A stretch of 64,000 nucleotides of DNA from Winogradskyella undariae (lineage in GTDB: Bacteria > Bacteroidota > Bacteroidia > Flavobacteriales > Flavobacteriaceae): positions 62,001-126,000 of the forward strand of contig NZ_JABTEL010000007.1 in assembly GCF_013285155.1 (NCBI RefSeq). Direction: 5' to 3'. The position numbers and the translations under genes were made by a program. Below the pieces are notes generated by a model that saw nothing but the letters and a program-made list of their open reading frames with translations, was not told the origin of the DNA and made no database searches. Below, one piece after another: positions 1 to 64,000 of the stretch. The number at the start of each line of letters is the position of its first letter. The stretch's first letter is position 1.

Positions 1-1161
1 AAGAATGGTTATAAATTTTGAAGAATTTGTTTTGTCTCTTATTTTATAATTGGCAATTGCCATTAGTAATGAGACAAATAAAAAGGTGATACTTCCAAAT
101 TCTAAAATTAGTTCTAAGCCCCCCAATAAAATTAAAATACTAGACATTGCTGCCATAGTGATAATGGCATTTTTAGGCGTGTTCTTTTTTCTAATAGATA
201 ACCAATGCGGAAAATATCCATCCTTTGCAATTACTGCCATTTGTCTTGAGGAACCAAATACAGTTCCACTAATAGCGCTACTTGTTGCTAAAATAGCACC
301 TAAGATAACGATGTTAGTACCTAAGCTTCCAATTGCATTTCCTGCTCCTGCGGCTAACGCAAATTCTTTATTCTTAATTATTTCTTCTGTAGGTATTGCA
401 AACAATGCCCCCATAGAAAGGACAACATAGATAATAATAGCTAACGTAATGGCAGTATAGATTGCTCTAGGGATGTTTTTATCAGGATTTTTCATTTCGT
501 TGACAGCATTGATAACCAACTGAAAACCTTCATAAGCCACAAAAGTTAATGATGCGACTATTAGAATAGAGAATATGTTTGATTTTTCTGCATCAACAAC
601 CATATTGTCTACAAATGTTCCAAAATCAGTAGTACCATGTTGAATAAGTACGACGGATATAATTGTGAGTAAAATGAGTTTGGTATAAACCATGGCGTCT
701 TCAATTTTCCCCATTCCATTAACACTCCAAATATTAATTAATGTGAATAAACCAATAACAGCTATCGCTATACTTTTTCTAATCCAAATATCATTAGCGA
801 AATCGGTGCTACTAATAGCATAAGAAGCAAATGTGTAAGCGTACAATGCTAAGGTACTTATGTATCCAAAAATAACAAACCAACCGACTACAGAGGCTGA
901 AAATTTTGAAGCAGGATAGGTGCGTTTAAAAAAAGAATATGTAGCACCTTCATCTTTATAATATAATCCTAATTTAACGTAAGAATAGGCTGCTAAGGCA
1001 GCGATACAGCCGCCTATAATAATAGCGACAGGCGCCAAATTACCCACAATAGAAACAGCAATACCTAGAACTGTGAAAATTCCGCCGCCAACCATACCGC
1101 CTAAAGCAATGGCAACAAGTTCGGCTAAACCAAGGTTTTTGTTTCTTTTTCTGTGGATCAT
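1..1161 (-). CDS. APC-family amino acid permease (3' end outside window)
   Basis: The minus strand reads open for 387 codons from an ATG at 1161 to the window edge, so the C-terminus is missing. The N-terminus, IHRKRNKNLGLAELVAIALGG followed by MVGGGIFTVLG, is the first-helix signature of the amino acid/polyamine/organocation (APC) superfamily, where the GGGIF stretch lines the substrate site. Many hydrophobic helices follow, including an FVAYEGFQLVINAVNE stretch typical of APC helix 6. The role is uptake of an amino acid or amine across the inner membrane; the substrate cannot be told. The ATG overlaps the stop of the upstream marC gene (ATGA), which suggests translational coupling. Confidence 0.85.
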   Translation of the reverse strand, partial: MIHRKRNKNLGLAELVAIALGGMVGGGIFTVLGIAVSIVGNLAPVAIIIGGCIAALAAYSYVKLGLYYKDEGATYSFFKRTYPASKFSASVVGWFVIFGYISTLALYAYTFASYAISSTDFANDIWIRKSIAIAVIGLFTLINIWSVNGMGKIEDAMVYTKLILLTIISVVLIQHGTTDFGTFVDNMVVDAEKSNIFSILIVASLTFVAYEGFQLVINAVNEMKNPDKNIPRAIYTAITLAIIIYVVLSMGALFAIPTEEIIKNKEFALAAGAGNAIGSLGTNIVILGAILATSSAISGTVFGSSRQMAVIAKDGYFPHWLSIRKKNTPKNAIITMAAMSSILILLGGLELILEFGSITFLFVSLLMAIANYKIRDKTNSSKFITIL

Positions 1162-1778
1162 AGACTTAAATTAAATGAGATTTTAATGCCTTCAATAACC
1201 ATATTGGTACCGATAATGGCAATAATTAACCCCATTATTTTATTTAAAACACCAATTATATTTTTCCCTATTTTCTCAACAATAAAATCGCTTAAGCGAA
1301 ATGATAAATATGTTAAAGCACAGATGAAACCAAACATTATGATTACAATTATGATACGTGTTGCATCTACATCGGTTACAAAATTCATTGCAGTTACAAT
1401 AGCACCTGGGCCAGCAAGTAGAGGAATTGCTAATGGTGAGATTGCTATTTGCTCATCGAAAGCTACATTTTTTAAGTGTTTAACACTCGATTTTACAGAT
1501 TGAAGCATTTCGAATCCGATATAGAAAATAAGTATTCCCCCAGTTATTTTAAAAGCAGGAATAGTAATACCAAAAATATCAAATACAAACTTACCTAAGA
1601 CTACAAATGTAGATACAATTAAAAAAGCTGTTAAAGTCGCTTTTTTATTAATTCGTTCTTTGGTTTCTGAATCAGCACCTTCTGTTAAAGAAACAAATAA
1701 AGGAATACCAGCGATAGGGTTCATTATAGCAAAAAAACCAGTAAAGACAGTTAAAGCAAATGTAATTAGATCGTCCAT
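1158..1778 (-). CDS. MarC family integral membrane protein
   Basis: A 206-residue protein if started at MDDLITFAL, the position that matches the family; an in-frame upstream ATG at 1832 would add 18 residues. It is almost entirely hydrophobic with about six helices and has the MarC hallmarks NPIAGIPLF near the N-terminus and PLAIPLLAGPGAIVTAM in the middle. MarC proteins are inner-membrane proteins of unproven transport function; the old link to multiple antibiotic resistance is not supported. The stop overlaps the start of the permease gene by ATGA. A second MarC paralogue lies at 53956-54537. Confidence 0.85.
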   Translation of the reverse strand: MDDLITFALTVFTGFFAIMNPIAGIPLFVSLTEGADSETKERINKKATLTAFLIVSTFVVLGKFVFDIFGITIPAFKITGGILIFYIGFEMLQSVKSSVKHLKNVAFDEQIAISPLAIPLLAGPGAIVTAMNFVTDVDATRIIIVIIMFGFICALTYLSFRLSDFIVEKIGKNIIGVLNKIMGLIIAIIGTNMVIEGIKISFNLSL

Positions 1779-1878
1779 TTTTAGTACATTAATAAATTTT
1801 AAGGCCAATAGGGCCAAAATAATAGCGTGCAAAATTAGTTTAAATTTTAACAGGTTTTATTATTTTTATTAATGATTC

Positions 1879-1910
1879 ACAGATAAAAAACAGTTGTTTT
1901 TTTTATCTGT
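1879..1910 (-). terminator. Hairpin terminator after the hydroxyacyl-CoA dehydrogenase gene
   Basis: Inverted repeat ACAGATAAAAAAC / GTTTTTTTTATCTGT with a short loop. It lies 62-93 bp past the stop of the minus-strand dehydrogenase gene and ahead of marC, so it separates the two transcription units. Confidence 0.6.
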
Positions 1911-1971
1911 ATTTCGTTGTTTCTCTTAATATTACTTCCTTCTTACTAACAGGTTAAATTTTAGTTGATTT

Positions 1972-2868
1972 TTATTTTAAAAAATCAGGATTTTGATAAG
2001 CAGGATTGGGGTATTTATAAAAACCTTCACCGGTAGAAACCCCTAGTCTGTTTTTGTCTATAAAATTATCTTTTAGATATTTTACTGTTTTTATCTTTAA
2101 GGGATCTTTTGTTTTTTCTGCAGCTATTTTATTAATATTATAGGCCGTTTTAATACCTACAACATCAAGGATACCTAAAGGTCCTAGTGGTGCACCTGTT
2201 CCTTTCATCCAGGTTTTATCAATAGTTTCTGAATCAGCAACATTATTAGCTATTAAGTTTATAGCAGCACTTAATAATGGCACCAATAACGAGTTAAGGA
2301 TATAGCCAGGCTGTTCTTTGTGCAATGGTAATGTTAGCATTCCTATAGCTTTGGCAAAGGCAATAACATCTGTAAAAACTTTTGGATCTGTTTTAGAATG
2401 TCCCATAATTTCAGCAGTATTGTGAAGCCAAATGGTATTTGCAAGATGAAGCGCTAAAAATTTTGAAGGTCTACCTGTGGCTTCAGAAAATTGACTTGGT
2501 AATAATGTTGAAGAATTTGTAGCGAAAACAGTTTTTTTAGGAGCAACTTTAGCTAACTTATTATAAAAATCTATTTTTATAGAAGGATTTTCTGGTACTG
2601 CTTCAATTAGTAAATCTGCATCCTTTACTGCTTCTGCTAAATCTGAAGTGTAACTTAAATTTTTAAATGTTTCATCAATCTGTTGTTGTGTTGCATTTAT
2701 ATCTTTTTTATATGCTTCACTTAAAGTGTTGAACTTTGTTTTTGTCTTTTCTATTACGTCATCATTAATGTCATAAACGGTAACATTAAATCCATAAAAA
2801 GCAGTTTGAAAAGCGATTTGGTATCCTAAAACACCGCTTCCTGCTATTGTTATATTTTTATAGTTCAT
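1972..2868 (-). CDS. 3-hydroxyacyl-CoA (3-hydroxybutyryl-CoA) dehydrogenase
   Basis: A 298-residue protein of the normal single-function length. The N-terminal Rossmann domain starts with ITIAGSGVLGYQIAF (GxGxxG NAD-binding loop at residues 10-15), and VYDIND closes the second strand with the acidic residue expected for NAD(H). LLIEAVPEN, FATNSSTL and ALHLAN match the conserved blocks around the active site; the last is where the catalytic His-Asn pair sits. The C-terminal helical domain ends with GFYKYPNP. It should oxidise 3-hydroxyacyl-CoA to 3-ketoacyl-CoA in the cytoplasm. It is transcribed alone behind an FNR-like palindrome at 2954-2969, which ties it to the stress genes upstream rather than to a beta-oxidation operon. 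Confidence 0.9.
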   Translation of the reverse strand: MNYKNITIAGSGVLGYQIAFQTAFYGFNVTVYDINDDVIEKTKTKFNTLSEAYKKDINATQQQIDETFKNLSYTSDLAEAVKDADLLIEAVPENPSIKIDFYNKLAKVAPKKTVFATNSSTLLPSQFSEATGRPSKFLALHLANTIWLHNTAEIMGHSKTDPKVFTDVIAFAKAIGMLTLPLHKEQPGYILNSLLVPLLSAAINLIANNVADSETIDKTWMKGTGAPLGPLGILDVVGIKTAYNINKIAAEKTKDPLKIKTVKYLKDNFIDKNRLGVSTGEGFYKYPNPAYQNPDFLK

Positions 2869-2924
2869 GGTTGTATTTTTTTGTGTTTAACTTTTGATTT
2901 TGTTGTTGTAACAAAATTTCAATA

Positions 2925-2969
2925 TAAAATTAGCATAACTTATTGTGCTTGGTAATGACTTAGGTCAGT
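2925..2969 (-). promoter_or_regulatory. FNR-like palindrome (site A) with -7 box, hydroxyacyl-CoA dehydrogenase promoter
   Basis: On the minus strand ACTGACCTAAGTCATT (2954-2969) lies upstream of TAATTTTA (2925-2932), a one-mismatch Bacteroidetes -7 box. Centre-to-centre distance is 33 bp, the same as at four other palindromes in this window. The arms TGAC-N4-GTCA have the geometry of Crp/Fnr-family sites, and a centre near -40 is the usual place for a class II activator. The regulator itself is not in the window. Confidence 0.6.
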
Positions 2970-2970
2970 A

Positions 2971-3015
2971 TAAAAAAAGAGCCGAAATTTAGCGTTATAA
3001 ATTTCGGCGACTCTC
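2971..3015 (-). terminator. Strong hairpin terminator after dps
   Basis: GCCGAAATTT (2981-2990) pairs with AAATTTCGGC (2999-3008); on the minus strand the stem is followed by seven T residues. It lies just past the stop of the first dps gene and directly abuts palindrome site A of the next gene. Confidence 0.8.
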
Positions 3016-3032
3016 TTTTGTATTGAATGATA

Positions 3033-3509
3033 TTATTTTAAATGTGATCTTAACATCCATGCAGTTTTTTGGTGTTGTTCCATCAATCCCGTAATGTAAT
3101 CACCGATGCCTTCTGCTTTCCATTTGTCTGATATAGGTTCTATTTCTTCTCTAAGGGATACAATAATACTTTCATGATCTTCTAATAATTCAGCAAATAT
3201 ACTTTGACTGTCATTACCTCCTTTTGTTTCTTCAGTAAGATGTGTTAGATCTAAATAATCTTGTAAAGTAGCGGGAACATAATGGCCTAGCATACGTATT
3301 TTTTCAGCTACATTATCAACGATTGTTTGTTGTTCATGGTATAATGTTTCTAAATAAATGTGAACCGTATGAAAATCTGGGCCTTCAATATTCCAATGGA
3401 ACTTTAAGGTTTTTGAATAAAGTACAAATTCATCTGCTAATATTTTTGATAATTGGTTTGCTATCGCTTTTCTGTTTTGGTCTGTAATTCCGATGTTTGG
3501 AGTTTTCAT
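3033..3509 (-). CDS. dps: Dps-family ferritin-like DNA-protection protein
   Basis: A 158-residue protein of standard Dps length. The ferroxidase motif is plain: KFHWNIEGPDFHTVHIYLE supplies the two histidines and VDNVAEKIRMLG the Asp and Glu that form the inter-subunit iron site. Dps assembles as a hollow dodecamer that oxidises and stores iron using peroxide and protects DNA during starvation or oxidative stress. It is transcribed alone from a promoter with palindrome site B, and a degenerate second copy of the same promoter lies further upstream. A close paralogue with a damaged start codon follows at 5350-5742, with a ferric-reductase-like gene between them. Confidence 0.93.
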   Translation of the reverse strand: MKTPNIGITDQNRKAIANQLSKILADEFVLYSKTLKFHWNIEGPDFHTVHIYLETLYHEQQTIVDNVAEKIRMLGHYVPATLQDYLDLTHLTEETKGGNDSQSIFAELLEDHESIIVSLREEIEPISDKWKAEGIGDYITGLMEQHQKTAWMLRSHLK

Positions 3510-3536
3510 TTTTTCTAATATTTAATTATTACTATT

Positions 3537-3581
3537 CAAAGGTATTAGAATGAAGAGTCTACTGCACTGACCTGAATCAGT
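3537..3581 (-). promoter_or_regulatory. dps promoter with FNR-like palindrome (site B)
   Basis: ACTGACCTGAATCAGT (3566-3581) lies 33 bp, centre to centre, from a perfect -7 box TACCTTTG (3537-3544, minus strand). Transcription would start near 3530, about 20 bp before the dps ATG. Further upstream TAACTTTAACA (3598-3608, plus strand) recurs at the same distance from site D. The whole promoter is repeated almost base for base ahead of the second dps copy. Confidence 0.7.
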
Positions 3582-3713
3582 CTAAAGGTTTTTGGGTTAA
3601 CTTTAACATTATGAAATGTTTACAGGTGAAATAAAGAGGAGGTAAAGCTGTTTTTCTTCAGTATTAGGTTGAAATACAAATTCATTGTGTAGGTGGCAAT
3701 AATTTACTAGTCT

Positions 3714-3758
3714 TAAATATATTTAGCTAGATTAGTATTAGAAATGACCTGAATGAGA
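3714..3758 (-). promoter_or_regulatory. Degenerate copy of the palindrome/-7 unit (possible second dps promoter)
   Basis: In the 332-bp non-coding stretch 3582-3913, AATGACCTGAATGAGA (3743-3758) matches site B at 13 of 16 positions, and TATATTTA (minus strand, 3714-3721) lies at the same 33-bp distance. It points toward dps. Only a 21-codon frame of no clear merit lies between it and the main dps promoter. It may be a distal promoter or a relic of the duplication that made the two dps copies. Confidence 0.35.
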
Positions 3759-3913
3759 CCTTAAAAAAAAAACATATAAAATAGACAAAGCTTTTTTAGA
3801 ATATAAGTCAGCAACTTATAATTACAAAACCAAAGCTTTTTTTAAGTTTAAAAATTTCACAAAAGAGGTAAAGGTTTTATTTAGGCCGTGAAAAATAAGA
3901 AAGACCTTCTTAT

Positions 3914-5257
3914 TTACCGCATACTGAAAAGTTCTTGATGGAAATTTTTAGACAATAGCCCTTTTTTTAACAAATCCTTGCGCAACTCTGCTCCAAAACC
4001 TTTAGGGCCACAGAACCAAATACTAGCTGATTTCCAATCAGGCACTATTGTACGAAGTTTTTCTCCCGTTAATCGTCCATCACGTTTATCAATTATTACA
4101 TGTAATTTCACATGGGCAGCGGTAGCATCAGCTGTTAGTTTTTTTAATACTTCAGGTTCCATTTCAGTAGTACTATGAAATAAATCAATAGCCTGAGTAT
4201 TTGGGTGCTTCGCCAGTTGTTTCATTCGAGCAATAAAAGGAGTTATACCAATCCCTCCACCAATCCAAATCTGACGTTGGGCTGTATCATCAAAAGTAAA
4301 ACAACCATAGGGTCCTTCAACAATTACTTTGTCTCCAATACTTAACCGCTCAGGAAGAAAATTAGTATAATCTCCTAATTCCTTAGTAATAAACATAATG
4401 AGAGGATTGTTAACATCCCAACTTGAGGCAATGGTAAAAGGGTGTTCTCCTTCTTTCTTATCAAAACTAACAAAGGCAAACTGACCACTCTTATGTCCTC
4501 TCCAACCTTCTTTTATTCGTATTTCTGTTTCTAGCACTTTCATTTTAGGAAAATAATGCTGTGTTTCTATAATGCCCTCCACCTTTCGTCGTTTACCTAC
4601 CTGACCTGTTAACACAAGCACAGCAGAGACGGAACCTGAAATTAGCAAGAGAGCCATCACCATTCCTAATGGCTGCGTCCATAAAGAAAAGTTGAACAAA
4701 ATCACAGCGTGAAACACTAAAACGAGATAAATTACAGCAATTAGTAAATGTGTCTTTTTAAAAATTTTATATGAAAACCTTTTGATTAATGCTAGAGTAA
4801 TAAGAAGAACTAAGCCATAAAATGCCCACTCCCCAATCCACTTAGCAGGACTGTGTAGTACTTGAAAAAATCCCTGAATTACACTTAATGAATTTGCTAC
4901 TGAATGTGATGCACGATGATGACGACCTTCAATTACACCTAGATTAGATAGCCAATGCGGTCCTTTTGATGCAATCCAATGAATAATCACTGCCACCAAA
5001 CCAACAATCCCTAACCATTTATGAAGTCTATAAGATTTATCTAATCCGCCAAGTAAAGGTTCGAGCCACACGGGCCGAAGTGTAAGTACCATAGCTACAC
5101 TCATTACTCCAATGCCAATAACACCGGAATATTGAACACATAAATCCCGAACAGACCACACAGATAGCATATTAGAAAATGGCATATTAGCCACGATCCA
5201 TAAGCCTGTTAACACAAGCAATACACTTACTAACGAAATTTTAATATTTTTTAGCAT
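3914..5257 (-). CDS. Ferric-reductase-like transmembrane flavoprotein
   Basis: A 447-residue protein in two halves. Residues 1-220 form about six membrane helices of the ferric reductase-like domain, with histidines in helices (DKSYRLHKWLGIVGLVAVIIH, FKKTHLL, LVFHAV) suited to bind two haems. Residues 235-447 form a ferredoxin-NADP reductase module: HPFTIASS binds FAD, IWIGGGIGITPFIARM binds the nicotinamide dinucleotide, and IWFCGPKGFG closes the domain. It would pass electrons from cytosolic NAD(P)H across the inner membrane, perhaps to ferric iron or oxygen. It sits between two dps copies and lacks their palindrome. An iron link with Dps is plausible but inferred. Confidence 0.85.
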   Translation of the reverse strand: MLKNIKISLVSVLLVLTGLWIVANMPFSNMLSVWSVRDLCVQYSGVIGIGVMSVAMVLTLRPVWLEPLLGGLDKSYRLHKWLGIVGLVAVIIHWIASKGPHWLSNLGVIEGRHHRASHSVANSLSVIQGFFQVLHSPAKWIGEWAFYGLVLLITLALIKRFSYKIFKKTHLLIAVIYLVLVFHAVILFNFSLWTQPLGMVMALLLISGSVSAVLVLTGQVGKRRKVEGIIETQHYFPKMKVLETEIRIKEGWRGHKSGQFAFVSFDKKEGEHPFTIASSWDVNNPLIMFITKELGDYTNFLPERLSIGDKVIVEGPYGCFTFDDTAQRQIWIGGGIGITPFIARMKQLAKHPNTQAIDLFHSTTEMEPEVLKKLTADATAAHVKLHVIIDKRDGRLTGEKLRTIVPDWKSASIWFCGPKGFGAELRKDLLKKGLLSKNFHQELFSMR

Positions 5258-5349
5258 CGTTATTTGAATTATGGTTCTAAATTTAATTTAGATTTCTGAT
5301 TTTCATGGCAAAAGAAACTTCCCCTTTTTACAAGTTAAAATAGCCTATG

Positions 5350-5742
5350 TTATTTTAAATGCGCACGTAACATCCAAGCTGTTTTTTGGTGTTGTTCCAT
5401 TAATTCAGTAATGTAATCACTAATACCTTCTGCTTTCCATTTGTCTGATACAGGTTGTATTTCTTCTCTAAGGAATACAATAGTACTTTCATGATCTTCT
5501 AATAATTCAGTAAATATGCTTTGACTATTATTACCTCCTTTTGTTTCTTCAGTAAGGTGTGTTAGATCTAAATAGTCTTTTAAAGTAGCAGGTGCATAAT
5601 GCCCTAGCATTCGTATTTTTTCGGCTACGGTATCCACTATTTCTTGTTGTTCTTTATATAAGATTTCTAGATAAAGATGAACGGAATGGAAATCTGGACC
5701 TTCAATATTCCAATGAAAATTCAAAGTTTTTGAGTAAAGCAC
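5350..5742 (-). CDS. Second Dps paralogue, ATG start lost (ATA)
   Basis: Residues from VLYSKTLNFHWNIEGPDFH to the C-terminal MLRAHLK align without gaps to the dps at 3033-3509 and keep all ferroxidase ligands (HWN, FHSVH, VDTVAEKI). Homology continues upstream in frame for 28 codons (KTPNIGIKDENRKAIANQL) to position 5826, but where the paralogue has ATG this copy has ATA (5824-5826). The coordinates given start at the only usual in-frame start, GTG at 5742, which would remove most of helix A. It could use the rare ATA start, be made as a short protein, or be newly dead. Its promoter (site C) is intact. Confidence 0.75.
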   Translation of the reverse strand: MLYSKTLNFHWNIEGPDFHSVHLYLEILYKEQQEIVDTVAEKIRMLGHYAPATLKDYLDLTHLTEETKGGNNSQSIFTELLEDHESTIVFLREEIQPVSDKWKAEGISDYITELMEQHQKTAWMLRAHLK

Positions 5743-5855
5743 AAATTCATCTGCTAATATTTTTGATAATTGGTTTGCTATTGCTTTTCTATTTTCATCT
5801 TTAATTCCGATGTTTGGAGTTTTTATTTTTTTTCTAATATTTAATTATTACTATT

Positions 5856-5900
5856 CAAAGGTATTAGAATCAGAGACCAATTGTACTGACCTAAGTCAGT
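5856..5900 (-). promoter_or_regulatory. Promoter of second dps with FNR-like palindrome (site C)
   Basis: ACTGACCTAAGTCAGT (5885-5900) is the most symmetric of the five palindromes, and TACCTTTG (minus strand, 5856-5863) is a perfect -7 box at the shared 33-bp spacing. The sequence between -7 box and start codon is nearly identical to that of the first dps. Directly upstream is a (CTTT)8 tract, beyond which TAACTTTAACA recurs at 5952-5962. Confidence 0.7.
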
Positions 5901-5911
5901 CTGTTTTTTTT

Positions 5912-5944
<33 letters not shown>

Positions 5945-6046
5945 TTTCTGATAACTTTAACAAAAAAATCAAGATTATTAAAGCAGATAAACTTAGAAAT
6001 AAACGAAGCTGTTTTTTTTAATTAATACTATAACGATAAAATTTAA

Positions 6047-6088
6047 ATACCACGAAGACTTCTAAAAATGAAGAAGTAACCGTGGTAT
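6047..6088 (-). terminator. Hairpin after the PoxB-like gene
   Basis: ATACCACG (6047-6054) pairs with CGTGGTAT (6081-6088), and ACTTC (6058-6062) with GAAGT (6073-6077) inside it. It lies about 50 bp past the stop of the minus-strand gene and could end its transcript. Confidence 0.5.
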
Positions 6089-6136
6089 GGATAAATATGA
6101 TATTTAATTGTTTTTTTTACGGGAAAGATTTTATTT

Positions 6137-7873
6137 TTATAACACCTCTTTCATGTGTTTATAATTGGTTTTAACCATTTCTAAAACCTCATCCATTCTT
6201 CCTCCTAAAATCATTTTACTTATAGACAAAGCATAGCCTTTCATTTGGTCGAATTCCATTTTTGGAGGCATAGCTAAAGCTTGTGGATTGGTAAATACAT
6301 TGACTAAAACAGGACCGTCATGTATAAATGCTTCTTTTAAGGCTGCTTTTACGCCACTTGGTTCTGATACTGAAATTCCTTTGAATCCCATTGCTTCTGC
6401 AATCATTTTAAAATCTGGATTTACCATTTCTGTTTCATGGTTTGGTAAACCTTCAACTTGCATTTCTAATTGCACCATTCCTAAAGAACGATTATTAAAT
6501 ACAATTAACTTTATAGGAAGATTGTATTGTTTTATTGTTGCTAAATCTCCTAATAACATGGAGAGTCCACCGTCTCCACAAAATGCAATGACTTGTCGGT
6601 CTGGGTAAGCTAGTTGTGCACCGATAGCCATTGGCATAGCATTAGCCATAGAACCGTGATTGAAAGAACCTAACATAATTCGTTTTCCTGTACCGTCAAT
6701 ATATCTTGCACCCCAAACACAACACATCCCTGTATCTACAGTAAAAACAGTATCGTCATTGGCCATTTCATTAATGGTAGAGGCTACAAATTCTGGACTT
6801 ATATGTTTTTCAGAACCGGTCTCCTTGACATAAATATTTAAGTTTTCTTTTACTTTTTTGTAAAATTCTAATTGTGCTTTTAAGAAGCTGTCGTCTTCTT
6901 TTTCTTTAATTAATGGCAGTAATGCTTCAACGGTATCTGTTATTTTTCCGGTTAATCCTATTTCTAATTTGGCACGTCTTCCTAAACGTTCTGGTTTTTC
7001 ATCTACCTGAATAATTTTATTTTTTACAGGCATAAAATGTTCATAAGGAAAATCGGTTCCTAATAAAATCACCACATCAGACTCGTGCATGGCATGAAAA
7101 GCTGAAGGCACACCAAGTAGGCCCGTCATTCCAACTTCATAAGGATTGTTATATTGCATTCCCATTTTTCCACGGAACGAATATCCAATAGGTGCTTTTA
7201 ATAATTGTGCTAATTTTACAATATCGTCATGGGCTTCTCTTGCTCCAATACCACAATAAATAGAAATTTTTGGGTGTTTATTAACGAGGTCTGCAAATTT
7301 CTGCATCTCATGATCTGATGGGCGCAAAATTGTTTCGCTGTGATAATTATACATCGATGTAGCACTTTCTTCAGCAGGCATAGCCGAAACATCTCCAGGT
7401 AACCCAAATACGGCTACTCCTTTTTTATGAACTGCATTTTGCATGGCTGCTTGCAGCATACGCGGCACTTGTTTTGGTGTGCTTGCTAGTTCATTATAGA
7501 CACTACAATCATCAAATAATTTGTAGGTATTTGTGGCTTGAAAATAATCGACACCAAATTCGGGTGTGTTTATAGTTGACGCAATTGCAATCATTGGAAC
7601 TCCAGAACGGTTAGCATCATATAGTCCGTTAATTAAATGTACATGACCAGGGCCGCTGCTTCCTGCGCAACAGGCTAAACCATCTAATTCGGCTTCAGCA
7701 GCAGCAGCATAGGCACCAACCTCTTCGTGGCGAACGTGAATCCATTCTATTTTTCCGTTTTTTCTTACAGCATCATTCAATTCATTTAAACTGTCTCCAG
7801 TAACGGCATAAATTCTTTTTACGTTATTCTCCACTAACATTTCTACGATTTGGTCTGCTACTTTCATTCCCAT
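6137..7873 (-). CDS. Thiamine-diphosphate enzyme, pyruvate oxidase/pyruvate:quinone dehydrogenase type
   Basis: 578 residues, against 572 for E. coli PoxB. Domain order is Pyr (residues 1-180), central FAD/dinucleotide domain (190-335) and PP (370-540). The activating glutamate lies in IHVRHEEVGAYAAAAEAEL, and the cofactor motif GDGG...NN is complete (FCGDGGLSMLLGD to VFNNRSLGMV). PoxB oxidises pyruvate to acetate and CO2, passing electrons from FAD to quinone at the membrane; acetolactate synthase is the main alternative, but no small subunit or branched-chain gene is nearby. It stands alone in the stress block. Its promoter has a -7 box but only a decayed palindrome. Confidence 0.8.
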   Translation of the reverse strand: MGMKVADQIVEMLVENNVKRIYAVTGDSLNELNDAVRKNGKIEWIHVRHEEVGAYAAAAEAELDGLACCAGSSGPGHVHLINGLYDANRSGVPMIAIASTINTPEFGVDYFQATNTYKLFDDCSVYNELASTPKQVPRMLQAAMQNAVHKKGVAVFGLPGDVSAMPAEESATSMYNYHSETILRPSDHEMQKFADLVNKHPKISIYCGIGAREAHDDIVKLAQLLKAPIGYSFRGKMGMQYNNPYEVGMTGLLGVPSAFHAMHESDVVILLGTDFPYEHFMPVKNKIIQVDEKPERLGRRAKLEIGLTGKITDTVEALLPLIKEKEDDSFLKAQLEFYKKVKENLNIYVKETGSEKHISPEFVASTINEMANDDTVFTVDTGMCCVWGARYIDGTGKRIMLGSFNHGSMANAMPMAIGAQLAYPDRQVIAFCGDGGLSMLLGDLATIKQYNLPIKLIVFNNRSLGMVQLEMQVEGLPNHETEMVNPDFKMIAEAMGFKGISVSEPSGVKAALKEAFIHDGPVLVNVFTNPQALAMPPKMEFDQMKGYALSISKMILGGRMDEVLEMVKTNYKHMKEVL

Positions 7874-7905
7874 AATTTATTGTTTTTCTTAAGTAATTTG
7901 ATACT

Positions 7906-7913
7906 TAAAGGTA
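7906..7913 (-). promoter_or_regulatory. Candidate -7 box of the PoxB-like gene
   Basis: TACCTTTA on the minus strand is a one-mismatch Bacteroidetes -7 box, in a context (AAAGGTATT) like the two dps promoters. The region where the palindrome would lie reads ttaccttttgcttatt and does not match, although an AACTTTAACAAA element recurs at 7970-7981. Confidence 0.4.
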
Positions 7914-8022
7914 TTGTAATCAAAGCTTAATAGATTACCTTTTGCTTATTTAGACTGTTTTTTTTGCGAAACTTTAACAAAGCCATAAGTATTGCTAAGT
8001 ATTGTGTTAATTTTTTTAATAC

Positions 8023-8733
8023 TTAAATCACTATTTTACTCATTTGCTCTAATTTATGATGCTCTTTTAAGTTCATTGATCTATCAAATTCATACATGTT
8101 TAGAACTCCAGTTTGAACTTCTACAGTTGAAATTTCGGATGCTGGAATATCTAAAATTTCGGTCATTAGTGCGCGAATGGAATTACCATGGGCAGAAACC
8201 AAAACAGTTTTCCCTTTGACTAATTCTGGAACTATCGCTTCAAAATAATAGGCAACAGCTCTTTCTTTGGTTTGTTCTAGAGATTCTGTTGTAGGTAATT
8301 CTTTTTCGGTAAGCTTACTGTATTTAGAATCGAACTTCGGATAACGTTTATCATTTACAGATAGAGCAGGAGCAGAATCACTATAACCTCTTCTTACTTT
8401 CCAAAAGAGATCTTCACCTGCTTCTTTTTTCACTTCATCTTTATTTTGTCCTTGCCAAGCGCCATAATGTCTTTCGTTTAATTTCCAGCTTTTAATAAAA
8501 TCGATGTATGATATATCTGCTGTTTCCATAATTATGGACGCTGTTTTAATCGCTCTTTTTAAGTAAGACGAATAACAAATATCAATATTGATTTTTTGAT
8601 CTCTGATTAATTCACCTGCAATTTTAGCTTCTTCTAATCCTTCTGGTGCGAGGTTTACATCTGTCCATCCGGTAAATATGTTTTTCATATTCCAGACGCT
8701 TTTTCCGTGTCTGACTAATATTAATTTTCCCAT
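8023..8733 (-). CDS. gpmA: 2,3-bisphosphoglycerate-dependent phosphoglycerate mutase
   Basis: 236 residues from MGKLILVRHGKS; a start 33 bp earlier (8766) adds MKQEIPKIKLK and cannot be excluded. LVRHGKSVWN carries the phosphohistidine, LNERHYGAWQGQNK is the signature that separates the cofactor-dependent mutase from phosphatases of the same fold, and VSAHGNSIRAL holds the second active-site histidine. The enzyme interconverts 3- and 2-phosphoglycerate in glycolysis. It follows the DUF1269-like gene in one operon, so its expression should follow palindrome site D rather than a glycolytic promoter. Confidence 0.9.
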   Translation of the reverse strand: MGKLILVRHGKSVWNMKNIFTGWTDVNLAPEGLEEAKIAGELIRDQKINIDICYSSYLKRAIKTASIIMETADISYIDFIKSWKLNERHYGAWQGQNKDEVKKEAGEDLFWKVRRGYSDSAPALSVNDKRYPKFDSKYSKLTEKELPTTESLEQTKERAVAYYFEAIVPELVKGKTVLVSAHGNSIRALMTEILDIPASEISTVEVQTGVLNMYEFDRSMNLKEHHKLEQMSKIVI

Positions 8734-8771
8734 TTTTAATTTAATTTTTGGAATTTCTTGTTTCATGATTA

Positions 8772-9590
8772 TTAATCCACAATGTCTTCTCCTAGGGCAT
8801 CATGCAATTGGTATAATTTTTCTTCTTCTCTTTTAATACGTTTTCTTAATCGGTCTTTACGTGCTTTTTTATAGGTCTTAGAAATGGAATTTTCATAGTT
8901 TTCTAAACGAGATTTCAATGTATTAATACGGGCATTAGTTTTGTCTTTAATGCCATATAAAGAAGATTTTCTTTGCGCTTCTAAATCTTCAATTTTAGAT
9001 TTTCGTTTTGCTTTTAAATTTTTGATTTTAGTTGTGATGCGCTTTTTTTCTTCTGAAGTTGCTTTCTTTAAATTATCGCGTTCATCTTCAATACCTTCTT
9101 CTAAGTCTTCAATTTCTTCGTCTACAAAGTCATCGTAATCTAACCCCGCTTCGCTTCTTAAAATTTCGGAACTGTAAGGTTTTAATGCTTCGTCAATAAA
9201 ATCGGGATTGTCTTCACTGACCTCTGCAATGATAGCAATGGTGCCAACAGCCATTTGATTACTGATTTTTTTGATGAAATTATTTTCAAAATTAAAATGA
9301 CTTACATCCCAAAAAGCTCCAAAAGCGGTTCCTGTGTATAAGCCAATAATAAAACCTATTGGACCAGCAAAAGCGCCTGCAAAACCTCCAAGTGCCATGC
9401 CTGTAAATGTTCTCCAGCCTTCAATATCGGTTTGGTTGTTTAACACTTCATATTGATTGTTTTCTCTTTTACGAATTATAATGTGTTCATAGAGTGTAAT
9501 ATCTCCATATTCATCTAATTCTTTAATTTGGTGCAAAGCGTCAATCGCTTTTGCTTCTTCCTTAAAGGGAATCACGATTATATTTGCCAT
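8772..9590 (-). CDS. DUF1269-like membrane protein with long C-terminal coiled coil
   Basis: A 272-residue protein of unknown function. Residues 1-60 resemble the DUF1269 N-terminus (IIVIPFKEEAKAIDALHQIKEL). Residues 61-95 form a glycine-rich hydrophobic hairpin (GMALGGFAGAFAGPIGFIIG) of the glycine-zipper type. Residues 110-145 form a second short domain, and about 125 residues of charged heptad sequence follow, with many Lys, Arg, Glu and repeated KxKNLKAKRK-like stretches. It is first in a two-gene operon with gpmA, 5 to 38 bp apart, behind palindrome site D. A membrane-anchored scaffold in stress is possible but is not shown. Confidence 0.75.
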   Translation of the reverse strand: MANIIVIPFKEEAKAIDALHQIKELDEYGDITLYEHIIIRKRENNQYEVLNNQTDIEGWRTFTGMALGGFAGAFAGPIGFIIGLYTGTAFGAFWDVSHFNFENNFIKKISNQMAVGTIAIIAEVSEDNPDFIDEALKPYSSEILRSEAGLDYDDFVDEEIEDLEEGIEDERDNLKKATSEEKKRITTKIKNLKAKRKSKIEDLEAQRKSSLYGIKDKTNARINTLKSRLENYENSISKTYKKARKDRLRKRIKREEEKLYQLHDALGEDIVD

Positions 9591-9648
9591 GATATTTATA
9601 TTTTAAATGTTTTTGTTATGTGTGTAAATAAGTGAATTATTTAGACTT

Positions 9649-9693
9649 CAAAATTAGAGCGTTATGTAAAGAGGGGCACTGACCTGAATCAGT
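9649..9693 (-). promoter_or_regulatory. Promoter with FNR-like palindrome (site D), DUF1269-like/gpmA operon
   Basis: ACTGACCTGAATCAGT (9678-9693), identical over 16 bp to site B, lies 33 bp centre to centre from a perfect -7 box TAATTTTG (minus strand, 9649-9656). TAACTTTAACA (9710-9720) lies 24.5 bp from the palindrome centre, exactly as at site B. Confidence 0.7.
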
Positions 9694-9776
9694 ATAAGGT
9701 GTTTTATAATAACTTTAACAAAGGCATAAAATCTTGATTGTCCTTTATGAAATTAGAGTAAACTGTTTGAACTAAA

Positions 9777-9811
9777 ACGGGATCTCTTTTTATAGAAAAA
9801 AGAGATCCCGT
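9777..9811 (-). terminator. Perfect 15-bp hairpin terminator of the four-gene operon
   Basis: ACGGGATCTCTTTTT (9777-9791) and AAAAAGAGATCCCGT (9797-9811) are perfect inverted repeats with a 5-base loop, followed on the minus strand by TTTTAGTT. It lies 79 bp past the stop of the last small gene (9890). The 299-bp gap 9591-9889 otherwise holds only promoter site D. Confidence 0.85.
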
Positions 9812-9889
9812 AAACTAAACAACAATTAAAAAACCTATTTTATAAATGAGTTTATGTAGTTTTAGTAAGCGTTAAGCGGAGTTAACTAG

Positions 9890-10276
9890 CTACATGTACT
9901 GATCTAAAAACAAGAAAAAATCTTTTTTGAGTTCTGCATATATTTTTCTTTGCTTTTCTAAACACTTTCTGAATTTAATATGCTTTATGGCTAATTCTGT
10001 ATCTATGGTATTTTCGTCTATTTTACTTTGTTTGGCTATTTGCGTTTCGTGCTTTTTAATGATTTCCTCTAAATCTTCGATGACACCGCCATGAAGTGCA
10101 AATTCATTTTGATAATGTTCTAACTTTAGAACGACATCTTTGTTTGTCCAACGTGTTACAAGTTCACTTAATCTGTTGTTGAACGATTTTAATTCATCTT
10201 TCCAGAATGCAAGTTCTGTTTTCCACAATTTGTGTTCGAAGTGCATATTTGGATTGTATAAGACTTCTGTTTTCAT
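9890..10276 (-). CDS. Uncharacterised helical protein, paralogue of the operon's first gene
   Basis: 128 residues, all predicted helical and highly charged, with no signal peptide or membrane segment. The stretch LWKTELAFWKDELKSFNNRL aligns with HWKTDISFYTDDLRFLHHLI of the protein at 10931-11404, sharing W-K-T-acid-hydrophobic-x-F-x-x-D-acid-L, so the two probably come from one family. No known function is recognised. It is last in a four-gene operon behind palindrome site E and ends before a strong terminator. Confidence 0.75.
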   Translation of the reverse strand: MKTEVLYNPNMHFEHKLWKTELAFWKDELKSFNNRLSELVTRWTNKDVVLKLEHYQNEFALHGGVIEDLEEIIKKHETQIAKQSKIDENTIDTELAIKHIKFRKCLEKQRKIYAELKKDFFLFLDQYM

Positions 10277-10302
10277 AATATAATTTCTTTATAAACTAGT
10301 TC

Positions 10303-10668
10303 TCAAATTTTATTGATATCCGTTGGTGTTTCAATGAGAACGCTTTTGTCTCCACATAATAAGATAGGTTGTTTCATGATTTCAGGGTAATGACGAATCA
10401 TTTTTAACCAATCGTCGGTAGAGAAATTATGATTCTCAAATTGTTTTTTGTAAACAGGATGATCCTGATTTACCAAGTCAGAAACCTCAAGGCCTATGCG
10501 TTCTGCCAATTCTACGATTTGTAAGCCGGTGAGTTTTGTTTTTAAGATGTCTACTTTTTTTATTTTTAAACCTTCAGCTTGTGCATACGCTAAAGTTTGC
10601 TTTGCTCTTACAGAATTAGAGCTGTAAAACATAGTGATTTGTCTATTAGATGTTGCTATTTCTCCCAT
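10303..10668 (-). CDS. ArsC/Spx-family thioredoxin-fold protein lacking the catalytic cysteine
   Basis: 121 residues with the ArsC-family order: beta strand ITMFYSSNS, helix VRAKQTLAYAQ, strand LKIKKVDI, then TGLQIVELAERIGLEVSDLVNQ and DWLKMIRHYPEIMKQPILLCGDKSVLI. The last block equals the family's x-x-P-x-x-IxRPI segment, with K for R. The loop that holds the catalytic Cys in ArsC and Spx reads FYSSNSVRAK, so a serine stands in its place; the only cysteine is in LLCGDK. It should not reduce arsenate by the usual route. A structural or regulatory role is an inference. It lies inside a four-gene stress operon. Confidence 0.75.
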   Translation of the reverse strand: MGEIATSNRQITMFYSSNSVRAKQTLAYAQAEGLKIKKVDILKTKLTGLQIVELAERIGLEVSDLVNQDHPVYKKQFENHNFSTDDWLKMIRHYPEIMKQPILLCGDKSVLIETPTDINKI

Positions 10669-10672
10669 GATA

Positions 10673-10903
10673 TTAGTTTTTTAGTGTGCTTAATCTTATT
10701 TTTTCTTCCTTTAGGTAATTCTTCAATACTATTTTTAAGCTCTCTAAATATTCTTCCATAATTACTTTGTCCATATGTGGGTGTTGACTTGTAGGTATGG
10801 TTATCGGGTTTTCGTCTAATGATCTATAAAGCTCTGGATATTTAGTTTCAATATTAGAGGTAAGCTCTGTAATCTCTATTAATATACGATGTAGGTTTTT
10901 CAT
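10673..10903 (-). CDS. Small uncharacterised protein (76 aa)
   Basis: A small acidic-basic helical protein with two probable helices (HRILIEITELTSNIETKYPEL and MEEYLESLKIVLKNYLKEEK) joined by a loop, TIPTSQHPHMDK. No signal peptide, cysteine or known domain. It is second in the four-gene operon: 27 bp after the first coiled-coil gene and 4 bp before the ArsC-like gene. Close spacing and a plausible coding frame support it being real. Confidence 0.65.
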   Translation of the reverse strand: MKNLHRILIEITELTSNIETKYPELYRSLDENPITIPTSQHPHMDKVIMEEYLESLKIVLKNYLKEEKIRLSTLKN

Positions 10904-10930
10904 TGCTTTTTAGGTTTTTACAAATCGACT

Positions 10931-11404
10931 TTAACTTTGAAGTTGTGATTTTGAACTTATGTTAAATTGTTTGAGGAGTTCTTCACCTTTAACAATGTGT
11001 TCTGTGATTTTAAAAATCTCTTTTCGGTTTTCTCTAAAATCTATTACAAATTGATTTAAGTCGTCTTCTAATTGCTCGTGTTCTTTTCTAAATTCATCAG
11101 AATTATAAACCAAAGGATCACCCATTAAATCGGTGAGGTATTGCAGTTGTTTATTAACTCTATTTAATAAAGATTCAGATTGTCTATCGACTTTAAGTAA
11201 ATTCAGTTCAATTTCTTGGATGACATCAATATTCTCTTTTTTGGATATCCACAAAAAGTATTTGTCAATCAAGTGGTGTAAAAACCTTAAGTCATCGGTG
11301 TAAAACGAAATATCAGTTTTCCAATGTTCAGTAAGTATGTATAGTTTTTGCCAATCTGCTTTTTGAATATAATTATCTTTTGGTCTGTATCTAAAAGTAT
11401 TCAT
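10931..11404 (-). CDS. Uncharacterised coiled-coil protein, first gene of stress operon
   Basis: 157 residues, soluble and almost all helical. After a short N-terminal tail (YRPKDNYIQKADWQKL) comes EHWKTDISFYTDDLRFLHHLI, which matches the gene at 9890-10276, then two long amphipathic helices rich in Glu, Gln and Leu. It has no Cys and no known catalytic motif. Four-helix-bundle architecture is likely. It leads the operon ending at 9890 and is driven by the promoter with palindrome site E. Confidence 0.75.
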   Translation of the reverse strand: MNTFRYRPKDNYIQKADWQKLYILTEHWKTDISFYTDDLRFLHHLIDKYFLWISKKENIDVIQEIELNLLKVDRQSESLLNRVNKQLQYLTDLMGDPLVYNSDEFRKEHEQLEDDLNQFVIDFRENRKEIFKITEHIVKGEELLKQFNISSKSQLQS

Positions 11405-11423
11405 GATATAGTATTTTACCCTG

Positions 11424-11468
11424 TAAAAGTAGAAATGATATCTTTTATTGGAAATGACCTAGGTCAGT
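11424..11468 (-). promoter_or_regulatory. Promoter with FNR-like palindrome (site E), four-gene operon
   Basis: On the minus strand ACTGACCTAGGTCATT (11453-11468) contains the perfect palindrome TGACCTAGGTCA and lies 33 bp centre to centre from TACTTTTA (11424-11431), a one-mismatch -7 box. It occupies the 377-bp divergent gap 11405-11781 together with alginate operator O1, back to back. Confidence 0.6.
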
Positions 11469-11729
11469 CTCTAAATTTTAACTTCAGAAAATTAGATTTC
11501 CAATGTGAGTATTTATCAATTTATTGTGATTTGTACCTTAAAATTGAGCCGAAATATGTTTTAAATCAATAAAAATGCTATATAATATTGTTAGTTAGTA
11601 GGTTGTGTTTTTAAAAAGTTAAAGCAGGTAAATTCTTTTCTCTAGGCCGTTAATCTCCTATCTTTGTTAAATTACCTTCAATGTGTAGAGAATTATCTCA
11701 AATACTTTTTTTAAATAGAAAAATTATTA

Positions 11730-11759
11730 TATTTTTGGTTAACCAATCTGGTTAACCAA
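11730..11759 (+). promoter_or_regulatory. Alginate operator O1 with -7 box (lyase operon promoter)
   Basis: Two palindromes, TTGGTTAACCAA (11735-11746) and CTGGTTAACCAA (11748-11759), are repeated with a 13-bp period. A perfect -7 box TATTTTTG (11730-11737) overlaps the first, so a bound protein would block RNA polymerase. The sites resemble those of FCD-type GntR regulators such as UxuR (TTGGTATACCAA). The lyase ATG follows 22 bp later. Confidence 0.75.
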
Positions 11760-11781
11760 TTTTATTTATAATAATGCTAGC

Positions 11782-12708
11782 ATGAGGTTTAAATTTGTAT
11801 ACGCGCTCTTTTTCTTTGCCATACTTGTAGCTAATTGCTCTAAGAGTGAGGATGCTTACGAAGAATTTGTGTTTGAGTCTGTAGATAACCCTGATGATGA
11901 TAGTGGTGAGAATGATGATACAGATGGGAACTTTGCAGATATTGATTTTTCTAATTGGAAAGTAACTTTACCTGTAGATGAAAATAATAATGGAGGTCCA
12001 GATGAATATCAACCTTCATCATTAATAAATGGGCGCTATAGAACAAATAATGCTATTCAACCTTATATGTACGATGACGTAGAAGACGCATCAATAGAAT
12101 TTTACACATTTCCTAATATTTCTACAACCAACAGTTCTTATTCTAGAACAGAATTAAGAGAATTAATTAATCCATCTGATTCTAAAGAAAATTGGTCTTT
12201 ATTAGAAGGAGGAACAATTGAAGGACGTTTAAAAGTTGTTGATATTTCAGAAGACAACGAAAGTAGTAGGCAATATCACAGAACGATTGTAATGCAAATT
12301 CATGGTATCCTATCTATAGAAGATATGTCTGCGCATGGTTTTTCTTCAAACAATGGTCCTCCATTAATAAAAATGACTTGGATAGATGGTGAGTTATGGG
12401 TTTATAAAAAATCTTTAATAGACGAGTTTACAACAGGTGATGCTCTTTTAGATACATCAAGTGATACTTGGTTTGATGAAAAAATTAATATGGGTTATGT
12501 TGGTTTTGAAGCATTTGATTTTAAGATTACAGCATCAGATGCGCGATTAGAATTACAATTAAATGATGATGAGCCTGTGGTTTATCAAGATGTTAGTTTA
12601 GAAAAATGGCCTTTCGAAAATTACTTCAAAGCAGGTAATTATTTGAGCTCTACATCAGAAAGTGCTTTTTCTAAAGTAAAATATTACGAACTAAATGTTA
12701 CACACTAA
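11782..12708 (+). CDS. PL7 alginate lyase, lipoprotein
   Basis: 308 residues. The signal peptide ends in LVANCSKSED; acid residues right after the lipid-anchored cysteine suit export to the cell surface in Bacteroidetes. After an Asp-rich linker (residues 30-50) the PL7 jelly roll carries the three diagnostic motifs: SRTELREL, VMQIHGI and ENYFKAGNY. The Arg, Gln-His and Tyr in these form the active site. QIH, not QVH, is usually linked with cutting at guluronate. It would cut alginate by beta-elimination at the cell surface. First gene of the four-lyase operon; its stop overlaps a possible start of the next gene (TAATG). Confidence 0.95.
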   Translation: MRFKFVYALFFFAILVANCSKSEDAYEEFVFESVDNPDDDSGENDDTDGNFADIDFSNWKVTLPVDENNNGGPDEYQPSSLINGRYRTNNAIQPYMYDDVEDASIEFYTFPNISTTNSSYSRTELRELINPSDSKENWSLLEGGTIEGRLKVVDISEDNESSRQYHRTIVMQIHGILSIEDMSAHGFSSNNGPPLIKMTWIDGELWVYKKSLIDEFTTGDALLDTSSDTWFDEKINMGYVGFEAFDFKITASDARLELQLNDDEPVVYQDVSLEKWPFENYFKAGNYLSSTSESAFSKVKYYELNVTH

Positions 12709-12719
12709 TGATATATAAT

Positions 12720-15029
12720 ATGAAGAATTGTCTTTTATCTTTTGGGTTAATTTTATTGATGTTTTCTTGTAAAGAAGCAGATACAACAACAAAAATAAGT
12801 GCTACAATTTCTAGTGAAGAAGCACTAAAAGAAGCTATAAAAAATGCAAAGCCAGGTGATGAGTTAGTTCTTAAAAATGGAGTCTATAAAGACATTCAAA
12901 TTAAGTTTGTTGCTAATGGTGAAGAAGGTAAACCTATTACTTTAAGGGCAGAAACACCAGGAGAAGTAACTATTGAAGGTAAATCTAACTTACAGTTAGG
13001 TGGTGATTATTTGGTTGTGGAGGGGTTGTATTTTAAAAACGGATATACACCAACAAAACAAGTTATTAGGTTTAAAGTTAGCGATGAAAACGTTGCTAAT
13101 TATTCTAAAGTAACAAATTGTGTTATTGAAAACTTTACACAACCAGACAGAGATGTAAAAGATCATTGGGTAGAGTTTTGGGGTAGACACAATGAGTTAA
13201 GTAATAACTATATTACAGGGAAGTCTAACTATGGGCCAACGGTTATGGTGATGCTAAAAGGTGCAGAGCATATAAAAAACTATCACCAGATTGTAAATAA
13301 CCATTTTGGACCAAGACCAAGAAAAGGTGGCCCTCATGGAGAAACTTTACAAATAGGAGACAGCGGGACGTCTATGATGCCATCGCATGCTAATATTGAA
13401 AATAATTTATTTGACCGTTGTAATGGTGAGGTAGAAATCATTTCAAGTAAATCTAATTTTAACACCTTTAAGAATAATGTGTTTTTTGAAAGTGAAGGAT
13501 CATTAGTATTAAGACATGGTAATTTTGCAACTATAGATGGTAACATCTTTATAGGTAATGATAATTCAAAATTTATTGGTGGTGTTCGTGTTGTAAATGC
13601 AGGTCATTGGATTACTAATAACTATTTCTACAAATTAAAAGGAGAAACTTTTAGAGCTCCTATCGCTGTGATGAATGGTATTCCTAAGTCACCACAGAAT
13701 AGATATAACCAAGTTACTGATGTGGTTATGGCTTATAATTCATTTGTGGATTGTGAAACACCTTTTCAGTTTAGTGTTGGGTCTAATGTTAGTCAAAGTG
13801 AATTTTTACCAAAAACAGAAATTCGTTCTGCAAGACCAATTAGAACTACTGTTGCAAATAATGTCATATATAATGAAACTCCTTTCGATTATCCAATTGA
13901 AAATTATGATGAGGTAGATGGTGTGCTTTTTGAAAATAACTATACAAACAGTGCTAATAAAAGTGAAGTTAAACCTGAAGGATTAATTACAGCAGAATTG
14001 AAAGTTGAAAATGTTTCAGATCAATTAAAAATTGCTTCGGTTACTTCAAAAGATATGTATAATGGTTTTGATTTCGAAAATATAACTACAGATATGTTTG
14101 GAACCAAAAGAACCGTAGATAATAATAGAGTAGGTGCACTAATTAATTCTGCAAACCATAAAGATTTATATGACAGATCTAATTATGGTACAGATTGGTT
14201 TTCTACTGATAAAGTTAAAGCAGATGTGAAAACGATAGCTGTTAGTACTAATGCTGAATTTACTAAAGCGTTAGAGGACGCTAATTCTGGTGATACTATT
14301 AGTTTAAATCCTGGAGTTTATGAAATTAATAAAACAGTTTCAGTCGTTAAAAATATTACGATTACTTCTAAAGATAAAAATAACAAAGCGCAGTTAAGTT
14401 TTACGTCTAGTAATACTGCTTTTGAGATGAATCCTTATGGAATTCTTCATATTGATGATGTAGTCTTAAAAGGTACTAATTCTCAAGCAGCATTTAAAAC
14501 GTTGGATAAAAACATGAGAAGTGCTTATGGACTTTGGTTAAACAACACAGAGATCAGTAATTTTAGTAGTGTTTTAGAAGTGTCTAAAGGTTCTTTTGCA
14601 GATACAGTTTCTGTAAGAAATACAATAATTAAAGATTGTGCTAAAGGTATTGTCTTAAACAAAGAAACAAACGATAAAGGAGATTACAATAGTGAGTTTG
14701 TCTATGTTGTAGATAATACTTTTACTAATGTAGGAGAGAATGTTTTAAATTATTATCGAGGAGGTTATGATGAGTCTACAATTGGAGGGAATTTAGTTTT
14801 TACAGGAAATACAGTTACAAATTCCGGAAAAAATGATACTGAAAATATATTAATAAAAACACGAGGTATCGTTAATGTAGAATTTGCAAATAATACTTTT
14901 AAAAATAACAACGTAAAATATGTTGCTATACTATGGGGAGCAAAAGGTCAGAAACCAGTAAATAATGTTGTGCAAAACTCTGGTTTAATTGAAGTGGTTC
15001 AGAATTTAAAATTGAAGTTAGTCTATTAA
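12720..15029 (+). CDS. PL6 alginate lyase, two beta-helix domains, lipoprotein
   Basis: 769 residues from MKNCLLSFGL, chosen because it begins a proper lipoprotein signal (LMFSCKEAD); ATG at 12708, overlapping the PL7 stop, would add four residues. The first right-handed beta-helix (about 25-430) holds the PL6/chondroitinase B pair: Lys-180 in MVMLKGAEH and Arg-265 in LVLRHGNF, plus HGETLQIGDS and NGEVEIISSKS, which hold calcium-site acids. A second, smaller beta-helix domain (about 490-769) follows, as in two-domain PL6 enzymes. It would cleave alginate, often at mannuronate-guluronate junctions. It lies inside the lyase operon. Confidence 0.92.
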   Translation: MKNCLLSFGLILLMFSCKEADTTTKISATISSEEALKEAIKNAKPGDELVLKNGVYKDIQIKFVANGEEGKPITLRAETPGEVTIEGKSNLQLGGDYLVVEGLYFKNGYTPTKQVIRFKVSDENVANYSKVTNCVIENFTQPDRDVKDHWVEFWGRHNELSNNYITGKSNYGPTVMVMLKGAEHIKNYHQIVNNHFGPRPRKGGPHGETLQIGDSGTSMMPSHANIENNLFDRCNGEVEIISSKSNFNTFKNNVFFESEGSLVLRHGNFATIDGNIFIGNDNSKFIGGVRVVNAGHWITNNYFYKLKGETFRAPIAVMNGIPKSPQNRYNQVTDVVMAYNSFVDCETPFQFSVGSNVSQSEFLPKTEIRSARPIRTTVANNVIYNETPFDYPIENYDEVDGVLFENNYTNSANKSEVKPEGLITAELKVENVSDQLKIASVTSKDMYNGFDFENITTDMFGTKRTVDNNRVGALINSANHKDLYDRSNYGTDWFSTDKVKADVKTIAVSTNAEFTKALEDANSGDTISLNPGVYEINKTVSVVKNITITSKDKNNKAQLSFTSSNTAFEMNPYGILHIDDVVLKGTNSQAAFKTLDKNMRSAYGLWLNNTEISNFSSVLEVSKGSFADTVSVRNTIIKDCAKGIVLNKETNDKGDYNSEFVYVVDNTFTNVGENVLNYYRGGYDESTIGGNLVFTGNTVTNSGKNDTENILIKTRGIVNVEFANNTFKNNNVKYVAILWGAKGQKPVNNVVQNSGLIEVVQNLKLKLVY

Positions 15030-15034
15030 TTAAT

Positions 15035-17251
15035 ATGAGCCACTTTAGAGTCTTTTTGATATATTTTTTGTTTTGCGCTACAATAGCTGTAGCGCAAAAC
15101 ATACCATCAGATAAGGTGATTTCTCATGATGAATTAGGTGATTATTTAACTAATTCAGCTAAAAAGAGTATTCAAGTCAATGGTGAAATATCAGAAACAA
15201 GACTCGCCTTATATTTTAGAGAAAAATTTTCTGAACGTTACTTTTTTGATTGGCAAGCTGTTGAGGATAGGGTAGAAGATTATACTAAATTATATCCTGA
15301 ATCTAAAGCTTATCATTCAGAAAGAGCTGAAGATCATTTAACTAAATTTCCTGCAGAAGTACAATGGAAATTGCCTTTTAACTACCAAAACGGAACACCT
15401 GTAAATGCTTATGCGGTACGTCATTTAGCTAGGCAGCATAAAATGGTAGATATTGGGTACTATTATTTCTACAATAATAAAGATGTTGAGTATCTTAATT
15501 ATTTCACCAATCAATTAGCTTCTCTAAATACTGCTTTTTCTGAAAATAAATATGAAACGATTAAGGATGGTAATGGTGTTTTTGAAGCCTTTCGATCTGG
15601 ATATAGAATATTGAATTGGTTGCATTTGCATAATTTATTCTTAGGTCAAGCGGAATATTCAGATGAAGAGCAATTAACAACAATAGCGACTTTATTACAA
15701 CATGCACAGCATATGTATGAACATAATAAAGAATTTAAATCAGGGAATCATCAAACAAGAGGATTGTCTGCTTTGGCAATGCTATCAATATTATTAAAAG
15801 ATTTTAATGGAGCAGATGAATGGTATAATCATTCTATGAAGTTATTGGGTGAGCACTTAGATAAGGAAATTAATGAAGATGGTTTTCAATTTGAGCGCAC
15901 AATACATTATCATATGAGTGATATTGGTAATTATTTCTACGTGTATCAACTGGCTCAAAAAAGTAATCTAAAAATAGATAAAATTTGGGAAGCTAAATTA
16001 GAATCGTTGTTTTCTACGCTAGCTAAAGTTGCTTTTCCAGATAAATCAGCACCTGTGTTATCAGATGATACCGATGCACCTTGGGCTGAAAAAAATGATA
16101 TTTCTGGTACAATGGCTTTAGGGTATTTGTTATTCGAAAATCCTGAAATAGGGTATTTTGCTAGTAATAAATTAAGCCCTAAGTTTTATTGGAATGCAAG
16201 TGAAGCACAGTTATTAAAACTAAAAAACAAACAAGATATTCTACCTCAATATAAATCTTTGTCATTTAATGATACGGGGTATTATATAATGAGAGAAGGT
16301 TGGAGTTCTAATGATAAAATGCTCGTTATTTCAGCGGGTTTAGATAAAAACAAGCCAGACCATCAGCATGGAGATATACTTGGTGTGCAAGCCATGGCCG
16401 ATAACAATGTGATTTTGCCTAACTATCAAGTGCGTTATTCTTTACCCGATTTAGAATTGTTTAAGAATTCTATGACTAAAAATGTAGCTTTAGTAGATGA
16501 TCAATTACAGGGTAAAGATTATAAATCAAATAAAGGAGGAAGTGGTTTTGGGAAGTTTAAAAAGTTACCAACTCCAAAAGTCATTGCCTTTGAAGCTCGT
16601 GAAAATTTAGATGTTTTTATAGGAAGCCATGATGGTTTTGAAAATGTTGGTGTAAAATACAGTAGACAAGTCATTAATGTAGATAATGATTTTTGGATTG
16701 TAAAAGATAATTTTTCATCTAAAGAAAAGCACAATTACAAACAAGTTTGGCAAGGGCATTATAGTTTAGAAAATACTCCAAATTTATTGCGTTCTACTTT
16801 TCAAAATGGATCAGGTTTAGACCTCTTTCAATTACAGACTATAGACACTATAAAAACAGAAGGAACACGTGGCAAAGCGTGGTCTATTGCTTCTAAAAAA
16901 AATCAAACTAATTTTCAATTTATAACAGTATTGTTTCCGTTCAAAACTTACGATGCTCGTGTAGATGAAACTTCTGAAGTTAAGAATTTAAAGGGGTGGA
17001 AATTAAACGATTCAAAATGGGAAATTGAAGGTGATAACGCGGTATCTTTAACTAACGATAATACCTCAATATTTTTTAATGTTAAACAGTTAAAATATAA
17101 AGGAACAACTATTCAATTTGAAAATTATTTAGATGTTTGGATCCAAAATGAAAATGATCTTAGCATTATCCCTTTAAGTGAAAAAGAAATTACTGTAAGC
17201 ATAAATAAAGACCATAAAACCAAAATTGTGAAATATTTTGTGGGTACATGA
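15035..17251 (+). CDS. Heparinase II/III-family polysaccharide lyase (family not assigned)
   Basis: 738 residues with a Sec signal peptide cut after AVAQ and no lipobox, so probably periplasmic. The N-terminal helical toroid (about 40-360) contains VQWKLPFNYQNG and GVFEAFRSGYRILNWL of the heparinase N-domain type. Candidate catalytic residues are Asn-238/His-239 in SGNHQTRGL and Tyr-292 in ERTIHYHMSD. The beta-sandwich (about 390-640) begins with YIMREGW and holds HQHGD, the usual catalytic or zinc histidine. It differs clearly from the PL17 encoded next to it. It lies between PL6 and PL17 in the alginate operon, so alginate oligomers are the likely but unproven substrate. Confidence 0.8.
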   Translation: MSHFRVFLIYFLFCATIAVAQNIPSDKVISHDELGDYLTNSAKKSIQVNGEISETRLALYFREKFSERYFFDWQAVEDRVEDYTKLYPESKAYHSERAEDHLTKFPAEVQWKLPFNYQNGTPVNAYAVRHLARQHKMVDIGYYYFYNNKDVEYLNYFTNQLASLNTAFSENKYETIKDGNGVFEAFRSGYRILNWLHLHNLFLGQAEYSDEEQLTTIATLLQHAQHMYEHNKEFKSGNHQTRGLSALAMLSILLKDFNGADEWYNHSMKLLGEHLDKEINEDGFQFERTIHYHMSDIGNYFYVYQLAQKSNLKIDKIWEAKLESLFSTLAKVAFPDKSAPVLSDDTDAPWAEKNDISGTMALGYLLFENPEIGYFASNKLSPKFYWNASEAQLLKLKNKQDILPQYKSLSFNDTGYYIMREGWSSNDKMLVISAGLDKNKPDHQHGDILGVQAMADNNVILPNYQVRYSLPDLELFKNSMTKNVALVDDQLQGKDYKSNKGGSGFGKFKKLPTPKVIAFEARENLDVFIGSHDGFENVGVKYSRQVINVDNDFWIVKDNFSSKEKHNYKQVWQGHYSLENTPNLLRSTFQNGSGLDLFQLQTIDTIKTEGTRGKAWSIASKKNQTNFQFITVLFPFKTYDARVDETSEVKNLKGWKLNDSKWEIEGDNAVSLTNDNTSIFFNVKQLKYKGTTIQFENYLDVWIQNENDLSIIPLSEKEITVSINKDHKTKIVKYFVGT

Positions 17252-17295
17252 TAAAATAAACAATACTCTCTAACTAATAAACGCTAAACAACAAA

Positions 17296-19572
17296 ATGAG
17301 AACAATCGCCAAAATAATTCCCTTCTTTTTACTGGTTTTAATATCCTGTAAAGAAGAAACAAATTCAACAATATTGTCCAATTCTAGTGATACTACCGCT
17401 AGTCACCCTAATTTAATTTTAACGCAAGAAAGCGTTTTAGAAATAAAATCACAACTCGGTTCTGTTCCTGTTTTCGATGAAACTTTAGCTCTAGTAAAAG
17501 AGGAAGTAGATTTAGCTATAGGAGAAGGCATCGATGTGCCAATTCCAAAAGATATGGCAGGTGGTTATACGCATACACAACACAAAGCTAACTATAGTAA
17601 TATGCAAAAAGCTGGAGTCTTATTTCAGTTGCTTGGAGATGAGAAATATGCTATTTATGTAAGAGATATGTTATTGGCTTACGCAGAATTGTATCCTACA
17701 TTAGGGCGTCACCCACAAGAGCGTTCATATTCTAGGGGTAAATTTTTCTGGCAATGTCTTAATGATTCTAATTGGTTAGTTTATACAAGTCAGGCATACG
17801 ATTGTATTTACGATTGGTTACCTGCTGAGCAAACAGATTATTTAAATAAAACATTATTTAGACCGTATGCAGATTTTCTTTCTGTAGATACACCTAAGTT
17901 TTTTAATAGAGTTCATAATCACAGTACTTGGGGAAATGTAGCTGTTGGGATGATTGGTTTAGTAATGGATGATGATGAGCTGTTAGAAAGAGCTTTGTAT
18001 GGTTTAAAAGAAAATAATATTGATCCTAATGAGTTAGATGATGATGGAGGTTTAATAAAAGATAAAGATGGTAAATCTGGATTTTTTGCAAACTTAGATA
18101 GTCCATTTTCTCCAGACGGATTCTATACAGAAGGGCCATATTATCAGCGCTATGCTATGTATCCATTTATGATTTTTGCAGAAGCCCTTCATAATAAAAA
18201 ACCAGAATTAAAGATTTTTGAATATAAAGACGGGGTTTTATTGAAAGCGGTTGATGCTTTATTAAATCTTACAGATGCAGATGGTGAATTTTTTCCACTA
18301 AATGATGGTCAAAAAGGAATGTCTTATTATACACCATCATTAGTTTCAGCTGTTGATATCGCCTATTTCTATGGAGGTAAGAAACAAGAATTACTATCAG
18401 TTGCTAAATCTCAAAATAAAGTACAATTAGATGCTACAGGTTTATCGGTTTCAATTGGTTTAAGAGATGGATTGGAAGAGCCATTTATAAAAAAATCAAT
18501 GGAGCTGACAGATGGTAGAAATGGAGATGAAGGTGCCGTTGGTATTTTAAGATACAATAATGAAGCTAGTACAATTGGACTTGTAATGAAATACACAGGC
18601 CAAGGCTTAAGTCATGGTCATTATGATAAATTGTCTTTTTCATTATACGAAAATGGTGATGAGGTACTACAAGATTACGGACTGTCTCGTTTTGTTAATG
18701 TTGAACAAAAAAATGGAGGTGGATATTTAAAGGAAAATAAAACATTTGCCAAACATACAATTGCTCACAATACAGTAATTCAAAATGAGACATCTCACTT
18801 TGATTATGATTTTAAAGTTGGAAGTGCTAACCATTCTGAACGTTATCTTTTTGATGTCTCTAATCCAGATGTTCAAATCATGAGTGCTAAAGAACACAAT
18901 GCTTATCCGGGGACTAGTTTTCATCGTACGATGGTTATGGTTAAGGATGAGACCGAGGCAAAACCTTATATTATTGATGTTTTTAAAGTGAAATCAGATA
19001 AAGAAAATCAGTACGATCTACCGTATTACTATTTTGGTCAAATAGTTTCAACAAGTTTTAAAACTGAAGCACCAAAAAGCTTAGTGCCATTAGGGGCTAA
19101 AAATGGTTATCAACACCTTTGGAAAGAAGCAGAAAATGTGGTTGAGTCAGAACAGATTCAGTTTACATGGCTTAATAATAACTTGTTCTATAGTATCACT
19201 TCAGCTACTAATGTAAAAGATAAGGCTATTTTGGCTAGGTCTGGTGCTAATGATCCTGAGTTTAATTTACGTCGAGATCCTGTGCTTATTTTAAGAAAAG
19301 AAAATACAAAATCAACTGTTTTTGCTTCTGTTATTGAGTCTCATGGAGTTTATAACTCGGTAGTTGAGACGGCGGATAATGCTTATAGTAAATTTAACTC
19401 TATAACTGTTTTATTAGATAATGATAACTACACCGTATTAGAACTGAAAACTGTATTAAGAGAAACTAAAGTGTTGATTTTATCAAATTTAGATGCTTCA
19501 AAAGAAACAAAACATGCATTAGATGTAAATGGTAAAAACTACCAATGGACTGGTGCTTATTATTTTAATTAA
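17296..19572 (+). CDS. PL17 exo-type oligoalginate lyase, lipoprotein
   Basis: 758 residues with lipobox LISCKEE. The alginate-lyase helical domain begins at HPNLILTQESV. Catalytic residues match Saccharophagus Alg17C: Asn-208/His-209 in VHNHSTWGN, Tyr-282/283 in EGPYYQRYAMYP, and the histidine of LSHGHYDKLSF in the beta-sandwich, with DYGLSRFVN after it. PL17 enzymes release unsaturated monouronate (DEH) from oligoalginate in the periplasm and supply the substrate of the MFS carrier and DEH reductase encoded downstream. Last gene of the lyase operon, followed by a strong terminator. Confidence 0.93.
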   Translation: MRTIAKIIPFFLLVLISCKEETNSTILSNSSDTTASHPNLILTQESVLEIKSQLGSVPVFDETLALVKEEVDLAIGEGIDVPIPKDMAGGYTHTQHKANYSNMQKAGVLFQLLGDEKYAIYVRDMLLAYAELYPTLGRHPQERSYSRGKFFWQCLNDSNWLVYTSQAYDCIYDWLPAEQTDYLNKTLFRPYADFLSVDTPKFFNRVHNHSTWGNVAVGMIGLVMDDDELLERALYGLKENNIDPNELDDDGGLIKDKDGKSGFFANLDSPFSPDGFYTEGPYYQRYAMYPFMIFAEALHNKKPELKIFEYKDGVLLKAVDALLNLTDADGEFFPLNDGQKGMSYYTPSLVSAVDIAYFYGGKKQELLSVAKSQNKVQLDATGLSVSIGLRDGLEEPFIKKSMELTDGRNGDEGAVGILRYNNEASTIGLVMKYTGQGLSHGHYDKLSFSLYENGDEVLQDYGLSRFVNVEQKNGGGYLKENKTFAKHTIAHNTVIQNETSHFDYDFKVGSANHSERYLFDVSNPDVQIMSAKEHNAYPGTSFHRTMVMVKDETEAKPYIIDVFKVKSDKENQYDLPYYYFGQIVSTSFKTEAPKSLVPLGAKNGYQHLWKEAENVVESEQIQFTWLNNNLFYSITSATNVKDKAILARSGANDPEFNLRRDPVLILRKENTKSTVFASVIESHGVYNSVVETADNAYSKFNSITVLLDNDNYTVLELKTVLRETKVLILSNLDASKETKHALDVNGKNYQWTGAYYFN

Positions 19573-19595
19573 ATGAAGTTTATACTTATAAAATA

Positions 19596-19633
19596 AATAA
19601 TCTATGTTAAATCTTAGTTTAACATAGATTATT
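19596..19633 (+). terminator. Terminator of the lyase operon
   Basis: AATAATCTATGTTAAA (19596-19611) pairs over 16 bp with TTTAACATAGATTATT (19618-19633), then TT. It ends the PL7-PL6-heparinase-PL17 transcript before the SusC promoter. Confidence 0.8.
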
Positions 19634-19644
19634 TTATGAAAACA

Positions 19645-19697
19645 TTGTGATAACACAATTTTTTACATATATTTGGTTAACCAATCTGGTTAACCAA
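19645..19697 (+). promoter_or_regulatory. Alginate operator O2 and promoter of the SusC operon
   Basis: A -33 type TTG (19645-19647) and perfect -7 box TATATTTG (19668-19675) are followed by TTGGTTAACCAA (19673-19684) and CTGGTTAACCAA (19686-19697). Layout and 13-bp period are the same as at O1, the first palindrome again overlapping the -7 box. A leader of about 140 nt separates it from the SusC start. Confidence 0.78.
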
Positions 19698-19819
19698 TTT
19701 TTTTTACATGTTTTTGAAACAAAATACCCCTTTATTGTATGTTGTATAATGAGGAATTTTAAGTGTATAGTGTTCCAAGAAAAAAAACTAAATAACTCTA
19801 AAAAAAAGAACAATTCATT

Positions 19820-22800
19820 ATGAAATTAAAAATTAAATCAACCTTGATTATTTTTGTTTTAATGTGTTTTTCGTTAAGCGCACAAGAAACAATGTCTATT
19901 AAAGGTCAAGTGATTTCTACAACAGATGGTATGCCTGTTCCGGGTGTTAACATCGTTATTTTAGAAACGACCACGGGGACCACAACTGATTTTGATGGTT
20001 ATTACCAAATTAATGCTAAGAAAGGAGATGTATTACAATTTTCTTATCTTGGTTTTGGGACACAACTTGTAACTGTAAACGGACAGACTACTATTAATAT
20101 ATCTTTAGCTGAAGATGCAAGTGCGTTAGATGAAATAGTGGTTATTGGTTATGGTACACAAAAGAAAAGTCATACTACAGGTTCTATATCTAAAGTCGTA
20201 AATGATGATTTAGGGCAAATTGCTGTATCTAGAGTAGATGATGCATTAATTGGTCAGGTATCAGGTGTTAATATACAAGCAACAGATGGTGAAGCCGGTG
20301 CCGCTCCTACAATTACAATTCGTGGTGTAGGTTCTATGGCAGGTGATTCTACTCCTTTAATTGTTGTGGATGGTGTTATTGTAGATTCTGACTTTTTAGG
20401 ATCATTAAATATGAATGATGTTGAGTCTTTTGAAATTCTAAAAGATGCTGCTTCTGCATCAATTTATGGTTCAAAAGGTTCTAATGGTATTATAATGATT
20501 ACTATGAAATCTGGTATTGAGGGTAAAACAAAAATTACTTACAGTACTTATACAGGTTTTAAAGAGGCTAGAAAAAGTGAAGCTTACGGTACTACAACAA
20601 ACGAGTGGGCACAACAACAAATGGATACTAATGGTGAGGTTTCAATATACACACAAGCACAATTGCAAACAGGTACGGATCGTGCTTGGCAAGATGTGTT
20701 TTTTGATGGTGGAACTATTACAAGTCACGCACTTTCATTTAGAGGAGGAAATAAAGAAACAAAATATTCAGCAAGTTTAAATTATGCTAATGATGAAGGG
20801 GTATTGTTAAATGATAATTATGAAAAATTTGGAGCAAGATTAAAAGTTGACAATCAGGTGAATGATAAACTCTCTATTGGAGTTAATTTAAGTCCTTCTT
20901 ATACTGTAAGAGATCGATTTTCTGAATCTATTCATAATGTAGCGAGACACCAACCTTGGTTGCCAATATATCACACAGAGGAAACATTGCAGATGGTAGA
21001 TACTAATGCGTTTCCTTTACAAGTAGGTGATTATGCTAGACAAAACCACTTTACAATATTTGATTTTAATAATGATGGCGTGTATGACGAAGTTCTTGAG
21101 AACCTTGGTAATAGTACAAACCAAAATCCATATGCAAGAGTTACTGAAAGAAGCAGAATGGATAAAAAATTCAAAATGTTTGGTAGTTTTAATGGTAAAT
21201 ATAAAATTGCTAAAGGTTTAAATTTCACAACAACTTTATCTGGATCTTTACAAGATACTAAAAGAACAGATTATTTAGGAACATTAGCTAGAGAGCAAAC
21301 TACCGATGCTTATATGGTTGAAACAAATCAAAAAGAACAATATTATATTTTTGATAATTTCATCAATTATAATACAAGTTTTGGAAAACATGAATTAGGG
21401 ATCACTTTAGGAAACTCTATAGAAACAAGAGATTATTTTTTCTCAACGGTTAAAGGGATAGGTTATGAAAATGATATTGTTCAACAAATTTCAGGAGCTA
21501 CTAATATTGTTGCTGCAGAAACATTTGGTATGGAGTGGCAAAAAAGAGGAATTTCATACATTTCAAGATTAACTTATGCTTATGATGATAAGTATTTAGC
21601 ATCATTTAGTTTCCGTCGTGATGGTAGTTCTATTTTTGGATCAGATTTTAAATACGGTAATTTTGCGGCTGCATCTGTAGGTTGGAATATTGCTAAAGAG
21701 AACTTCTTACGAGATAGTGATATTGTTTCAACTCTTAAATTAAGAGGGAGTTACGGTGTTACAGGTAATGATCGTTTAAATACAGGAAGTGTTAATCCAG
21801 ATGCTCAAGGTAGTAGTTCTGTATTAAGTTCAGATAATGTTTTACAAGATTATTATCCGCATTTATCTTTATTAGATTTAACGTCTTACGTTTCAGATGG
21901 TACTTTATCTACAGGTTATTCTCCTTTAAATATTGCAAATCCTGACTTAAAATGGGAACGTTTGGTTGAGATAAATCCAGGTATCGATTTTGGATTTTTA
22001 AATAATAAAATTACAGGTTCTGTAGATTGGTATCAAAGAACAAGTGATCAATTGTTACTAAATAACCCAGTGTCTGTTACAACAGGTTTTAATAGTGCTT
22101 TAGTTAACTTAGGTGAAGTAAAAAATCAAGGTTTTGAGTTCGAAATAAGAACAAGAAATATTAATAAAAGAAACTTCTCTTGGCAATCAACCGTTATTGC
22201 AACAACAAACGAAAATACTTTAGTTGATTTTGCTGATTCAAACGGACAAATAACGAGTATAGATTCTACTAGACCAGCAGAATGGATTAATCAAGAAGGG
22301 CAGCCAATATCTTCTTTTTACGGATATGTTGTAGAGTCAGAAGTGCCAATAGAATTCAGAGACAGACCTTACAGACATGTTGGAGCTGAATTTGGAATGG
22401 TTCAAGTAAAAGATTTAAATGGAGATGGTGTTTTAGATGATGAAGATAAAACGATTTTAGGAAATCCTTATCCAGAGTTAATTTGGAGTTTTACAAATGA
22501 TTTTAAAATCGGAAACTTTGATTTTTCATTCATGTTCCAAGGATCTCATGGTGCAGAAGTACGTAACATTGGTGATCATTATATGTTTAGTCATAATAAC
22601 AATAGAACATTAAGTGATGAAGCTATAGCTGCAGGTTATGAAACTGAATTCTTAGTTGATAAATATTTTACAAATAGTATAATACAAGATGCATCATACA
22701 TTGCGTTAAGAAATGTAAACATAGGGTATAGCTTCCCTGAAGAGGTGTTAAAAGATCTAGGTTTTACTAAACTTAGAGTATATGCAACAGGTCAGAATTT

Positions 22801-22939
22801 AATGTATAAGACAGCAGATAATTATACAGGTTGGAACCCAGAAGCTTTAGATAAAACAAGTCCTACACAATACGGATACCAAAGAGGAGGATCACCAATA
22901 TATAGAACTATATCTTTTGGATTAGATGTAGATTTTTAA
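19820..22939 (+). CDS. SusC/RagA-type TonB-dependent outer-membrane transporter
   Basis: 1039 residues. A signal peptide ending FSLSAQ is followed by a carboxypeptidase-regulatory-like domain (IKGQVISTTDGMPVPGVNI to DFDGYYQI), a TonB-interaction stretch (LDEIVVIGYGTQKK), the plug (about 115-230, with LIVVDGVIVD and SASIYGSKGSNGIIMI) and a 22-strand barrel ending in a terminal Phe (FGLDVDF). SusC proteins import bound oligosaccharides through the outer membrane with energy from TonB. It pairs with the SusD gene 30 bp downstream and opens the uptake and catabolism operon, so alginate oligomers are the likely cargo. Confidence 0.95.
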   Translation: MKLKIKSTLIIFVLMCFSLSAQETMSIKGQVISTTDGMPVPGVNIVILETTTGTTTDFDGYYQINAKKGDVLQFSYLGFGTQLVTVNGQTTINISLAEDASALDEIVVIGYGTQKKSHTTGSISKVVNDDLGQIAVSRVDDALIGQVSGVNIQATDGEAGAAPTITIRGVGSMAGDSTPLIVVDGVIVDSDFLGSLNMNDVESFEILKDAASASIYGSKGSNGIIMITMKSGIEGKTKITYSTYTGFKEARKSEAYGTTTNEWAQQQMDTNGEVSIYTQAQLQTGTDRAWQDVFFDGGTITSHALSFRGGNKETKYSASLNYANDEGVLLNDNYEKFGARLKVDNQVNDKLSIGVNLSPSYTVRDRFSESIHNVARHQPWLPIYHTEETLQMVDTNAFPLQVGDYARQNHFTIFDFNNDGVYDEVLENLGNSTNQNPYARVTERSRMDKKFKMFGSFNGKYKIAKGLNFTTTLSGSLQDTKRTDYLGTLAREQTTDAYMVETNQKEQYYIFDNFINYNTSFGKHELGITLGNSIETRDYFFSTVKGIGYENDIVQQISGATNIVAAETFGMEWQKRGISYISRLTYAYDDKYLASFSFRRDGSSIFGSDFKYGNFAAASVGWNIAKENFLRDSDIVSTLKLRGSYGVTGNDRLNTGSVNPDAQGSSSVLSSDNVLQDYYPHLSLLDLTSYVSDGTLSTGYSPLNIANPDLKWERLVEINPGIDFGFLNNKITGSVDWYQRTSDQLLLNNPVSVTTGFNSALVNLGEVKNQGFEFEIRTRNINKRNFSWQSTVIATTNENTLVDFADSNGQITSIDSTRPAEWINQEGQPISSFYGYVVESEVPIEFRDRPYRHVGAEFGMVQVKDLNGDGVLDDEDKTILGNPYPELIWSFTNDFKIGNFDFSFMFQGSHGAEVRNIGDHYMFSHNNNRTLSDEAIAAGYETEFLVDKYFTNSIIQDASYIALRNVNIGYSFPEEVLKDLGFTKLRVYATGQNLMYKTADNYTGWNPEALDKTSPTQYGYQRGGSPIYRTISFGLDVDF

Positions 22940-22969
22940 TAAAATTTTAATTACTTAATACAATATATT

Positions 22970-24412
22970 ATGAAATTTAAAAAATATATAATTGTCCTTT
23001 TAATAGGAGTTTTAGCAACATCGTGTAACGATTTTCTAGAGCCAGAACCGAGTTCTGCAATTACATCAGAAAATTATTATACAACTGTAGCAGAGTTAGA
23101 AACCGCTTTGATTGGAGCTTATGATGCTATACAAGGTGCAGGAAATTACGCCAAGGATGAAAATCATGGTGTGCAATATGAGTTTTATGTAACGGAGATG
23201 AGAAGTGGAAACACATCAACTAAAATTGCAGATCCAGATGATTTTGCTGACTCTGGACAATTTGAAGCTTTCAACGTGTTACCAACTAATGGTCTTGTTC
23301 TAAATTATTATGCTAGTTTTTATGAAGTTATTTTCAGAGCTAACGTAGTCTTAGAAAATTTAGTAAATGTTGATGATGATACTACTGCAATAGAAGCAGA
23401 AGCAAAATTTATTAGAGCTTATGCTTATTTCAACTTAGTAAGATTATTTGGTGATATTCCTTTAGTTGATCATGTATTAAGTCCAGAAGAAAAGAATGTT
23501 CAATTTACTAGAATTGATACAGAATTAGTTTATGATTTAATTGTTTCAGATTTAATTACAGCAACAGAAGGTTTAGATAATACTTACAGAACTAGAGCTT
23601 CAAAAGGAGCAGCACAAGGATTATTAGCTAAGGTATACCTTACGTTAGACGAGCCAGAATATCTTCAAGCACAATTATTATGTGAAGAAATTATTAATAG
23701 TGGAGTGTATCAGTTAATTGATTTTAATGATGTGTTTTATACAGAATTAGATAATCAAGAAGTTCTTTTTTCAATAGGTTTCGAATCTATTAACGACAGT
23801 CAGACCTTTTCAGCACAATGGATGAATGGAGTTGGTGTTTCAAGTGGTTTAAATTATGCAACTTATGATTTAGTAGATGATTTAAATGAATTTGGAGGTG
23901 ATATCAGAGTACAGAATTCTTTCAGACAAGATCCTGTTCACTTAACTTCTGTAAGATATCAGTGTGCTAAATATTTCCCTGATGGGGATAATGGAGGTGA
24001 TACGCCTACACCTGATTTTGATGGTAATCCTGAATTAGCAGGTAATGATTGGATCGTTTTACGTTATGCAGATATTTTATTATTACATGTAGAAGCTATA
24101 ATGGCTGATGGAAATGAAACTAGTTCAGCGGCAGCATTAGCATCTTTTCAACAAGTTAGAGATAGAGCAGGTTTAACTGATGTTGTTACAAATATAACTT
24201 TAGACGATTTATTAATGGAAAGACGTGTAGAATTAGCTTTTGAAAATCATAGACTATTCGATTTAATTCGTTTAGGTAAAGCACAATCAGTATTGTCTGC
24301 GTATTCAAACCTTTATGGATTTGGATTTACATCTACTGATTTATTATTACCTATGCCTCAAAATGAAGTGAATTTAAGTGATGGGTTAATGAGTCAAAAT
24401 CCAGGTTATTAG
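22970..24412 (+). CDS. SusD/RagB-type glycan-binding lipoprotein
   Basis: 480 residues, lipobox LATSCNDFLEP. It has the tetratricopeptide-like SusD fold signals: ITSENYYTTVAELETALIGAYDAIQ near the N-terminus, AKFIRAYAYFNLVRLFGDIPLV in the centre, and ERRVELAFENHRLFDLIRLGKA near the C-terminus. It acts as the hinged lid over its SusC barrel, capturing oligosaccharide at the cell surface. It lies directly after SusC, as in nearly every polysaccharide-utilisation locus. Confidence 0.95.
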   Translation: MKFKKYIIVLLIGVLATSCNDFLEPEPSSAITSENYYTTVAELETALIGAYDAIQGAGNYAKDENHGVQYEFYVTEMRSGNTSTKIADPDDFADSGQFEAFNVLPTNGLVLNYYASFYEVIFRANVVLENLVNVDDDTTAIEAEAKFIRAYAYFNLVRLFGDIPLVDHVLSPEEKNVQFTRIDTELVYDLIVSDLITATEGLDNTYRTRASKGAAQGLLAKVYLTLDEPEYLQAQLLCEEIINSGVYQLIDFNDVFYTELDNQEVLFSIGFESINDSQTFSAQWMNGVGVSSGLNYATYDLVDDLNEFGGDIRVQNSFRQDPVHLTSVRYQCAKYFPDGDNGGDTPTPDFDGNPELAGNDWIVLRYADILLLHVEAIMADGNETSSAAALASFQQVRDRAGLTDVVTNITLDDLLMERRVELAFENHRLFDLIRLGKAQSVLSAYSNLYGFGFTSTDLLLPMPQNEVNLSDGLMSQNPGY

Positions 24413-24436
24413 AATATTAATTTAAAACATTAAAAA

Positions 24437-25351
24437 ATGAAAAATATTAACAGATTAAATAAATATATTTCACATAAACTAATGGCTGTTTCATTACTTG
24501 TAACATGCGCTAGTTTAGTAGCCTGTGATCCTTCAATAGATTCATTAGCCTTTGATTTACCTGATGCTAATTCTCAAGAAGACTTAACACCTCCTACAGC
24601 TGTCTTTTCAGCTTCAGTTAATGAAGACAATTATTTGACTTATACTTTTGCAAACGAATCGACAAATGCAACAAGTTATTTCTGGGATTATGGAGATGGG
24701 AACACTTTTACAGATGATGATGGTGCAGATGGTACTAACACATACCCTGCAGAAGGTACTTATACAATTACACTAACTGCTACAGATAATCTAGGTGTTT
24801 TAAGTACATATTCAGAACAAATTGAGGTCATAGAGCCTGAAATTCCAACTACTTTAGTACCTGAAATTCTTGAAGCAGGTTTTGATAATGGAGATTCAGG
24901 AGATGCACCTGTAGAGATTGATAGTAGAGATCCATGGAGAAACTCTGATCTTGGAGGTGTACTTCAAATAACATCATCAAATAATTATCATGAAGGTTCT
25001 TATGGTGCAAAATTACCAAAAGAAGGCGACAGAGTGGGGTATCAATTAATTGGTGAGTTTACACCTAATAAATTCTATAAATTAAGTTTTAAATATGCAT
25101 TTAGAGATCAGATAGATACTGAAAATGGAAGCATAAGTGTTGCGATGGTTCAGCCTATGGAATCTATAGATGAGCTAGAAGCTAATACAGTGGGTATAAT
25201 TACTTATACCGAAGATGTAGCAGGAGTAGGAACTATGGTTAGTGGGGAGTTAACATTTAATTCTGGAGGAAACACATCTCTAGCAATATTCTTTTTCAAT
25301 GATGCAGATGAAGCTTACATAGATTCGTTCGAGATTGAAGCTTTAGAATAG
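24437..25351 (+). CDS. PKD-domain surface lipoprotein, likely glycan-binding (SusE/F position)
   Basis: 304 residues, lipobox SLVACDPS. Residues 45-130 form a PKD domain (FANESTNATSYFWDYGDGN, then GTYTITLTATDNLG). Residues 145-304 look like a beta-sandwich carbohydrate-binding module (AGFDNGD, SYGAKLPKEGDRVGYQL, FYKLSFKYAFRD, IDSFEIEALE). No catalytic motif is seen. It sits third after SusC-SusD, where surface glycan-binding proteins are usual, so binding of alginate at the cell surface is the best inference. Confidence 0.8.
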   Translation: MKNINRLNKYISHKLMAVSLLVTCASLVACDPSIDSLAFDLPDANSQEDLTPPTAVFSASVNEDNYLTYTFANESTNATSYFWDYGDGNTFTDDDGADGTNTYPAEGTYTITLTATDNLGVLSTYSEQIEVIEPEIPTTLVPEILEAGFDNGDSGDAPVEIDSRDPWRNSDLGGVLQITSSNNYHEGSYGAKLPKEGDRVGYQLIGEFTPNKFYKLSFKYAFRDQIDTENGSISVAMVQPMESIDELEANTVGIITYTEDVAGVGTMVSGELTFNSGGNTSLAIFFFNDADEAYIDSFEIEALE

Positions 25352-25377
25352 TCTTTTATTAACATATTTTTACCATA

Positions 25378-25398
25378 ATAATTCACAGGTGAAATTAT
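25378..25398 (+). other. Imperfect dyad ahead of the GntR gene
   Basis: ATAATTCAC-AG-GTGAAATTAT lies in the 95-bp gap before the regulator gene. It is unlike the alginate operators. It could be a weak hairpin that lowers read-through or a separate protein site; neither can be told from sequence. Confidence 0.3.
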
Positions 25399-25446
25399 AG
25401 CTGCCTTATTTTTGGGCTGAAAAACTCATCCTTTATTACAAATTAT

Positions 25447-26148
25447 ATGAAATTAGATACCCCTACAAAATCGGAAAATACAAAAGTTTTAAATGAGATT
25501 ATCTCTAGTATTGGAGAGTTAATCAACATGAAAAATTTAGAACCAGGAGATAAGTTACCTTCTGAGCGAACATTGTCCGAGAAATTTGGCGTATCAAGAG
25601 GAATTGTAAGAGATGCTATTCAGAAATTAGAACTCTATGGCTTGTTAGCTTCAAAACCTCAAAGTGGAACTTTTGTAGCCAATATAGGAGTTACAGCGAT
25701 GAATGGAATGATTGAAGATATTTTAAGGCTTGAAGAACAAGATTTTAAAGGCTTAGTTGAAACAAGAATTCTCCTAGAGTTAAAGACAGCTAGGCTAGCT
25801 TCTATGAGGAGAACTAAAGCTGATTTAGACAATATGAAATCTGCTTTAACGGCTTATGCAGAAAAAGTAACCCGTGGTGAAAATGCAGTTGAAGAAGATC
25901 TTCTGTTTCATTTAGCTGTTGCTAAAGCGTGCGGAAATGCTACCATTAATACGTTTATGTTAATGATAACACCAGAGATTATTACAAACTTTGAAAAACA
26001 TCATGTTTGTGGTAAAAGTAGAGCTTTATTGGGTATAGAAGAGCATCAGGCTATTTATGATGCCATTGAGCAACAAAATCCACAATTAGCAAAACAAAAA
26101 ATGAAAGATCACTTTAGTGAGCTATATCATTATTGTTATAACATATAA
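25447..26148 (+). CDS. GntR-family (FadR/FCD) transcription regulator of the alginate locus
   Basis: 233 residues. The N-terminal winged helix has the GntR signature LEPGDKLPSERTLSEKFGVSRGIVRDAIQKLE with wing GLLASKPQSGTFVA. The C-terminal FCD domain (about 90-230) has the metal or ligand-pocket residues in EEDLLFHLAVAKACGN, EEHQAIYDAIE and KDHFSELYHY. FCD regulators of uronate pathways (UxuR, ExuR) bind TTGGTATACCAA-like sites, which is what the five operators in this locus look like, so this protein is the best candidate. DEH, KDG or a related acid would be the inducer. It lies inside the uptake operon and would be regulated with it. A GntR regulator of alginate genes is known in Zobellia. 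Confidence 0.88.
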   Translation: MKLDTPTKSENTKVLNEIISSIGELINMKNLEPGDKLPSERTLSEKFGVSRGIVRDAIQKLELYGLLASKPQSGTFVANIGVTAMNGMIEDILRLEEQDFKGLVETRILLELKTARLASMRRTKADLDNMKSALTAYAEKVTRGENAVEEDLLFHLAVAKACGNATINTFMLMITPEIITNFEKHHVCGKSRALLGIEEHQAIYDAIEQQNPQLAKQKMKDHFSELYHYCYNI

Positions 26149-26166
26149 ATTAAATAAACAACAAAT

Positions 26167-27633
26167 ATGAAAGTAAAAGGATTAAGGTGGGTAATTATAG
26201 GCTTAATTATGCTTATTACCATTATAAATTATCTCGATAGAGGTACTTTAAACTATATGTGGGTCGCTAACATAGAATATGACTTAGTTGATGAGATAAA
26301 TGTTAGTTTAGAAGAAAATCAAGCTCAATATTTAGCTGAAGATAATACCTATAGGTTAATTTCAAAGCGAGGAGAAGAAATTATTCAAAGAGCAGATCAT
26401 ATTACTTTTAAAAAAGAAGATCCTACAATTGTAGTTAACCGTCAAGGTATGGCTTATGAGTTAGGTATCGTAGATAGCGACGTAAGTGCAGAAGAGGCTT
26501 CAAAACAAGCAAAAGATCAATTAGGGATTATTACAATTTTCTTTATGATTGCTTATGGTTTTAGCCAACTGTTTTCTGGTAAATTATATGATAAAATAGG
26601 GACGCGTAAAGGTTTTGTTGTTTCGGTATTAATTTGGGGTACAGCAGATGCTCTAACATCTTTAGCTAGAGGTAAAGTTTCATTAACCGGATTTAGAATG
26701 ATGTTAGGTCTTGGTGAAGCTGGTCCTTGGCCAGGTGCTACTAAAAGTAATGCTGAGTGGTTTCCACAAAAAGAACGTGCATTTGCACAAGGACTTTTTG
26801 GTGCAGCTGCATCAATCGGATCTATACTTGCTCCAATAATAATCCTAATGTTGTATATGAGCATTGGTTGGAAAATGACTTTTGTTGTTGTCGGTGGTCT
26901 TGGAATCCTATGGTTAATTCCTTGGTTAATTATCAATAAAAAAGGTCCTAAAGAACACAGTTGGATTACAGAAGAAGAAAGAGAATATATATTAAGCGGT
27001 CAACCAGAATCTAAAGTAACTAATGAAGTAGGTAAAACTTGGGGACAATTATTATCTAATAAAAAGAATTACTCAGTTATTTTAGGTCGTTTTTTCTTAG
27101 ATCCAATTTGGTGGATGTTTGTAACATTTTTACCAATGTATTTAGTAGAAGAATTTGGTTTAAATATTAAAGAATTAGCATTCTCAGCATGGATTCCTTA
27201 TGTAGGAGCAATGATTGGTAGTATTGCTGGTGGTTGGTACTCTGGATTCTTAATAAGAAAAGGAGCAACTGTAGATAAAGCAAGAAAGACAGCAATGTTA
27301 TTGGGTGGCGCAATTGTGATCCCAGCAATTATAGCATCTGTATTAGTGCCAAATGCTGTTTTAGCAGTTGTTTTAATGGCTTTTGTACTTGGAGGTTTCC
27401 AATTTATGATGACTAATATTCAAACATTACCAAGTGATTTACATGGTGGTAAGTCTGTTGGTTCTTTAGCCGGTTTAGGTGGTGCAGCAGCAGTATTAGG
27501 TACAATTTTAGCTATTCTTTTCGCAGGATATATTACTAGCTGGCCATTATTATTTGGTTTACTAGGAGCTTTAGTACCATTATCATTAATTTCAATTTAC
27601 TTGACAGTAGGTAAAATTGAACGGATTGATTAA
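26167..27633 (+). CDS. MFS uronate (DEH) transporter, hexuronate/ACS type
   Basis: 488 residues with 12 helices. The start (IIGLIMLITIINYLDRGTLNY) and helix-4 GEAGPWPGATKSNAEWFPQKERA block are typical of the anion:cation symporter family of ExuT and KdgT-like carriers; GRFFLDPIWWMFVTFLPMYL begins the second half. Unusually, about 70 charged residues (about 40-105: EENQAQYLAEDNTYRLISKRG and on) are inserted between helices 1 and 2, on the periplasmic side. It should bring unsaturated monouronate from PL17 into the cytoplasm. It lies 18 bp after the GntR gene and 44 bp before the DEH reductase. Confidence 0.88.
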   Translation: MKVKGLRWVIIGLIMLITIINYLDRGTLNYMWVANIEYDLVDEINVSLEENQAQYLAEDNTYRLISKRGEEIIQRADHITFKKEDPTIVVNRQGMAYELGIVDSDVSAEEASKQAKDQLGIITIFFMIAYGFSQLFSGKLYDKIGTRKGFVVSVLIWGTADALTSLARGKVSLTGFRMMLGLGEAGPWPGATKSNAEWFPQKERAFAQGLFGAAASIGSILAPIIILMLYMSIGWKMTFVVVGGLGILWLIPWLIINKKGPKEHSWITEEEREYILSGQPESKVTNEVGKTWGQLLSNKKNYSVILGRFFLDPIWWMFVTFLPMYLVEEFGLNIKELAFSAWIPYVGAMIGSIAGGWYSGFLIRKGATVDKARKTAMLLGGAIVIPAIIASVLVPNAVLAVVLMAFVLGGFQFMMTNIQTLPSDLHGGKSVGSLAGLGGAAAVLGTILAILFAGYITSWPLLFGLLGALVPLSLISIYLTVGKIERID

Positions 27634-27677
27634 TTTAAAAAATATATAATAATTATAAATTATAAATTATAAATAAA

Positions 27678-28442
27678 ATGAGCAAAAACGAAGGAAAAGT
27701 AGCAGTAGTTACTGGTGCTACAGGAGGTATCGGTTTCGAAGTAGCAAAAAGATTAGGAAAAGATGGTTATACTGTTGTTTTAAATGGTATTGAAGATGAA
27801 GTAGGTGCTGAAAGAGTAAAAGAATTGACAGCAGAAGGTGTAACAGCTGAGTACATGGGATTCGATGTTACTAAAGAAGAAGAAGTAACTGCAAACATTA
27901 CTGCAATTGGTGAGAAATACGGAAGAATTGATGTACTTGTAAACAATGCAGGTGGTTTAGGTGGTCGTTCAAGATTTGAAGAAATGACTACTGATTTCTA
28001 TAGATTTGTTATGGCACTTAATTTAGATTCTGTATTTTTTGCTTCAAGAGCAGCAATACCTTTCTTAAAAAAAGGAGCACACCCATCTATAATTAATTAT
28101 ACATCTAACGCTGGTTGGACTGCGGGTGGACCAGGTGCTGGTATTTACGGGACGTCTAAAGCAGGTGTTCATGCAATTACTAGAGCATTAGCAAAAGATT
28201 TAGCTGAATATGGAATTAGAGTTAACGCTGTATCACCAGGTACAATTGATACGCCTTTCCATGCTCAAATTAAAGCAACTAAACCAGAGGTTTTTGCTTC
28301 ATGGGCTAATAACATTATGTTAGGAAGATTAGGTCAACCTGAAGATGTTGCAGGAGTTGTTTCATTCTTAGCAAGTGAAGATGCTTCTTTTGTAACTGCA
28401 GAAACAATCCAAATTGGTGGTGGACAAGCTTTAGGTATCTAA
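27678..28442 (+). CDS. Short-chain dehydrogenase, probable DEH reductase
   Basis: 254 residues of the classical SDR family: TGATGGIG binds the cofactor (residues 13-20), NNAGG follows strand 4, and the catalytic Ser-Tyr-Lys lie in TSNAGW and IYGTSKAG. RVNAVSPGTIDTPF and SFVTAETIQIGGG close the fold. Its place after a uronate carrier in an alginate operon points to reduction of 4-deoxy-L-erythro-5-hexoseulose uronate (DEH) to 2-keto-3-deoxygluconate with NAD(P)H. Specificity cannot be read from the motif alone. Last gene of the operon, closed by a bidirectional terminator. Confidence 0.85.
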   Translation: MSKNEGKVAVVTGATGGIGFEVAKRLGKDGYTVVLNGIEDEVGAERVKELTAEGVTAEYMGFDVTKEEEVTANITAIGEKYGRIDVLVNNAGGLGGRSRFEEMTTDFYRFVMALNLDSVFFASRAAIPFLKKGAHPSIINYTSNAGWTAGGPGAGIYGTSKAGVHAITRALAKDLAEYGIRVNAVSPGTIDTPFHAQIKATKPEVFASWANNIMLGRLGQPEDVAGVVSFLASEDASFVTAETIQIGGGQALGI

Positions 28443-28460
28443 GCAAAACATTATATCATT

Positions 28461-28496
28461 AAAAAGCGTTATTGTAGACATACAATAACGCTTTTT
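28461..28496. terminator. Bidirectional terminator
   Basis: AAAAAGCGTTATTGTA and TACAATAACGCTTTTT are perfect 16-bp inverted repeats with a GACA loop. It serves the plus-strand uptake operon and the minus-strand lacI gene, whose stop begins right at its edge. Confidence 0.9.
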
Positions 28497-29513
28497 TTAT
28501 TTAGAAGAATCCCTAATGATCAATTCGGCATCAAGGATTATTTTATTTAAGCTCTGTTTTACTTTTGGTTCTTTAACACGTTTTAGAAAAGTCTCTGCTG
28601 CAATTCTTCCAATATCTCTACTATGCTGATCAATACTAGAAATTGAAGGGGTGACTAAAGATGTAAAAGGTTCATTTCCAAAGCCTATTAAACGAATTTC
28701 TTCTGGAACTTTTATTTCTTTTTCGTTTAAAACCTGTAAAGCACCTAAGGCAGCGTAATCACTTGCCACATATACAGCATCTGGCTTGTCTTCCAGTTGA
28801 AGTAGATGTTCCATTTCTCGCCTTCCATCTTCAAGACTTAGCGAACTCTCAATAATTAAGCTATCATCTATGGGAAGGTTATTCTTTGAAATAGCATCAA
28901 CATAACCTTTAATTCTATTATTAAAAATTCGAGTTCTTCTGTAACCTCCAATATGAGCAATACGTTTACAGCCTTTAGAAATTAAATGTTCTACAATAAC
29001 ATGGCTACTGTTGTAATCGTCTATACCAACATAATCTACATTCAGATCATTTTCCCCACGATCAAATAATATTAATGGGATACCATTGGCTTTTATTTTT
29101 TCGTAATAAGATAAATCAACAGTTTCATTAGCCATTGAAGCAATGATCCCATCTACTTGAGTGTACAGTAATGTGTCTATATTTTTACATTCCTTTTCAA
29201 AAGATTCGTTAGACTGTGTAATGATAATATTATAGCCAGCTTTATTAAGTACGGCTTCCATTTGTTCAACTACCGATGAAAAGAAATTACTATTTGTTTT
29301 TGGTACTACAACACCCACTAAATTACTTTTTCCTTTCCTTAATGCACTCGCTAGATGATTAGGTTGGTAGTTTAATTCTTTAGCAACACGTTTAACAGCT
29401 GCTTTTGTTTTTACGCTGATACGCGAGTCATCATGTAGAGCTTTAGAAACTGCTGCAGGTGAAATATTTAGCACGTTTGCGATGTCTTTTATTGTTGTTC
29501 TTTTTTTATTCAC
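28497..29513 (-). CDS. LacI-family transcription regulator, divergent from kdgK
   Basis: 338 residues, full family length. The DNA-binding domain is RTTIKDIANVLNISPAAVSKALHD with hinge NYQPNHLASALRKGKS. The periplasmic-binding-protein-like core follows (VGVVVPKTNSNFFSSVVEQ, LILFDRGEND, AIYVASDYAALG-type segment, LIGFGNEPFTSLVTPSISSI). It is transcribed away from kdgK across a gap with two palindromes containing TTAAACGTTTAA, the standard operator of this family, one abutting its own promoter region. It probably represses kdgK-eda and itself, responding to a KDG-pathway metabolite. Confidence 0.9.
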   Translation of the reverse strand: MNKKRTTIKDIANVLNISPAAVSKALHDDSRISVKTKAAVKRVAKELNYQPNHLASALRKGKSNLVGVVVPKTNSNFFSSVVEQMEAVLNKAGYNIIITQSNESFEKECKNIDTLLYTQVDGIIASMANETVDLSYYEKIKANGIPLILFDRGENDLNVDYVGIDDYNSSHVIVEHLISKGCKRIAHIGGYRRTRIFNNRIKGYVDAISKNNLPIDDSLIIESSLSLEDGRREMEHLLQLEDKPDAVYVASDYAALGALQVLNEKEIKVPEEIRLIGFGNEPFTSLVTPSISSIDQHSRDIGRIAAETFLKRVKEPKVKQSLNKIILDAELIIRDSSK

Positions 29514-29527
29514 CTAGTTTTTATATA

Positions 29528-29549
29528 TTTGCTTAAACGTTTAAGCAAA
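29528..29549. promoter_or_regulatory. LacI operator 1 (perfect 22-bp palindrome)
   Basis: A perfect palindrome with core GCTTAAACGTTTAAGC flanked by TTT/AAA, 15 bp from the lacI start on the minus strand. The central CG and AAACGTTT core are typical LacI-family features. Its centre is 80 bp from operator 2, so looping between them is possible. Confidence 0.8.
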
Positions 29550-29610
29550 AGTAGTGCTTTTAACTATAAAAATCAAAATCATACTGTTTTGATTTATTTT
29601 TAAAAATAAA

Positions 29611-29626
29611 GGTTAAACGTTTAAGC
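29611..29626. promoter_or_regulatory. LacI operator 2, upstream of kdgK
   Basis: GGTTAAACGTTTAAGC, one mismatch from operator 1, lies 39 bp before the kdgK start, where binding would hinder transcription of kdgK-eda. Confidence 0.75.
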
Positions 29627-29664
29627 AAAACAACAAATTATAACTAATTAAACGAATATTTAGA

Positions 29665-30711
29665 ATGAAAAAAGTAGTCACTTTTGGAGAGATTATGCTA
29701 AGATTAGCTCCTCAACAATTTTTAAGGTTTTCACAAGCATCAACTTTTGATGTTGTTTACGGTGGAGGAGAATCTAACGTAGCAGTATCATTAGCCAACT
29801 ACGGTGTGCCAGTAGACTTTGTTACGCGTTTACCAAAAAATGATATTGGAGAATGTGCAATGATGGAGATGCGTAAAAGAGGTGTTGGTGTAGATAAAAT
29901 TGTTTATGGTGGAGATCGTTTAGGGATTTATTTCTTAGAAACAGGAGCTGTAAGTAGAGGTAGTAAAGTTGTTTATGATAGAGCACATTCTGCAATTTCT
30001 GAAATTGAACCAGGAATGGTGGATTGGAAAGCAGCGTTTAAAGATGTTGCTTGGTTTCATTGGACTGGGATCACTCCTGCAATTTCTCAAGGTGCAGCAG
30101 ATGCATGTTTAGAAGCTGTAAAAGTAGCTAGCGAAATGGGGGTTACAATCTCAACAGATTTAAATTATAGAGCTAAACTTTGGACATATTGTGATGATGC
30201 ACATAGAGAAAAAGTAATGACAGAATTAACCTCTTACTGTGATGTTGTTTTAGGAAATGAAGAAGATGCAGAAAAGCATTTTGGTATTCATCCAGAAGGT
30301 TTAGACGTTCATAAAAATGGACACGATGTAAAAGCTGAAGCATTTTTATCAGTTTGTAAACAAATGATGGCAAAATTCCCAAGAGCTAAAAAAGTTATTA
30401 CAACTTTAAGAGGTTCTATATCTGCATCACATAATACTTGGGCTGGAGTTTTATACGATGGTACTAAAATGTTCGAAACGCGTCAGTATCAAATTACAGA
30501 TATCGTTGATAGAGTAGGTGGAGGTGATTCATTTATGGGAGGATTAATTTATGGATTATTAAAATATCCTGAAGACGATCAAAATGCATTAGACTTTGCA
30601 GTAGCAGCTTCATGTTTAAAACATACAATTAAAGGTGATGCTAACTTAGTAACAGTTTCTGAAGTAGAAAAATTAATGGGAGGTGATGCCTCTGGACGTG
30701 TAGCAAGATAA
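29665..30711 (+). CDS. kdgK: 2-keto-3-deoxygluconate kinase (PfkB family)
   Basis: 348 residues. The PfkB N-terminal glycine-rich motif is GGGESNVAVSLANYGVPVDFV and the C-terminal active-site motif is DIVDRVGGGDSFMGGLIYG, whose Asp in GGGDSF acts as base. TDLNYRAKLW is typical of KDG kinases. It phosphorylates KDG with ATP to 2-keto-3-deoxy-6-phosphogluconate. It is followed 3 bp later by eda, which uses its product, and preceded by a LacI operator. Confidence 0.92.
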   Translation: MKKVVTFGEIMLRLAPQQFLRFSQASTFDVVYGGGESNVAVSLANYGVPVDFVTRLPKNDIGECAMMEMRKRGVGVDKIVYGGDRLGIYFLETGAVSRGSKVVYDRAHSAISEIEPGMVDWKAAFKDVAWFHWTGITPAISQGAADACLEAVKVASEMGVTISTDLNYRAKLWTYCDDAHREKVMTELTSYCDVVLGNEEDAEKHFGIHPEGLDVHKNGHDVKAEAFLSVCKQMMAKFPRAKKVITTLRGSISASHNTWAGVLYDGTKMFETRQYQITDIVDRVGGGDSFMGGLIYGLLKYPEDDQNALDFAVAASCLKHTIKGDANLVTVSEVEKLMGGDASGRVAR

Positions 30712-30714
30712 GTT

Positions 30715-31383
30715 ATGGCAAATTATACAAGAATAGAAGTCGCAAATGTTATGAAAGAAACCGGAATGGTTCCTTTATTCTATAACGCAGATTTAGAAAT
30801 CGGTAAAAAAGTAATCAAAGCTACTTATGATGGTGGTGCACGTTTATTAGAATTTACTGCAAGAGGTGATTTTGCTCACGAAGTTTTTGGAGAGCTTAAT
30901 AAATGGGTTCTTAAGGAATTACCAGGAATGATTATGGGTGTCGGATCTGTTACAGATGCAGCTTCTGCTTCTCGTTTTATGGCTTTAGGTGCTAACTTTA
31001 TTGTAACACCAGTTTTAAGAGAAGATATTGCTATTGTTTGTAATAGACGTAAAGTAGCTTGGTCTCCAGGTTGTGGATCTTTAACAGAGATCTGTAGAGC
31101 TGAAGAATTAGGTTGTGAGGTTGTTAAATTATTTCCAGGGGGAATTTACGGTCCTGGTTTTGTTAAAGCAATAAAAGGCCCTCAACCTTGGACTAGTGTT
31201 ATGCCTACAGGAGGTGTTGCGCCAACTAGAGAAAATTTAGAAGGATGGTTTAAGGCAGGTGTTACTTGTGTTGGTATGGGATCTCAATTGATCGCTAAAA
31301 ATGCTGATGGTAACTATGATTTAGCTAAAATTGAATCAGATACTAAAAATGCTTTAGAAATTATTAAATCACTACGTAGTTAA
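30715..31383 (+). CDS. eda: KDPG/KHG aldolase
   Basis: 222 residues of the class I KDPG aldolase family. The Schiff-base lysine is in CEVVKLFPGGIYGPGF, the glutamate acting in proton transfer is in ARLLEFTARGD, and the phosphate site is SVMPTGGVAP with GMGSQL. It splits KDPG into pyruvate and glyceraldehyde 3-phosphate, the last step of alginate monomer breakdown. It forms an operon with kdgK and the short lacI gene 11 bp downstream. Confidence 0.94.
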   Translation: MANYTRIEVANVMKETGMVPLFYNADLEIGKKVIKATYDGGARLLEFTARGDFAHEVFGELNKWVLKELPGMIMGVGSVTDAASASRFMALGANFIVTPVLREDIAIVCNRRKVAWSPGCGSLTEICRAEELGCEVVKLFPGGIYGPGFVKAIKGPQPWTSVMPTGGVAPTRENLEGWFKAGVTCVGMGSQLIAKNADGNYDLAKIESDTKNALEIIKSLRS

Positions 31384-31394
31384 AACCTTCAATA

Positions 31395-31898
31395 GTGACC
31401 ATTAAGGAACTCTCTATTATTTCAGGCTTCTCCGTTTCAACGGTATCAAAAGCTCTAAATAATAAGATAGATGTTAGTAAAACAACACGTAAATCTATTC
31501 AAGCCATTGCTAAAGAATTGAATTATGTGCCCAATAATTTTGCTGTTGCATTAAGAGTTAAAAAATCACATGCTACAATTGCTGTGGTTTTACCAGAGGT
31601 GACTAAAAAATCCTATAACCAAGCACTTTGCCATGTTCAAAAATCGGCAGAAGACTTTGGTTATAGGATTTTATTATTTCAATCTTTTAACTCACCTTCC
31701 AATGAAATGGATTACATCAAAAGTTTAAATGATGGGTCTACTGATGGTATTATAGTGATTTCAAAAGAAGATAAGCATAAGTCAGATTATGCATACAATT
31801 CTATTCCTATTGAATTATTAAATATAAAAGAGAATCTTTCTCTAGATGAGATAAAAGAACTTTCATATAACAGTCTATTAAATCTGTTAATAGATTAG
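31395..31898 (+). CDS. C-terminally truncated LacI-family regulator
   Basis: 167 residues against about 340 for the family, starting with GTG. The HTH (TIKELSIISGFSVSTVSKALNNKIDVSKTTRKSI) and hinge (NYVPNNFAVALRVKKS) are intact, and the first third of the sensor domain follows (TIAVVLPEVTKKSYNQALCHVQ, YRILLFQS, DGIIVISKE). The frame then stops; the next 100 bp show no matching coding remnant in any frame that I can see. The DNA-binding part could act as a co-repressor or interfere with the full LacI, or the gene may be decaying. It is 11 bp after eda and probably co-transcribed. Confidence 0.8.
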   Translation: MTIKELSIISGFSVSTVSKALNNKIDVSKTTRKSIQAIAKELNYVPNNFAVALRVKKSHATIAVVLPEVTKKSYNQALCHVQKSAEDFGYRILLFQSFNSPSNEMDYIKSLNDGSTDGIIVISKEDKHKSDYAYNSIPIELLNIKENLSLDEIKELSYNSLLNLLID

Positions 31899-32152
31899 TA
31901 TATGTTTGTTTTTGGTCCTTAATTTTATCGATTTATCATTTATATTAATTTCAATTAAATAATTAACTTTTCAAGTATAAATCTGCGTTTATTTTGCTTA
32001 AAATGTTAAAATAAATGATTCCTAAACGGCCTAAATATGGCGTTTTTTCTTAAAAATTTTAAAATAAATTAATATTTTAATTTGTAATGATCAGTCTTTT
32101 AGATTATTGTGTTCTTGTGGTTTTTGTCTATTTTTTTTATAGATAAATTACG

Positions 32153-32162
32153 AAAACGTTTT
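32153..32162. promoter_or_regulatory. LacI-type palindrome upstream of second SusC
   Basis: AAAACGTTTT in the context CGAAAACGTTTTAG shares the AAACGTTT core with the two lacI/kdgK operators, and lies just upstream of operator O3. A short palindrome like this can occur by chance in AT-rich DNA. Confidence 0.35.
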
Positions 32163-32180
32163 AGTTAACAGGATTTTAAC

Positions 32181-32210
32181 TATATTTGGTATACCAATCT
32201 GGTAAACCAA
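32181..32210 (+). promoter_or_regulatory. Alginate operator O3 with -7 box (second SusC promoter)
   Basis: Perfect -7 box TATATTTG (32181-32188) overlaps TTGGTATACCAA (32186-32197), and CTGGTAAACCAA follows at 32199-32210, with the same 13-bp period as O1 and O2. The first palindrome equals the UxuR consensus core. It lies in the 407-bp gap 31899-32305, whose other content is the AAAACGTTTT palindrome and a weak AACGGCC/TGGCGTT hairpin near 32023-32046. Confidence 0.78.
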
Positions 32211-32305
32211 TTTTTTATTGAATTTATATTCTATTGTCTCTAACATAATCGATAGAATATTATGAGATAAAAATTTTTAAACAACAATTAACAAAAACTT
32301 ATCTT

Positions 32306-35300
32306 ATGCAAAAACAACTCAAATTTTTTAAAATGAAATTGATGCCTCTTTTGGTATTTATTTTATTTGGCTTAGCATTGAATGCTCAGCAAACAGTTAC
32401 AGGTACTGTTATAAGTCAACCTGATGGACGACCTCTTCCAGGAGCAAATATTCTAGTAAAAGGAACAGCTACTGGGGCAACTACAGATTTTGATGGTAAT
32501 TATACTATTGAAGTTCAGAATTCTAGCGCTATATTAATATTTAGTTACATCGGTTTTACTCCCAAAGAAGTAACTGTAGGTAATAAAGCAGTGATAGATA
32601 TTACATTAATTGAAGACTCTAGCCAACTTAGCGAAATTGTTGTTGTTGGTTATGGTGCTCGTAGAAAAAGTGATGTTACAGGTTCTGTGTCTTCTGTAAA
32701 AGCAGATGAGTTAACTGCTTTTCCTGTGTTAGATGCTGAGCAGGCACTACAAGGACGTGCAGCAGGTGTTGTTGTACAATCTAATAATGGTGGTGAGCCA
32801 GGAGCTCCTATTAAGATAAATATTAGAGGTAATACTTCAATCAATGCGAGTAGTGACCCACTTATTGTGGTAGATGGGTTTGTAGGTGCAAATATGCCTC
32901 AAGCTGGAGATATTGAATCATTACAGGTTTTAAAAGATGCTTCTGCAACGGCTATTTATGGTTCTCGTGGATCTAATGGTGTTGTTTTAGTAACAACTAA
33001 AAAAGGTAGAAGTGGTAAAATGGTAATAGAAATAAACTCTACTTATGCGGTTCAAAGTACAGCTAATAGATTAGATTTATTAAATGCAAATGATTTTGCA
33101 GATTATCAAAATCAGGTAAGAGAAAATGTTGCTTTAACAACAGGAGATCCATCTACACCTTATGTTCAAGGAGATTATGATACGGATTGGCAAGATTTAA
33201 TCTACAGATCAGGTAATACTGCAAATCATCAAATTTCCTTTTCAGGAGGTTCTGATAAAATAAACTTTTATGCTTCTGGTACTTATTTTCAACAAGATGG
33301 TATAATAGTTAACTCTGGTTACGAAAGGGTGTCTCTCTTATCTAATATAGATGCGCAATTAACAGATAAATTAAAGGTAGGACTTAATTTAACGGGAGGC
33401 TCTAGTAAAAAGAGTGGTGTAACTACTCAGTCTGATGGTTCTGTTACTGTTGGTGGTGATGATGTTGTTTCTTTAGCAATGCGTTTTGCTCCAGATAAAG
33501 GCGTATATAATCCTGACGGTACTTTTTCTACAAACGATAAAATAGGAGATAAAGTAGATAATCCTTATGCAGTTGCTACACAAAGAGATGATGATACAGA
33601 GATAGATAATTTTAGAGCTAATTTTTATGCTAATTATGACATTATTGAAGGTCTTACATTTAAAACGACTTTTGGTTTAAGTAGTCAAAATACATTTAGA
33701 GGAATATATATGCCAAGAACTTTAGAAGTTACAGCTGGTGGAGGTACTGATGGAAGAGCTATTATGACAGAAGATAAAACTGAATCTCTATTAAGTGAAA
33801 ATTACTTGACGTATAAAAAAGAAATAGGAAAAGGAGAATTAACATTATTAGCAGGTTATTCTTATCAAAAAACAACTAATAAAGGATTTTATAGCGAAGG
33901 TACTGGAACCATTTCAGACTCTTTTTCTTACTATGGTTTATGGACTGCAACTAATTTATTAAATGGTGGTTCTGGAGACATTTATGTAAATGAAACAGAA
34001 ATTCAATCTCAATTCGGTAGGGTTAATTATGATTATGATGACAAATATTTATTAACTGCTACTGTAAGACGTGATGGTGCTTCTAATTTCGCTGAGAATG
34101 AAAAATATGCCATTTTTCCATCAGCAGCATTAGGTTGGAAAGTTTCTAATGAAGATTTTATGAAAAATTACGATAATATTTCTAGCTTAAAATTAAGAGC
34201 TAGTTATGGTGTTACCGGTAACCCTTCTATTGGTGCTTACGAGTCGTTAGCAAGTTTAGCGAGTATATATGCTTCTAGTAATGGATTAACTGTACCAGCA
34301 ATTACACCATACCAAAATGCTAATCCAAATTTAAAATGGGAATCATCTTACCAATCAAACTTTGGTCTTGATGTAGCTTTATTTAATAGTAAAGTGTCAA
34401 TGTCTTTTGATTATTATAATATTGATACTAAAGATGTACTTATGTTTGATAACAGTATCCCTTGGTATTTTGGTAACTATAATGATGAAATAATTACAAA
34501 TGTTGGTGAAATTAATAACACAGGGTTTGAATTTTCTGTAAATACAAGAAACATTATTACAGACGATTTTAGTTGGACTACAGATTTAGTTTTCTCTAGA
34601 AATAAGAACACAGTAGAGAAATTAATATTTGGTGCTGATTATTTTGGTGATGGTGCTCCAAGTTACTTTAGTGTAGATAACAATTATATATTAAGAGAAG
34701 GTGAAGAAGTTGGGCTATTTTATGGTTATGAATATGCAGGTGTATACCAAGGTGGTGCAGTGCCAACAGGTACAGCTACTTTACCAGATGGTGTAGCTGG
34801 TGATCCATTGTTTTTAGATTTAGATGGTAATGGTGATGTTACTAATGATGACAGAAAAATTATTGGTAACCCTAACCCAGATTATACTTGGGGAATTACA
34901 AATAGCTTTACGTATAAAAACTTTGATTTAAATATCTTTTTTCAAGGATCTCAAGGTGGAGATATTTTTAATATGACTAATGTGCAGTTAAATAATGGTG
35001 ATTCTAATACAACGTATGAATATTATAATAATGCTTGGACACCAGAAAACACAAATACAAATCAACCTAGAGTAGGTAACAATAGTTCTAGAGAAATTTC
35101 ATCTCGTTTTGTGGAAGATGGTAGTTATATTAGATTAAAAAATATAGCAATAGGCTATTCTTTTTCTTCAGATATGATTGAGAAATTAGGTTTATCAAAT
35201 CTAAGATTTACTGTTAGTGCACAAAATTTATTAACTATTACTGATTATTCTGGTTTAGATCCTGAGGTTAATTACTACGGAGCTTCTGGAGATAATAATA

Positions 35301-35386
35301 CTTCAAGTAATACAGTAAGAGGATTTGATTTTGGAAATTACCCAACCGTAAAATCGGTTAGTTTTAGTCTAAATGCGAAGTTTTAA
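32306..35386 (+). CDS. Second SusC/RagA-type TonB-dependent transporter
   Basis: 1026 residues; a start ten codons later (MKLMPLL) would also give a good signal peptide ending ALNAQ. The carboxypeptidase-regulatory-like domain (VTGTVISQPDGRPLPGANILV to DFDGNYTIEV), TonB segment (LSEIVVVGYGARRKSDVTG), plug (DPLIVVDGFV, SATAIYGSRGSNGVVLV) and barrel with terminal Phe (FSLNAKF) are complete. It differs from the first SusC over its full length, so the cargo probably differs in size or composition. It is controlled by operator O3 and followed by its SusD. Confidence 0.95.
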   Translation: MQKQLKFFKMKLMPLLVFILFGLALNAQQTVTGTVISQPDGRPLPGANILVKGTATGATTDFDGNYTIEVQNSSAILIFSYIGFTPKEVTVGNKAVIDITLIEDSSQLSEIVVVGYGARRKSDVTGSVSSVKADELTAFPVLDAEQALQGRAAGVVVQSNNGGEPGAPIKINIRGNTSINASSDPLIVVDGFVGANMPQAGDIESLQVLKDASATAIYGSRGSNGVVLVTTKKGRSGKMVIEINSTYAVQSTANRLDLLNANDFADYQNQVRENVALTTGDPSTPYVQGDYDTDWQDLIYRSGNTANHQISFSGGSDKINFYASGTYFQQDGIIVNSGYERVSLLSNIDAQLTDKLKVGLNLTGGSSKKSGVTTQSDGSVTVGGDDVVSLAMRFAPDKGVYNPDGTFSTNDKIGDKVDNPYAVATQRDDDTEIDNFRANFYANYDIIEGLTFKTTFGLSSQNTFRGIYMPRTLEVTAGGGTDGRAIMTEDKTESLLSENYLTYKKEIGKGELTLLAGYSYQKTTNKGFYSEGTGTISDSFSYYGLWTATNLLNGGSGDIYVNETEIQSQFGRVNYDYDDKYLLTATVRRDGASNFAENEKYAIFPSAALGWKVSNEDFMKNYDNISSLKLRASYGVTGNPSIGAYESLASLASIYASSNGLTVPAITPYQNANPNLKWESSYQSNFGLDVALFNSKVSMSFDYYNIDTKDVLMFDNSIPWYFGNYNDEIITNVGEINNTGFEFSVNTRNIITDDFSWTTDLVFSRNKNTVEKLIFGADYFGDGAPSYFSVDNNYILREGEEVGLFYGYEYAGVYQGGAVPTGTATLPDGVAGDPLFLDLDGNGDVTNDDRKIIGNPNPDYTWGITNSFTYKNFDLNIFFQGSQGGDIFNMTNVQLNNGDSNTTYEYYNNAWTPENTNTNQPRVGNNSSREISSRFVEDGSYIRLKNIAIGYSFSSDMIEKLGLSNLRFTVSAQNLLTITDYSGLDPEVNYYGASGDNNTSSNTVRGFDFGNYPTVKSVSFSLNAKF

Positions 35387-35428
35387 TTATTGGAGAAGGA
35401 AAACAATTTAAATTAAAAAGAAAAAATT

Positions 35429-36955
35429 ATGAATACATATAAAATTATATTGTTATTGATGGGATTGTCAATAATGGGATGCTCAGACTTAGAAGAAGAA
35501 CCGGTTGGTTTATTGTCTCCGGATGGATTCTTCTCTACTGTAGATGATTTACAATTAGCTATAGATGGTTCACTAACTCACGCTATAAACGAAGAGATAT
35601 GGGGAAGAAAACTTTCTGTGTCATTAATGTTACGTTCAGATATGGTGAAGCTTCAATCTTCTCAAACGTATAGAGTAGAGATGGATATGCATAATATTAC
35701 GGGTGAAAATGAAATGGTTTACGATCCATGGACAAGAATTTGGTTAGGTATAAGTGCAGCAAATACAGCTATTGCTGGTGCTGAAAGTGTATCAGCAGAT
35801 GATGATATTAAAAATCCTGTTGTGGCTCAAGCTTATTTTGCAAGAGCATTTTATTACTTTCATTTGGTAAGATTATTTGGAGATATTCCTTATTTCGATC
35901 GTCCAGCTGGTGAGGAAGCAGATTTTTCTGTTGGCCTAACTGCTGAAGAAGAAGTGTATGATAATATCATTGCAGATTTAGAATTTGCTAAAACTTGGTT
36001 GCCAGAAACAGTAATATCAAGATCTGTACCATCTAAAGCAGCAGCAAGCTCGTATTTAGCATTGGTTTATTTAACAAGAGCAGGAACTAACGATATGGCT
36101 TATTTTCAATTAGCATTTGATGAAGCTAAGGAAGTAATAGATAATAGCGGAACTTATGTTCTAGGTTTAGATCCAGATTTTCAAGCTTTATTTGATGCTA
36201 ATAGAATTGATGCTTCTATAGAGCCAATTTTTGCATTAGATTATAATGCTAACGAAGCAGCAGATAATTCTTATGACCAAATAGCACCTATGTCTGGCGT
36301 TAGAGGTGATGATAATGAAGAGGGTTGGTCTGTTGTAGCTCCTACTATGGCTGTTTATGATTCTTTTGAGCCTGGAGACTATAGAAGAGATGTTAGCTTT
36401 CAAACAAAAGCTACAATCGGAGGTGTACCGGTAGATTATACAGAATTTACTATAAGTGGGCATGAGCATGCTGCAAACGTTCCATATATTGCAAAATACA
36501 CACGTTACCCTGGTGAATATGCTAAAGGAAATAAAAGAGCGACAAGTCATAATTATTCTATGATGCGTTATGCAGAGGTATTATTAATTGCAGCAGAAGC
36601 TGGAGTTGAAATAGGAAACCCTTTAGCATTAACTTATCTCAATGAGGTTAGAGGTAGAGCTAGAAATGGTGGTCAATCTACTTCAGGTGGTTATGATGAA
36701 GCTACTTTCCCTTCATCTACAATTCCTATGGATCTTAGTAATATTACCGTTGCAGATGTTTTAGAAGAACGTAGAATAGAACTTGCTTTTGAAGGTAAAA
36801 GATGGTACGATATTAAGAGAAGAGATTTAGGAAATCAAGTATTTAGTGCTTCTGGTTATGAAGGTGCTAAACCTGATTTTAATCCTAGTGTAGATTATGA
36901 TACTCCAATACCGCAAGATGAAATAAACAGAAATCCTAATCTTGCAGGATTATAA
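35429..36955 (+). CDS. Second SusD/RagB-type glycan-binding lipoprotein
   Basis: 508 residues, lipobox SIMGCSDLEEE. SusD-family blocks are present: SPDGFFSTVDDLQLAIDGS, AQAYFARAFYYFHLVRLFGDIPYF, YSMMRYAEVLLIAAEA and LEERRIELAFEGKRWYDIKRRDLG. It is the surface lid of the SusC 43 bp upstream. The operon ends at a strong terminator. Confidence 0.95.
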   Translation: MNTYKIILLLMGLSIMGCSDLEEEPVGLLSPDGFFSTVDDLQLAIDGSLTHAINEEIWGRKLSVSLMLRSDMVKLQSSQTYRVEMDMHNITGENEMVYDPWTRIWLGISAANTAIAGAESVSADDDIKNPVVAQAYFARAFYYFHLVRLFGDIPYFDRPAGEEADFSVGLTAEEEVYDNIIADLEFAKTWLPETVISRSVPSKAAASSYLALVYLTRAGTNDMAYFQLAFDEAKEVIDNSGTYVLGLDPDFQALFDANRIDASIEPIFALDYNANEAADNSYDQIAPMSGVRGDDNEEGWSVVAPTMAVYDSFEPGDYRRDVSFQTKATIGGVPVDYTEFTISGHEHAANVPYIAKYTRYPGEYAKGNKRATSHNYSMMRYAEVLLIAAEAGVEIGNPLALTYLNEVRGRARNGGQSTSGGYDEATFPSSTIPMDLSNITVADVLEERRIELAFEGKRWYDIKRRDLGNQVFSASGYEGAKPDFNPSVDYDTPIPQDEINRNPNLAGL

Positions 36956-36982
36956 TAGTCGTAAAGATTAATTAAATTGATT

Positions 36983-37028
36983 ACTGTCCTTGTGTTTATT
37001 TGATATAAATACAAGGACAGTTTTTTTA
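36983..37028 (+). terminator. Terminator of the second SusCD operon
   Basis: ACTGTCCTTGT (36983-36993) pairs with ACAAGGACAGT (37011-37021), followed by TTTTTTT. Confidence 0.88.
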
Positions 37029-37201
37029 TTGCAATTGAGTTAACTATAGTATTTTACTACGCCAAAGTAAGTATAATAGAGCTTTAATGTTATAGTGTAT
37101 GCGCTTCCTGTCAGATAACCAGTTAGTTGTTTATACAGCTAGTATGTACAATATGGAGTTATTATTTGTAAGCTGTAAGTTGATTGATTTTTGAGTAGAA
37201 G

Positions 37202-38269
37202 TTAATCAACCAAACACTTTAAAACTTTTACAGTTCGTTTAGATTTAATAAAAGCAATATAATAGAGACCTGAATTTAAATCTGAAACATCTAATTTATA
37301 TTTTTTAAGCCGATTTTCAGTAGAGATAGTCTTTCCTTCAGAAGTGTACAAAGTAATAGCATCATAATCGTCAGCTTTAGCATTTTTAAAAGTTACGATA
37401 TGTTTTGAAGGATTTGGAGAGAGTACAATTTCTTCAGCTCTAGTTTTAATTTCAGATATTGATAACGGACCAATCTCTTCGATACTAAAATTAGCAAAGC
37501 GTACAATTTCATCCTTTAAATCTTCACTATTATTTAGACTTCTGTAAACGCCCCATTTTGGTCGCGCAAACGTAGCTCCATCTTGCCATGTATCCATGGT
37601 TTCATTTGTGTAACTTAATATTGAATCACCATTAGACACACGATCAATATTAATGCTATAACTACCTTCGTTTCCAAAAGAAATAATTTCGGTTACTTCT
37701 ACCCAATTTCCTCTTAGTAAATCGAGATCAGCAGTTTGGATTGTGCTTTGATTATTAGTAGCAGTATATCGTAATTCTATACGATCTGGGTTTGCTTTGC
37801 GAAGCGTTAATGTTATCATTGGTATTGATTCATAAGGTCCTCCTACTGCTTTAATTTGATGAATATGTGTAAAACTTGAAGAAACCTGAAAATCACTAGG
37901 TAATTTAAACTTCCATTTATATTCAACAGTTTCACCCTCTGTAGCTTTTAAATTATTAGGTGATGAGTTGTAAGTCTTAATCTCTACACGTTGTCTATCA
38001 AAATTTTGACAACGGTCATTATCAGGTGTTTTATGAGAAATAAATTGAAAGACATTGGTGTTTAATTCCGTGTCAAAAACTTCATCTATATGACGACCAA
38101 AATCTGTATGAATACAATCTGGAACCTCTACAGCATTATATCCAGGAGCTAAAACAGCGTTAATATCTTCGTAAGTGTTTCCTGCTCCGTTTGCATTTAA
38201 AATGGTTTGAGAGTTTCCTAATAAAGTCCCAAAAAAGGTAATGTTTAAAATTAAAAATGTTTTTTTCAT
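37202..38269 (-). CDS. Secreted polysaccharide-lyase-like jelly-roll protein with T9SS sorting domain
   Basis: 355 residues from MKKTFLILN (signal peptide ending LLGNSQ); a longer TTG frame would run through operator O5 and is unlikely. Residues 75-265 look like a concanavalin-type jelly roll: DRQRVEIKTYNSS, VEYKWKFKLP, FTHIHQIKAVGG, IELRYTATNN, RGNWVEVTEIISFGNEG and RPKWGVYRSLN recall heparin lyase I- or glucuronan lyase-like folds. Family placement is uncertain. Residues 275-355 are a T9SS type A sorting domain (VLSPNPSKHIVTFKNA to GLYYIAFIKSKRTVKVLKCLVD), so it is exported across the outer membrane. Operator O5 puts it in the alginate regulon. Confidence 0.65.
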   Translation of the reverse strand: MKKTFLILNITFFGTLLGNSQTILNANGAGNTYEDINAVLAPGYNAVEVPDCIHTDFGRHIDEVFDTELNTNVFQFISHKTPDNDRCQNFDRQRVEIKTYNSSPNNLKATEGETVEYKWKFKLPSDFQVSSSFTHIHQIKAVGGPYESIPMITLTLRKANPDRIELRYTATNNQSTIQTADLDLLRGNWVEVTEIISFGNEGSYSINIDRVSNGDSILSYTNETMDTWQDGATFARPKWGVYRSLNNSEDLKDEIVRFANFSIEEIGPLSISEIKTRAEEIVLSPNPSKHIVTFKNAKADDYDAITLYTSEGKTISTENRLKKYKLDVSDLNSGLYYIAFIKSKRTVKVLKCLVD

Positions 38270-38281
38270 AATCCTGAGTAA

Positions 38282-38307
38282 TTGGTTAACCAATTTTGAT
38301 TAACTAA
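38282..38307 (-). promoter_or_regulatory. Alginate operator O5 (lyase-like gene)
   Basis: TTGGTTAACCAA (38282-38293) is perfect and TTGATTAACTAA (38296-38307) a degenerate second copy, with a 14-bp period. The perfect copy ends only 13 bp before the minus-strand ATG at 38269. No clear -7 box is visible, unlike at O1-O4. It shares the 469-bp gap 38270-38738 with O4. Confidence 0.6.
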
Positions 38308-38631
38308 GATAGTGTTATTTAACCTGAATTAGAATAACCAAAGGCAAAATTATCAGGACTAAGAGTTGATGATTTTGTATTAATACAATGTATTTTTTAT
38401 GCTTTTATATATTCACTTTATTGATTAGCATTTTTTTAAACGAAAAAGTGATGGTTGAGTGTGTTTTATGTGTTTAAAAATTAGCTATTTAAGTGTTGTT
38501 TTTGTTGAATTTATAGTTTTGGAAACAAGAGTTCTGAATTATGAATTTCTGTATTTACTGATGTAAATATGAATATAAATTAATTTTTTATATAATTTAT
38601 TAATTATAATGTTTTTACTGATTTTTTTGAT

Positions 38632-38661
38632 TATATTTGGTAAACCAGATTGGTAAACCAA
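38632..38661 (+). promoter_or_regulatory. Alginate operator O4 with -7 box (T9SS protein promoter)
   Basis: Perfect -7 box TATATTTG (38632-38639) overlaps TTGGTAAACCAG (38637-38648), and TTGGTAAACCAA follows at 38650-38661; the period is again 13 bp. Confidence 0.75.
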
Positions 38662-38738
38662 TTTTAATACGATTAAAACTCTATATAATACGTAGTTAGA
38701 ATTGTGTAAAATGAATAATAACTAAAAAAACAACAATT

Positions 38739-39941
38739 ATGAAACAACAACTACTCTTTGCGTTACTTTTTGTAACAGCTATTGGATTTTCTCAAACATT
38801 TGACAATATTCCAACAGGAACCGGCTATTACATTAATAAATTAATTGTAAGTCCAAATGGATCAGATTTAACAAATGAATTAATTGAGGTTAGAGGTCCA
38901 GCTAATGAAATTATTCCTGAAGATTTATGGTTACTGGTAATTGATGGTGATGGAAACGCTAGCAATTATGGAAAAGTAACTCAAGAAATTCAATTAGGAG
39001 ATGGTACAAGAACATTTGGTGCTAATGGCATTTTTGCTATTGTTTGTAATTATACAGATGAAGATACAGCTGTCGTTACAACAAGTCCTTATGCTTCTTT
39101 AATGGATTCAGATGCTAGTGTTCTTACTATTGAGTTAACAGGGAATGATGTTACAGGTGGTAGTTCTAGTAATGTTTCTACACAAACACCAGATATAGGT
39201 TATAATGGTAATTTTGCAGATGCTTCTGGTTCTTATATGTTAATTCAAGGAGAAGATCCAGATGGTGTGGCTATTGACGGTCCTGAAGCTGGAGATGGTC
39301 TAGCTTTCGATGGTGTTATAGATTCTGTAGGTCCACACACTTCATGGATTTTATATGATTCAGTGGCTTATTTAGATGATGATATAGAAAACGATTTTCC
39401 AGAAAGAGGTTATGCTCAAATTGTTTTCGCTCAAGATATGGCAACTAATGGAGTAAATCAAACTGCAACTACAAGTGCTACTATGATTGATTTTCCAGGA
39501 TCAGATCCACATGTTATTATAAGACAAGGAACAAATACAGGTTTTACAACTAATGATTGGGCAATTGGTGATACAAGCGGAGATTCACCTGATTGGGAAT
39601 TGGATCAAGATGATACATTACCTATGGCTTTTAGAGAATGGGCAGGTATTAATACCGTTTATGGTGCATTAAATCCTACAGCAAACACTTTGTCAACTGA
39701 AAGTTTTGAATTAAATAGTTTTAGTATTTATCCTAATCCAGCAGATGTAACTATAACAATTACATCATTAGATCAAACAATTGATTCTGTTGAGTTATTT
39801 AATGTGCTTGGAAGAAGTGTATTACAAACTTCAGTTTTAACTAATGATACTGTAAATGTATCTGATTTAGCTTCAGGGATTTATTTACTTAAAATAAAAT
39901 CTGGAATTAATTCAGTAACTAAAAGAATTATTATTGAGTAG
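38739..39941 (+). CDS. Uncharacterised T9SS-secreted protein of the alginate regulon
   Basis: 400 residues with a Sec signal peptide ending AIGFSQ. The main part (20-310) is acidic, rich in Asp, Thr and Gly; its first 100 residues (INKLIVSPNGSDLTNELIEVRG, LWLLVIDGDG, GIFAIVCNY) resemble a lamin-tail-like beta-sandwich. No lyase motif is seen. Residues 325-400 form a T9SS type A sorting domain (FELNSFSIYPNPADVTITI, GIYLLKIKSG, KRIIIE), so it leaves the cell or is anchored outside. It has its own operator-bearing promoter (O4) and strong terminator. Surface adhesion or glycan binding are guesses. Confidence 0.75.
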   Translation: MKQQLLFALLFVTAIGFSQTFDNIPTGTGYYINKLIVSPNGSDLTNELIEVRGPANEIIPEDLWLLVIDGDGNASNYGKVTQEIQLGDGTRTFGANGIFAIVCNYTDEDTAVVTTSPYASLMDSDASVLTIELTGNDVTGGSSSNVSTQTPDIGYNGNFADASGSYMLIQGEDPDGVAIDGPEAGDGLAFDGVIDSVGPHTSWILYDSVAYLDDDIENDFPERGYAQIVFAQDMATNGVNQTATTSATMIDFPGSDPHVIIRQGTNTGFTTNDWAIGDTSGDSPDWELDQDDTLPMAFREWAGINTVYGALNPTANTLSTESFELNSFSIYPNPADVTITITSLDQTIDSVELFNVLGRSVLQTSVLTNDTVNVSDLASGIYLLKIKSGINSVTKRIIIE

Positions 39942-39962
39942 TGTTTTTAATTTTTAGCAATG

Positions 39963-39996
39963 AAGGGCAACTTAATTTTTAAGTTGCCCTTTTCTT
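39963..39996 (+). terminator. Terminator of the T9SS protein gene
   Basis: AAGGGCAACTTAA (39963-39975) pairs with TTAAGTTGCCCTT (39979-39991), then a T-rich tail. The rest of the 446-bp gap, 39997-40311, holds no frame, operator or repeat I can recognise. Confidence 0.88.
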
Positions 39997-40311
39997 TTTA
40001 AATTGAACTCTGAATTTAAGGCCTATTAGTTATAAATGATGAGAACCGAGTGCAGAGTATCTAAGAAGTATCAACGGGAGAATCTTCAAGAGTCTATATA
40101 ATATTAAAACTTGTTTACTTACTAGAGTAACTTTGCAATTGTAGATTAATGCTTTCTCAGGAATGAATATGAGGATAAGGTTTGGTTTCTTTTTTAGCTA
40201 TACTATTATGTTTTTAAAAATACAGACGAATGACTTCTTCTTTTTTTTATTATGATTAACTAAATCGCAATATGTATTTATAATTAAGAATGGAAGATAG
40301 AATGTCAATAA

Positions 40312-40348
40312 AAAAAAGCTAAACAATATTATATTGCTTAGCTTTTTT
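40312..40348 (-). terminator. Terminator of the second PL6 gene
   Basis: AAAAAAGCTAA pairs with TTAGCTTTTTT, with inner CAATAT/ATATTG. On the minus strand the stem is followed by a long T run. It lies about 40 bp past the PL6 stop. Confidence 0.85.
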
Positions 40349-40387
40349 ATAGTTGGTTTTAAACCCTTTAAAAAATTTGTGTTTATT

Positions 40388-42778
40388 TTATTGTTGAATA
40401 AGACCTATCAGTTCTTTGTCATTATTTTCCTTAAGTAATGGCGATTTCTTTCCTGGGATATAATTTTCTTTATCGTCCCATTTAGGATTTTTATAAATCA
40501 GATCTTCTTCTTTGGCTCCCTTAGTCACTTTAGGGTAGCCATTATCATCGAATAAACAATTAGATATAATATTCTTAAAACCTTTAATATTAACAGGCGT
40601 TTCTGATTTATAACTATTAATAAAAACTGAATTTTTAATCGTTACTTCGTTAATACCATTTGTAATAAGAGATCTTCCTTTTTCTTCATTAGCAACTCTA
40701 TCAAATACACTATTTGTAATTGTTAGTATACCTCCTTCAGCATTTACATCTAATACGTTTCTAGTATAATTTACAGCAAATTCTTCAATATCTTTAAATA
40801 TACAATTGTCAACTACAATTTCTAAAGCGCTGTACCTTCCATAGTCATCATTTTTATAAGATGAAAGATTTAAACCTCTATAACTATTTATAAATTTAGA
40901 GTTTTTGAAAGTTAAATTACGAGCTAAAGTCCCTTCATAAGCTTTATAAATACTTCCTCCATTTTGAGTTGTGAAGTTTTGAAACGTACAATTTTCTGCA
41001 TTAAGTGCATATGCTTCAGATTCTAATTTGTCTGGTGATACTATAGCGTATTTAGGTGGGCTGCTATGAGTGGCATCAAAAGTTATATTTTTTAATACAA
41101 GAGATACGCCTTCATTAATACGGATAAAGTAATTAAAAGGCTTTTCGATATCACCTTGCATTTTAAAAACAGAGCGACCTTCACTTGCTCCAAGTACCGT
41201 AATGTTTTTGTTCACTTTAAGGCTTTTATTAAATTCATAAATCCCAGGTTTTAAAGTAATAACATCACCATCTTTCGCTCTACTAAATACTTTAGATAAG
41301 GTGCCAATTCCGGGGTCTGCAATTAAGTCTCCGGCTTTAGTGACTGGAGCTACGATATTTGGTTTCCAACCAGGACCAGTTCTAGCTTTTAAAGCCATTG
41401 GAATGTTAGTATTGTTTAAGTTAAATGCTCCTGCAACATAAGATTCTCTTGTGGTATCTGTAATATCTTTATTAGGGCTTTTATTTGTACTACTTACACT
41501 TGTAAGTATTGGGTTATTTTCTGTTGGCATAGGTAAAGACTTTAAGAGAGTCCAATCTATACTTGCTTTTGTAAAGTATTGAGGGTTTACCATAGCCTCA
41601 CTATCTACAATATTTCCAGAGAATGTAATGCCATCAACAGTATCAACATATTCTGCTATTTTTCCACCGTTGGTATTGGTAATAAGATTATTTGCAAAAA
41701 CAGTATTAATTGGTGCTAGGCTTAATTCTTCATTTTTACCGCCTCCAAACGTCATGGGGCCACAGTTAATAATAGTGTTGTTTTGTATGTCGACATTTTT
41801 AACTTGGTTATAACGGTTTAATGGAGAGTTTGGTACACCATTCATAATAACAATTGGTCCTCTAAAATCATCCCCAGTTAAACCAATTAATAAATTATTT
41901 CTTACAATATGACCTTCGTTTATAATTCTAATTCCTCCTGTTTTAGATACGTTATTTCCTAAAAAAACATTGTTTTCTACAAGCGCATTATTACCATGTC
42001 TAAGGGTTAGCGTTCCCTTGCTTTCAATAAAAAGGTTGTTTCTAAAAATATTATCTCCAGATTTGTTAGAGATAATTTCTATTTCACCATCACATTGTTT
42101 AAATGTATTGCTCTCAATGATGGTTTTTGAAGATTTCATAGAGTTATCACTTGTGCCAATTCTAATCGTTTCTCCTCCATTTTCTCCCAAGTCTGGTCGA
42201 GTCCCAAAATAATTATGATCTATTTGGTGGTTGTTTTCAGTATGCTCTTCTCCTTTTAGCCAAACAACCACCGTTGTTCCTGCAGAAGTTTTACCTGTAA
42301 AGTTGTTGTGATCTACGCGGTTATTTTTACCCCAAAGATCTACCCAGTGATTTTTTATGCCATCAGCGACATCAAAATAAGAGATAGTAGAATTTGTAAA
42401 CCTGCAATTATTAGCAAATTCCTTAGAGTTTTTTCTAAATTGTACAACGTGTTTAGAGGTTGAGTTTCCATCTTTAAACCAAAGTCCACTTACAATAACG
42501 TGGCTACCATAAATACTTAAACTAGAATCGCCCGATAAAATAACTTCACCAGGGGTTTCAGCTTTAATAATTATAGGGTTTTCTTTAGTTCCATTACCAT
42601 GGGCTAAAAGGTTTGCGTCTTTCCATTCACCGTTTTTTAATACAATAGTTCCGCCGTTAGAGATTTTTGAAATTGCGGTATTATATTCTGTGAGATTTGA
42701 AACTGTAATATCTTGCGCTTTTGTAGAGTTTAAGATAAAAAAAGCGCTAATAAAAAGTAGTAGATGTGTTGTTTTCAT
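40388..42778 (-). CDS. Second PL6 alginate lyase (two beta-helix domains)
   Basis: 796 residues with a Sec signal peptide ending NSTKAQ and no lipobox, so periplasmic or released, unlike the lipoprotein PL6 in the operon. The catalytic pair is Lys-175 in VVVWLKGEEH and Arg-260 in LTLRHGNN; GGETIRIGTSDNS and CDGEIEIISNKS give the calcium-site acids. The C-terminal half (about 470-796) is a second beta-helix with sequence of the same pattern. No operator like O1-O5 is visible upstream, so it may be controlled differently from the rest of the locus. It is transcribed alone. Confidence 0.92.
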   Translation of the reverse strand: MKTTHLLLFISAFFILNSTKAQDITVSNLTEYNTAISKISNGGTIVLKNGEWKDANLLAHGNGTKENPIIIKAETPGEVILSGDSSLSIYGSHVIVSGLWFKDGNSTSKHVVQFRKNSKEFANNCRFTNSTISYFDVADGIKNHWVDLWGKNNRVDHNNFTGKTSAGTTVVVWLKGEEHTENNHQIDHNYFGTRPDLGENGGETIRIGTSDNSMKSSKTIIESNTFKQCDGEIEIISNKSGDNIFRNNLFIESKGTLTLRHGNNALVENNVFLGNNVSKTGGIRIINEGHIVRNNLLIGLTGDDFRGPIVIMNGVPNSPLNRYNQVKNVDIQNNTIINCGPMTFGGGKNEELSLAPINTVFANNLITNTNGGKIAEYVDTVDGITFSGNIVDSEAMVNPQYFTKASIDWTLLKSLPMPTENNPILTSVSSTNKSPNKDITDTTRESYVAGAFNLNNTNIPMALKARTGPGWKPNIVAPVTKAGDLIADPGIGTLSKVFSRAKDGDVITLKPGIYEFNKSLKVNKNITVLGASEGRSVFKMQGDIEKPFNYFIRINEGVSLVLKNITFDATHSSPPKYAIVSPDKLESEAYALNAENCTFQNFTTQNGGSIYKAYEGTLARNLTFKNSKFINSYRGLNLSSYKNDDYGRYSALEIVVDNCIFKDIEEFAVNYTRNVLDVNAEGGILTITNSVFDRVANEEKGRSLITNGINEVTIKNSVFINSYKSETPVNIKGFKNIISNCLFDDNGYPKVTKGAKEEDLIYKNPKWDDKENYIPGKKSPLLKENNDKELIGLIQQ

Positions 42779-42984
42779 TTGTTAAATTAGTTCAGTATTT
42801 CTATAACATAAAAATAAGCAAAAACAGTTCTATTTTTTAATTATAGCACTAAAAATCAGTAATAATTACGTTGTTTTTCTAATTAAATTTTATGATTTAT
42901 TATGTAAATTGCTTCATCTTAAAATAACAGCTAAATTATTAAGCTTAAAATCCTAAATAAATTCTGAAAAAGGCAATACAATAC

Positions 42985-43797
42985 ATGGTTATCAGTGCTT
43001 TGGCTTTCACATTTTTAAATGTGTTTGTAAAGACCTTAAATGATTTTAGCGTTTATCAAATTGTGTTTTTTAGATCACTAGGATCATTATTTTTTACGTT
43101 TCCATATTTATTGAAAAATAAAATTTCAATCTTAGGAAATAAAAGAGGTTTGTTAGTTTTACGAAGCATTTTTGGACTCATTTCTATGACTTTATTTTTT
43201 CTGTCTATAAAATATATAGCCATGGGAACAGCAGTTTCAATTCGGTATATAGCCCCGATTTTTGCTGCGTTTTTTGCCTTGTTTTTTTTGAAGGAAAAAG
43301 TAAGACCTATGCAATGGTTATTCTTCGGAATTGCTTTTTTAGGCGTCCTTATTTTGAAGGGATTTGATAGTGAAATGCAAGTTGAAGGTGTTGTTTATGC
43401 TTTAATATCTGCCTTGTTTTCTGGCTTGATTTTTATAACAATCAGAAAAATTGGGAGTAATGATCATCCTGTAGTAGTTGTCAATTATTTTATGGTAATA
43501 TCTACTGTAATTGGCGGATTTTTAACGATTAACAGTTGGGTTACTCCAGTTGGGATTGAATGGTTAATATTAATGAGTTTGGGTGTTTTTGGGTATTTTG
43601 CTCAGTTATATATGACCAAAGCCATGCAAGTAGGAGAAACTAATCAGGTCGCTCCTTTAAAATATCTCGAAGTTATTTTTACCATGATAATCGGTTTAGT
43701 ATGGTTTGGTGAAACTTATACGATGTGGAGTTTATTAGGGATTTTACTCATTGTATTTGGTTTAACATTGAATGTTCTTACTAAGAAAAAAGCTTAA
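42985..43797 (+). CDS. EamA/DMT-family transporter
   Basis: 270 residues with ten hydrophobic helices and two EamA repeats; LNVFVKTLNDFSVYQIVFFRS and IAMGTAVSIRYIAPIFAAFFALFFLKEKV (first repeat) and EVIFTMIIGLVWFGETYT (second) are typical. The family exports amino acids, nucleotides or sugars; the substrate here is unknown. The ATG used lies inside helix 1, while seven codons upstream (CTG AAA AAG GCA ATA CAA TAC ATG) would give the usual family N-terminus MKKAIQYM. Translation from that CTG, or from ATT before it, is possible. Confidence 0.82.
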   Translation: MVISALAFTFLNVFVKTLNDFSVYQIVFFRSLGSLFFTFPYLLKNKISILGNKRGLLVLRSIFGLISMTLFFLSIKYIAMGTAVSIRYIAPIFAAFFALFFLKEKVRPMQWLFFGIAFLGVLILKGFDSEMQVEGVVYALISALFSGLIFITIRKIGSNDHPVVVVNYFMVISTVIGGFLTINSWVTPVGIEWLILMSLGVFGYFAQLYMTKAMQVGETNQVAPLKYLEVIFTMIIGLVWFGETYTMWSLLGILLIVFGLTLNVLTKKKA

Positions 43798-43800
43798 TAT

Positions 43801-44754
43801 TTAGAACAATTCTGAAGCAATAGCTTTTACATTATCACTTTTTCCCATAGAGTAGTAGTGCAATACTGGCACACCTGCCTGTTGCAATTCTTTAGATTGT
43901 TGTATCGCCCATTCTACACCTACTTGTCGTACTTGTTCGTTCGATTTACAGCCATCAACAGCATCAATTAAATCTTCCGGTAAATCAATTTTAAAGACTT
44001 GTGGTAATAATTGTAAATGGCGTTTTACAGCAAGCGGTTTTATACCTGGAATTATAGGCACATTTATACCTTCTGCTTTTGCCGCTTTTACAAATTCGAA
44101 ATATTTATTGTTATCAAAAAACATTTGTGTAACCACATAATCTGCGCCAGCATCTACTTTCTCTTTTAAGCGTTTTAAATCTGTTTTTAAAGAAGGAGAT
44201 TCAAGATGTTTTTCAGGGTAACCAGCAACACCAATACAAAAATCAGATTTATCATCCGCTTCAAGAACATCATGTAAATAGTGTCCATTGTTTAGGTTTT
44301 GAATCTGACTCACCAAGCCTTTTGCAAATTGATGTCCACCATCACAAGCTTCAAAATATTGCTGATGTTTCATGGCATCTCCTCGTAATGCCATCACATT
44401 ATTTAAGCCTAGATAATGACAATCAACCAATAAGTATTCAGTCTCTTCTTTTGTAAAGCCACCACATAACACATGCGGAACCGTGTCTACATCGTACTTG
44501 TGTTTTATAGCAGCACAAATACCAACAGTTCCAGGTCGCATACGTGTAATTTTGCGATCTAAAAGCCCTTGTTTTTCTATATAGAGATACTCTTCTCTAG
44601 AGGTTGTAACATCTATAAATGGAGGTTTAAATTCCATTAAAGGATCTATATTATTATAGAGTTGTTGTATGCTATTTCCTTTTCTTGGTGGAATAATTTC
44701 AAAGGAAAATAACGTTTTTCCGTTAGCGTTTTTTATGTGATCTGTTACTTTCAT
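43801..44754 (-). CDS. metF: 5,10-methylenetetrahydrofolate reductase
   Basis: 317 residues of the MetF TIM-barrel family: LFSFEIIPPRKGNSIQQLY holds the active-site Glu, FIDVTTSREEYL and VLCGGFTKEETEYLL follow, NNVMALRGDAM is the folate and FAD loop, and DYVVTQMFFDNNKYF closes the site. It reduces methylene-THF to methyl-THF with FAD, giving the methyl donor for MetH encoded upstream. A 303-bp repeat-bearing gap separates it from metH. Confidence 0.95.
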   Translation of the reverse strand: MKVTDHIKNANGKTLFSFEIIPPRKGNSIQQLYNNIDPLMEFKPPFIDVTTSREEYLYIEKQGLLDRKITRMRPGTVGICAAIKHKYDVDTVPHVLCGGFTKEETEYLLVDCHYLGLNNVMALRGDAMKHQQYFEACDGGHQFAKGLVSQIQNLNNGHYLHDVLEADDKSDFCIGVAGYPEKHLESPSLKTDLKRLKEKVDAGADYVVTQMFFDNNKYFEFVKAAKAEGINVPIIPGIKPLAVKRHLQLLPQVFKIDLPEDLIDAVDGCKSNEQVRQVGVEWAIQQSKELQQAGVPVLHYYSMGKSDNVKAIASELF

Positions 44755-44879
44755 GTACTTTCAGTTATTGTTTTAATATGGTCACATGTTGTTCGCTAAT
44801 AATCATTTTGATAAATGATAATGTTTTAAACATGCTCGTTTCATACTATTGCCCACGAAAGTGGGTGTCTTTTTAATGT

Positions 44880-45055
44880 AATATCTTTTATTTTGGCGTT
44901 ACCTAAAGGTCGCGCTTTCCGTTATATCTTTTTACTTGTTTTCGATACAATGTTCCTATCGTCACATTACTCAAACTGACGTAAAAAGGATGCCACTTCA
45001 ACTGCAAAGCAATCACGATTTCTTCCATTATAATTTGGATGAGTAATCGCTAACG
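44880..45055. repeat. Degenerate interspersed repeat between metH and metF
   Basis: The 303-bp gap 44755-45057 is G+C-richer than usual here and holds GGCGTTACCTAAAGGTCGCG and CTTTCCGTTATATCTTTT (44896-44932), TCGATACAATGTTCCTATCG (44941-44960), CAAACTGACG, AAAAGGATGCCACTTCAA and CGCTAACGCA. From memory, this is a flavobacterial interspersed-repeat signature. The 44935-44985 part aligns with 48809-48863. A CCCAC-GAAA-GTGGG hairpin with a plus-strand T run lies at 44852-44875. Confidence 0.5.
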
Positions 45056-45057
45056 CA

Positions 45058-47775
45058 CTAATCTGCAATGTTAGGACTCAACCATTTCGTTGCTTCTTCA
45101 TTAGAAATAGCTCTTCTTTTAGAGTAATCTTCAACCTGATCTTCTTTTATTTTTCCTAATCCAAAATATTTAGCTTCTGGGTTTGCAAAATAGTAACCAC
45201 TAACACTTGCTGCTGGCCACATTGCTAAACTTTCTGTAAGCTCAACTCCAATGTTTTCTTCAACATTTAAAAGGTTCCAAATGGTTTTCTTCTCTAAGTG
45301 ATCTGGGCAAGCAGGATAACCAGGTGCTGGTCGAATTCCTTTATAGCTTTCTTTAATTAAATCAGCATTAGATAGGTTTTCATCATTAGCATAACCCCAA
45401 TGTTTTGTTCTTACTTCTTTATGTAAATATTCAGCAAAAGCTTCGGCTAATCTATCGGCTAAAGCTTTAATCATAATGGAATTATAATCATCGTGCTCTG
45501 CTTCAAATTGTGCTGCTAGTTCTGCAGTTCCAAACCCTGTTGATACACAAAAACAGCCCATGTAATCTTGCTTCCCTGTTGCTTTTGGCGCTATAAAATC
45601 TGATAAAGCAATGTTTGGCTTCCCTTCTGATTTTTTAGATTGCTGACGTAGCGTTAAGAATTTGAATTTGTCTGGTCGAGCGGAGTCGAGACCTTCTTGG
45701 GATGCTTCGGCAGGCTCAGCATGACAATCCTTAATCTCAATATCATCATCATTAGTCGTATTGGCTTCAAACAAACCAAAAATGGCTTTTGCCTTTAAAA
45801 GCTTTTTATCAAAAATACGTTTCAATAATACTTTTGCATCGGCAAATAATTCTGTGGCTTGTTCTCCAACGACATTATCCGTTAAAATTTCTGGATATTT
45901 TCCATGTAAATCCCAGCTCCTAAAGAAAGGTGACCAATCGATAAATTCTTCAAGTTTAGTGATGTCAAAATCTTCTATAATTTGAATGCCTAATTCCTTA
46001 GGTTTTACAATTTCGGAAGCAGTCCAATCAATTTTAAATTTGTTTTTTCTAGCGTCTTTAATTGTTAGATATTCTTTTTTTCTAGTTCGTTTTAAGAATT
46101 GCTCTCTAAAAAAATCATATTCCTCACGAATCTGATTTTTATAAATTTTGCTATCTTTTTTAAGTAAATCACCAACAACGGTTACTGCTCTAGAGGCATC
46201 ATTGATGTGCACAACAGTATTTGCATAATGTGGAGCGATTTTTACAGCAGAATGTGCTCTAGAGGTTGTTGCTCCACCAATGATTAACGGAATTTTTACA
46301 TTTTGTTTTTCTAGCTCTTTAGAAACGTAAACCATTTCATCAAGGGATGGTGTAATTAATCCGCTCAAACCAATAATATCGACCTTTTCCCTTATGGCGG
46401 TTTCTATAATTTTTTCTGGTGGAACCATAACACCAAGATCAATGATTTCATAGTTATTACAACCTAAAACAACACTTACAATATTCTTTCCAATATCATG
46501 CACATCGCCTTTTACGGTGGCCATTAAAATACGACCTGCAAATTCTTGTTTTCCATCTTTTTCGGCTTCAATAAAGGGTTGAAGATAAGCCACTGCTTTT
46601 TTCATTACTCGTGCTGATTTCACCACTTGAGGTAAGAACATTTTACCGCTTCCAAATAAATCACCAACCACATTCATACCAATCATTAAATGACCTTCAA
46701 TAACGTGAATTGGTTTGTCTGAAGCCAAACGTGCTTCTTCCACATCTTCAATAATAAAGGCATCAATACCTTTAACTAAAGCATGCGTAATTCGTTCTTG
46801 TAAAGCATCACTTCTCCATTCTAAAACCTTTTCTTCATGTTCTTTTTTCTGTCCTTTTAAAGATTCAGCAAAATCTAAAAGTCGTTCGGTTGCATCATCA
46901 CGTTTATCAAACAAAACATCTTCTACACGTTCTAGTAATTCTTTGTCTATTTCGTCATAAATTTCGAGCATGGTTGGATTAACGATTCCCATATTCATAC
47001 CGTTTTTAATCGCATGATATAAAAAGGCAGAATGCATCGCTTCACGTACAATATTATTTCCTCTAAATGAAAAAGACACATTACTTACACCTCCAGAAAC
47101 ATTAGCATGTGGTAAGTTTTCACGAATCCATTTAGTGGCTTCAAAGAAATCTAATGCATTTCTGCGGTGCTCATCCATACCTGTTGCAACAGGAAAAATA
47201 TTTGGGTCAAAAATGATATCTTGAGCAGGAAATTTAAGTTCGTTAACTAAAATGTGATACGAGCGTTTACAAATTTCAATACGTCTATTGTAATTATCGG
47301 CTTGACCATCTTCATCAAAAGCCATAACAACAACTGCTGCTCCATAACGTTTTATTAGTTTTGCATGGTGTTTAAATTGCGCTTCGCCTTCCTTTAAACT
47401 GATAGAATTAACAACACATTTTCCTTGTGCAACTTGCAAACCAGCTTCTATAATTTCCCATTTAGAACTGTCAATCATCAAGGGGATTCTAGAAATATCT
47501 GGTTCTGAAGCAATCAGATTTAAGAAGGTTGTCATGGCATAAACTCCATCTAACATCCCTTCATCCATGTTAACATCTAAAATTTGTGCACCTCCATCTA
47601 CTTGATCTCTGGCAACTTCTAATGCTTCATCGTATTTTTCTTCTTTTATAAGACGAAGAAATTTACGAGAGCCTGTAACATTGGTACGTTCACCAACGTT
47701 AATGAAGTTACTTTCTGGTGTTATTATTAAGGGCTCTAAACCAGAGAGCGTAAGATATTTTTTATTTTGAGTCAT
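45058..47775 (-). CDS. metH: Cobalamin-dependent methionine synthase, C-terminal protein (folate, B12, activation domains)
   Basis: 905 residues. Order: pterin-binding domain (about 15-280; [27 protein letters not shown]), B12 cap and Rossmann domain (about 330-560; [21 protein letters not shown], whose His is the lower cobalt ligand), and SAM-dependent activation domain (to 905; [15 protein letters not shown]). It lacks the homocysteine domain, made by the gene just upstream, the usual split in Bacteroidetes. Between IEIKD and [13 protein letters not shown], about 20 residues ([19 protein letters not shown]) are foreign and encoded by a palindromic repeat. With its partner it transfers methyl from methyl-THF to homocysteine. 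Confidence 0.95.
45669..45730. repeat. Palindromic repeat inserted in frame in metH
   Basis: The minus strand reads TGTCATGCTGAGCCTGCCGA, then AGGTCTCGACTCCGCTCGAC. It contains the hairpin GGTCTCGA/TCGACC and a GCT...AGC dyad, is much richer in G+C than metH, and adds about 19 codons without breaking the frame. The TCTCGACTCCGCTCGA type is, from memory, a common intergenic repeat in Flavobacteriia. Confidence 0.75.
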
Positions 47776-47794
47776 GTTAGTCTTTTCAAAGTGG

Positions 47795-47814
47795 ATTCCT
47801 GCCTACGCAGGAAT
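47795..47814. repeat. Palindromic repeat forming the 3' end of the homocysteine methyltransferase gene
   Basis: ATTCCTGC-CTAC-GCAGGAAT is a perfect 8-bp stem with a 4-base loop, followed on the plus strand by GACAA. The stop codon of the minus-strand gene lies in the loop and the last residues, VIPA, are coded by the stem. CCTGCCTACGCAGGAATGACA-type elements recur in flavobacterial genomes (from memory). Confidence 0.7.
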
Positions 47815-48804
47815 GACAATTTTTCTTGGTTCGTAATTTTTAGCTACTTCTGCAATGGCTTTAATATGCGCAGGACTTGTGCCACAACAGCCTCCAATAA
47901 TATTGATGAGGTTATCTTTTAGATAGTCTTCTATATATTGTTGCATTTGCTTCGGTGTTTCTTCATATTCTCCAAAGGCATTTGGTAAACCTGCGTTTGG
48001 ATGTGCTGAGGTGAAAAATTCCGTTTCGTTAGATAAGCGTTGCAAATAAGGTTTTAATTGTTGGGCTCCAAGCGCACAATTAAAGCCCACACTTAATAGC
48101 GGAATATGAGATATTGAGGTTAAAAATGCTTCAACGGTTTGGCCAGATAATGTTCTACCAGAAGCATCTGTTATGGTTCCTGAAACCATTATTGGAATAT
48201 CAATATGGCGTTCTTCTTTTATTTCTTCAATAGCAAATAATGCTGCTTTTGCGTTCAGCGTATCAAAAATAGTTTCGACTAAAAGGATATCAACACCACC
48301 ATCAATTAAGGCTTCTACTTGTTGTTTATAGGCGATTCGCAATTCATTAAAAGTTATCGCTCTGTATTCTGGTCGGTTAACATCTGGTGATAAACTTGCG
48401 GTTTTATTTGTTGGGCCAATACTGCCTGCAACAAAACGCGGTTTTTCGGGGTTTTCTTTAGTGAACTTGTCTGCAACTTGTTTCGCGATTTTAGCAGATT
48501 CAAAATTCAGTTCGTACACCAAATTCTCCATATCGTAATCTGCCATGGCAATTGTAGTCCCAGAAAAGGTGTTGGTTTCTACAATATCTGCACCAGCTTC
48601 GAAATATTTTGCATGAATTTCTGCAATCGCTTCTGGTTGTGTTAATGATAATAAATCGTTGTTACCTTGTAAAGGAGACGGGTAATCTTTAAAACGTTCG
48701 CCTCTAAAATCTTCTTCTTTAAAACTGTATTGCTGAAGCATAGTTCCCATGGCTCCGTCTAAAACCAAAATTCGTTTTTGTAATTCGTCTTTTATATTGC
48801 TCAT
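47803..48804 (-). CDS. Homocysteine S-methyltransferase domain protein (N-terminal part of split MetH)
   Basis: 333 residues matching the first barrel of Met[16 protein letters not shown] starts the barrel; the zinc-binding cysteines are in [13 protein letters not shown] and [29 protein letters not shown] and [16 protein letters not shown] are characteristic of MetH rather than of betaine or SMM enzymes. It activates homocysteine for methylation by the partner protein 27 bp downstream. Its last codons and stop lie in a palindromic repeat, so the original C-terminus may have been replaced. Confidence 0.92.
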
Positions 48805-48808
48805 AATA

Positions 48809-48863
48809 TGTGTTTGTTCTCGATATAATTTTATTTTGATATTATAAAATTACTCGAGCTGAC
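48809..48863. repeat. Second degenerate copy of the metH-metF gap repeat
   Basis: TGTTCTCGATATAATTTTAT, then ATTACTCGAGCTGACC, aligns with 44938-44984 (TTTTCGATACAATGTTCCTA, then ATTACTCAAACTGACG). It folds as TAATTTTA/TAAAATTA with flanking CTCGA and CTCGAG and fills the gap between metZ and the homocysteine methyltransferase gene. Confidence 0.5.
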
Positions 48864-48864
48864 C

Positions 48865-50034
48865 TTAGTTTTGTAAAGCTTGTTTTAAATCGTTAATGAT
48901 GTCTTCGGGGTGTTCTAAACCTACTGAAACTCTTATTAACCCTGAAGTGATTCCTGTTTCTAAACGGACATCTTCTGGTATTTTTGCATGTGTTGTAGAT
49001 GCAGGATGTGTTACAATACTTCGTGTATCTCCTAAATTTGCTGAAAGTGAAAGGAGTTGAATTGCATTAAGAAATTTACGACCTGCTTCAATACCTCCTT
49101 TTATTTCAAAAGCCACAACATTGCCTCCTAGTTTCATTTGTTTTTTTGCTAATTCGTATTGTGGATGCGATTTTAAAAATGGATATTTTACAAAATTTAC
49201 ATTAGCGTTAGACTCTAAAAAAGTCGCAACTTTTAATGCGTTATCGCAATGTCTATCAACTCTAACAGGTAAGGTTTCTAAACTTTTAGATAAAACCCAA
49301 GCATTAAAAGGAGATAGGGCAGGACCTGTATTTCTTGAAAATAAATATATTTTTTGGATTAAATCTGCACTACCAACAGTTACACCTCCTAAAACTCTGC
49401 CTTGTCCATCCATTAATTTTGTAGCAGAATGAATTACTAAATTGGCGCCAAATTTTATAGGCTGTTGTAAGTATGGTGTTGCAAAACAATTGTCTATAAT
49501 AAATATAAGGTTATGCTTTTTCGCAATATCTCCTAAACGTTGTAAATCTAAAATGTCTACAGCAGGATTTGTAGGGCTCTCAGCATAAATAACCTTGGTG
49601 TTGGGTTGGATTAAGCTTTCAATAGTATCTAATTCATCAATTTTAAAATAGCTTGTAGAGATATTCCACTTTGGTAATATGTTATTAAATAAGGTTTGAG
49701 TTGAACCAAAAATACTGCGGCATGAAACCACATGATCATCTGAATTTAATAAAGCGGCAAATGTTGAAAATACGGCAGACATGCCAGATGCAAAGGCGTA
49801 ACCGCGTTCTGCACCTTCCATTAGACACACCTTTTCTACAAACTCTGAAGTATTAGGATTAGAATACCGACTGTAAATATTACGTTCTTTTTCATCTGCA
49901 AAAGACGCACGCATGTCTTCGGCATCTTCAAATACGTAGCTAGATGTTAAATACAAAGGGCTAGAATGTTCTAGATACTGAGAACGCTCAATCTGTGTTC
50001 TTATAGCTTCTGTTTCAATGTGTTTTGAACTCAT
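48865..50034 (-). CDS. metZ: O-succinyl/O-acetylhomoserine sulfhydrylase (PLP enzyme)
   Basis: 389 residues of the Cys/Met metabolism PLP family. PLTSSYVFEDAEDMRASF, YSRYSNPNTSEF and GYAFASGMSAVFSTF hold the cofactor phosphate, IFIIDNCFATPYLQQP has the PLP-binding Asp, and VIHSATKLMDGQGR the Schiff-base lysine. DTRSIVTHPASTTHAKI and ITSGLIRVSVGLEHPEDII end the fold. It makes homocysteine from activated homoserine and sulfide. Cystathionine gamma-synthase is a close alternative. It is first after the SAM riboswitch, upstream of both metH parts. Confidence 0.9.
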   Translation of the reverse strand: MSSKHIETEAIRTQIERSQYLEHSSPLYLTSSYVFEDAEDMRASFADEKERNIYSRYSNPNTSEFVEKVCLMEGAERGYAFASGMSAVFSTFAALLNSDDHVVSCRSIFGSTQTLFNNILPKWNISTSYFKIDELDTIESLIQPNTKVIYAESPTNPAVDILDLQRLGDIAKKHNLIFIIDNCFATPYLQQPIKFGANLVIHSATKLMDGQGRVLGGVTVGSADLIQKIYLFSRNTGPALSPFNAWVLSKSLETLPVRVDRHCDNALKVATFLESNANVNFVKYPFLKSHPQYELAKKQMKLGGNVVAFEIKGGIEAGRKFLNAIQLLSLSANLGDTRSIVTHPASTTHAKIPEDVRLETGITSGLIRVSVGLEHPEDIINDLKQALQN

Positions 50035-50141
50035 TTTTCTTAGTTTTATGATAAACCAAAAATCAAATGCGTCAAAAAATGACGTGTAAATAGAAAAATG
50101 CTACAAGGGTATAAATTACCGTGATGAGGTAATTATATTGG

Positions 50142-50261
50142 GTTATCTATCTAAATTATTCGATAAATGAATCGAAAATTAAGTAGAATTTAGCACCTTC
50201 TTAATAAGTTTAAGGGTTGCTAAGGTTTCATAGGGTCTATCCCTCCACCTTTCTTGATAAC
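50142..50261 (-). promoter_or_regulatory. SAM-I (S-box) riboswitch controlling the methionine genes
   Basis: The minus strand reads GTTATCAAGAAAGGTGGAGG, then GACCCTATGAAACCTTAGCAAC, then AAGGTGCTAAATTC: the conserved S-box core in order. P1 forms from GTTATC (50256-50261) and GATAAC (50142-50147). Downstream hairpins AATTACC/GGTAATT (50114-50134) and CGTCA/TGACG (50070-50084) may be the expression platform. The riboswitch senses S-adenosylmethionine and reduces expression when it is abundant. It lies 108 bp before metZ, within the 364-bp gap 50035-50398. Confidence 0.95.
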
Positions 50262-50369
50262 ATTTCAATAAGTTATTTGAACTTTGTGAACTACAATATT
50301 CAGAAAGAAATTAGAATTAAACAAGTTTTTATTCATAATTTTTTAATTCAGCATATTGCATTTTAATTG

Positions 50370-50377
50370 TAACTTTG
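50370..50377 (+). promoter_or_regulatory. -7 box of the HupE/UreJ-like gene
   Basis: TAACTTTG matches TAnnTTTG. Transcription would begin near 50384, leaving a leader of about 15 nt before the ATG at 50399. It supports that ATG over the TTG at 50375. Confidence 0.6.
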
Positions 50378-50398
50378 GATTTCCCTAAAATATTATAT

Positions 50399-50992
50399 AT
50401 GTTAGAAAATTTTTGGTTTAATGTACAATATGGCATGAACCACGTCTTAGACATCAATGGTTACGACCACATTCTTTTTTTAATGGTATTAGCTGTTCCT
50501 TATCTATTTAATGATTGGAAACGTGTTTTACTTTTGGTTACAACCTTTACTTTGGGGCATACGCTATCATTGGTCTTAGCGGCTTATGGAATTGTTAGTA
50601 TTAACGGAGAACTTGTAGAATTTTTAATACCAGTGACTATTTTAATAATGGCACTTTATAATGTGTTTACAGCGGGCAAGAAATCAAAAAATAATAAAAT
50701 TGGATTGTTGTTTTTTACCACCTTATTTTTTGGAATTGTACATGGATTAGGATTTGCAAGAGAGTTTAAAATGTTCTCTGGACAATCTGAAAACAAGTTA
50801 GAATTACTTGTTGAGTTTGCTTTAGGGATTGAACTTGCTCAAGTTATCATTGTATTTATCGTGTTGTTTATTGGATTTATATGCCAGACTGTATTTAGGT
50901 TTTCGCGTCGCGATTGGATAATGGTACTTTCATCTATAGTCATAGGATTAGTAATTCCGATGATTTTAGGAAGCGATTTGATGAGGTCATAG
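50399..50992 (+). CDS. HupE/UreJ-family membrane protein
   Basis: 197 residues from MLENFWFNVQYGMNHVLDINGYDHILFL. About six helices, with the family's metal-ligand histidines in MNHVLDINGYDHILF, FTLGHTLSL and FFGIVHGLGFAREF. Members are linked to nickel or cobalt uptake for hydrogenase and urease, but in flavobacteria the gene is usual without either enzyme, and none is nearby. Function is therefore unproven. Confidence 0.82.
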   Translation: MLENFWFNVQYGMNHVLDINGYDHILFLMVLAVPYLFNDWKRVLLLVTTFTLGHTLSLVLAAYGIVSINGELVEFLIPVTILIMALYNVFTAGKKSKNNKIGLLFFTTLFFGIVHGLGFAREFKMFSGQSENKLELLVEFALGIELAQVIIVFIVLFIGFICQTVFRFSRRDWIMVLSSIVIGLVIPMILGSDLMRS

Positions 50993-51091
50993 AAAGTTTG
51001 GTAAAATTTTAACGTGAAGAAAAAGACGAATAAAATACTATCCGTTTATCTTCGTTATTAAGAACATACATCAGAATAACAAAATTTATTA

Positions 51092-51523
51092 ATGTCAAAA
51101 ATAAAACAGCTACGTTACGATAAAGCTTATTTGCGAATTGCTAAAGAATGGGGTAAATTATCTCATTGCGAACGTAAGCAAGTAGGTGCTGTAATAGTAA
51201 AAGATAGAATGATCATTTCTGATGGTTATAACGGAACACCTACAGGTTTTGAAAACTATTGTGAAGATGATGAGGGTTATACCAAATGGTACGTGTTGCA
51301 TGCGGAAGCAAATGCGATTTTAAAAGTAGCTTCATCTACACAATCTTGCCAAGGCGCTACTTTGTATATTACACTTTCTCCTTGTAAGGAGTGTAGTAAA
51401 TTAATTCACCAAGCAGGTATTGTTAGGGTTGTATATCATCAAGGTTATAAAGATGATTCGGGAATTAAATTTCTTGAAAAAGCAGGAATTCAACTAGAAC
51501 TTATAGAAGATTTAAATGCCTAA
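51092..51523 (+). CDS. dCMP deaminase-type zinc enzyme
   Basis: 143 residues. The zinc site is HAEAN plus SPCKECSKLIHQAGI; RKQVGAVIVKDRMIISDGYNGTPTGF is typical of dCMP deaminases, including ComE. It converts dCMP to dUMP for thymidylate synthesis in the cytoplasm. Its TAA stop overlaps the ATG of the protease gene that follows (TAATG). Confidence 0.9.
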   Translation: MSKIKQLRYDKAYLRIAKEWGKLSHCERKQVGAVIVKDRMIISDGYNGTPTGFENYCEDDEGYTKWYVLHAEANAILKVASSTQSCQGATLYITLSPCKECSKLIHQAGIVRVVYHQGYKDDSGIKFLEKAGIQLELIEDLNA

Positions 51524-53133
51524 TGGCAACAAAAAACAAATATATTCCACTTTTAATCGGTGTTGCAATCGCGGCTGGTGTGATTATAGGTGGGAAATTA
51601 AATTTTTCAGATACCTCAGATAATCTCTTTACTACAAATAGCAAGAAAAACAAGCTTAATAGATTAATCGATTATATAGATTACGAATATGTAGAAGAGG
51701 TAAATACCGATAGTATTGTAGATGTTACGGTTAATGGTATTTTACATAATTTAGATCCACATTCTACATATATTCCTAAAGAAGATTTAGAACGGATTAC
51801 TGAAAATATGAAAGGTGATTTTGTAGGTATTGGTATTAATTTTTATGCCTATAAAGACACTATTGCTGTTGTAAAACCTACGGAAAATGGTCCTAGTGAA
51901 AGTGCTGGGATTATGAGTGGAGATCGTATTCTTTTTGCCGATGGTGACACACTTTATGGTTCTAATAAATCTAGTAATGACATAGGTTTGAAATTAAAGG
52001 GAGACAAAAACACCAATGTTAAACTTGTTGTTTACAGAAAAGGTGAGGATAGTTTGCTAGAGTTTAATGTGAAACGCAAAAACATACCTATCAAAAGTGT
52101 TGAAGCATCCTATATGCTTACCGATAATTTAGGCTATATAAAAATGAATCGATTTGCAGAATCTACATATCGAGAATTTATGTTTGCTTTAGATGAATTA
52201 AAAGATCAAGGAGCAACCAAACTTGCATTAGATTTAAGAGATAATCCAGGTGGATTTTTAGGTATAGCAGAGCAAATTGTTGACGAATTTTTAGAAGACG
52301 ATAAGCTTATTTTATTTACAAAAGATAAAAGAGGTAAAGAAGAGTATATCTACGCCACAGGAGATGGTGATTTTGAAGAAGGTGAAGTTTATATTCTAAT
52401 TAATGAAAGTTCAGCATCGGCAAGTGAAGTCGTTGCAGGGGCTCTACAGGATAACGATAAAGGAATTATTGTAGGAAGACGTTCTTACGGAAAAGGATTG
52501 GTGCAAAGAGAAATGGCCTTAGGTGATGGTAGTGCGGTGCGTTTAACCGTTTCTAGATATTTTACACCTACGGGACGTTCTATCCAAAAACCTTATACTA
52601 ATGGGGATAGTGAAAGTTATTACAATGACTATTATAAACGTTTAAGAACAGGAGAATTGGCACACGAAGAAAGTATCGTTGTAGATGATTCTTTAAAGTT
52701 TACAACACCTAAGGGAAAAGTTGTTTACGGTGGTGGTGGTATCATTCCAGATGTTTTTGTACCCGTGGATAGTTCGTTTGATAATGAAACAATTAATTAC
52801 CTGAGAGGAAGGGGTCACTTTGGTTATTTTGTTTTTGAAGAATTAGATAAAGATCGCACTTTATATAAAGATATTTCTAAGTACGATTTTATTAATAATT
52901 TTCAAGTGAGTGATGATATTGCTGTTCGTTTTCAAGATTATATCAATAAAAAAGAACGAACTAATATTAGCTTCGTTGCTTACAACTCTGAAATAAAACG
53001 AATTATTAAAGCAACTTTAGCAAGTCAGCTATTTGATGATAATGCGTTTGAAGAAGTAATAAATAAAGAAGATATTATGGTGCAAGAAGTGATTCTTTTA
53101 AGCTCAGAATATCCAAATATTAAACAAGATTAA
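51523..53133 (+). CDS. S41-family C-terminal processing peptidase
   Basis: 536 residues. An N-terminal membrane segment (YIPLLIGVAIAAGVIIGG) anchors it toward the periplasm. A helical part with HNLDPHSTYIPKEDLERI, a PDZ domain (about 90-175; SAGIMSGDRILFADGDTL) and the protease core follow, with DLRDNPGGFLGIAEQIVD, the catalytic Ser near residue 297 in NESSASASEVVAGAL, and the Lys about 25 residues later in RRSYGKGLVQ. It cleaves or trims proteins at their C-termini in the cell envelope. It is translationally coupled with the dCMP deaminase gene. Confidence 0.93.
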   Translation: MATKNKYIPLLIGVAIAAGVIIGGKLNFSDTSDNLFTTNSKKNKLNRLIDYIDYEYVEEVNTDSIVDVTVNGILHNLDPHSTYIPKEDLERITENMKGDFVGIGINFYAYKDTIAVVKPTENGPSESAGIMSGDRILFADGDTLYGSNKSSNDIGLKLKGDKNTNVKLVVYRKGEDSLLEFNVKRKNIPIKSVEASYMLTDNLGYIKMNRFAESTYREFMFALDELKDQGATKLALDLRDNPGGFLGIAEQIVDEFLEDDKLILFTKDKRGKEEYIYATGDGDFEEGEVYILINESSASASEVVAGALQDNDKGIIVGRRSYGKGLVQREMALGDGSAVRLTVSRYFTPTGRSIQKPYTNGDSESYYNDYYKRLRTGELAHEESIVVDDSLKFTTPKGKVVYGGGGIIPDVFVPVDSSFDNETINYLRGRGHFGYFVFEELDKDRTLYKDISKYDFINNFQVSDDIAVRFQDYINKKERTNISFVAYNSEIKRIIKATLASQLFDDNAFEEVINKEDIMVQEVILLSSEYPNIKQD

Positions 53134-53136
53134 TAA

Positions 53137-53742
53137 TTATACCTTATCATGAATTTTGGTTTGTTTACCATCATTCCAAAGTGTTAAGATATCTGTAGCC
53201 ACATGAGATCCGCTACCGCAAGCCATTGCAAACTGACTTCTCCAGCCGGCTAAAGAACCCGCAACATATAAGTTTTTTTCTACAAGATGATCTGTATTTT
53301 TTAACCAGATTCTGTCTTTTTCTATCGCTGATCTAGGGTGTGGTTCAATGTAGTTTTCAAGTCCTTTTAGGGTTATGAAACTTGTGTAGCCAACAGCTAT
53401 GACTACTATTTTAGATTTGTAAATATGAGCATTGGTGGTTATTGTAAAGTAATCTTCACTTTTTTCAATAGAACTTACTTTTTCGTTTTCAATTTGCTCA
53501 ATATGAGGATAAAGGTTCTCTAGTTGTATTTTGCCATCTTGAAGAATGTCTTCACCTAAAGTTCCGGGTTGTAGTCCTAAAACATTATTAAACAGAGCGT
53601 TTTGAAGATGAGATGTTTTTTGATGAGTGATTATTCCAATACGTTTATCTTGAGCAAAAGGTTTATTTTTTGCTGAACCTAAAACTAGGGCACAAGATAA
53701 ACCAGCTGCTCCTCCACCAATAATTAAAGTATCAAAACACAT
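53137..53742 (-). CDS. Small thioredoxin reductase-like FAD/NAD(P) oxidoreductase
   Basis: 201 residues. FAD-binding Rossmann motif CFDTLIIGGGAAGLSCALVLG at the N-terminus and the second FAD motif NLYVAGSLAGWRSQFAMACGSGS near the C-terminus. The protein is about 100 residues shorter than thioredoxin reductase: the inserted NADPH domain and its CxxC are missing. Substrate unknown. The ATG overlaps the stop of the small membrane gene (TAATG), so three genes 53137-54537 are probably one operon. Confidence 0.8.
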   Translation of the reverse strand: MCFDTLIIGGGAAGLSCALVLGSAKNKPFAQDKRIGIITHQKTSHLQNALFNNVLGLQPGTLGEDILQDGKIQLENLYPHIEQIENEKVSSIEKSEDYFTITTNAHIYKSKIVVIAVGYTSFITLKGLENYIEPHPRSAIEKDRIWLKNTDHLVEKNLYVAGSLAGWRSQFAMACGSGSHVATDILTLWNDGKQTKIHDKV

Positions 53743-53942
53743 TAGCGTTGTTTGTCTAATTTTTCTATTTTTTTAGAAATTCTAAGAATTTGTAAAAGAA
53801 TAATAGCACAAAGCGCTGCCACAATTGTAATTAATGCAGTTTGACTTTCTCCTGTTAATAATGCATTGAAATTTAATTTCGTAGCATTAAAAATAACAAG
53901 CCCAATTCCGATAATTGTTAAAACAAGTGTGAGTATTTTCAT
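53742..53942 (-). CDS. Small two-helix membrane protein (66 aa)
   Basis: Starts at MKILTLVLTIIGIGLVIFNAT; a longer frame from 53987 overlaps the marC gene and is unlikely. Two helices (residues 1-20 and 33-52; ALITIVAALCAIILLQIL) and a short basic tail, ISKKIEKLDKQR. No known family is recognised. The frame is flanked by coupled genes: TAATG with the oxidoreductase and 13 bp from marC. Confidence 0.65.
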   Translation of the reverse strand: MKILTLVLTIIGIGLVIFNATKLNFNALLTGESQTALITIVAALCAIILLQILRISKKIEKLDKQR

Positions 53943-53955
53943 ATTTAAAATAGTT

Positions 53956-54537
53956 TTATGCCAATAACTCTTTAATGTTATGGGCAAATAATTTTACAGC
54001 AATGGCTAACAAAATTACACCAAAAATCTTTCTTATAATGTTAATTCCATTAGTTCCTATAATACGTTCAATTTTAGCTGATGTTTTTAAAACAATAAAA
54101 ATAACTAAGACATTACTTATTACGGCAACGATAATATTTTCAATAGCAAATTCTGCACGTAGAGATAGTAAGGTGGTTAAAGTTCCTGGTCCTGCCATAA
54201 GCGGAAATGCTAAAGGGAAAACGGAAGCGGTAACAGCGCTATGTTCATCATCTTTATAAAGTGTAATGCCTAAAACCATTTCTAGAGCAATAAAAAAGAT
54301 AACAAATGCACCCGCTACGGCAAATGAATTAACATCAATACCAATAAGACTTAGTAAACTTTTACCTACAAAAAGGAAAATAATCATAATTACACCAGCG
54401 ATAATTGAGGCTTTTCCACTTTGTATATGTCCCACTTTTTTACGTAGGTCTATAATAATTGGAATATTTCCAACGATATCAATCACTGCAAAAAGGATCA
54501 TAAAGGCTGTGACTATTTCTTTAAAATTTAGGTGCAT
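53956..54537 (-). CDS. MarC family integral membrane protein (second paralogue)
   Basis: 193 residues, about six helices. FMILFAVIDIVGNIPIIIDL replaces the usual NPIG..P motif, and SVFPLAFPLMAGPGTLTTLLSLRAEF is the second family motif. Function unknown, as for the copy at 1158-1778. It leads a three-gene minus-strand operon with the small membrane protein and the oxidoreductase. Confidence 0.88.
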   Translation of the reverse strand: MHLNFKEIVTAFMILFAVIDIVGNIPIIIDLRKKVGHIQSGKASIIAGVIMIIFLFVGKSLLSLIGIDVNSFAVAGAFVIFFIALEMVLGITLYKDDEHSAVTASVFPLAFPLMAGPGTLTTLLSLRAEFAIENIIVAVISNVLVIFIVLKTSAKIERIIGTNGINIIRKIFGVILLAIAVKLFAHNIKELLA

Positions 54538-54754
54538 TTCTTCTTAATTTAAATTTTGTGATAACTTGAGTTTGTGTGTATAAGTACTTGTCTTATAATT
54601 TGTTAAATCTCATGTTTCACTATTTGGGTTGAAATTTTTTGCAAAGGTGCGATATTATTGCATATTTTCAATAATAAATTATAGTTAAGTTTAAGTATTT
54701 TTGTTCTCTGTTTTTTATGCTCAATTTCTACGCTTTAAAAGTGGCTATTAATAG

Positions 54755-54762
54755 TATATTTG
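54755..54762 (+). promoter_or_regulatory. -7 box of the DUF3109 gene
   Basis: TATATTTG matches TAnnTTTG. It lies 51 bp before the ATG at 54814 and would start transcription near 54769. Confidence 0.6.
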
Positions 54763-54813
54763 CAGCAGAAAAAGAATTAATAACAGCCATTGTTATGGCT
54801 AATTTAATAAATT

Positions 54814-55380
54814 ATGTTTCAACTCGGAAAAACCATTGTCTCTGAAGATATTATAGAGAAAGATTTTGTTTGTAATCTTTCAGCATGTAAAGGTGCTTGT
54901 TGTATTGATGGGGATGCTGGAGCACCTGTAGATAAAGAAGAAGTTGAAATTTTAGAAGATATATATCCTAAGGTAAAACCGTTTCTTCGTAAAGAAGGAA
55001 TAGAGGCTATTGAAGCTCAGGGGACGTCAATTACTACAGAGTTTGGCGATTTTGAAACGCCTTTAATTAATGGAGCAGATTGTGCTTATGTTATTTTTGA
55101 TGAAAAAAAGACAGCGCTTTGTGCTATTGAGGAGGCTTACAACCAAGGTGAGATTCAGTGGAAAAAACCAGTATCTTGTCATTTATACCCTATTCGTGTA
55201 AAAGATTATTCAGAATTTTCTGGTGTTAATTACGATAAATGGGAAATCTGTGATGATGCATGTTCTTTAGGTAAAGAATTACAAGTGCCAGTTTATAAAT
55301 TTGTAAAGGAAGCACTAATTAGAAAATTTGGTGAAGATTGGTATGCTGAATTAGAAAAAGTAGCAGAAAAACACAAGTAA
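54814..55380 (+). CDS. DUF3109-family cysteine-rich protein
   Basis: 188 residues. FVCNLSACKGACCIDGDAG is a Cys-rich metal-binding motif like that of YkgJ-type proteins; later cysteines in GADCAYV, ALCAIEEAY, PVSCHLYP and CDDACSLG complete a probable Fe-S or zinc cluster. The family (DUF3109) is widespread in Bacteroidetes with no known function. It is transcribed alone. Confidence 0.85.
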   Translation: MFQLGKTIVSEDIIEKDFVCNLSACKGACCIDGDAGAPVDKEEVEILEDIYPKVKPFLRKEGIEAIEAQGTSITTEFGDFETPLINGADCAYVIFDEKKTALCAIEEAYNQGEIQWKKPVSCHLYPIRVKDYSEFSGVNYDKWEICDDACSLGKELQVPVYKFVKEALIRKFGEDWYAELEKVAEKHK

Positions 55381-56060
55381 GATGTGTTAAAAAATAATAT
55401 TACTTAGGTTTTATTGGTGCTATTTTAATAGCGACAGGTGTTTTAATTTTTTAATTATACTCCCATATAATACTTCTTTAAAATGGTAAATTTTTCTTTA
55501 GTGATATTTTAACCGATTTTTTAATTTATTCTTTTTTTATCCTTCAATTTTTTATGATATCTTAATTTTTAAGACTTGTTAGTTGCTCGTCTAAAGAATG
55601 TTAAACCCATGCTCTTTTTTGTTTGTAAATTTTTCATGTTTTTTAATATTAAACCCTCAGTAAACACGCTTGCTGACGTTTGATTTAATAAGAAAAAACT
55701 TACATTTTTTATTATTAAAAATACAACTTAATGATTTGTATTACAAGTGTTTAATGGTTTTTTTTGGAATAATCATGTTTTACGGGTGTTAAAGCGCTTT
55801 GTTAAAAACTTGTTGACAACGTTTATAAAATCAGCTTTCATTTTTGACTACAATTGTCAATCTTTGCATCAGGCATAATGAAATAGATTTTTGTAAATTT
55901 TTTATGATACAAAATCGAAAACTCTATTTTAAAAGCAAGCCCCTATATTCCTCTTAAAAAGGAAGAAATTTAAACTCGTTTTACGGAATTACTGATAGAA
56001 TTTGGAATGATTCAAACTCATTCTAATGGATATCTAGTCTTTAAAATTAAAAGAAAAACT
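55381..56060 (+). other. 680-bp non-coding region upstream of the ribonucleotide reductase operon
   Basis: No convincing gene. It is AT-rich, with a TTGTTAAAAACTTGTTGAC repeat-like stretch near 55799-55817 and a likely promoter: -33 TTTG near 55843 and CAATCTTTG near 55858-55866. This would give a leader of about 190 nt before nrdB. A TTCCT/AGGAA hairpin lies near 55949-55966. I see no canonical NrdR box. Confidence 0.45.
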
Positions 56061-57335
56061 ATGGAGATTACCCAGATTATAAAAAGAGATTACGAAACAA
56101 CTCCGTTTGTTTTAAATAAGATTTCTAACGCTATTGAAAAAGCAATGCTTTCTGTAGGAAATGGAAGTAAAGAGGATGCAAAAGGGATTTCTGTAGATGT
56201 ATTAGAAACACTTTTAGAAAGAAAAAAAGCAGATCATGATTATTTACCTACAGTAGAAGAGGTGCAAGATCTTGCTGAGGAGAAGTTAATGAAAAGTGCT
56301 TTTCATGATGTGGCAAAAGCTTACATTTTATATAGAGACGAGCAAGCGAGAAGTAGAAAAACAAATATTTTTGAAAAGCGTATTAACTTAAAACCTTACG
56401 AATATCCAGAACTTAATGAGTATGTAGATGCTATTAGACATTCGTACTGGATTCATTCAGAATTTAACTTTACAAGCGATATTCAAGATTTTAAAACAAG
56501 ACTGACTGTTGTAGAGCAAAATGCAATTAAAAACACCATGCTTGCTATTTCTCAAATAGAAGTGGCTGTAAAATCATTTTGGGGAGAGATTTATAACAAA
56601 ATGCCTAAGCCCGAAATAGGATCTGTAGGTGCAACATTTGCAGAAAGTGAAGTACGTCACCACGATGCTTACTCGCATTTATTAGAAATATTAGGTCTTA
56701 ATAACGAATTTAAGAACCTTAAGAAAAAGCCGGTAATAATGAGACGTGTTCATTATTTAGAAACCGCTTTAAAGAATGCAAAAAGTGAAGACAATAAAGA
56801 ATATGCAGAGTCAATTTTATTGTTCTCTTTATTTATTGAGCATGTGTCTTTATTTTCACAATTCTTAATCATCATGGCGTTTAATAAGCATAAAAATATG
56901 CTTAAAGGTGTATCTAATGTTGTTGAAGCAACTTCGAAAGAAGAGCAAATTCATGGTGACTTCGGAATTGATATTATAAAAATTATTAAAAATGAAAATC
57001 CAACATGGTTTGATGCAGAACACAGCAGTCTAGTAAGAGAATTATGTGTTGAAGCATTTGACTCTGAAAGCAAACTTGTGGATTGGATTTTTGAAGCAGG
57101 TGAACTAGAGTTTTTACCTAAAGATGTAATTAATGAATTTATTAAAAACAGATTTAATAATTCATTAGAAAGCATTGGCATCGAAAAAGTATTTGATGTT
57201 GATGAGAGCTTATTAGTACAAACCGAATGGTTTGATGATGAAATTATAGGAACAAAACATGGAGATTTCTTTGTAAAACGTTCTATAAACTATGCTAAGA
57301 GACAAAAAAGTGTAACAGGAGACGACTTATTTTAA
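56061..57335 (+). CDS. nrdB: Class I ribonucleotide reductase small subunit with N-terminal ATP-cone
   Basis: 424 residues from MEITQIIKRDYETTPF; an upstream ATG at 56007 adds 18 unlike residues. Residues 1-95 are an ATP-cone (VLNKISNAIEKAMLSVG, VEEVQDLAEEKLMKS, AKAYILYRDEQARSRK), normally found on the large subunit. The ferritin-like radical domain follows: metal ligands in LTVVEQNAIKN, ESEVRHHDAY (Glu, His and a Tyr in the radical position), FIEHVSLFSQF and SKEEQIHGDF. This layout matches the Leeuwenhoekiella blandensis R2, in which dATP acts through the R2 cone. It makes the radical for NrdA, 15 bp downstream. Confidence 0.93.
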   Translation: MEITQIIKRDYETTPFVLNKISNAIEKAMLSVGNGSKEDAKGISVDVLETLLERKKADHDYLPTVEEVQDLAEEKLMKSAFHDVAKAYILYRDEQARSRKTNIFEKRINLKPYEYPELNEYVDAIRHSYWIHSEFNFTSDIQDFKTRLTVVEQNAIKNTMLAISQIEVAVKSFWGEIYNKMPKPEIGSVGATFAESEVRHHDAYSHLLEILGLNNEFKNLKKKPVIMRRVHYLETALKNAKSEDNKEYAESILLFSLFIEHVSLFSQFLIIMAFNKHKNMLKGVSNVVEATSKEEQIHGDFGIDIIKIIKNENPTWFDAEHSSLVRELCVEAFDSESKLVDWIFEAGELEFLPKDVINEFIKNRFNNSLESIGIEKVFDVDESLLVQTEWFDDEIIGTKHGDFFVKRSINYAKRQKSVTGDDLF

Positions 57336-57349
57336 ACCACAACGACCAT

Positions 57350-59134
57350 ATGAACCAAGACATTAAAAATACAGTGATTCACGAATCAACAAAAACATCT
57401 AGCCACGATGAATTAATTAAAGCTAGAAAAGAAGCTATAAAAGAAGCTAAAACAGAACCAGAAATTAAGTGGTTAACAGAAAATAGTCGTCAGTTTTTAG
57501 CCTCAGGATACCTAACAGGAGATACAACACCTGAAGAGCGTATAAGAGAAATTGCTGATAACGCAGAAAAAATATTAGGCATCGATGGTTTTGCCGATAA
57601 GTTTTATGGCTACATGGCCGAAGGTTATTACTCATTAGCATCACCAGTTTGGTCTAACTTCGGGAAAAAACGTGGGTTACCAATCAGTTGTTTTGGTTCG
57701 CACATTTCTGATGATATGGGAGATATTCTATATACACAGTCTGAAGTTGGTATGATGTCTAAATTAGGAGGTGGTACTTCTGGTTATTTTGGTAAATTAA
57801 GACATAGAGGTGCGCCTGTAAAAAATAATGGTGAATCTTCAGGAGCAGTTCATATTATGCAATTGTTTGAAAAAATGGTCGATGTTGTAAGTCAAGGTTC
57901 AGTGAGAAGAGGTCGTTTTTCGCCATACTTACCAATTGAGCATGCAGATATTCACGAGTTTTTAGAAATAGGTACAGAAGGAAATCCAATACAAGAGTTA
58001 ACCCATGGTGTTACTGTTGGTAACGAGTGGATGCAAGAAATGATTGATGGTGATTCTGATAAAAGAGCCATCTGGGCAAAAGTATTACAACGTAGAGGAG
58101 AAATAGGATATCCTTATATCTTCTTTAGAGACAATGCTAATAACGAAGCTCCGGACGTTTATAAAGACAAAAAGCATGAGATTTACGCTAGTAACTTATG
58201 TTCAGAAATTATGTTACCTACAAACGATCGTTGGTCTTTTGTTTGTGTACTATCTTCTATCAACTTATTGCATTATGATAAGTGGAAAGATACCGATGCT
58301 GTAGAAACTATGGTATACTTTTTAGATGCGGTTTTAGAAGAATTTATTACCAAATTAGAAGTTTACAGAGATTCTGAAAACCGTGATGATAGACATACAT
58401 TTATGTTTATGGAAAAAGCATACACGTTTGCTAAAGAAAACAGAGCTTTAGGTTTAGGAGCTTTAGGATGGCACTCTTTATTACAATCTAAAATGGTAAG
58501 TTTTGATAGTAAGGAAGCTTTTGATTTAAACAGTGAGATCTTTAAAACAATTAAAGATAAATCTGTTAAAGCATCAGAAGAATTAGCAACATTATTTGGT
58601 GAGCCAGAAGTTTTAAAAGGTTACGGAAGACGTAATACAACATTAAATGCTGTAGCGCCAACAACATCTTCTGCGTTTATTTTAGGACAAGTATCTCAAG
58701 GTATCGAGCCAATTTGGTCTAACAGTTATGTAAAAGATATTGCTAAAATTAAAACGACGATTAAAAACCCGTATTTAGTAGCGCTTTTAGAAGACAAAGG
58801 ATTAAACACTAGTGCAATTTGGAAAAGCATCCGTGATTACGATGGTTCTGTACAACATTTAGATGAGCTTACAGAAGAAGAAAAAGACGTATTTAAAACC
58901 TATTCTGAAATTGACCAAATGACCATTATTTATCAGGCGGCAAACAGACAAAACCACATAGATCAATCACAGTCATTGAATATTATGGTGCATCCAGATA
59001 TGCCCGTAAAAGATATTAATAAGCTTTATGTAACAGCATGGCAGTTAGGTGTAAAATCATTGTACTACCAACACAGTATGAATGCTGCACAGAAGTTTAA
59101 ACAAAAGAAAGATTGTGCTAGTTGTGAAGGCTAG
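57350..59134 (+). CDS. nrdA: Class I ribonucleotide reductase large subunit, without ATP-cone
   Basis: 594 residues. After about 40 residues of linker the NrdA ten-stranded barrel begins, with no ATP-cone. Active-site features: PISCFGSHI (first redox Cys), YASNLCSEIMLP (Asn, radical Cys, Glu), FVCVLSSINLLHY (second redox Cys), TLNAVAPTTSSAFILGQVSQG (phosphate loop) and the C-terminal DCASCEG tail that re-reduces the site. The tyrosine pair for radical transfer is in KSLYYQHS. It reduces ribonucleoside diphosphates. Overall activity control has moved to the R2 partner encoded just upstream. Confidence 0.95.
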   Translation: MNQDIKNTVIHESTKTSSHDELIKARKEAIKEAKTEPEIKWLTENSRQFLASGYLTGDTTPEERIREIADNAEKILGIDGFADKFYGYMAEGYYSLASPVWSNFGKKRGLPISCFGSHISDDMGDILYTQSEVGMMSKLGGGTSGYFGKLRHRGAPVKNNGESSGAVHIMQLFEKMVDVVSQGSVRRGRFSPYLPIEHADIHEFLEIGTEGNPIQELTHGVTVGNEWMQEMIDGDSDKRAIWAKVLQRRGEIGYPYIFFRDNANNEAPDVYKDKKHEIYASNLCSEIMLPTNDRWSFVCVLSSINLLHYDKWKDTDAVETMVYFLDAVLEEFITKLEVYRDSENRDDRHTFMFMEKAYTFAKENRALGLGALGWHSLLQSKMVSFDSKEAFDLNSEIFKTIKDKSVKASEELATLFGEPEVLKGYGRRNTTLNAVAPTTSSAFILGQVSQGIEPIWSNSYVKDIAKIKTTIKNPYLVALLEDKGLNTSAIWKSIRDYDGSVQHLDELTEEEKDVFKTYSEIDQMTIIYQAANRQNHIDQSQSLNIMVHPDMPVKDINKLYVTAWQLGVKSLYYQHSMNAAQKFKQKKDCASCEG

Positions 59135-59176
59135 TAAATTGCTGCGAAAGTAGTAATCTCTCTTATTATAAATTTT

Positions 59177-59212
59177 AAAACCACTCAATAAAAAAAGTTT
59201 GGGTGGTTTTTT
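59177..59212 (+). terminator. Terminator of nrdB-nrdA
   Basis: AAAACCAC (59177-59184) pairs with GTGGTTTT (59203-59210), followed by TT. It lies about 43 bp past the nrdA stop. Confidence 0.75.
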
Positions 59213-59408
59213 AAGGCAAAATTTTAAAGTGTTAAAATTAATTTAAGATATTGATGTTTAGGTTTTTACAAATTTTTATTTGTGTAAAGTGTCACAATTA
59301 AAGATTCATGGGTGTCGCTTAAAAAAGAGATTAAATAATAAGTTTAATTAAATTAAAAATGAAGAGGTGAAAACAAAGATTAACCTTAAAATTTAAAATT
59401 AGGGTAAA

Positions 59409-59446
59409 AAAAAAGGGATGGTTTTGCAGAACCTCCCAATTTTTGT
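59409..59446 (+). terminator. Second hairpin downstream of nrdA
   Basis: GGGA-T-GGTT pairs with AACC-TCCC (loop TTGCAG), followed by AATTTTT. The 476-bp gap 59135-59610 thus holds two terminator-like hairpins 200 bp apart; 59213-59408 between them has no clear gene and could give a small RNA. A GAGG-AATA-CCTC dyad follows at 59492-59503. Confidence 0.45.
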
Positions 59447-59610
59447 CATAATGTATTAATTGGTTTCGAGGCCAAATAAATAAAAAAGATTGAGGAATAC
59501 CTCACCTCCTTTTCATGCTTCAAAAGTAATGAAATGAATTCTTCTTGACAAAATTTATCGTTCTGCTAATTATTTTTTTTATTAACAAGTGTTTACAAAC
59601 AAATAAGGAT

Positions 59611-60537
59611 ATGGCATTAAATTTAAATAATGTATTAGTAATAGGAGTCTCATCAAGAGCACTCTTTGATTTAGAAGAAGAAAATTTGATTTTCGAAAAC
59701 AAAGGAATAGAGGAATATCGTAAACATCAGTTGAAAACTGAAGATGTACCATTAAGACCTGGTTCAGCATTTTATTTAATTAAGAATATTCTTAATTTGA
59801 ATAAATTGTCTAAGGGCAAAATCGTAGAAGTAGTTGTTATGTCTAAAAATAGCCCTGAAACAGGTATGAGGATATTAAACTCTTTAAATAACTATGAATT
59901 AGATATAACGAGAATGGCTTTTACAGGAGGTGAGCCATTGAATCAAAATTTGATTGACGGTTATCGTATCGATCTATTTTTATCTAAAAATGAAATTGAT
60001 GTTCAAATGGTTATAGATAGTGGTTTGTGTGCAGCAGCAACTATTTTAGAAAATCCTTCAAACTATCAAAATACAGATAATAGAGTTAAAATAGCTTTTG
60101 ACGCAGATGCAGTATTGTTTTCTGAAGAATCTGAACTGAGATATAAAACAGAAGGAATGGACTCTTTTCATCAATTTGAACAAGAGCATGAAAATGAACC
60201 TTTAAGAGAAGGTCCTTTTGCTTCTTTGATAAAAAAATTATCTATAATTCAATCCGAATTTCCTGAAAGCATAGAATTGTCACCACTTAGAATTGCAATA
60301 GTAACTGCTAGAAATGCACCATCTCACTTAAGAGTTATAAAAACTTTGAGAAAATGGGGTGTTTATGTTGATGAAGTTTATTTTTTAGGTGGTTGGCCTA
60401 AACATAAGATTCTTCAATCTTTCGGTGCTCAAATTTTCTTTGATGATCAAGTTGTACATTTAAAAGACACTTGTAAATGGATTCCTTCTGGACAAGTTCC
60501 ATATAATAGTGGTTCTTTACTAAGAAAGATATCTTAA
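59611..60537 (+). CDS. 5'-nucleotidase (cytosolic type 1 family)
   Basis: 308 residues from MALNLNNVLVIGVSSRALFDLEEE; an earlier ATG at 59545 adds 22 unrelated residues. VLVIGVSSRALFDLE, VVVMSKNSPETGMRI, ITRMAFTGGEPL, FLSKNEIDVQMVIDSGL and KIAFDADAVLFSEESE are blocks of the 5'-nucleotidase PF06189 family; FDADAVLFS is the HAD-type catalytic DxD. IVTARNAPSHLRVI and VDEVYFLGGWPK complete it. It should dephosphorylate nucleoside monophosphates in the cytoplasm. Confidence 0.88.
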   Translation: MALNLNNVLVIGVSSRALFDLEEENLIFENKGIEEYRKHQLKTEDVPLRPGSAFYLIKNILNLNKLSKGKIVEVVVMSKNSPETGMRILNSLNNYELDITRMAFTGGEPLNQNLIDGYRIDLFLSKNEIDVQMVIDSGLCAAATILENPSNYQNTDNRVKIAFDADAVLFSEESELRYKTEGMDSFHQFEQEHENEPLREGPFASLIKKLSIIQSEFPESIELSPLRIAIVTARNAPSHLRVIKTLRKWGVYVDEVYFLGGWPKHKILQSFGAQIFFDDQVVHLKDTCKWIPSGQVPYNSGSLLRKIS

Positions 60538-60544
60538 TCAAGTC

Positions 60545-60576
60545 AAAAAGCATCTCAGAAATGAGATGCTTTTTTT
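60545..60576 (+). terminator. Terminator of the 5'-nucleotidase gene
   Basis: AAAAAGCATCTCA and TGAGATGCTTTTT are perfect inverted repeats with a GAAA tetraloop, then more T residues. Confidence 0.92.
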
Positions 60577-60621
60577 ATATTAGAGTTTTGCTTCGTGATC
60601 TTAAAGTATTATAAATTAAAT

Positions 60622-61305
60622 ATGAAACACATTCTATTCCTATTACTAATCTCAATAAGTACTTCAATGGTGGCGCAATCAGGCCAGGCAGTCCTTATTT
60701 TAAAAGACAGTACTCAAATTAAAGGGTATGGTGAAATTAGCGGAATTAGTTCAATTGTTTCTGTTAAATTCAAGAATGATACCTTAAAATATAAAACCTA
60801 TAAATCAAAAGATCTTATCGGTGTAGATATTCTAGAAAACGATTATTACAGAAAATTCCGTTATAAATATATTGATGGTGATAAGTATCCAGAAATTATG
60901 GAAATTGTTGCTATAGATAATTTAAGCCTTTATGTGAGAGTTTATGAAGGCGGTGTTTTATCTAATTCATTTTTAAATGAAGCGTCATTTAATACGCTTC
61001 CAAATCAAACTGTAATATTAGATAATGGTCAGGAAATAAGTTTAAGTCAAAGTCGTAACATTTATATAGAAATAGATATTCCGAGATATAGTTACTATGT
61101 TGGTCTTGGTGATAGTGATCAGGTAGAACATCTCTATACTAAAGGACTACCTTTTGCTAAAAGCTTTAAGAAATCAATGAAAAAATACTTTAAAGATTGT
61201 TCTGCTTTGTTAGAGAAAGTTGAGAATAAAGAATTTTCAAAAGATAACTTAATAGACGTATTAGAATTTTATAATCAGAATTGTTTTAAGTCAAATTCTA
61301 ATTAA
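60622..61305 (+). CDS. Secreted protein of unknown function
   Basis: 227 residues from MKHILFLLLISISTSMVAQ, a clean Sec signal peptide; an earlier ATG at 60595 is less likely. The mature part begins QAVLILKDSTQIKGYGEI, with beta-rich sequence to about residue 110 and a helical C-terminal part (KSFKKSMKKYFKDCSALLEKVEN, LIDVLEFYNQNCF). Two Cys near the end could pair. No known domain is recognised. Confidence 0.7.
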   Translation: MKHILFLLLISISTSMVAQSGQAVLILKDSTQIKGYGEISGISSIVSVKFKNDTLKYKTYKSKDLIGVDILENDYYRKFRYKYIDGDKYPEIMEIVAIDNLSLYVRVYEGGVLSNSFLNEASFNTLPNQTVILDNGQEISLSQSRNIYIEIDIPRYSYYVGLGDSDQVEHLYTKGLPFAKSFKKSMKKYFKDCSALLEKVENKEFSKDNLIDVLEFYNQNCFKSNSN

Positions 61306-61322
61306 AACCATAAGTTGAAAAT

Positions 61323-62042
61323 CTACTCTTCAACCAAAGTGTCAGTTCCTAAATACTTATCAGCTTTGTTATAATACCAAGCTCTTACTTTAGGGATTTT
61401 AATACCGTTTAGAAGTGTTTCTTGAGAAAGTAATATATATTCACCACTATCTGGTTTCTCTTTACCATTCTCGTCTGTTTTAAAGAACTGATAGATTTCC
61501 ATGGCATAAGTCTTGGGGTTAAAATAGAAGTACCAAACATCGCTTCCTACGGCTTCATCATAAGTCACTTTTAAAACCAAATAGTCTTTGCCTTTAAAAG
61601 TTTTCTTTTCAACGGTATCATTAAGATTGGTGCCGGCGTCTTTCAACTTCATCGGTAAACCATATAAATACGAATAGTAGTTTTTGTACAACGTAGCTCT
61701 ATCGCAAGTCATGTTCTTTTGTTTAGCCGCTGAGCTATCTAAAACCTTTCCGTTATAACTCATGGTACATTTACGCTTGTTTAAAGTGTAAGTGGTGGTA
61801 ACGGTATCTTTTGTGGCGGTAACGCTAAAATATTCAGTAGGTAAATTAATAGAGATGATACTGGTACGTTTTGCAGATTCTGGTGTCGTCATTTCTACAT
61901 TAAAGGTCTCATTAAAAGTGTTCCAATTTCCGTTTGGATCGTGATAGGCAATGGCTTTGTCTAATAAGGTTTCAGGACTTATATTCTGACCAAAACTTAA
62001 AAAAGAGATAAAGAAGAGACTGTATGTAACGAATGATTTCAT
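61323..62042 (-). CDS. DUF6503-like periplasmic/secreted protein
   Basis: 239 residues with signal peptide ending FLSFGQ. LLDKAIAYHDPNGNW near the mature N-terminus and the beta-rich body (YTLNKRKCTMSYNGKVLD, DYLVLKVTYDEAVGSDVWYFYFNPKTYAMEIYQFFK) match flavobacterial DUF6503 proteins, which resemble LolA-like beta-sheet folds. Function unknown. It ends facing the plus-strand secreted-protein gene, with only 17 bp between stops and no visible terminator. Confidence 0.75.
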   Translation of the reverse strand: MKSFVTYSLFFISFLSFGQNISPETLLDKAIAYHDPNGNWNTFNETFNVEMTTPESAKRTSIISINLPTEYFSVTATKDTVTTTYTLNKRKCTMSYNGKVLDSSAAKQKNMTCDRATLYKNYYSYLYGLPMKLKDAGTNLNDTVEKKTFKGKDYLVLKVTYDEAVGSDVWYFYFNPKTYAMEIYQFFKTDENGKEKPDSGEYILLSQETLLNGIKIPKVRAWYYNKADKYLGTDTLVEE

Positions 62043-62080
62043 AGTTTTAATTTTGCTACAAATTACACATTAGGGCATAA

Positions 62081-62123
62081 AAAAAAGCATCCAATGCCGA
62101 ATTTTACGGGAGGATGCTTTTTT
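62081..62123 (-). terminator. Terminator of the OmpA lipoprotein gene
   Basis: AAAAAAGCATCC (62081-62092) pairs with GGATGCTTTTTT (62112-62123). On the minus strand it lies about 30 bp past the OmpA stop and is followed by T-rich sequence. Confidence 0.85.
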
Positions 62124-62151
62124 GTGTTAAAATCTAAAAAAGATTTTTTTC

Positions 62152-62991
62152 TTATTTTTCTTCCATTAACGCGAAGAACTTATCAATGTTTGGCATTAAG
62201 ATAATACGTGTTCTACGGTTTTTAGCTCTGTTTTCTTTAGTGTCATTTTCAACTAAAGGTTGGTAGCTACTACGACCAGAGGCGATTAATTGCTCAGGTG
62301 CAACTTTAAATTGGTTTTGTAATTTTCTAACCACAGATGTTGCACGTAATACACTTAAATCCCAGTTGTCTGCAATTTTATCTGTATTGATGCTTCTAGC
62401 GTCTGTATGACCTTCAACCATAACATCTAAACTTGGCTCAGAGTTAATTACGTCAGCTAATTTTTGTAAAATTTTGTCAGCTTTGTTTCCAACTCTGTAA
62501 CTTGCTGTGTTAAATAACATATCGTCATCAATAGAGATCATAACAACAGTTTCGTTAATATCTACTACAATATCTTCGTCTTCGTTAAGATCGCTAGTGT
62601 TCATAGCTTTGCTTAAGTTGTACTGAATCGCTAAATTCATTGAATCTTTTAAAGTTTTTGCGCCAGCTAATTTTTCAGCATCTACATTTTTCAATGTTTC
62701 TTTCATCTTTTCTTTACTAGCTACAGATACTACGGTACCATCTTCAGCTATTTGAAATTTAGACTTACCGCTTTCAACTTCTTCGTTTAAAGATTGTATT
62801 TTAGAATTGTAATCGCTAACGCGAGCTTCTATTGCTGCAAATTTATTTTCTAAATCTTCTTTTTCTACTCTTGTTTTAGTCAGTTCACTTGTAATTTCCC
62901 CGTTTTGTTGCTCTAAGGCTACGTATTTCTTTTTTGAAACACAAGCTGTTAACATAATGGTTGCTACTAATAGGATTGAAATTTTTTTCAT
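62152..62991 (-). CDS. OmpA-family peptidoglycan-binding lipoprotein
   Basis: 279 residues, lipobox IMLTACVSKKK. Residues 25-75 form a coiled coil (ALEQQNGEITSELTKTRVEKEDLENKF). The OmpA C-terminal domain (about 155-270) has LDVMVEGHTDARSI, the Asp that holds diaminopimelate, and APEQLIASGRSSYQPLVENDTKENRAKNRRTRIIL. It tethers the outer membrane to peptidoglycan. It has its own terminator and stands alone. Confidence 0.92.
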   Translation of the reverse strand: MKKISILLVATIMLTACVSKKKYVALEQQNGEITSELTKTRVEKEDLENKFAAIEARVSDYNSKIQSLNEEVESGKSKFQIAEDGTVVSVASKEKMKETLKNVDAEKLAGAKTLKDSMNLAIQYNLSKAMNTSDLNEDEDIVVDINETVVMISIDDDMLFNTASYRVGNKADKILQKLADVINSEPSLDVMVEGHTDARSINTDKIADNWDLSVLRATSVVRKLQNQFKVAPEQLIASGRSSYQPLVENDTKENRAKNRRTRIILMPNIDKFFALMEEK

Positions 62992-63055
62992 CGTAGGTTT
63001 TAATTTTATTAATTTCTAAAATAGATATACGGCGCTAGCCATAATCTGGATGTTA

Positions 63056-63090
63056 AAAAGCCTTATTTTTTTTAAAAAAATAAGGCTTTT
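63056..63090 (-). terminator. Terminator of the phosphate transporter gene
   Basis: AAAAGCCTTATTTTTTT and AAAAAAATAAGGCTTTT are perfect inverted repeats; the minus strand continues with TTAACATCC. It lies about 40 bp past the stop at 63132. Confidence 0.8.
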
Positions 63091-63131
63091 ATTTGTAATC
63101 TATTTACTATCAGGTTAATAATGATGGTAAT

Positions 63132-64000
63132 TTATTCTTCTTCTGATGTCTCTAAATCATGAGTTAACCTTGCTGGTTTAACAGAGCTATCGTGTGCGTT
63201 ATAATATTCTTCTAAAAGATTCATTGTCGCTGTTAATAGATCTTTAGTCTCTAATAATAAACTGAAATATAACGTTGTGTTTTTAGGACTTGATTCTTCA
63301 GTACGTGTACGTTCTACTTGTTTCTGAATTTTTTCAGTCACTAAATTGTAAACTTTAGATCTATCACTTAATATTTCTCCAATTTTTTCGAAAGATCTAG
63401 AATTAAAAGCTACTTGAGCATTGTTAAATAAAGCTTCAATTTTCTCATCGACTTCTTTCAGTTCTTTAATCTGAGAGAATTTTAATTTCTTATGATTGTT
63501 ATTGACGTGCTTATGACTCGTTTTAGAGATGTAATCTAAAGACTGCGTAATATCTTGTAAATAACCTAATATATTAATGTAGAAGTTACTTGCAGAAAGA
63601 CTTGGTTCTTCTAAGTTTTTAATAAAATAGAAGATGTTATCTCTTAGATCATCAATCTCATCAGAAAGCTTTTCAATTTGTTTTTTATTCTTCTTTAAGA
63701 CTTTTAAATCTTGAACAGCTAAACCGTTAATAGCTGAAGAATAAATTTTATTACCACGTTTAATAACACTTGCAATGTTAGAAGCACTTTCGTGTATAAC
63801 CCCTTGTGTAGAGCTACTTTCAGCTTTTTCTAACTGATCTTCTTCTTTCATCATTTTAGAACTCTGACGGTGAGATATAAAACTTCTTAATAATAAAAGG
63901 ATCGCTAAAACTAATAAGCCTACTAAAGCATAGCCTTCTCCGTAATATAATATAAAGGCCATAATTGATGCGGCTGCAAAAGCACTAAAAGCAGTGAAAA
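63132..64000 (-). CDS. PiT-family inorganic phosphate transporter, C-terminal part (5' end outside window)
   Basis: The frame stays open past the ATG at 63962 to the window edge (FTAFSAFAAASI before it), so that ATG is internal and the gene begins beyond 64000. The visible part has the last two membrane helices (FTAFSAFAAASIMAFILYYG; YALVGLLVLAILLLLRSFI), followed by a 240-residue cytoplasmic helical domain (LKKNKKQIEKLSDEIDDLRD, ILGYLQDITQSLDYISKTSHKHVNNNH), the PhoU-like tail seen in flavobacterial PHO4/PiT carriers of about 750 residues. Low-affinity phosphate uptake is the likely role. Confidence 0.75.
   Translation of the reverse strand, partial: FTAFSAFAAASIMAFILYYGEGYALVGLLVLAILLLLRSFISHRQSSKMMKEEDQLEKAESSSTQGVIHESASNIASVIKRGNKIYSSAINGLAVQDLKVLKKNKKQIEKLSDEIDDLRDNIFYFIKNLEEPSLSASNFYINILGYLQDITQSLDYISKTSHKHVNNNHKKLKFSQIKELKEVDEKIEALFNNAQVAFNSRSFEKIGEILSDRSKVYNLVTEKIQKQVERTRTEESSPKNTTLYFSLLLETKDLLTATMNLLEEYYNAHDSSVKPARLTHDLETSEEE

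What the first reader, a model, noticed from the sequence alone, without database searches (positions are those of the whole stretch)
2925..11468. An unnamed FNR-geometry regulon: five palindromes, all 33 bp from a -7 box
Seen: A(C/A)TGAC-N4-(G/A)TCAGT-like palindromes at 2954-2969, 3566-3581, 5885-5900, 9678-9693 and 11453-11468. In each case a TAnnTTT(G/A) -7 box lies downstream with exactly 33 bp between centres, on the strand of the gene. Known: 5-bp arms with N4 spacing, centred near -40, is the class II layout of Crp/Fnr-family activators. Inference: hydroxyacyl-CoA dehydrogenase, two dps genes, the DUF1269-like/gpmA operon and the four-gene ArsC-like operon share one activator, probably oxygen-, redox- or stress-linked. 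The constant spacing makes chance very unlikely.
Basis: partly seen in the sequence, partly recalled or inferred. Interest (0 to 1): 0.82.

Follow-up and report, generated by a model that had tools for sequence, protein, structure and literature searches.

The report
Bacteroidota low-oxygen stress regulon
The five repeated DNA marks are real switch sites at a fixed distance from gene starts, belong to a stress (probably low-oxygen) gene network found across the phylum Bacteroidota, and are most likely worked by an unusual regulator that joins a phosphorylation-receiver domain to a Crp/Fnr-type DNA-binding activator and is encoded just outside the window.

Summary
All five palindromes lie at the stated places, each exactly 33.0 bp from a TAnnTTTR box on the gene strand. 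The spacing is not chance. A model trained only on relatives ranks these five first in the window and adds a sixth at 3743-3758. Around the likely regulator gene in 10 relatives, 79 site/box pairs sit at 33 bp against 0 to 4 at each other spacing. In 80 named Bacteroidota loci there are 132 at 33 bp.

About 3 and 9 kb left of the window lie two PAS histidine kinase + receiver-cNMP-HTH_Crp response regulator pairs. Sites with the window's G/C-containing core occur in 8 of 11 genomes with the nearer regulator (P0004 type) and 2 of 138 without. Targets are Usp, Hsp20, hibernation factor, cbb3 oxidase, D-lactate dehydrogenase and dps, a low-oxygen/dormancy set. The kinase of the second pair has a FixL-like PAS domain. 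Mainly outside Flavobacteriaceae the site is doubled, 22 bp apart (-63.5/-41.5): 77 of 198 genomes, control 0.

Regulator binding, signal and transcript starts are inferred, not measured.

The parts
2954..2969 (-). operator 1 (ACTGACCTAAGTCATT on gene strand), before hydroxyacyl-CoA dehydrogenase
   Evidence: score 26.7 in model trained on relatives only
2925..2932 (-). -7 box TAATTTTA for operator 1, 33 bp
1972..2868 (-). 3-hydroxyacyl-CoA dehydrogenase (3HCDH_N, 3HCDH)
   Evidence: a similar protein in Flavobacterium sp. 7A (L185) also lies behind a 33-bp site
3566..3581 (-). operator 2 (ACTGATTCAGGTCAGT), before dps copy 1
   Evidence: score 26.7
3537..3544 (-). -7 box TACCTTTG for operator 2, 33 bp
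3743..3758 (-). sixth, degenerate operator (TCTCATTCAGGTCATT) with TATATTTA box at 3714-3721; possible second upstream promoter of dps copy 1
5885..5900 (-). operator 3 (ACTGACTTAGGTCAGT), before dps copy 2
   Evidence: score 26.5
5856..5863 (-). -7 box TACCTTTG for operator 3, 33 bp
5350..5742 (-). dps copy 2 (Pfam Ferritin); open frame found only from an internal GTG
3914..5257 (-). ferric-reductase/FAD-type flavoprotein, possibly co-transcribed with dps copy 2
   Evidence: same strand, 92 bases between the frames; operon inferred
9678..9693 (-). operator 4 (ACTGATTCAGGTCAGT), before DUF1269 protein and phosphoglycerate mutase-like gene
   Evidence: score 23.1
9649..9656 (-). -7 box TAATTTTG for operator 4, 33 bp
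8772..9590 (-). DUF1269-type protein
8023..8766 (-). histidine phosphatase family, gpmA-like
11453..11468 (-). operator 5 (ACTGACCTAGGTCATT), before the four-gene operon
   Evidence: score 30.6, best in window
11424..11431 (-). -7 box TACTTTTA for operator 5, 33 bp
9890..11404 (-). operon of small proteins incl. ArsC-like 10303-10668 (ArsC score just under Pfam cut-off); similar genes in the G063 and G011 regions also sit behind 33-bp sites
   Evidence: no Pfam hit for 9890-10276 and 10931-11404; operon inferred

Best explanation
The sites are class II operators for a dimeric Crp/Fnr-family activator, centred at -41.5 relative to the expected transcript starts. The activator is most likely P0004, a receiver-cNMP-HTH_Crp response regulator encoded about 3 kb left of the window with its own PAS histidine kinase (P0003). 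Phosphorylation of the receiver, rather than cAMP, would switch on binding. The protein then sits over the -33 region and contacts RNA polymerase, turning on a clustered low-oxygen/redox survival regulon (Usp, Dps, Hsp20, ribosome hibernation, fermentation and redox enzymes). Functionally it would be a FixL-FixJ-FixK cascade with the FixJ receiver and FixK activator fused in one protein. Shown by computation: sites, fixed spacing, gene positions, co-occurrence and clustering with the regulator, domain make-up. Inferred: binding by P0004, phosphorylation control, activation, the oxygen signal, transcript starts.
For: Spacing: 79 at 33 bp around P0004 orthologues of 10 relatives, 0 to 4 at each other spacing; 84 of 86 sites (own genome included) intergenic, 79 of 86 with a same-strand gene start within 250 bases of the box. 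Density of 33-bp sites: 86 in 11 P0004 regions, 30 in 10 regions of other receiver-Crp genes (genomes without P0004 type), 15 in 7 regions of stand-alone Crp/Fnr genes (no full-length fusion found there), 0 in 3 unrelated regions (about 40 kb each). Window-type core: 8 of 11 P0004+ genomes, 2 of 138 others, p=1.4e-9; 7 of 10 without own genome, p=1.6e-8. None of 15 sites in the stand-alone Crp/Fnr regions has C first or G last in the N4 core, against 34 of 79 near P0004 orthologues and 7 of 7 at home. Whole-genome site counts: mean 32.1 (P0004 type, 11), 20.5 (other receiver-Crp, 55), 8.0 (none, 83). Domains of P0004: Response_reg, cNMP_binding, HTH_Crp_2; receiver E8 D9, D52, T82, K104 invariant in the 10 sequences aligned; among the 25 NCBIfam rows shown the best for its Crp part is FixK, far below cut-off. 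In the 11 P0004 regions 6 of 15 members of the PAS-kinase cluster that includes the regulator's partner kinases have a site themselves.
Against: No expression, binding or transcript-start data. P0004, P0001 and the FNR-like protein share nearly the same recognition helix, so any may bind a given site. 3 of 11 P0004+ genomes (G129, G011, G054) have no strict window-type site, and 2 of 138 without P0004 (G111, G120) have one. Sites without the window-type core are also frequent near P0004 orthologues (45 of 79). The core class was defined after seeing the data and counted by hand from the list. Oxygen: P0003 shows no FixL-like motif; of the 11 kinases beside P0004-type regulators my motif search hit 3 and found Arg at +20 in 1 (G129) (the search was narrow). 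The FixL-like PAS is in P0002, partner of P0001. The genomes share ancestry, so the Fisher p-values are too small.
Confidence: 0.65

Rival explanations
1. The stand-alone FNR-like protein of this genome (C22:99857, next to a ccoI-like gene) is the activator and the two-component proteins are unrelated neighbours.
For: It matches Fnr in NCBIfam, below cut-off, and has nearly the same recognition helix. 33-bp sites also stand beside stand-alone Crp/Fnr genes in genomes where no full-length receiver-Crp fusion was found (15 in 7 regions), so such proteins use the same geometry.
Against: All 15 of those sites lack C/G at the outer core positions, the window's have C or G. Window-type sites follow P0004 presence and cluster on the contig of the P0004 gene, the FNR-like gene being on another contig.
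Confidence: 0.15
2. The paralogous receiver-Crp regulator P0001 with the FixL-like kinase P0002 drives the window sites, alone or jointly with P0004.
For: It lies about 9 kb left of the window beside a usp gene with its own 33-bp site; P0002 has the FixL-like PAS.
Against: Regions with only such other receiver-Crp genes carry fewer sites (30 in 10) and mostly cores without outer C/G (24 of 30).
Confidence: 0.15
3. The palindromes are repressor operators or another kind of element, not activator sites.
For: Nothing measured excludes it.
Against: The fixed -41.5 centre, and the tandem -63.5/-41.5 form 22 bp apart elsewhere, are activator-like (inference).
Confidence: 0.04
4. Chance or low-complexity artefact.
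For: Single high-scoring matches do occur in shuffles (28.3 and 24.0 among 20).
Against: Spacing peaks of 79 (others 0 to 4) and 132 (others 0 to 8 apart from the 55-bp peak); controls of 0 (own genome; 198 genomes).
Confidence: 0.01

Closest known systems
FixL-FixJ-FixK cascade of rhizobia and Burkholderia (details recalled; Burkholderia FixLJ/FixK from passages of PMC6127331)
   Same: Histidine kinase plus receiver controlling a Crp/Fnr activator of low-oxygen genes; FixL-like PAS in P0002; Crp part closest to FixK among the NCBIfam rows shown; cbb3 oxidase among targets in four of the 80 loci
   Different: Receiver and Crp/Fnr activator are one protein; operator of TGAC-N4-GTCA type at -41.5 with a Bacteroidota TAnnTTTR box; targets are mainly stress proteins
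lxa (low-oxygen-activated) locus of Burkholderia cenocepacia (PMC6127331, passages read)
   Same: Clustered Usp genes, alpha-crystallin, phosphofructokinase, thought to be under a FixK-like Crp protein
   Different: Other phylum, no receiver-Crp fusion named in the passages read, loci not shown homologous
DosR dormancy regulon of Mycobacterium tuberculosis (as described in passages of PMC6127331; DosR protein details recalled)
   Same: Many Usp genes, alpha-crystallin and phosphofructokinase under hypoxia; two-component control (recalled)
   Different: DosR is a NarL-type regulator (recalled), not Crp/Fnr
FNR/Crp class II promoters (recalled)
   Same: TGA-N6-TCA dimer site centred at -41.5
   Different: Phosphorylation-type input; Bacteroidota promoter; tandem variant 22 bp apart in sister orders

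Membership tests
Crp/Fnr class II activator promoters | Dyad TGA-N6-TCA centred near -41.5 at a fixed place from the core promoter | tested here: met
   box position from PMC9723704
Crp/Fnr class II activator promoters | Transcription start mapped at the predicted place and activator dependence | not testable with these tools
   no RNA data
Crp/Fnr protein family (P0004) | cNMP_binding plus HTH_Crp domains above Pfam cut-off | tested here: met
cAMP-binding Crp | Conserved nucleotide-contact residues of the cAMP pocket | tested here: inconclusive
   alignment to Mtb Crp shows Q for E and Y for R near the pocket; residue roles recalled
Fe-S FNR | N-terminal cysteine cluster in the regulator | tested here: not met
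   P0004 and P0001 start with a receiver domain, no such cluster by eye
Two-component response regulators | Receiver with phospho-acceptor Asp, adjacent histidine kinase gene | tested here: met
   phosphorylation itself not tested
FixLJ-FixK | FixL haem-PAS kinase | tested here: inconclusive
   P0002 PAS matches FixL 2cmn, E 2.4e-13, with His64 and Arg at +20; equivalence to FixL H200/R220 rests on recalled numbering; haem not tested; no such motif found in P0003
FixLJ-FixK | Separate FixJ and FixK proteins | tested here: not met
   one fused protein
DosR regulon | NarL-type DosR regulator (recalled) | tested here: not met
   output domain is Crp-type
Regulon of stand-alone Crp/Fnr (FNR-like) proteins in the family | Sites without C/G at the outer core letters, as beside such genes | tested here: not met
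   15 of 15 there, 0 of 7 at home

The most novel reading that the evidence does not exclude
Bacteroidota possess a phylum-wide low-oxygen/dormancy regulon run by receiver-Crp fusion proteins (a FixJ-FixK in one protein) with PAS kinases, some FixL-like. It has at least three regulator groups and two promoter geometries: a single dimer site at -41.5 in most Flavobacteriaceae loci and a tandem pair at -63.5/-41.5 in relatives such as Chitinophagaceae, Sphingobacteriaceae and Hymenobacteraceae. Group-specific core letters let several such proteins share one genome.
Probability: 0.5. Interest if true: 0.85.

Novelty: new variant of a known kind. Interest (0 to 1): 0.72.

Why it matters
Class II activation is best known from Proteobacteria (recalled). 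My paper searches (open-licence papers only, mostly judged from listings) showed no described receiver-Crp regulon of Bacteroidota. If the reading is right, many unnamed genes gain a condition (low oxygen or energy limitation), a testable regulator and a promoter rule that can be searched in any Bacteroidota genome. It would also be a further case, beside DosR and FixK/Anr, of Usp, Hsp20 and related survival genes tied to oxygen sensing.

Tried and rejected
Chance: rejected by spacing histograms and reversed-pattern controls. A plain FNR site: set aside because the core letters differ from sites beside stand-alone Crp/Fnr genes. Third Crp protein (C2:94583, 211 aa): not pursued; one 33-bp site in the 14 kb fetched around it, before tpiA. 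Footprint of the window's dps and DUF1269 genes in relatives: not possible, they clustered with nothing from the other regions; gpmA was not looked at in this way. PAS-kinase genes in the 80 loci are not enriched as targets (5 of 89, expected 8.6), though 6 of 15 in the P0004 regions have a site. Other clusters are weak (BON p=0.08, thioredoxin p=0.12, CcoN p=0.04), and the profiles there were built from the target genes themselves, which favours them. The d=55 peak was checked for being one repeat family and is spread over 36 of 80 loci. In the tree only the label '33-bp sites only' is clearly clustered (10 changes, shuffled mean 21.0, 0 of 500 as low); 'both' (42 of 500), 'none' (65) and '55 only' (104) are not. 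28 of 80 loci show no 33-bp site. First tandem search (phylum) returned 0 of 198 because I wrote the pattern one base short; it is void and was replaced, in the class. The regulator search in the same phylum sample found 32 of 198 genomes. Structure prediction was not used: its stated rule does not list loci from the genome search or the fetch from genomes.

In one search a narrow regular expression for the FixL-like motif found a hit near the regulator in 17 of 71 loci, 9 of them with Arg at +20, 54 loci without a hit; some of the hits are clearly not PAS.

For the Pfam count of target genes I gave 127 of 140 proteins; 13 were left out of the list I passed. In some searches the G001 homologue was left out because its gene spans two fetched pieces.
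Full report
1. The observation. The window is bases 62001-126000 of contig C57 of a 4.197 Mb genome in 59 contigs. In the whole genome CTGAN6TCA with a variable gap to TAnnTTTR gave 37 matches; 11 have exactly the 33-bp length (my count from the list), and the reversed pattern gave 16 over all 30 lengths. TGAYN4RTCA-N23-TAnnTTTR gave 27 in this genome with 0 in the control. The looser TGAN6TCA form gave 34, control 2, and 7 of the 34 lie in 21.7 kb at the window edge.

2. Independent model. I built a weight matrix of site, spacer and box from 79 sites in 10 relatives, none from this genome. Scanning the window, the five sites take the first five ranks (30.6 to 23.1) and a sixth, degenerate site appears at 3743-3758, score 19.2, upstream of dps copy 1. 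In the 20 kb left of the window the only three sites above 10 lie before a usp gene, before P0005 and before P0006. 20 Markov shuffles gave six hits of 14 or more in total, two of them above 20.

3. What lies next door. Left of the window are two operons: P0003 (PAS histidine kinase) with P0004, ending about 3 kb away, and P0002 (PAS-PAS histidine kinase) with P0001, about 9 kb away. P0001 and P0004 each carry Response_reg, cNMP_binding and HTH_Crp_2. Elsewhere the genome has two more Crp-family proteins above the Pfam cut-off, an FNR-like one on C22 and a 211-aa one on C2, plus two matches below it.

4. Family scale. In 149 genomes of the family (one per genus) full-length proteins at least 59% identical to P0004 are listed for 11; a second group at about 36-47% is wider (from its table I count 55 further genomes with a full-length receiver-Crp protein). 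Window-like sites (CTGAYNYARGTCA, gap 13-33) occur in 24 of 149 genomes; 36 of the 42 listed matches are at exactly 33 bp; the reversed pattern gives 5 matches in all. Counting only sites at 33 bp whose N4 core begins with C or ends with G: 8 of 11 genomes with P0004 and 2 of 138 without, p=1.4e-9; without own genome 7 of 10, p=1.6e-8 (hand count, class defined after seeing the data, relatedness not removed). Total 33-bp sites per genome average 32.1, 20.5 and 8.0 in genomes with P0004 type, other receiver-Crp only, and neither. 33-bp sites as such occur in 137 of 149 genomes, so the geometry is not special to P0004; the core letters and the clustering are.

5. Local scale. Around P0004 orthologues of 10 relatives (about 40 kb each) there are 79 pairs at 33 bp and 0 to 4 at each other spacing from 14 to 60. 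Counting own genome, 86 in 11 regions; 30 in 10 regions of other receiver-Crp genes; 15 in 7 regions of stand-alone Crp/Fnr genes; 0 in 3 unrelated regions of P0004+ genomes. 84 of the 86 are intergenic, and 79 of 86 have a same-strand gene start within 250 bases of the box. Of the 15 sites in stand-alone Crp/Fnr regions none has C/G at the outer core letters; 34 of 79 near P0004, 6 of 30 near other receiver-Crp genes and 7 of 7 at home do. These differences, with co-occurrence, are the case for P0004 over FNR; the recognition helices are too alike to decide.

6. Phylum scale. In them 132 pairs lie at 33 bp (52 of 80 loci) and 59 at 55 bp (36 of 80 loci), other spacings being 0 to 8; the reversed control has 3 at 33 bp. 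129 of 132 and 58 of 59 are intergenic; 112 and 48 have a gene start within 200 bases, against 42 of 111 for other spacings. The 55-bp sites are the upstream member of a tandem: a second, weaker palindrome lies exactly 22 bp downstream (mean 4.92 of 6 core letters, 1.52 for the same offset behind 33-bp sites). A strict tandem pattern occurs in 77 of 198 genomes of the class with 0 control matches; among the 6 genomes of the window's own family in that sample, 1 has it. It is commoner in genomes with a receiver-Crp protein (53 of 97) than without (24 of 101), p=1e-5, and 26 of 115 tandem sites in the former lie within 20 kb of that gene; the 24 show that other Crp/Fnr proteins may use it too. 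A tree of 96 proteins, rooted at the midpoint, places P0004 and P0001 in two separate, well-supported, mostly Flavobacteriaceae groups (98/96 and 100/99) and most tandem-bearing loci in a third, weakly supported one (80/87).

7. Targets. In the 80 loci 37 of 101 Usp genes are first behind a site (expected 9.7), 6 of 6 hibernation-factor genes, 11 of 14 of a 135-aa family, 5 of 9 Hsp20 (profiles built from the targets, so somewhat favourable). Pfam on 127 of 140 targets: Usp 37, hibernation factor 6, D-2-hydroxyacid dehydrogenase 5, YceI 5, cbb3 oxidase CcoN/FixO 4, Hsp20 4, BON 3. In the window: 3-hydroxyacyl-CoA dehydrogenase, two Ferritin-family dps, gpmA-like phosphatase, DUF1269, ArsC-like. 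This set resembles low-oxygen and dormancy regulons; PMC6127331 (passages read) lists Usp, alpha-crystallin and phosphofructokinase for the lxa locus and compares it with DosR.

8. Mechanism. In F. psychrophilum the sigma-A box TAnnTTTG spans -12 to -5 (PMC9723704, section 15 part 1 read), so 33 bp puts the operator centre at -41.5, the class II place (class II rule recalled). The receiver residues are invariant in the 10 sequences aligned. The P0002 PAS domain matches FixL haem domains (best 2.4e-13) and has His64 with Arg 20 residues on, as in the FixL-like motif. P0003 shows no such motif, and of the 11 kinases beside P0004-type regulators only 3 were hit by my narrow motif search, 1 with the Arg. 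So oxygen is the favoured signal from the target genes and from the sister pair, but the kinase that pairs with P0004 at home has another PAS. No cAMP pocket signature is evident against Mtb Crp.

9. Limits. Papers: PMC9723704 abstract, section 15 part 1 and passages; PMC6127331, PMC8510549 and PMC1183210 passages; other papers only as listings. PMC8510549 treated Flavobacteriales and Saprospiraceae Crp/Fnr homologues as likely MalR and, in the passages seen, names no receiver fusion.

Noticed in passing
L213, L223, L224, L231, L243, L264 and 30 other loci; 77 of 198 genomes of the class: Tandem operators 22 bp apart (-63.5/-41.5), the downstream one degenerate, mainly outside Flavobacteriaceae.
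   Followed up: partly
about 5911-5945: A TTTC simple repeat directly upstream of the dps copy 2 operator (by eye); could change length and affect the promoter.
   Followed up: no
5350-5835: dps copy 2 has no usual start codon at the place where copy 1 starts (read by eye; the listed frame begins at an internal GTG); it may be decaying or use a rare start.
   Followed up: no
6137-7913: A pyruvate oxidase-like gene (below cut-offs) sits between regulon members with a TACCTTTA box at 7906-7913 but no palindrome at 33 bp (by eye).
   Followed up: no
L052 17688-17732: The site before P0006 (weak sigma-70-like match) has GACCTTTA in place of TAnnTTTR at exactly 33 bp; a similar gene in Flavobacterium sp. 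7A has a normal box.
   Followed up: partly
C22:96862, C22:99326, C2:101817, C16:7454 and 9238, C57:155570: A second, A/T-core class of 33-bp sites, before or near ccoI-like/fnr-like, tpiA and usp genes, probably FNR sites.
   Followed up: partly
L125-L142 regions: YtxH-like small protein family: all 6 members found in the P0004 regions lie behind a 33-bp site.
   Followed up: no
L227, L247, L249, L251-L254, L256, L258, L260, L263: A 135-aa family of unknown function: 11 of 14 members are first genes behind a site.
   Followed up: no
L230, L231, L235, L236, L247-L249, L251-L254, L264 and others: In many loci a site lies just behind the receiver-Crp gene (near position 11060-11110), so the next gene, often usp or a D-lactate dehydrogenase-like gene, is a recurrent first target.
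   Followed up: partly
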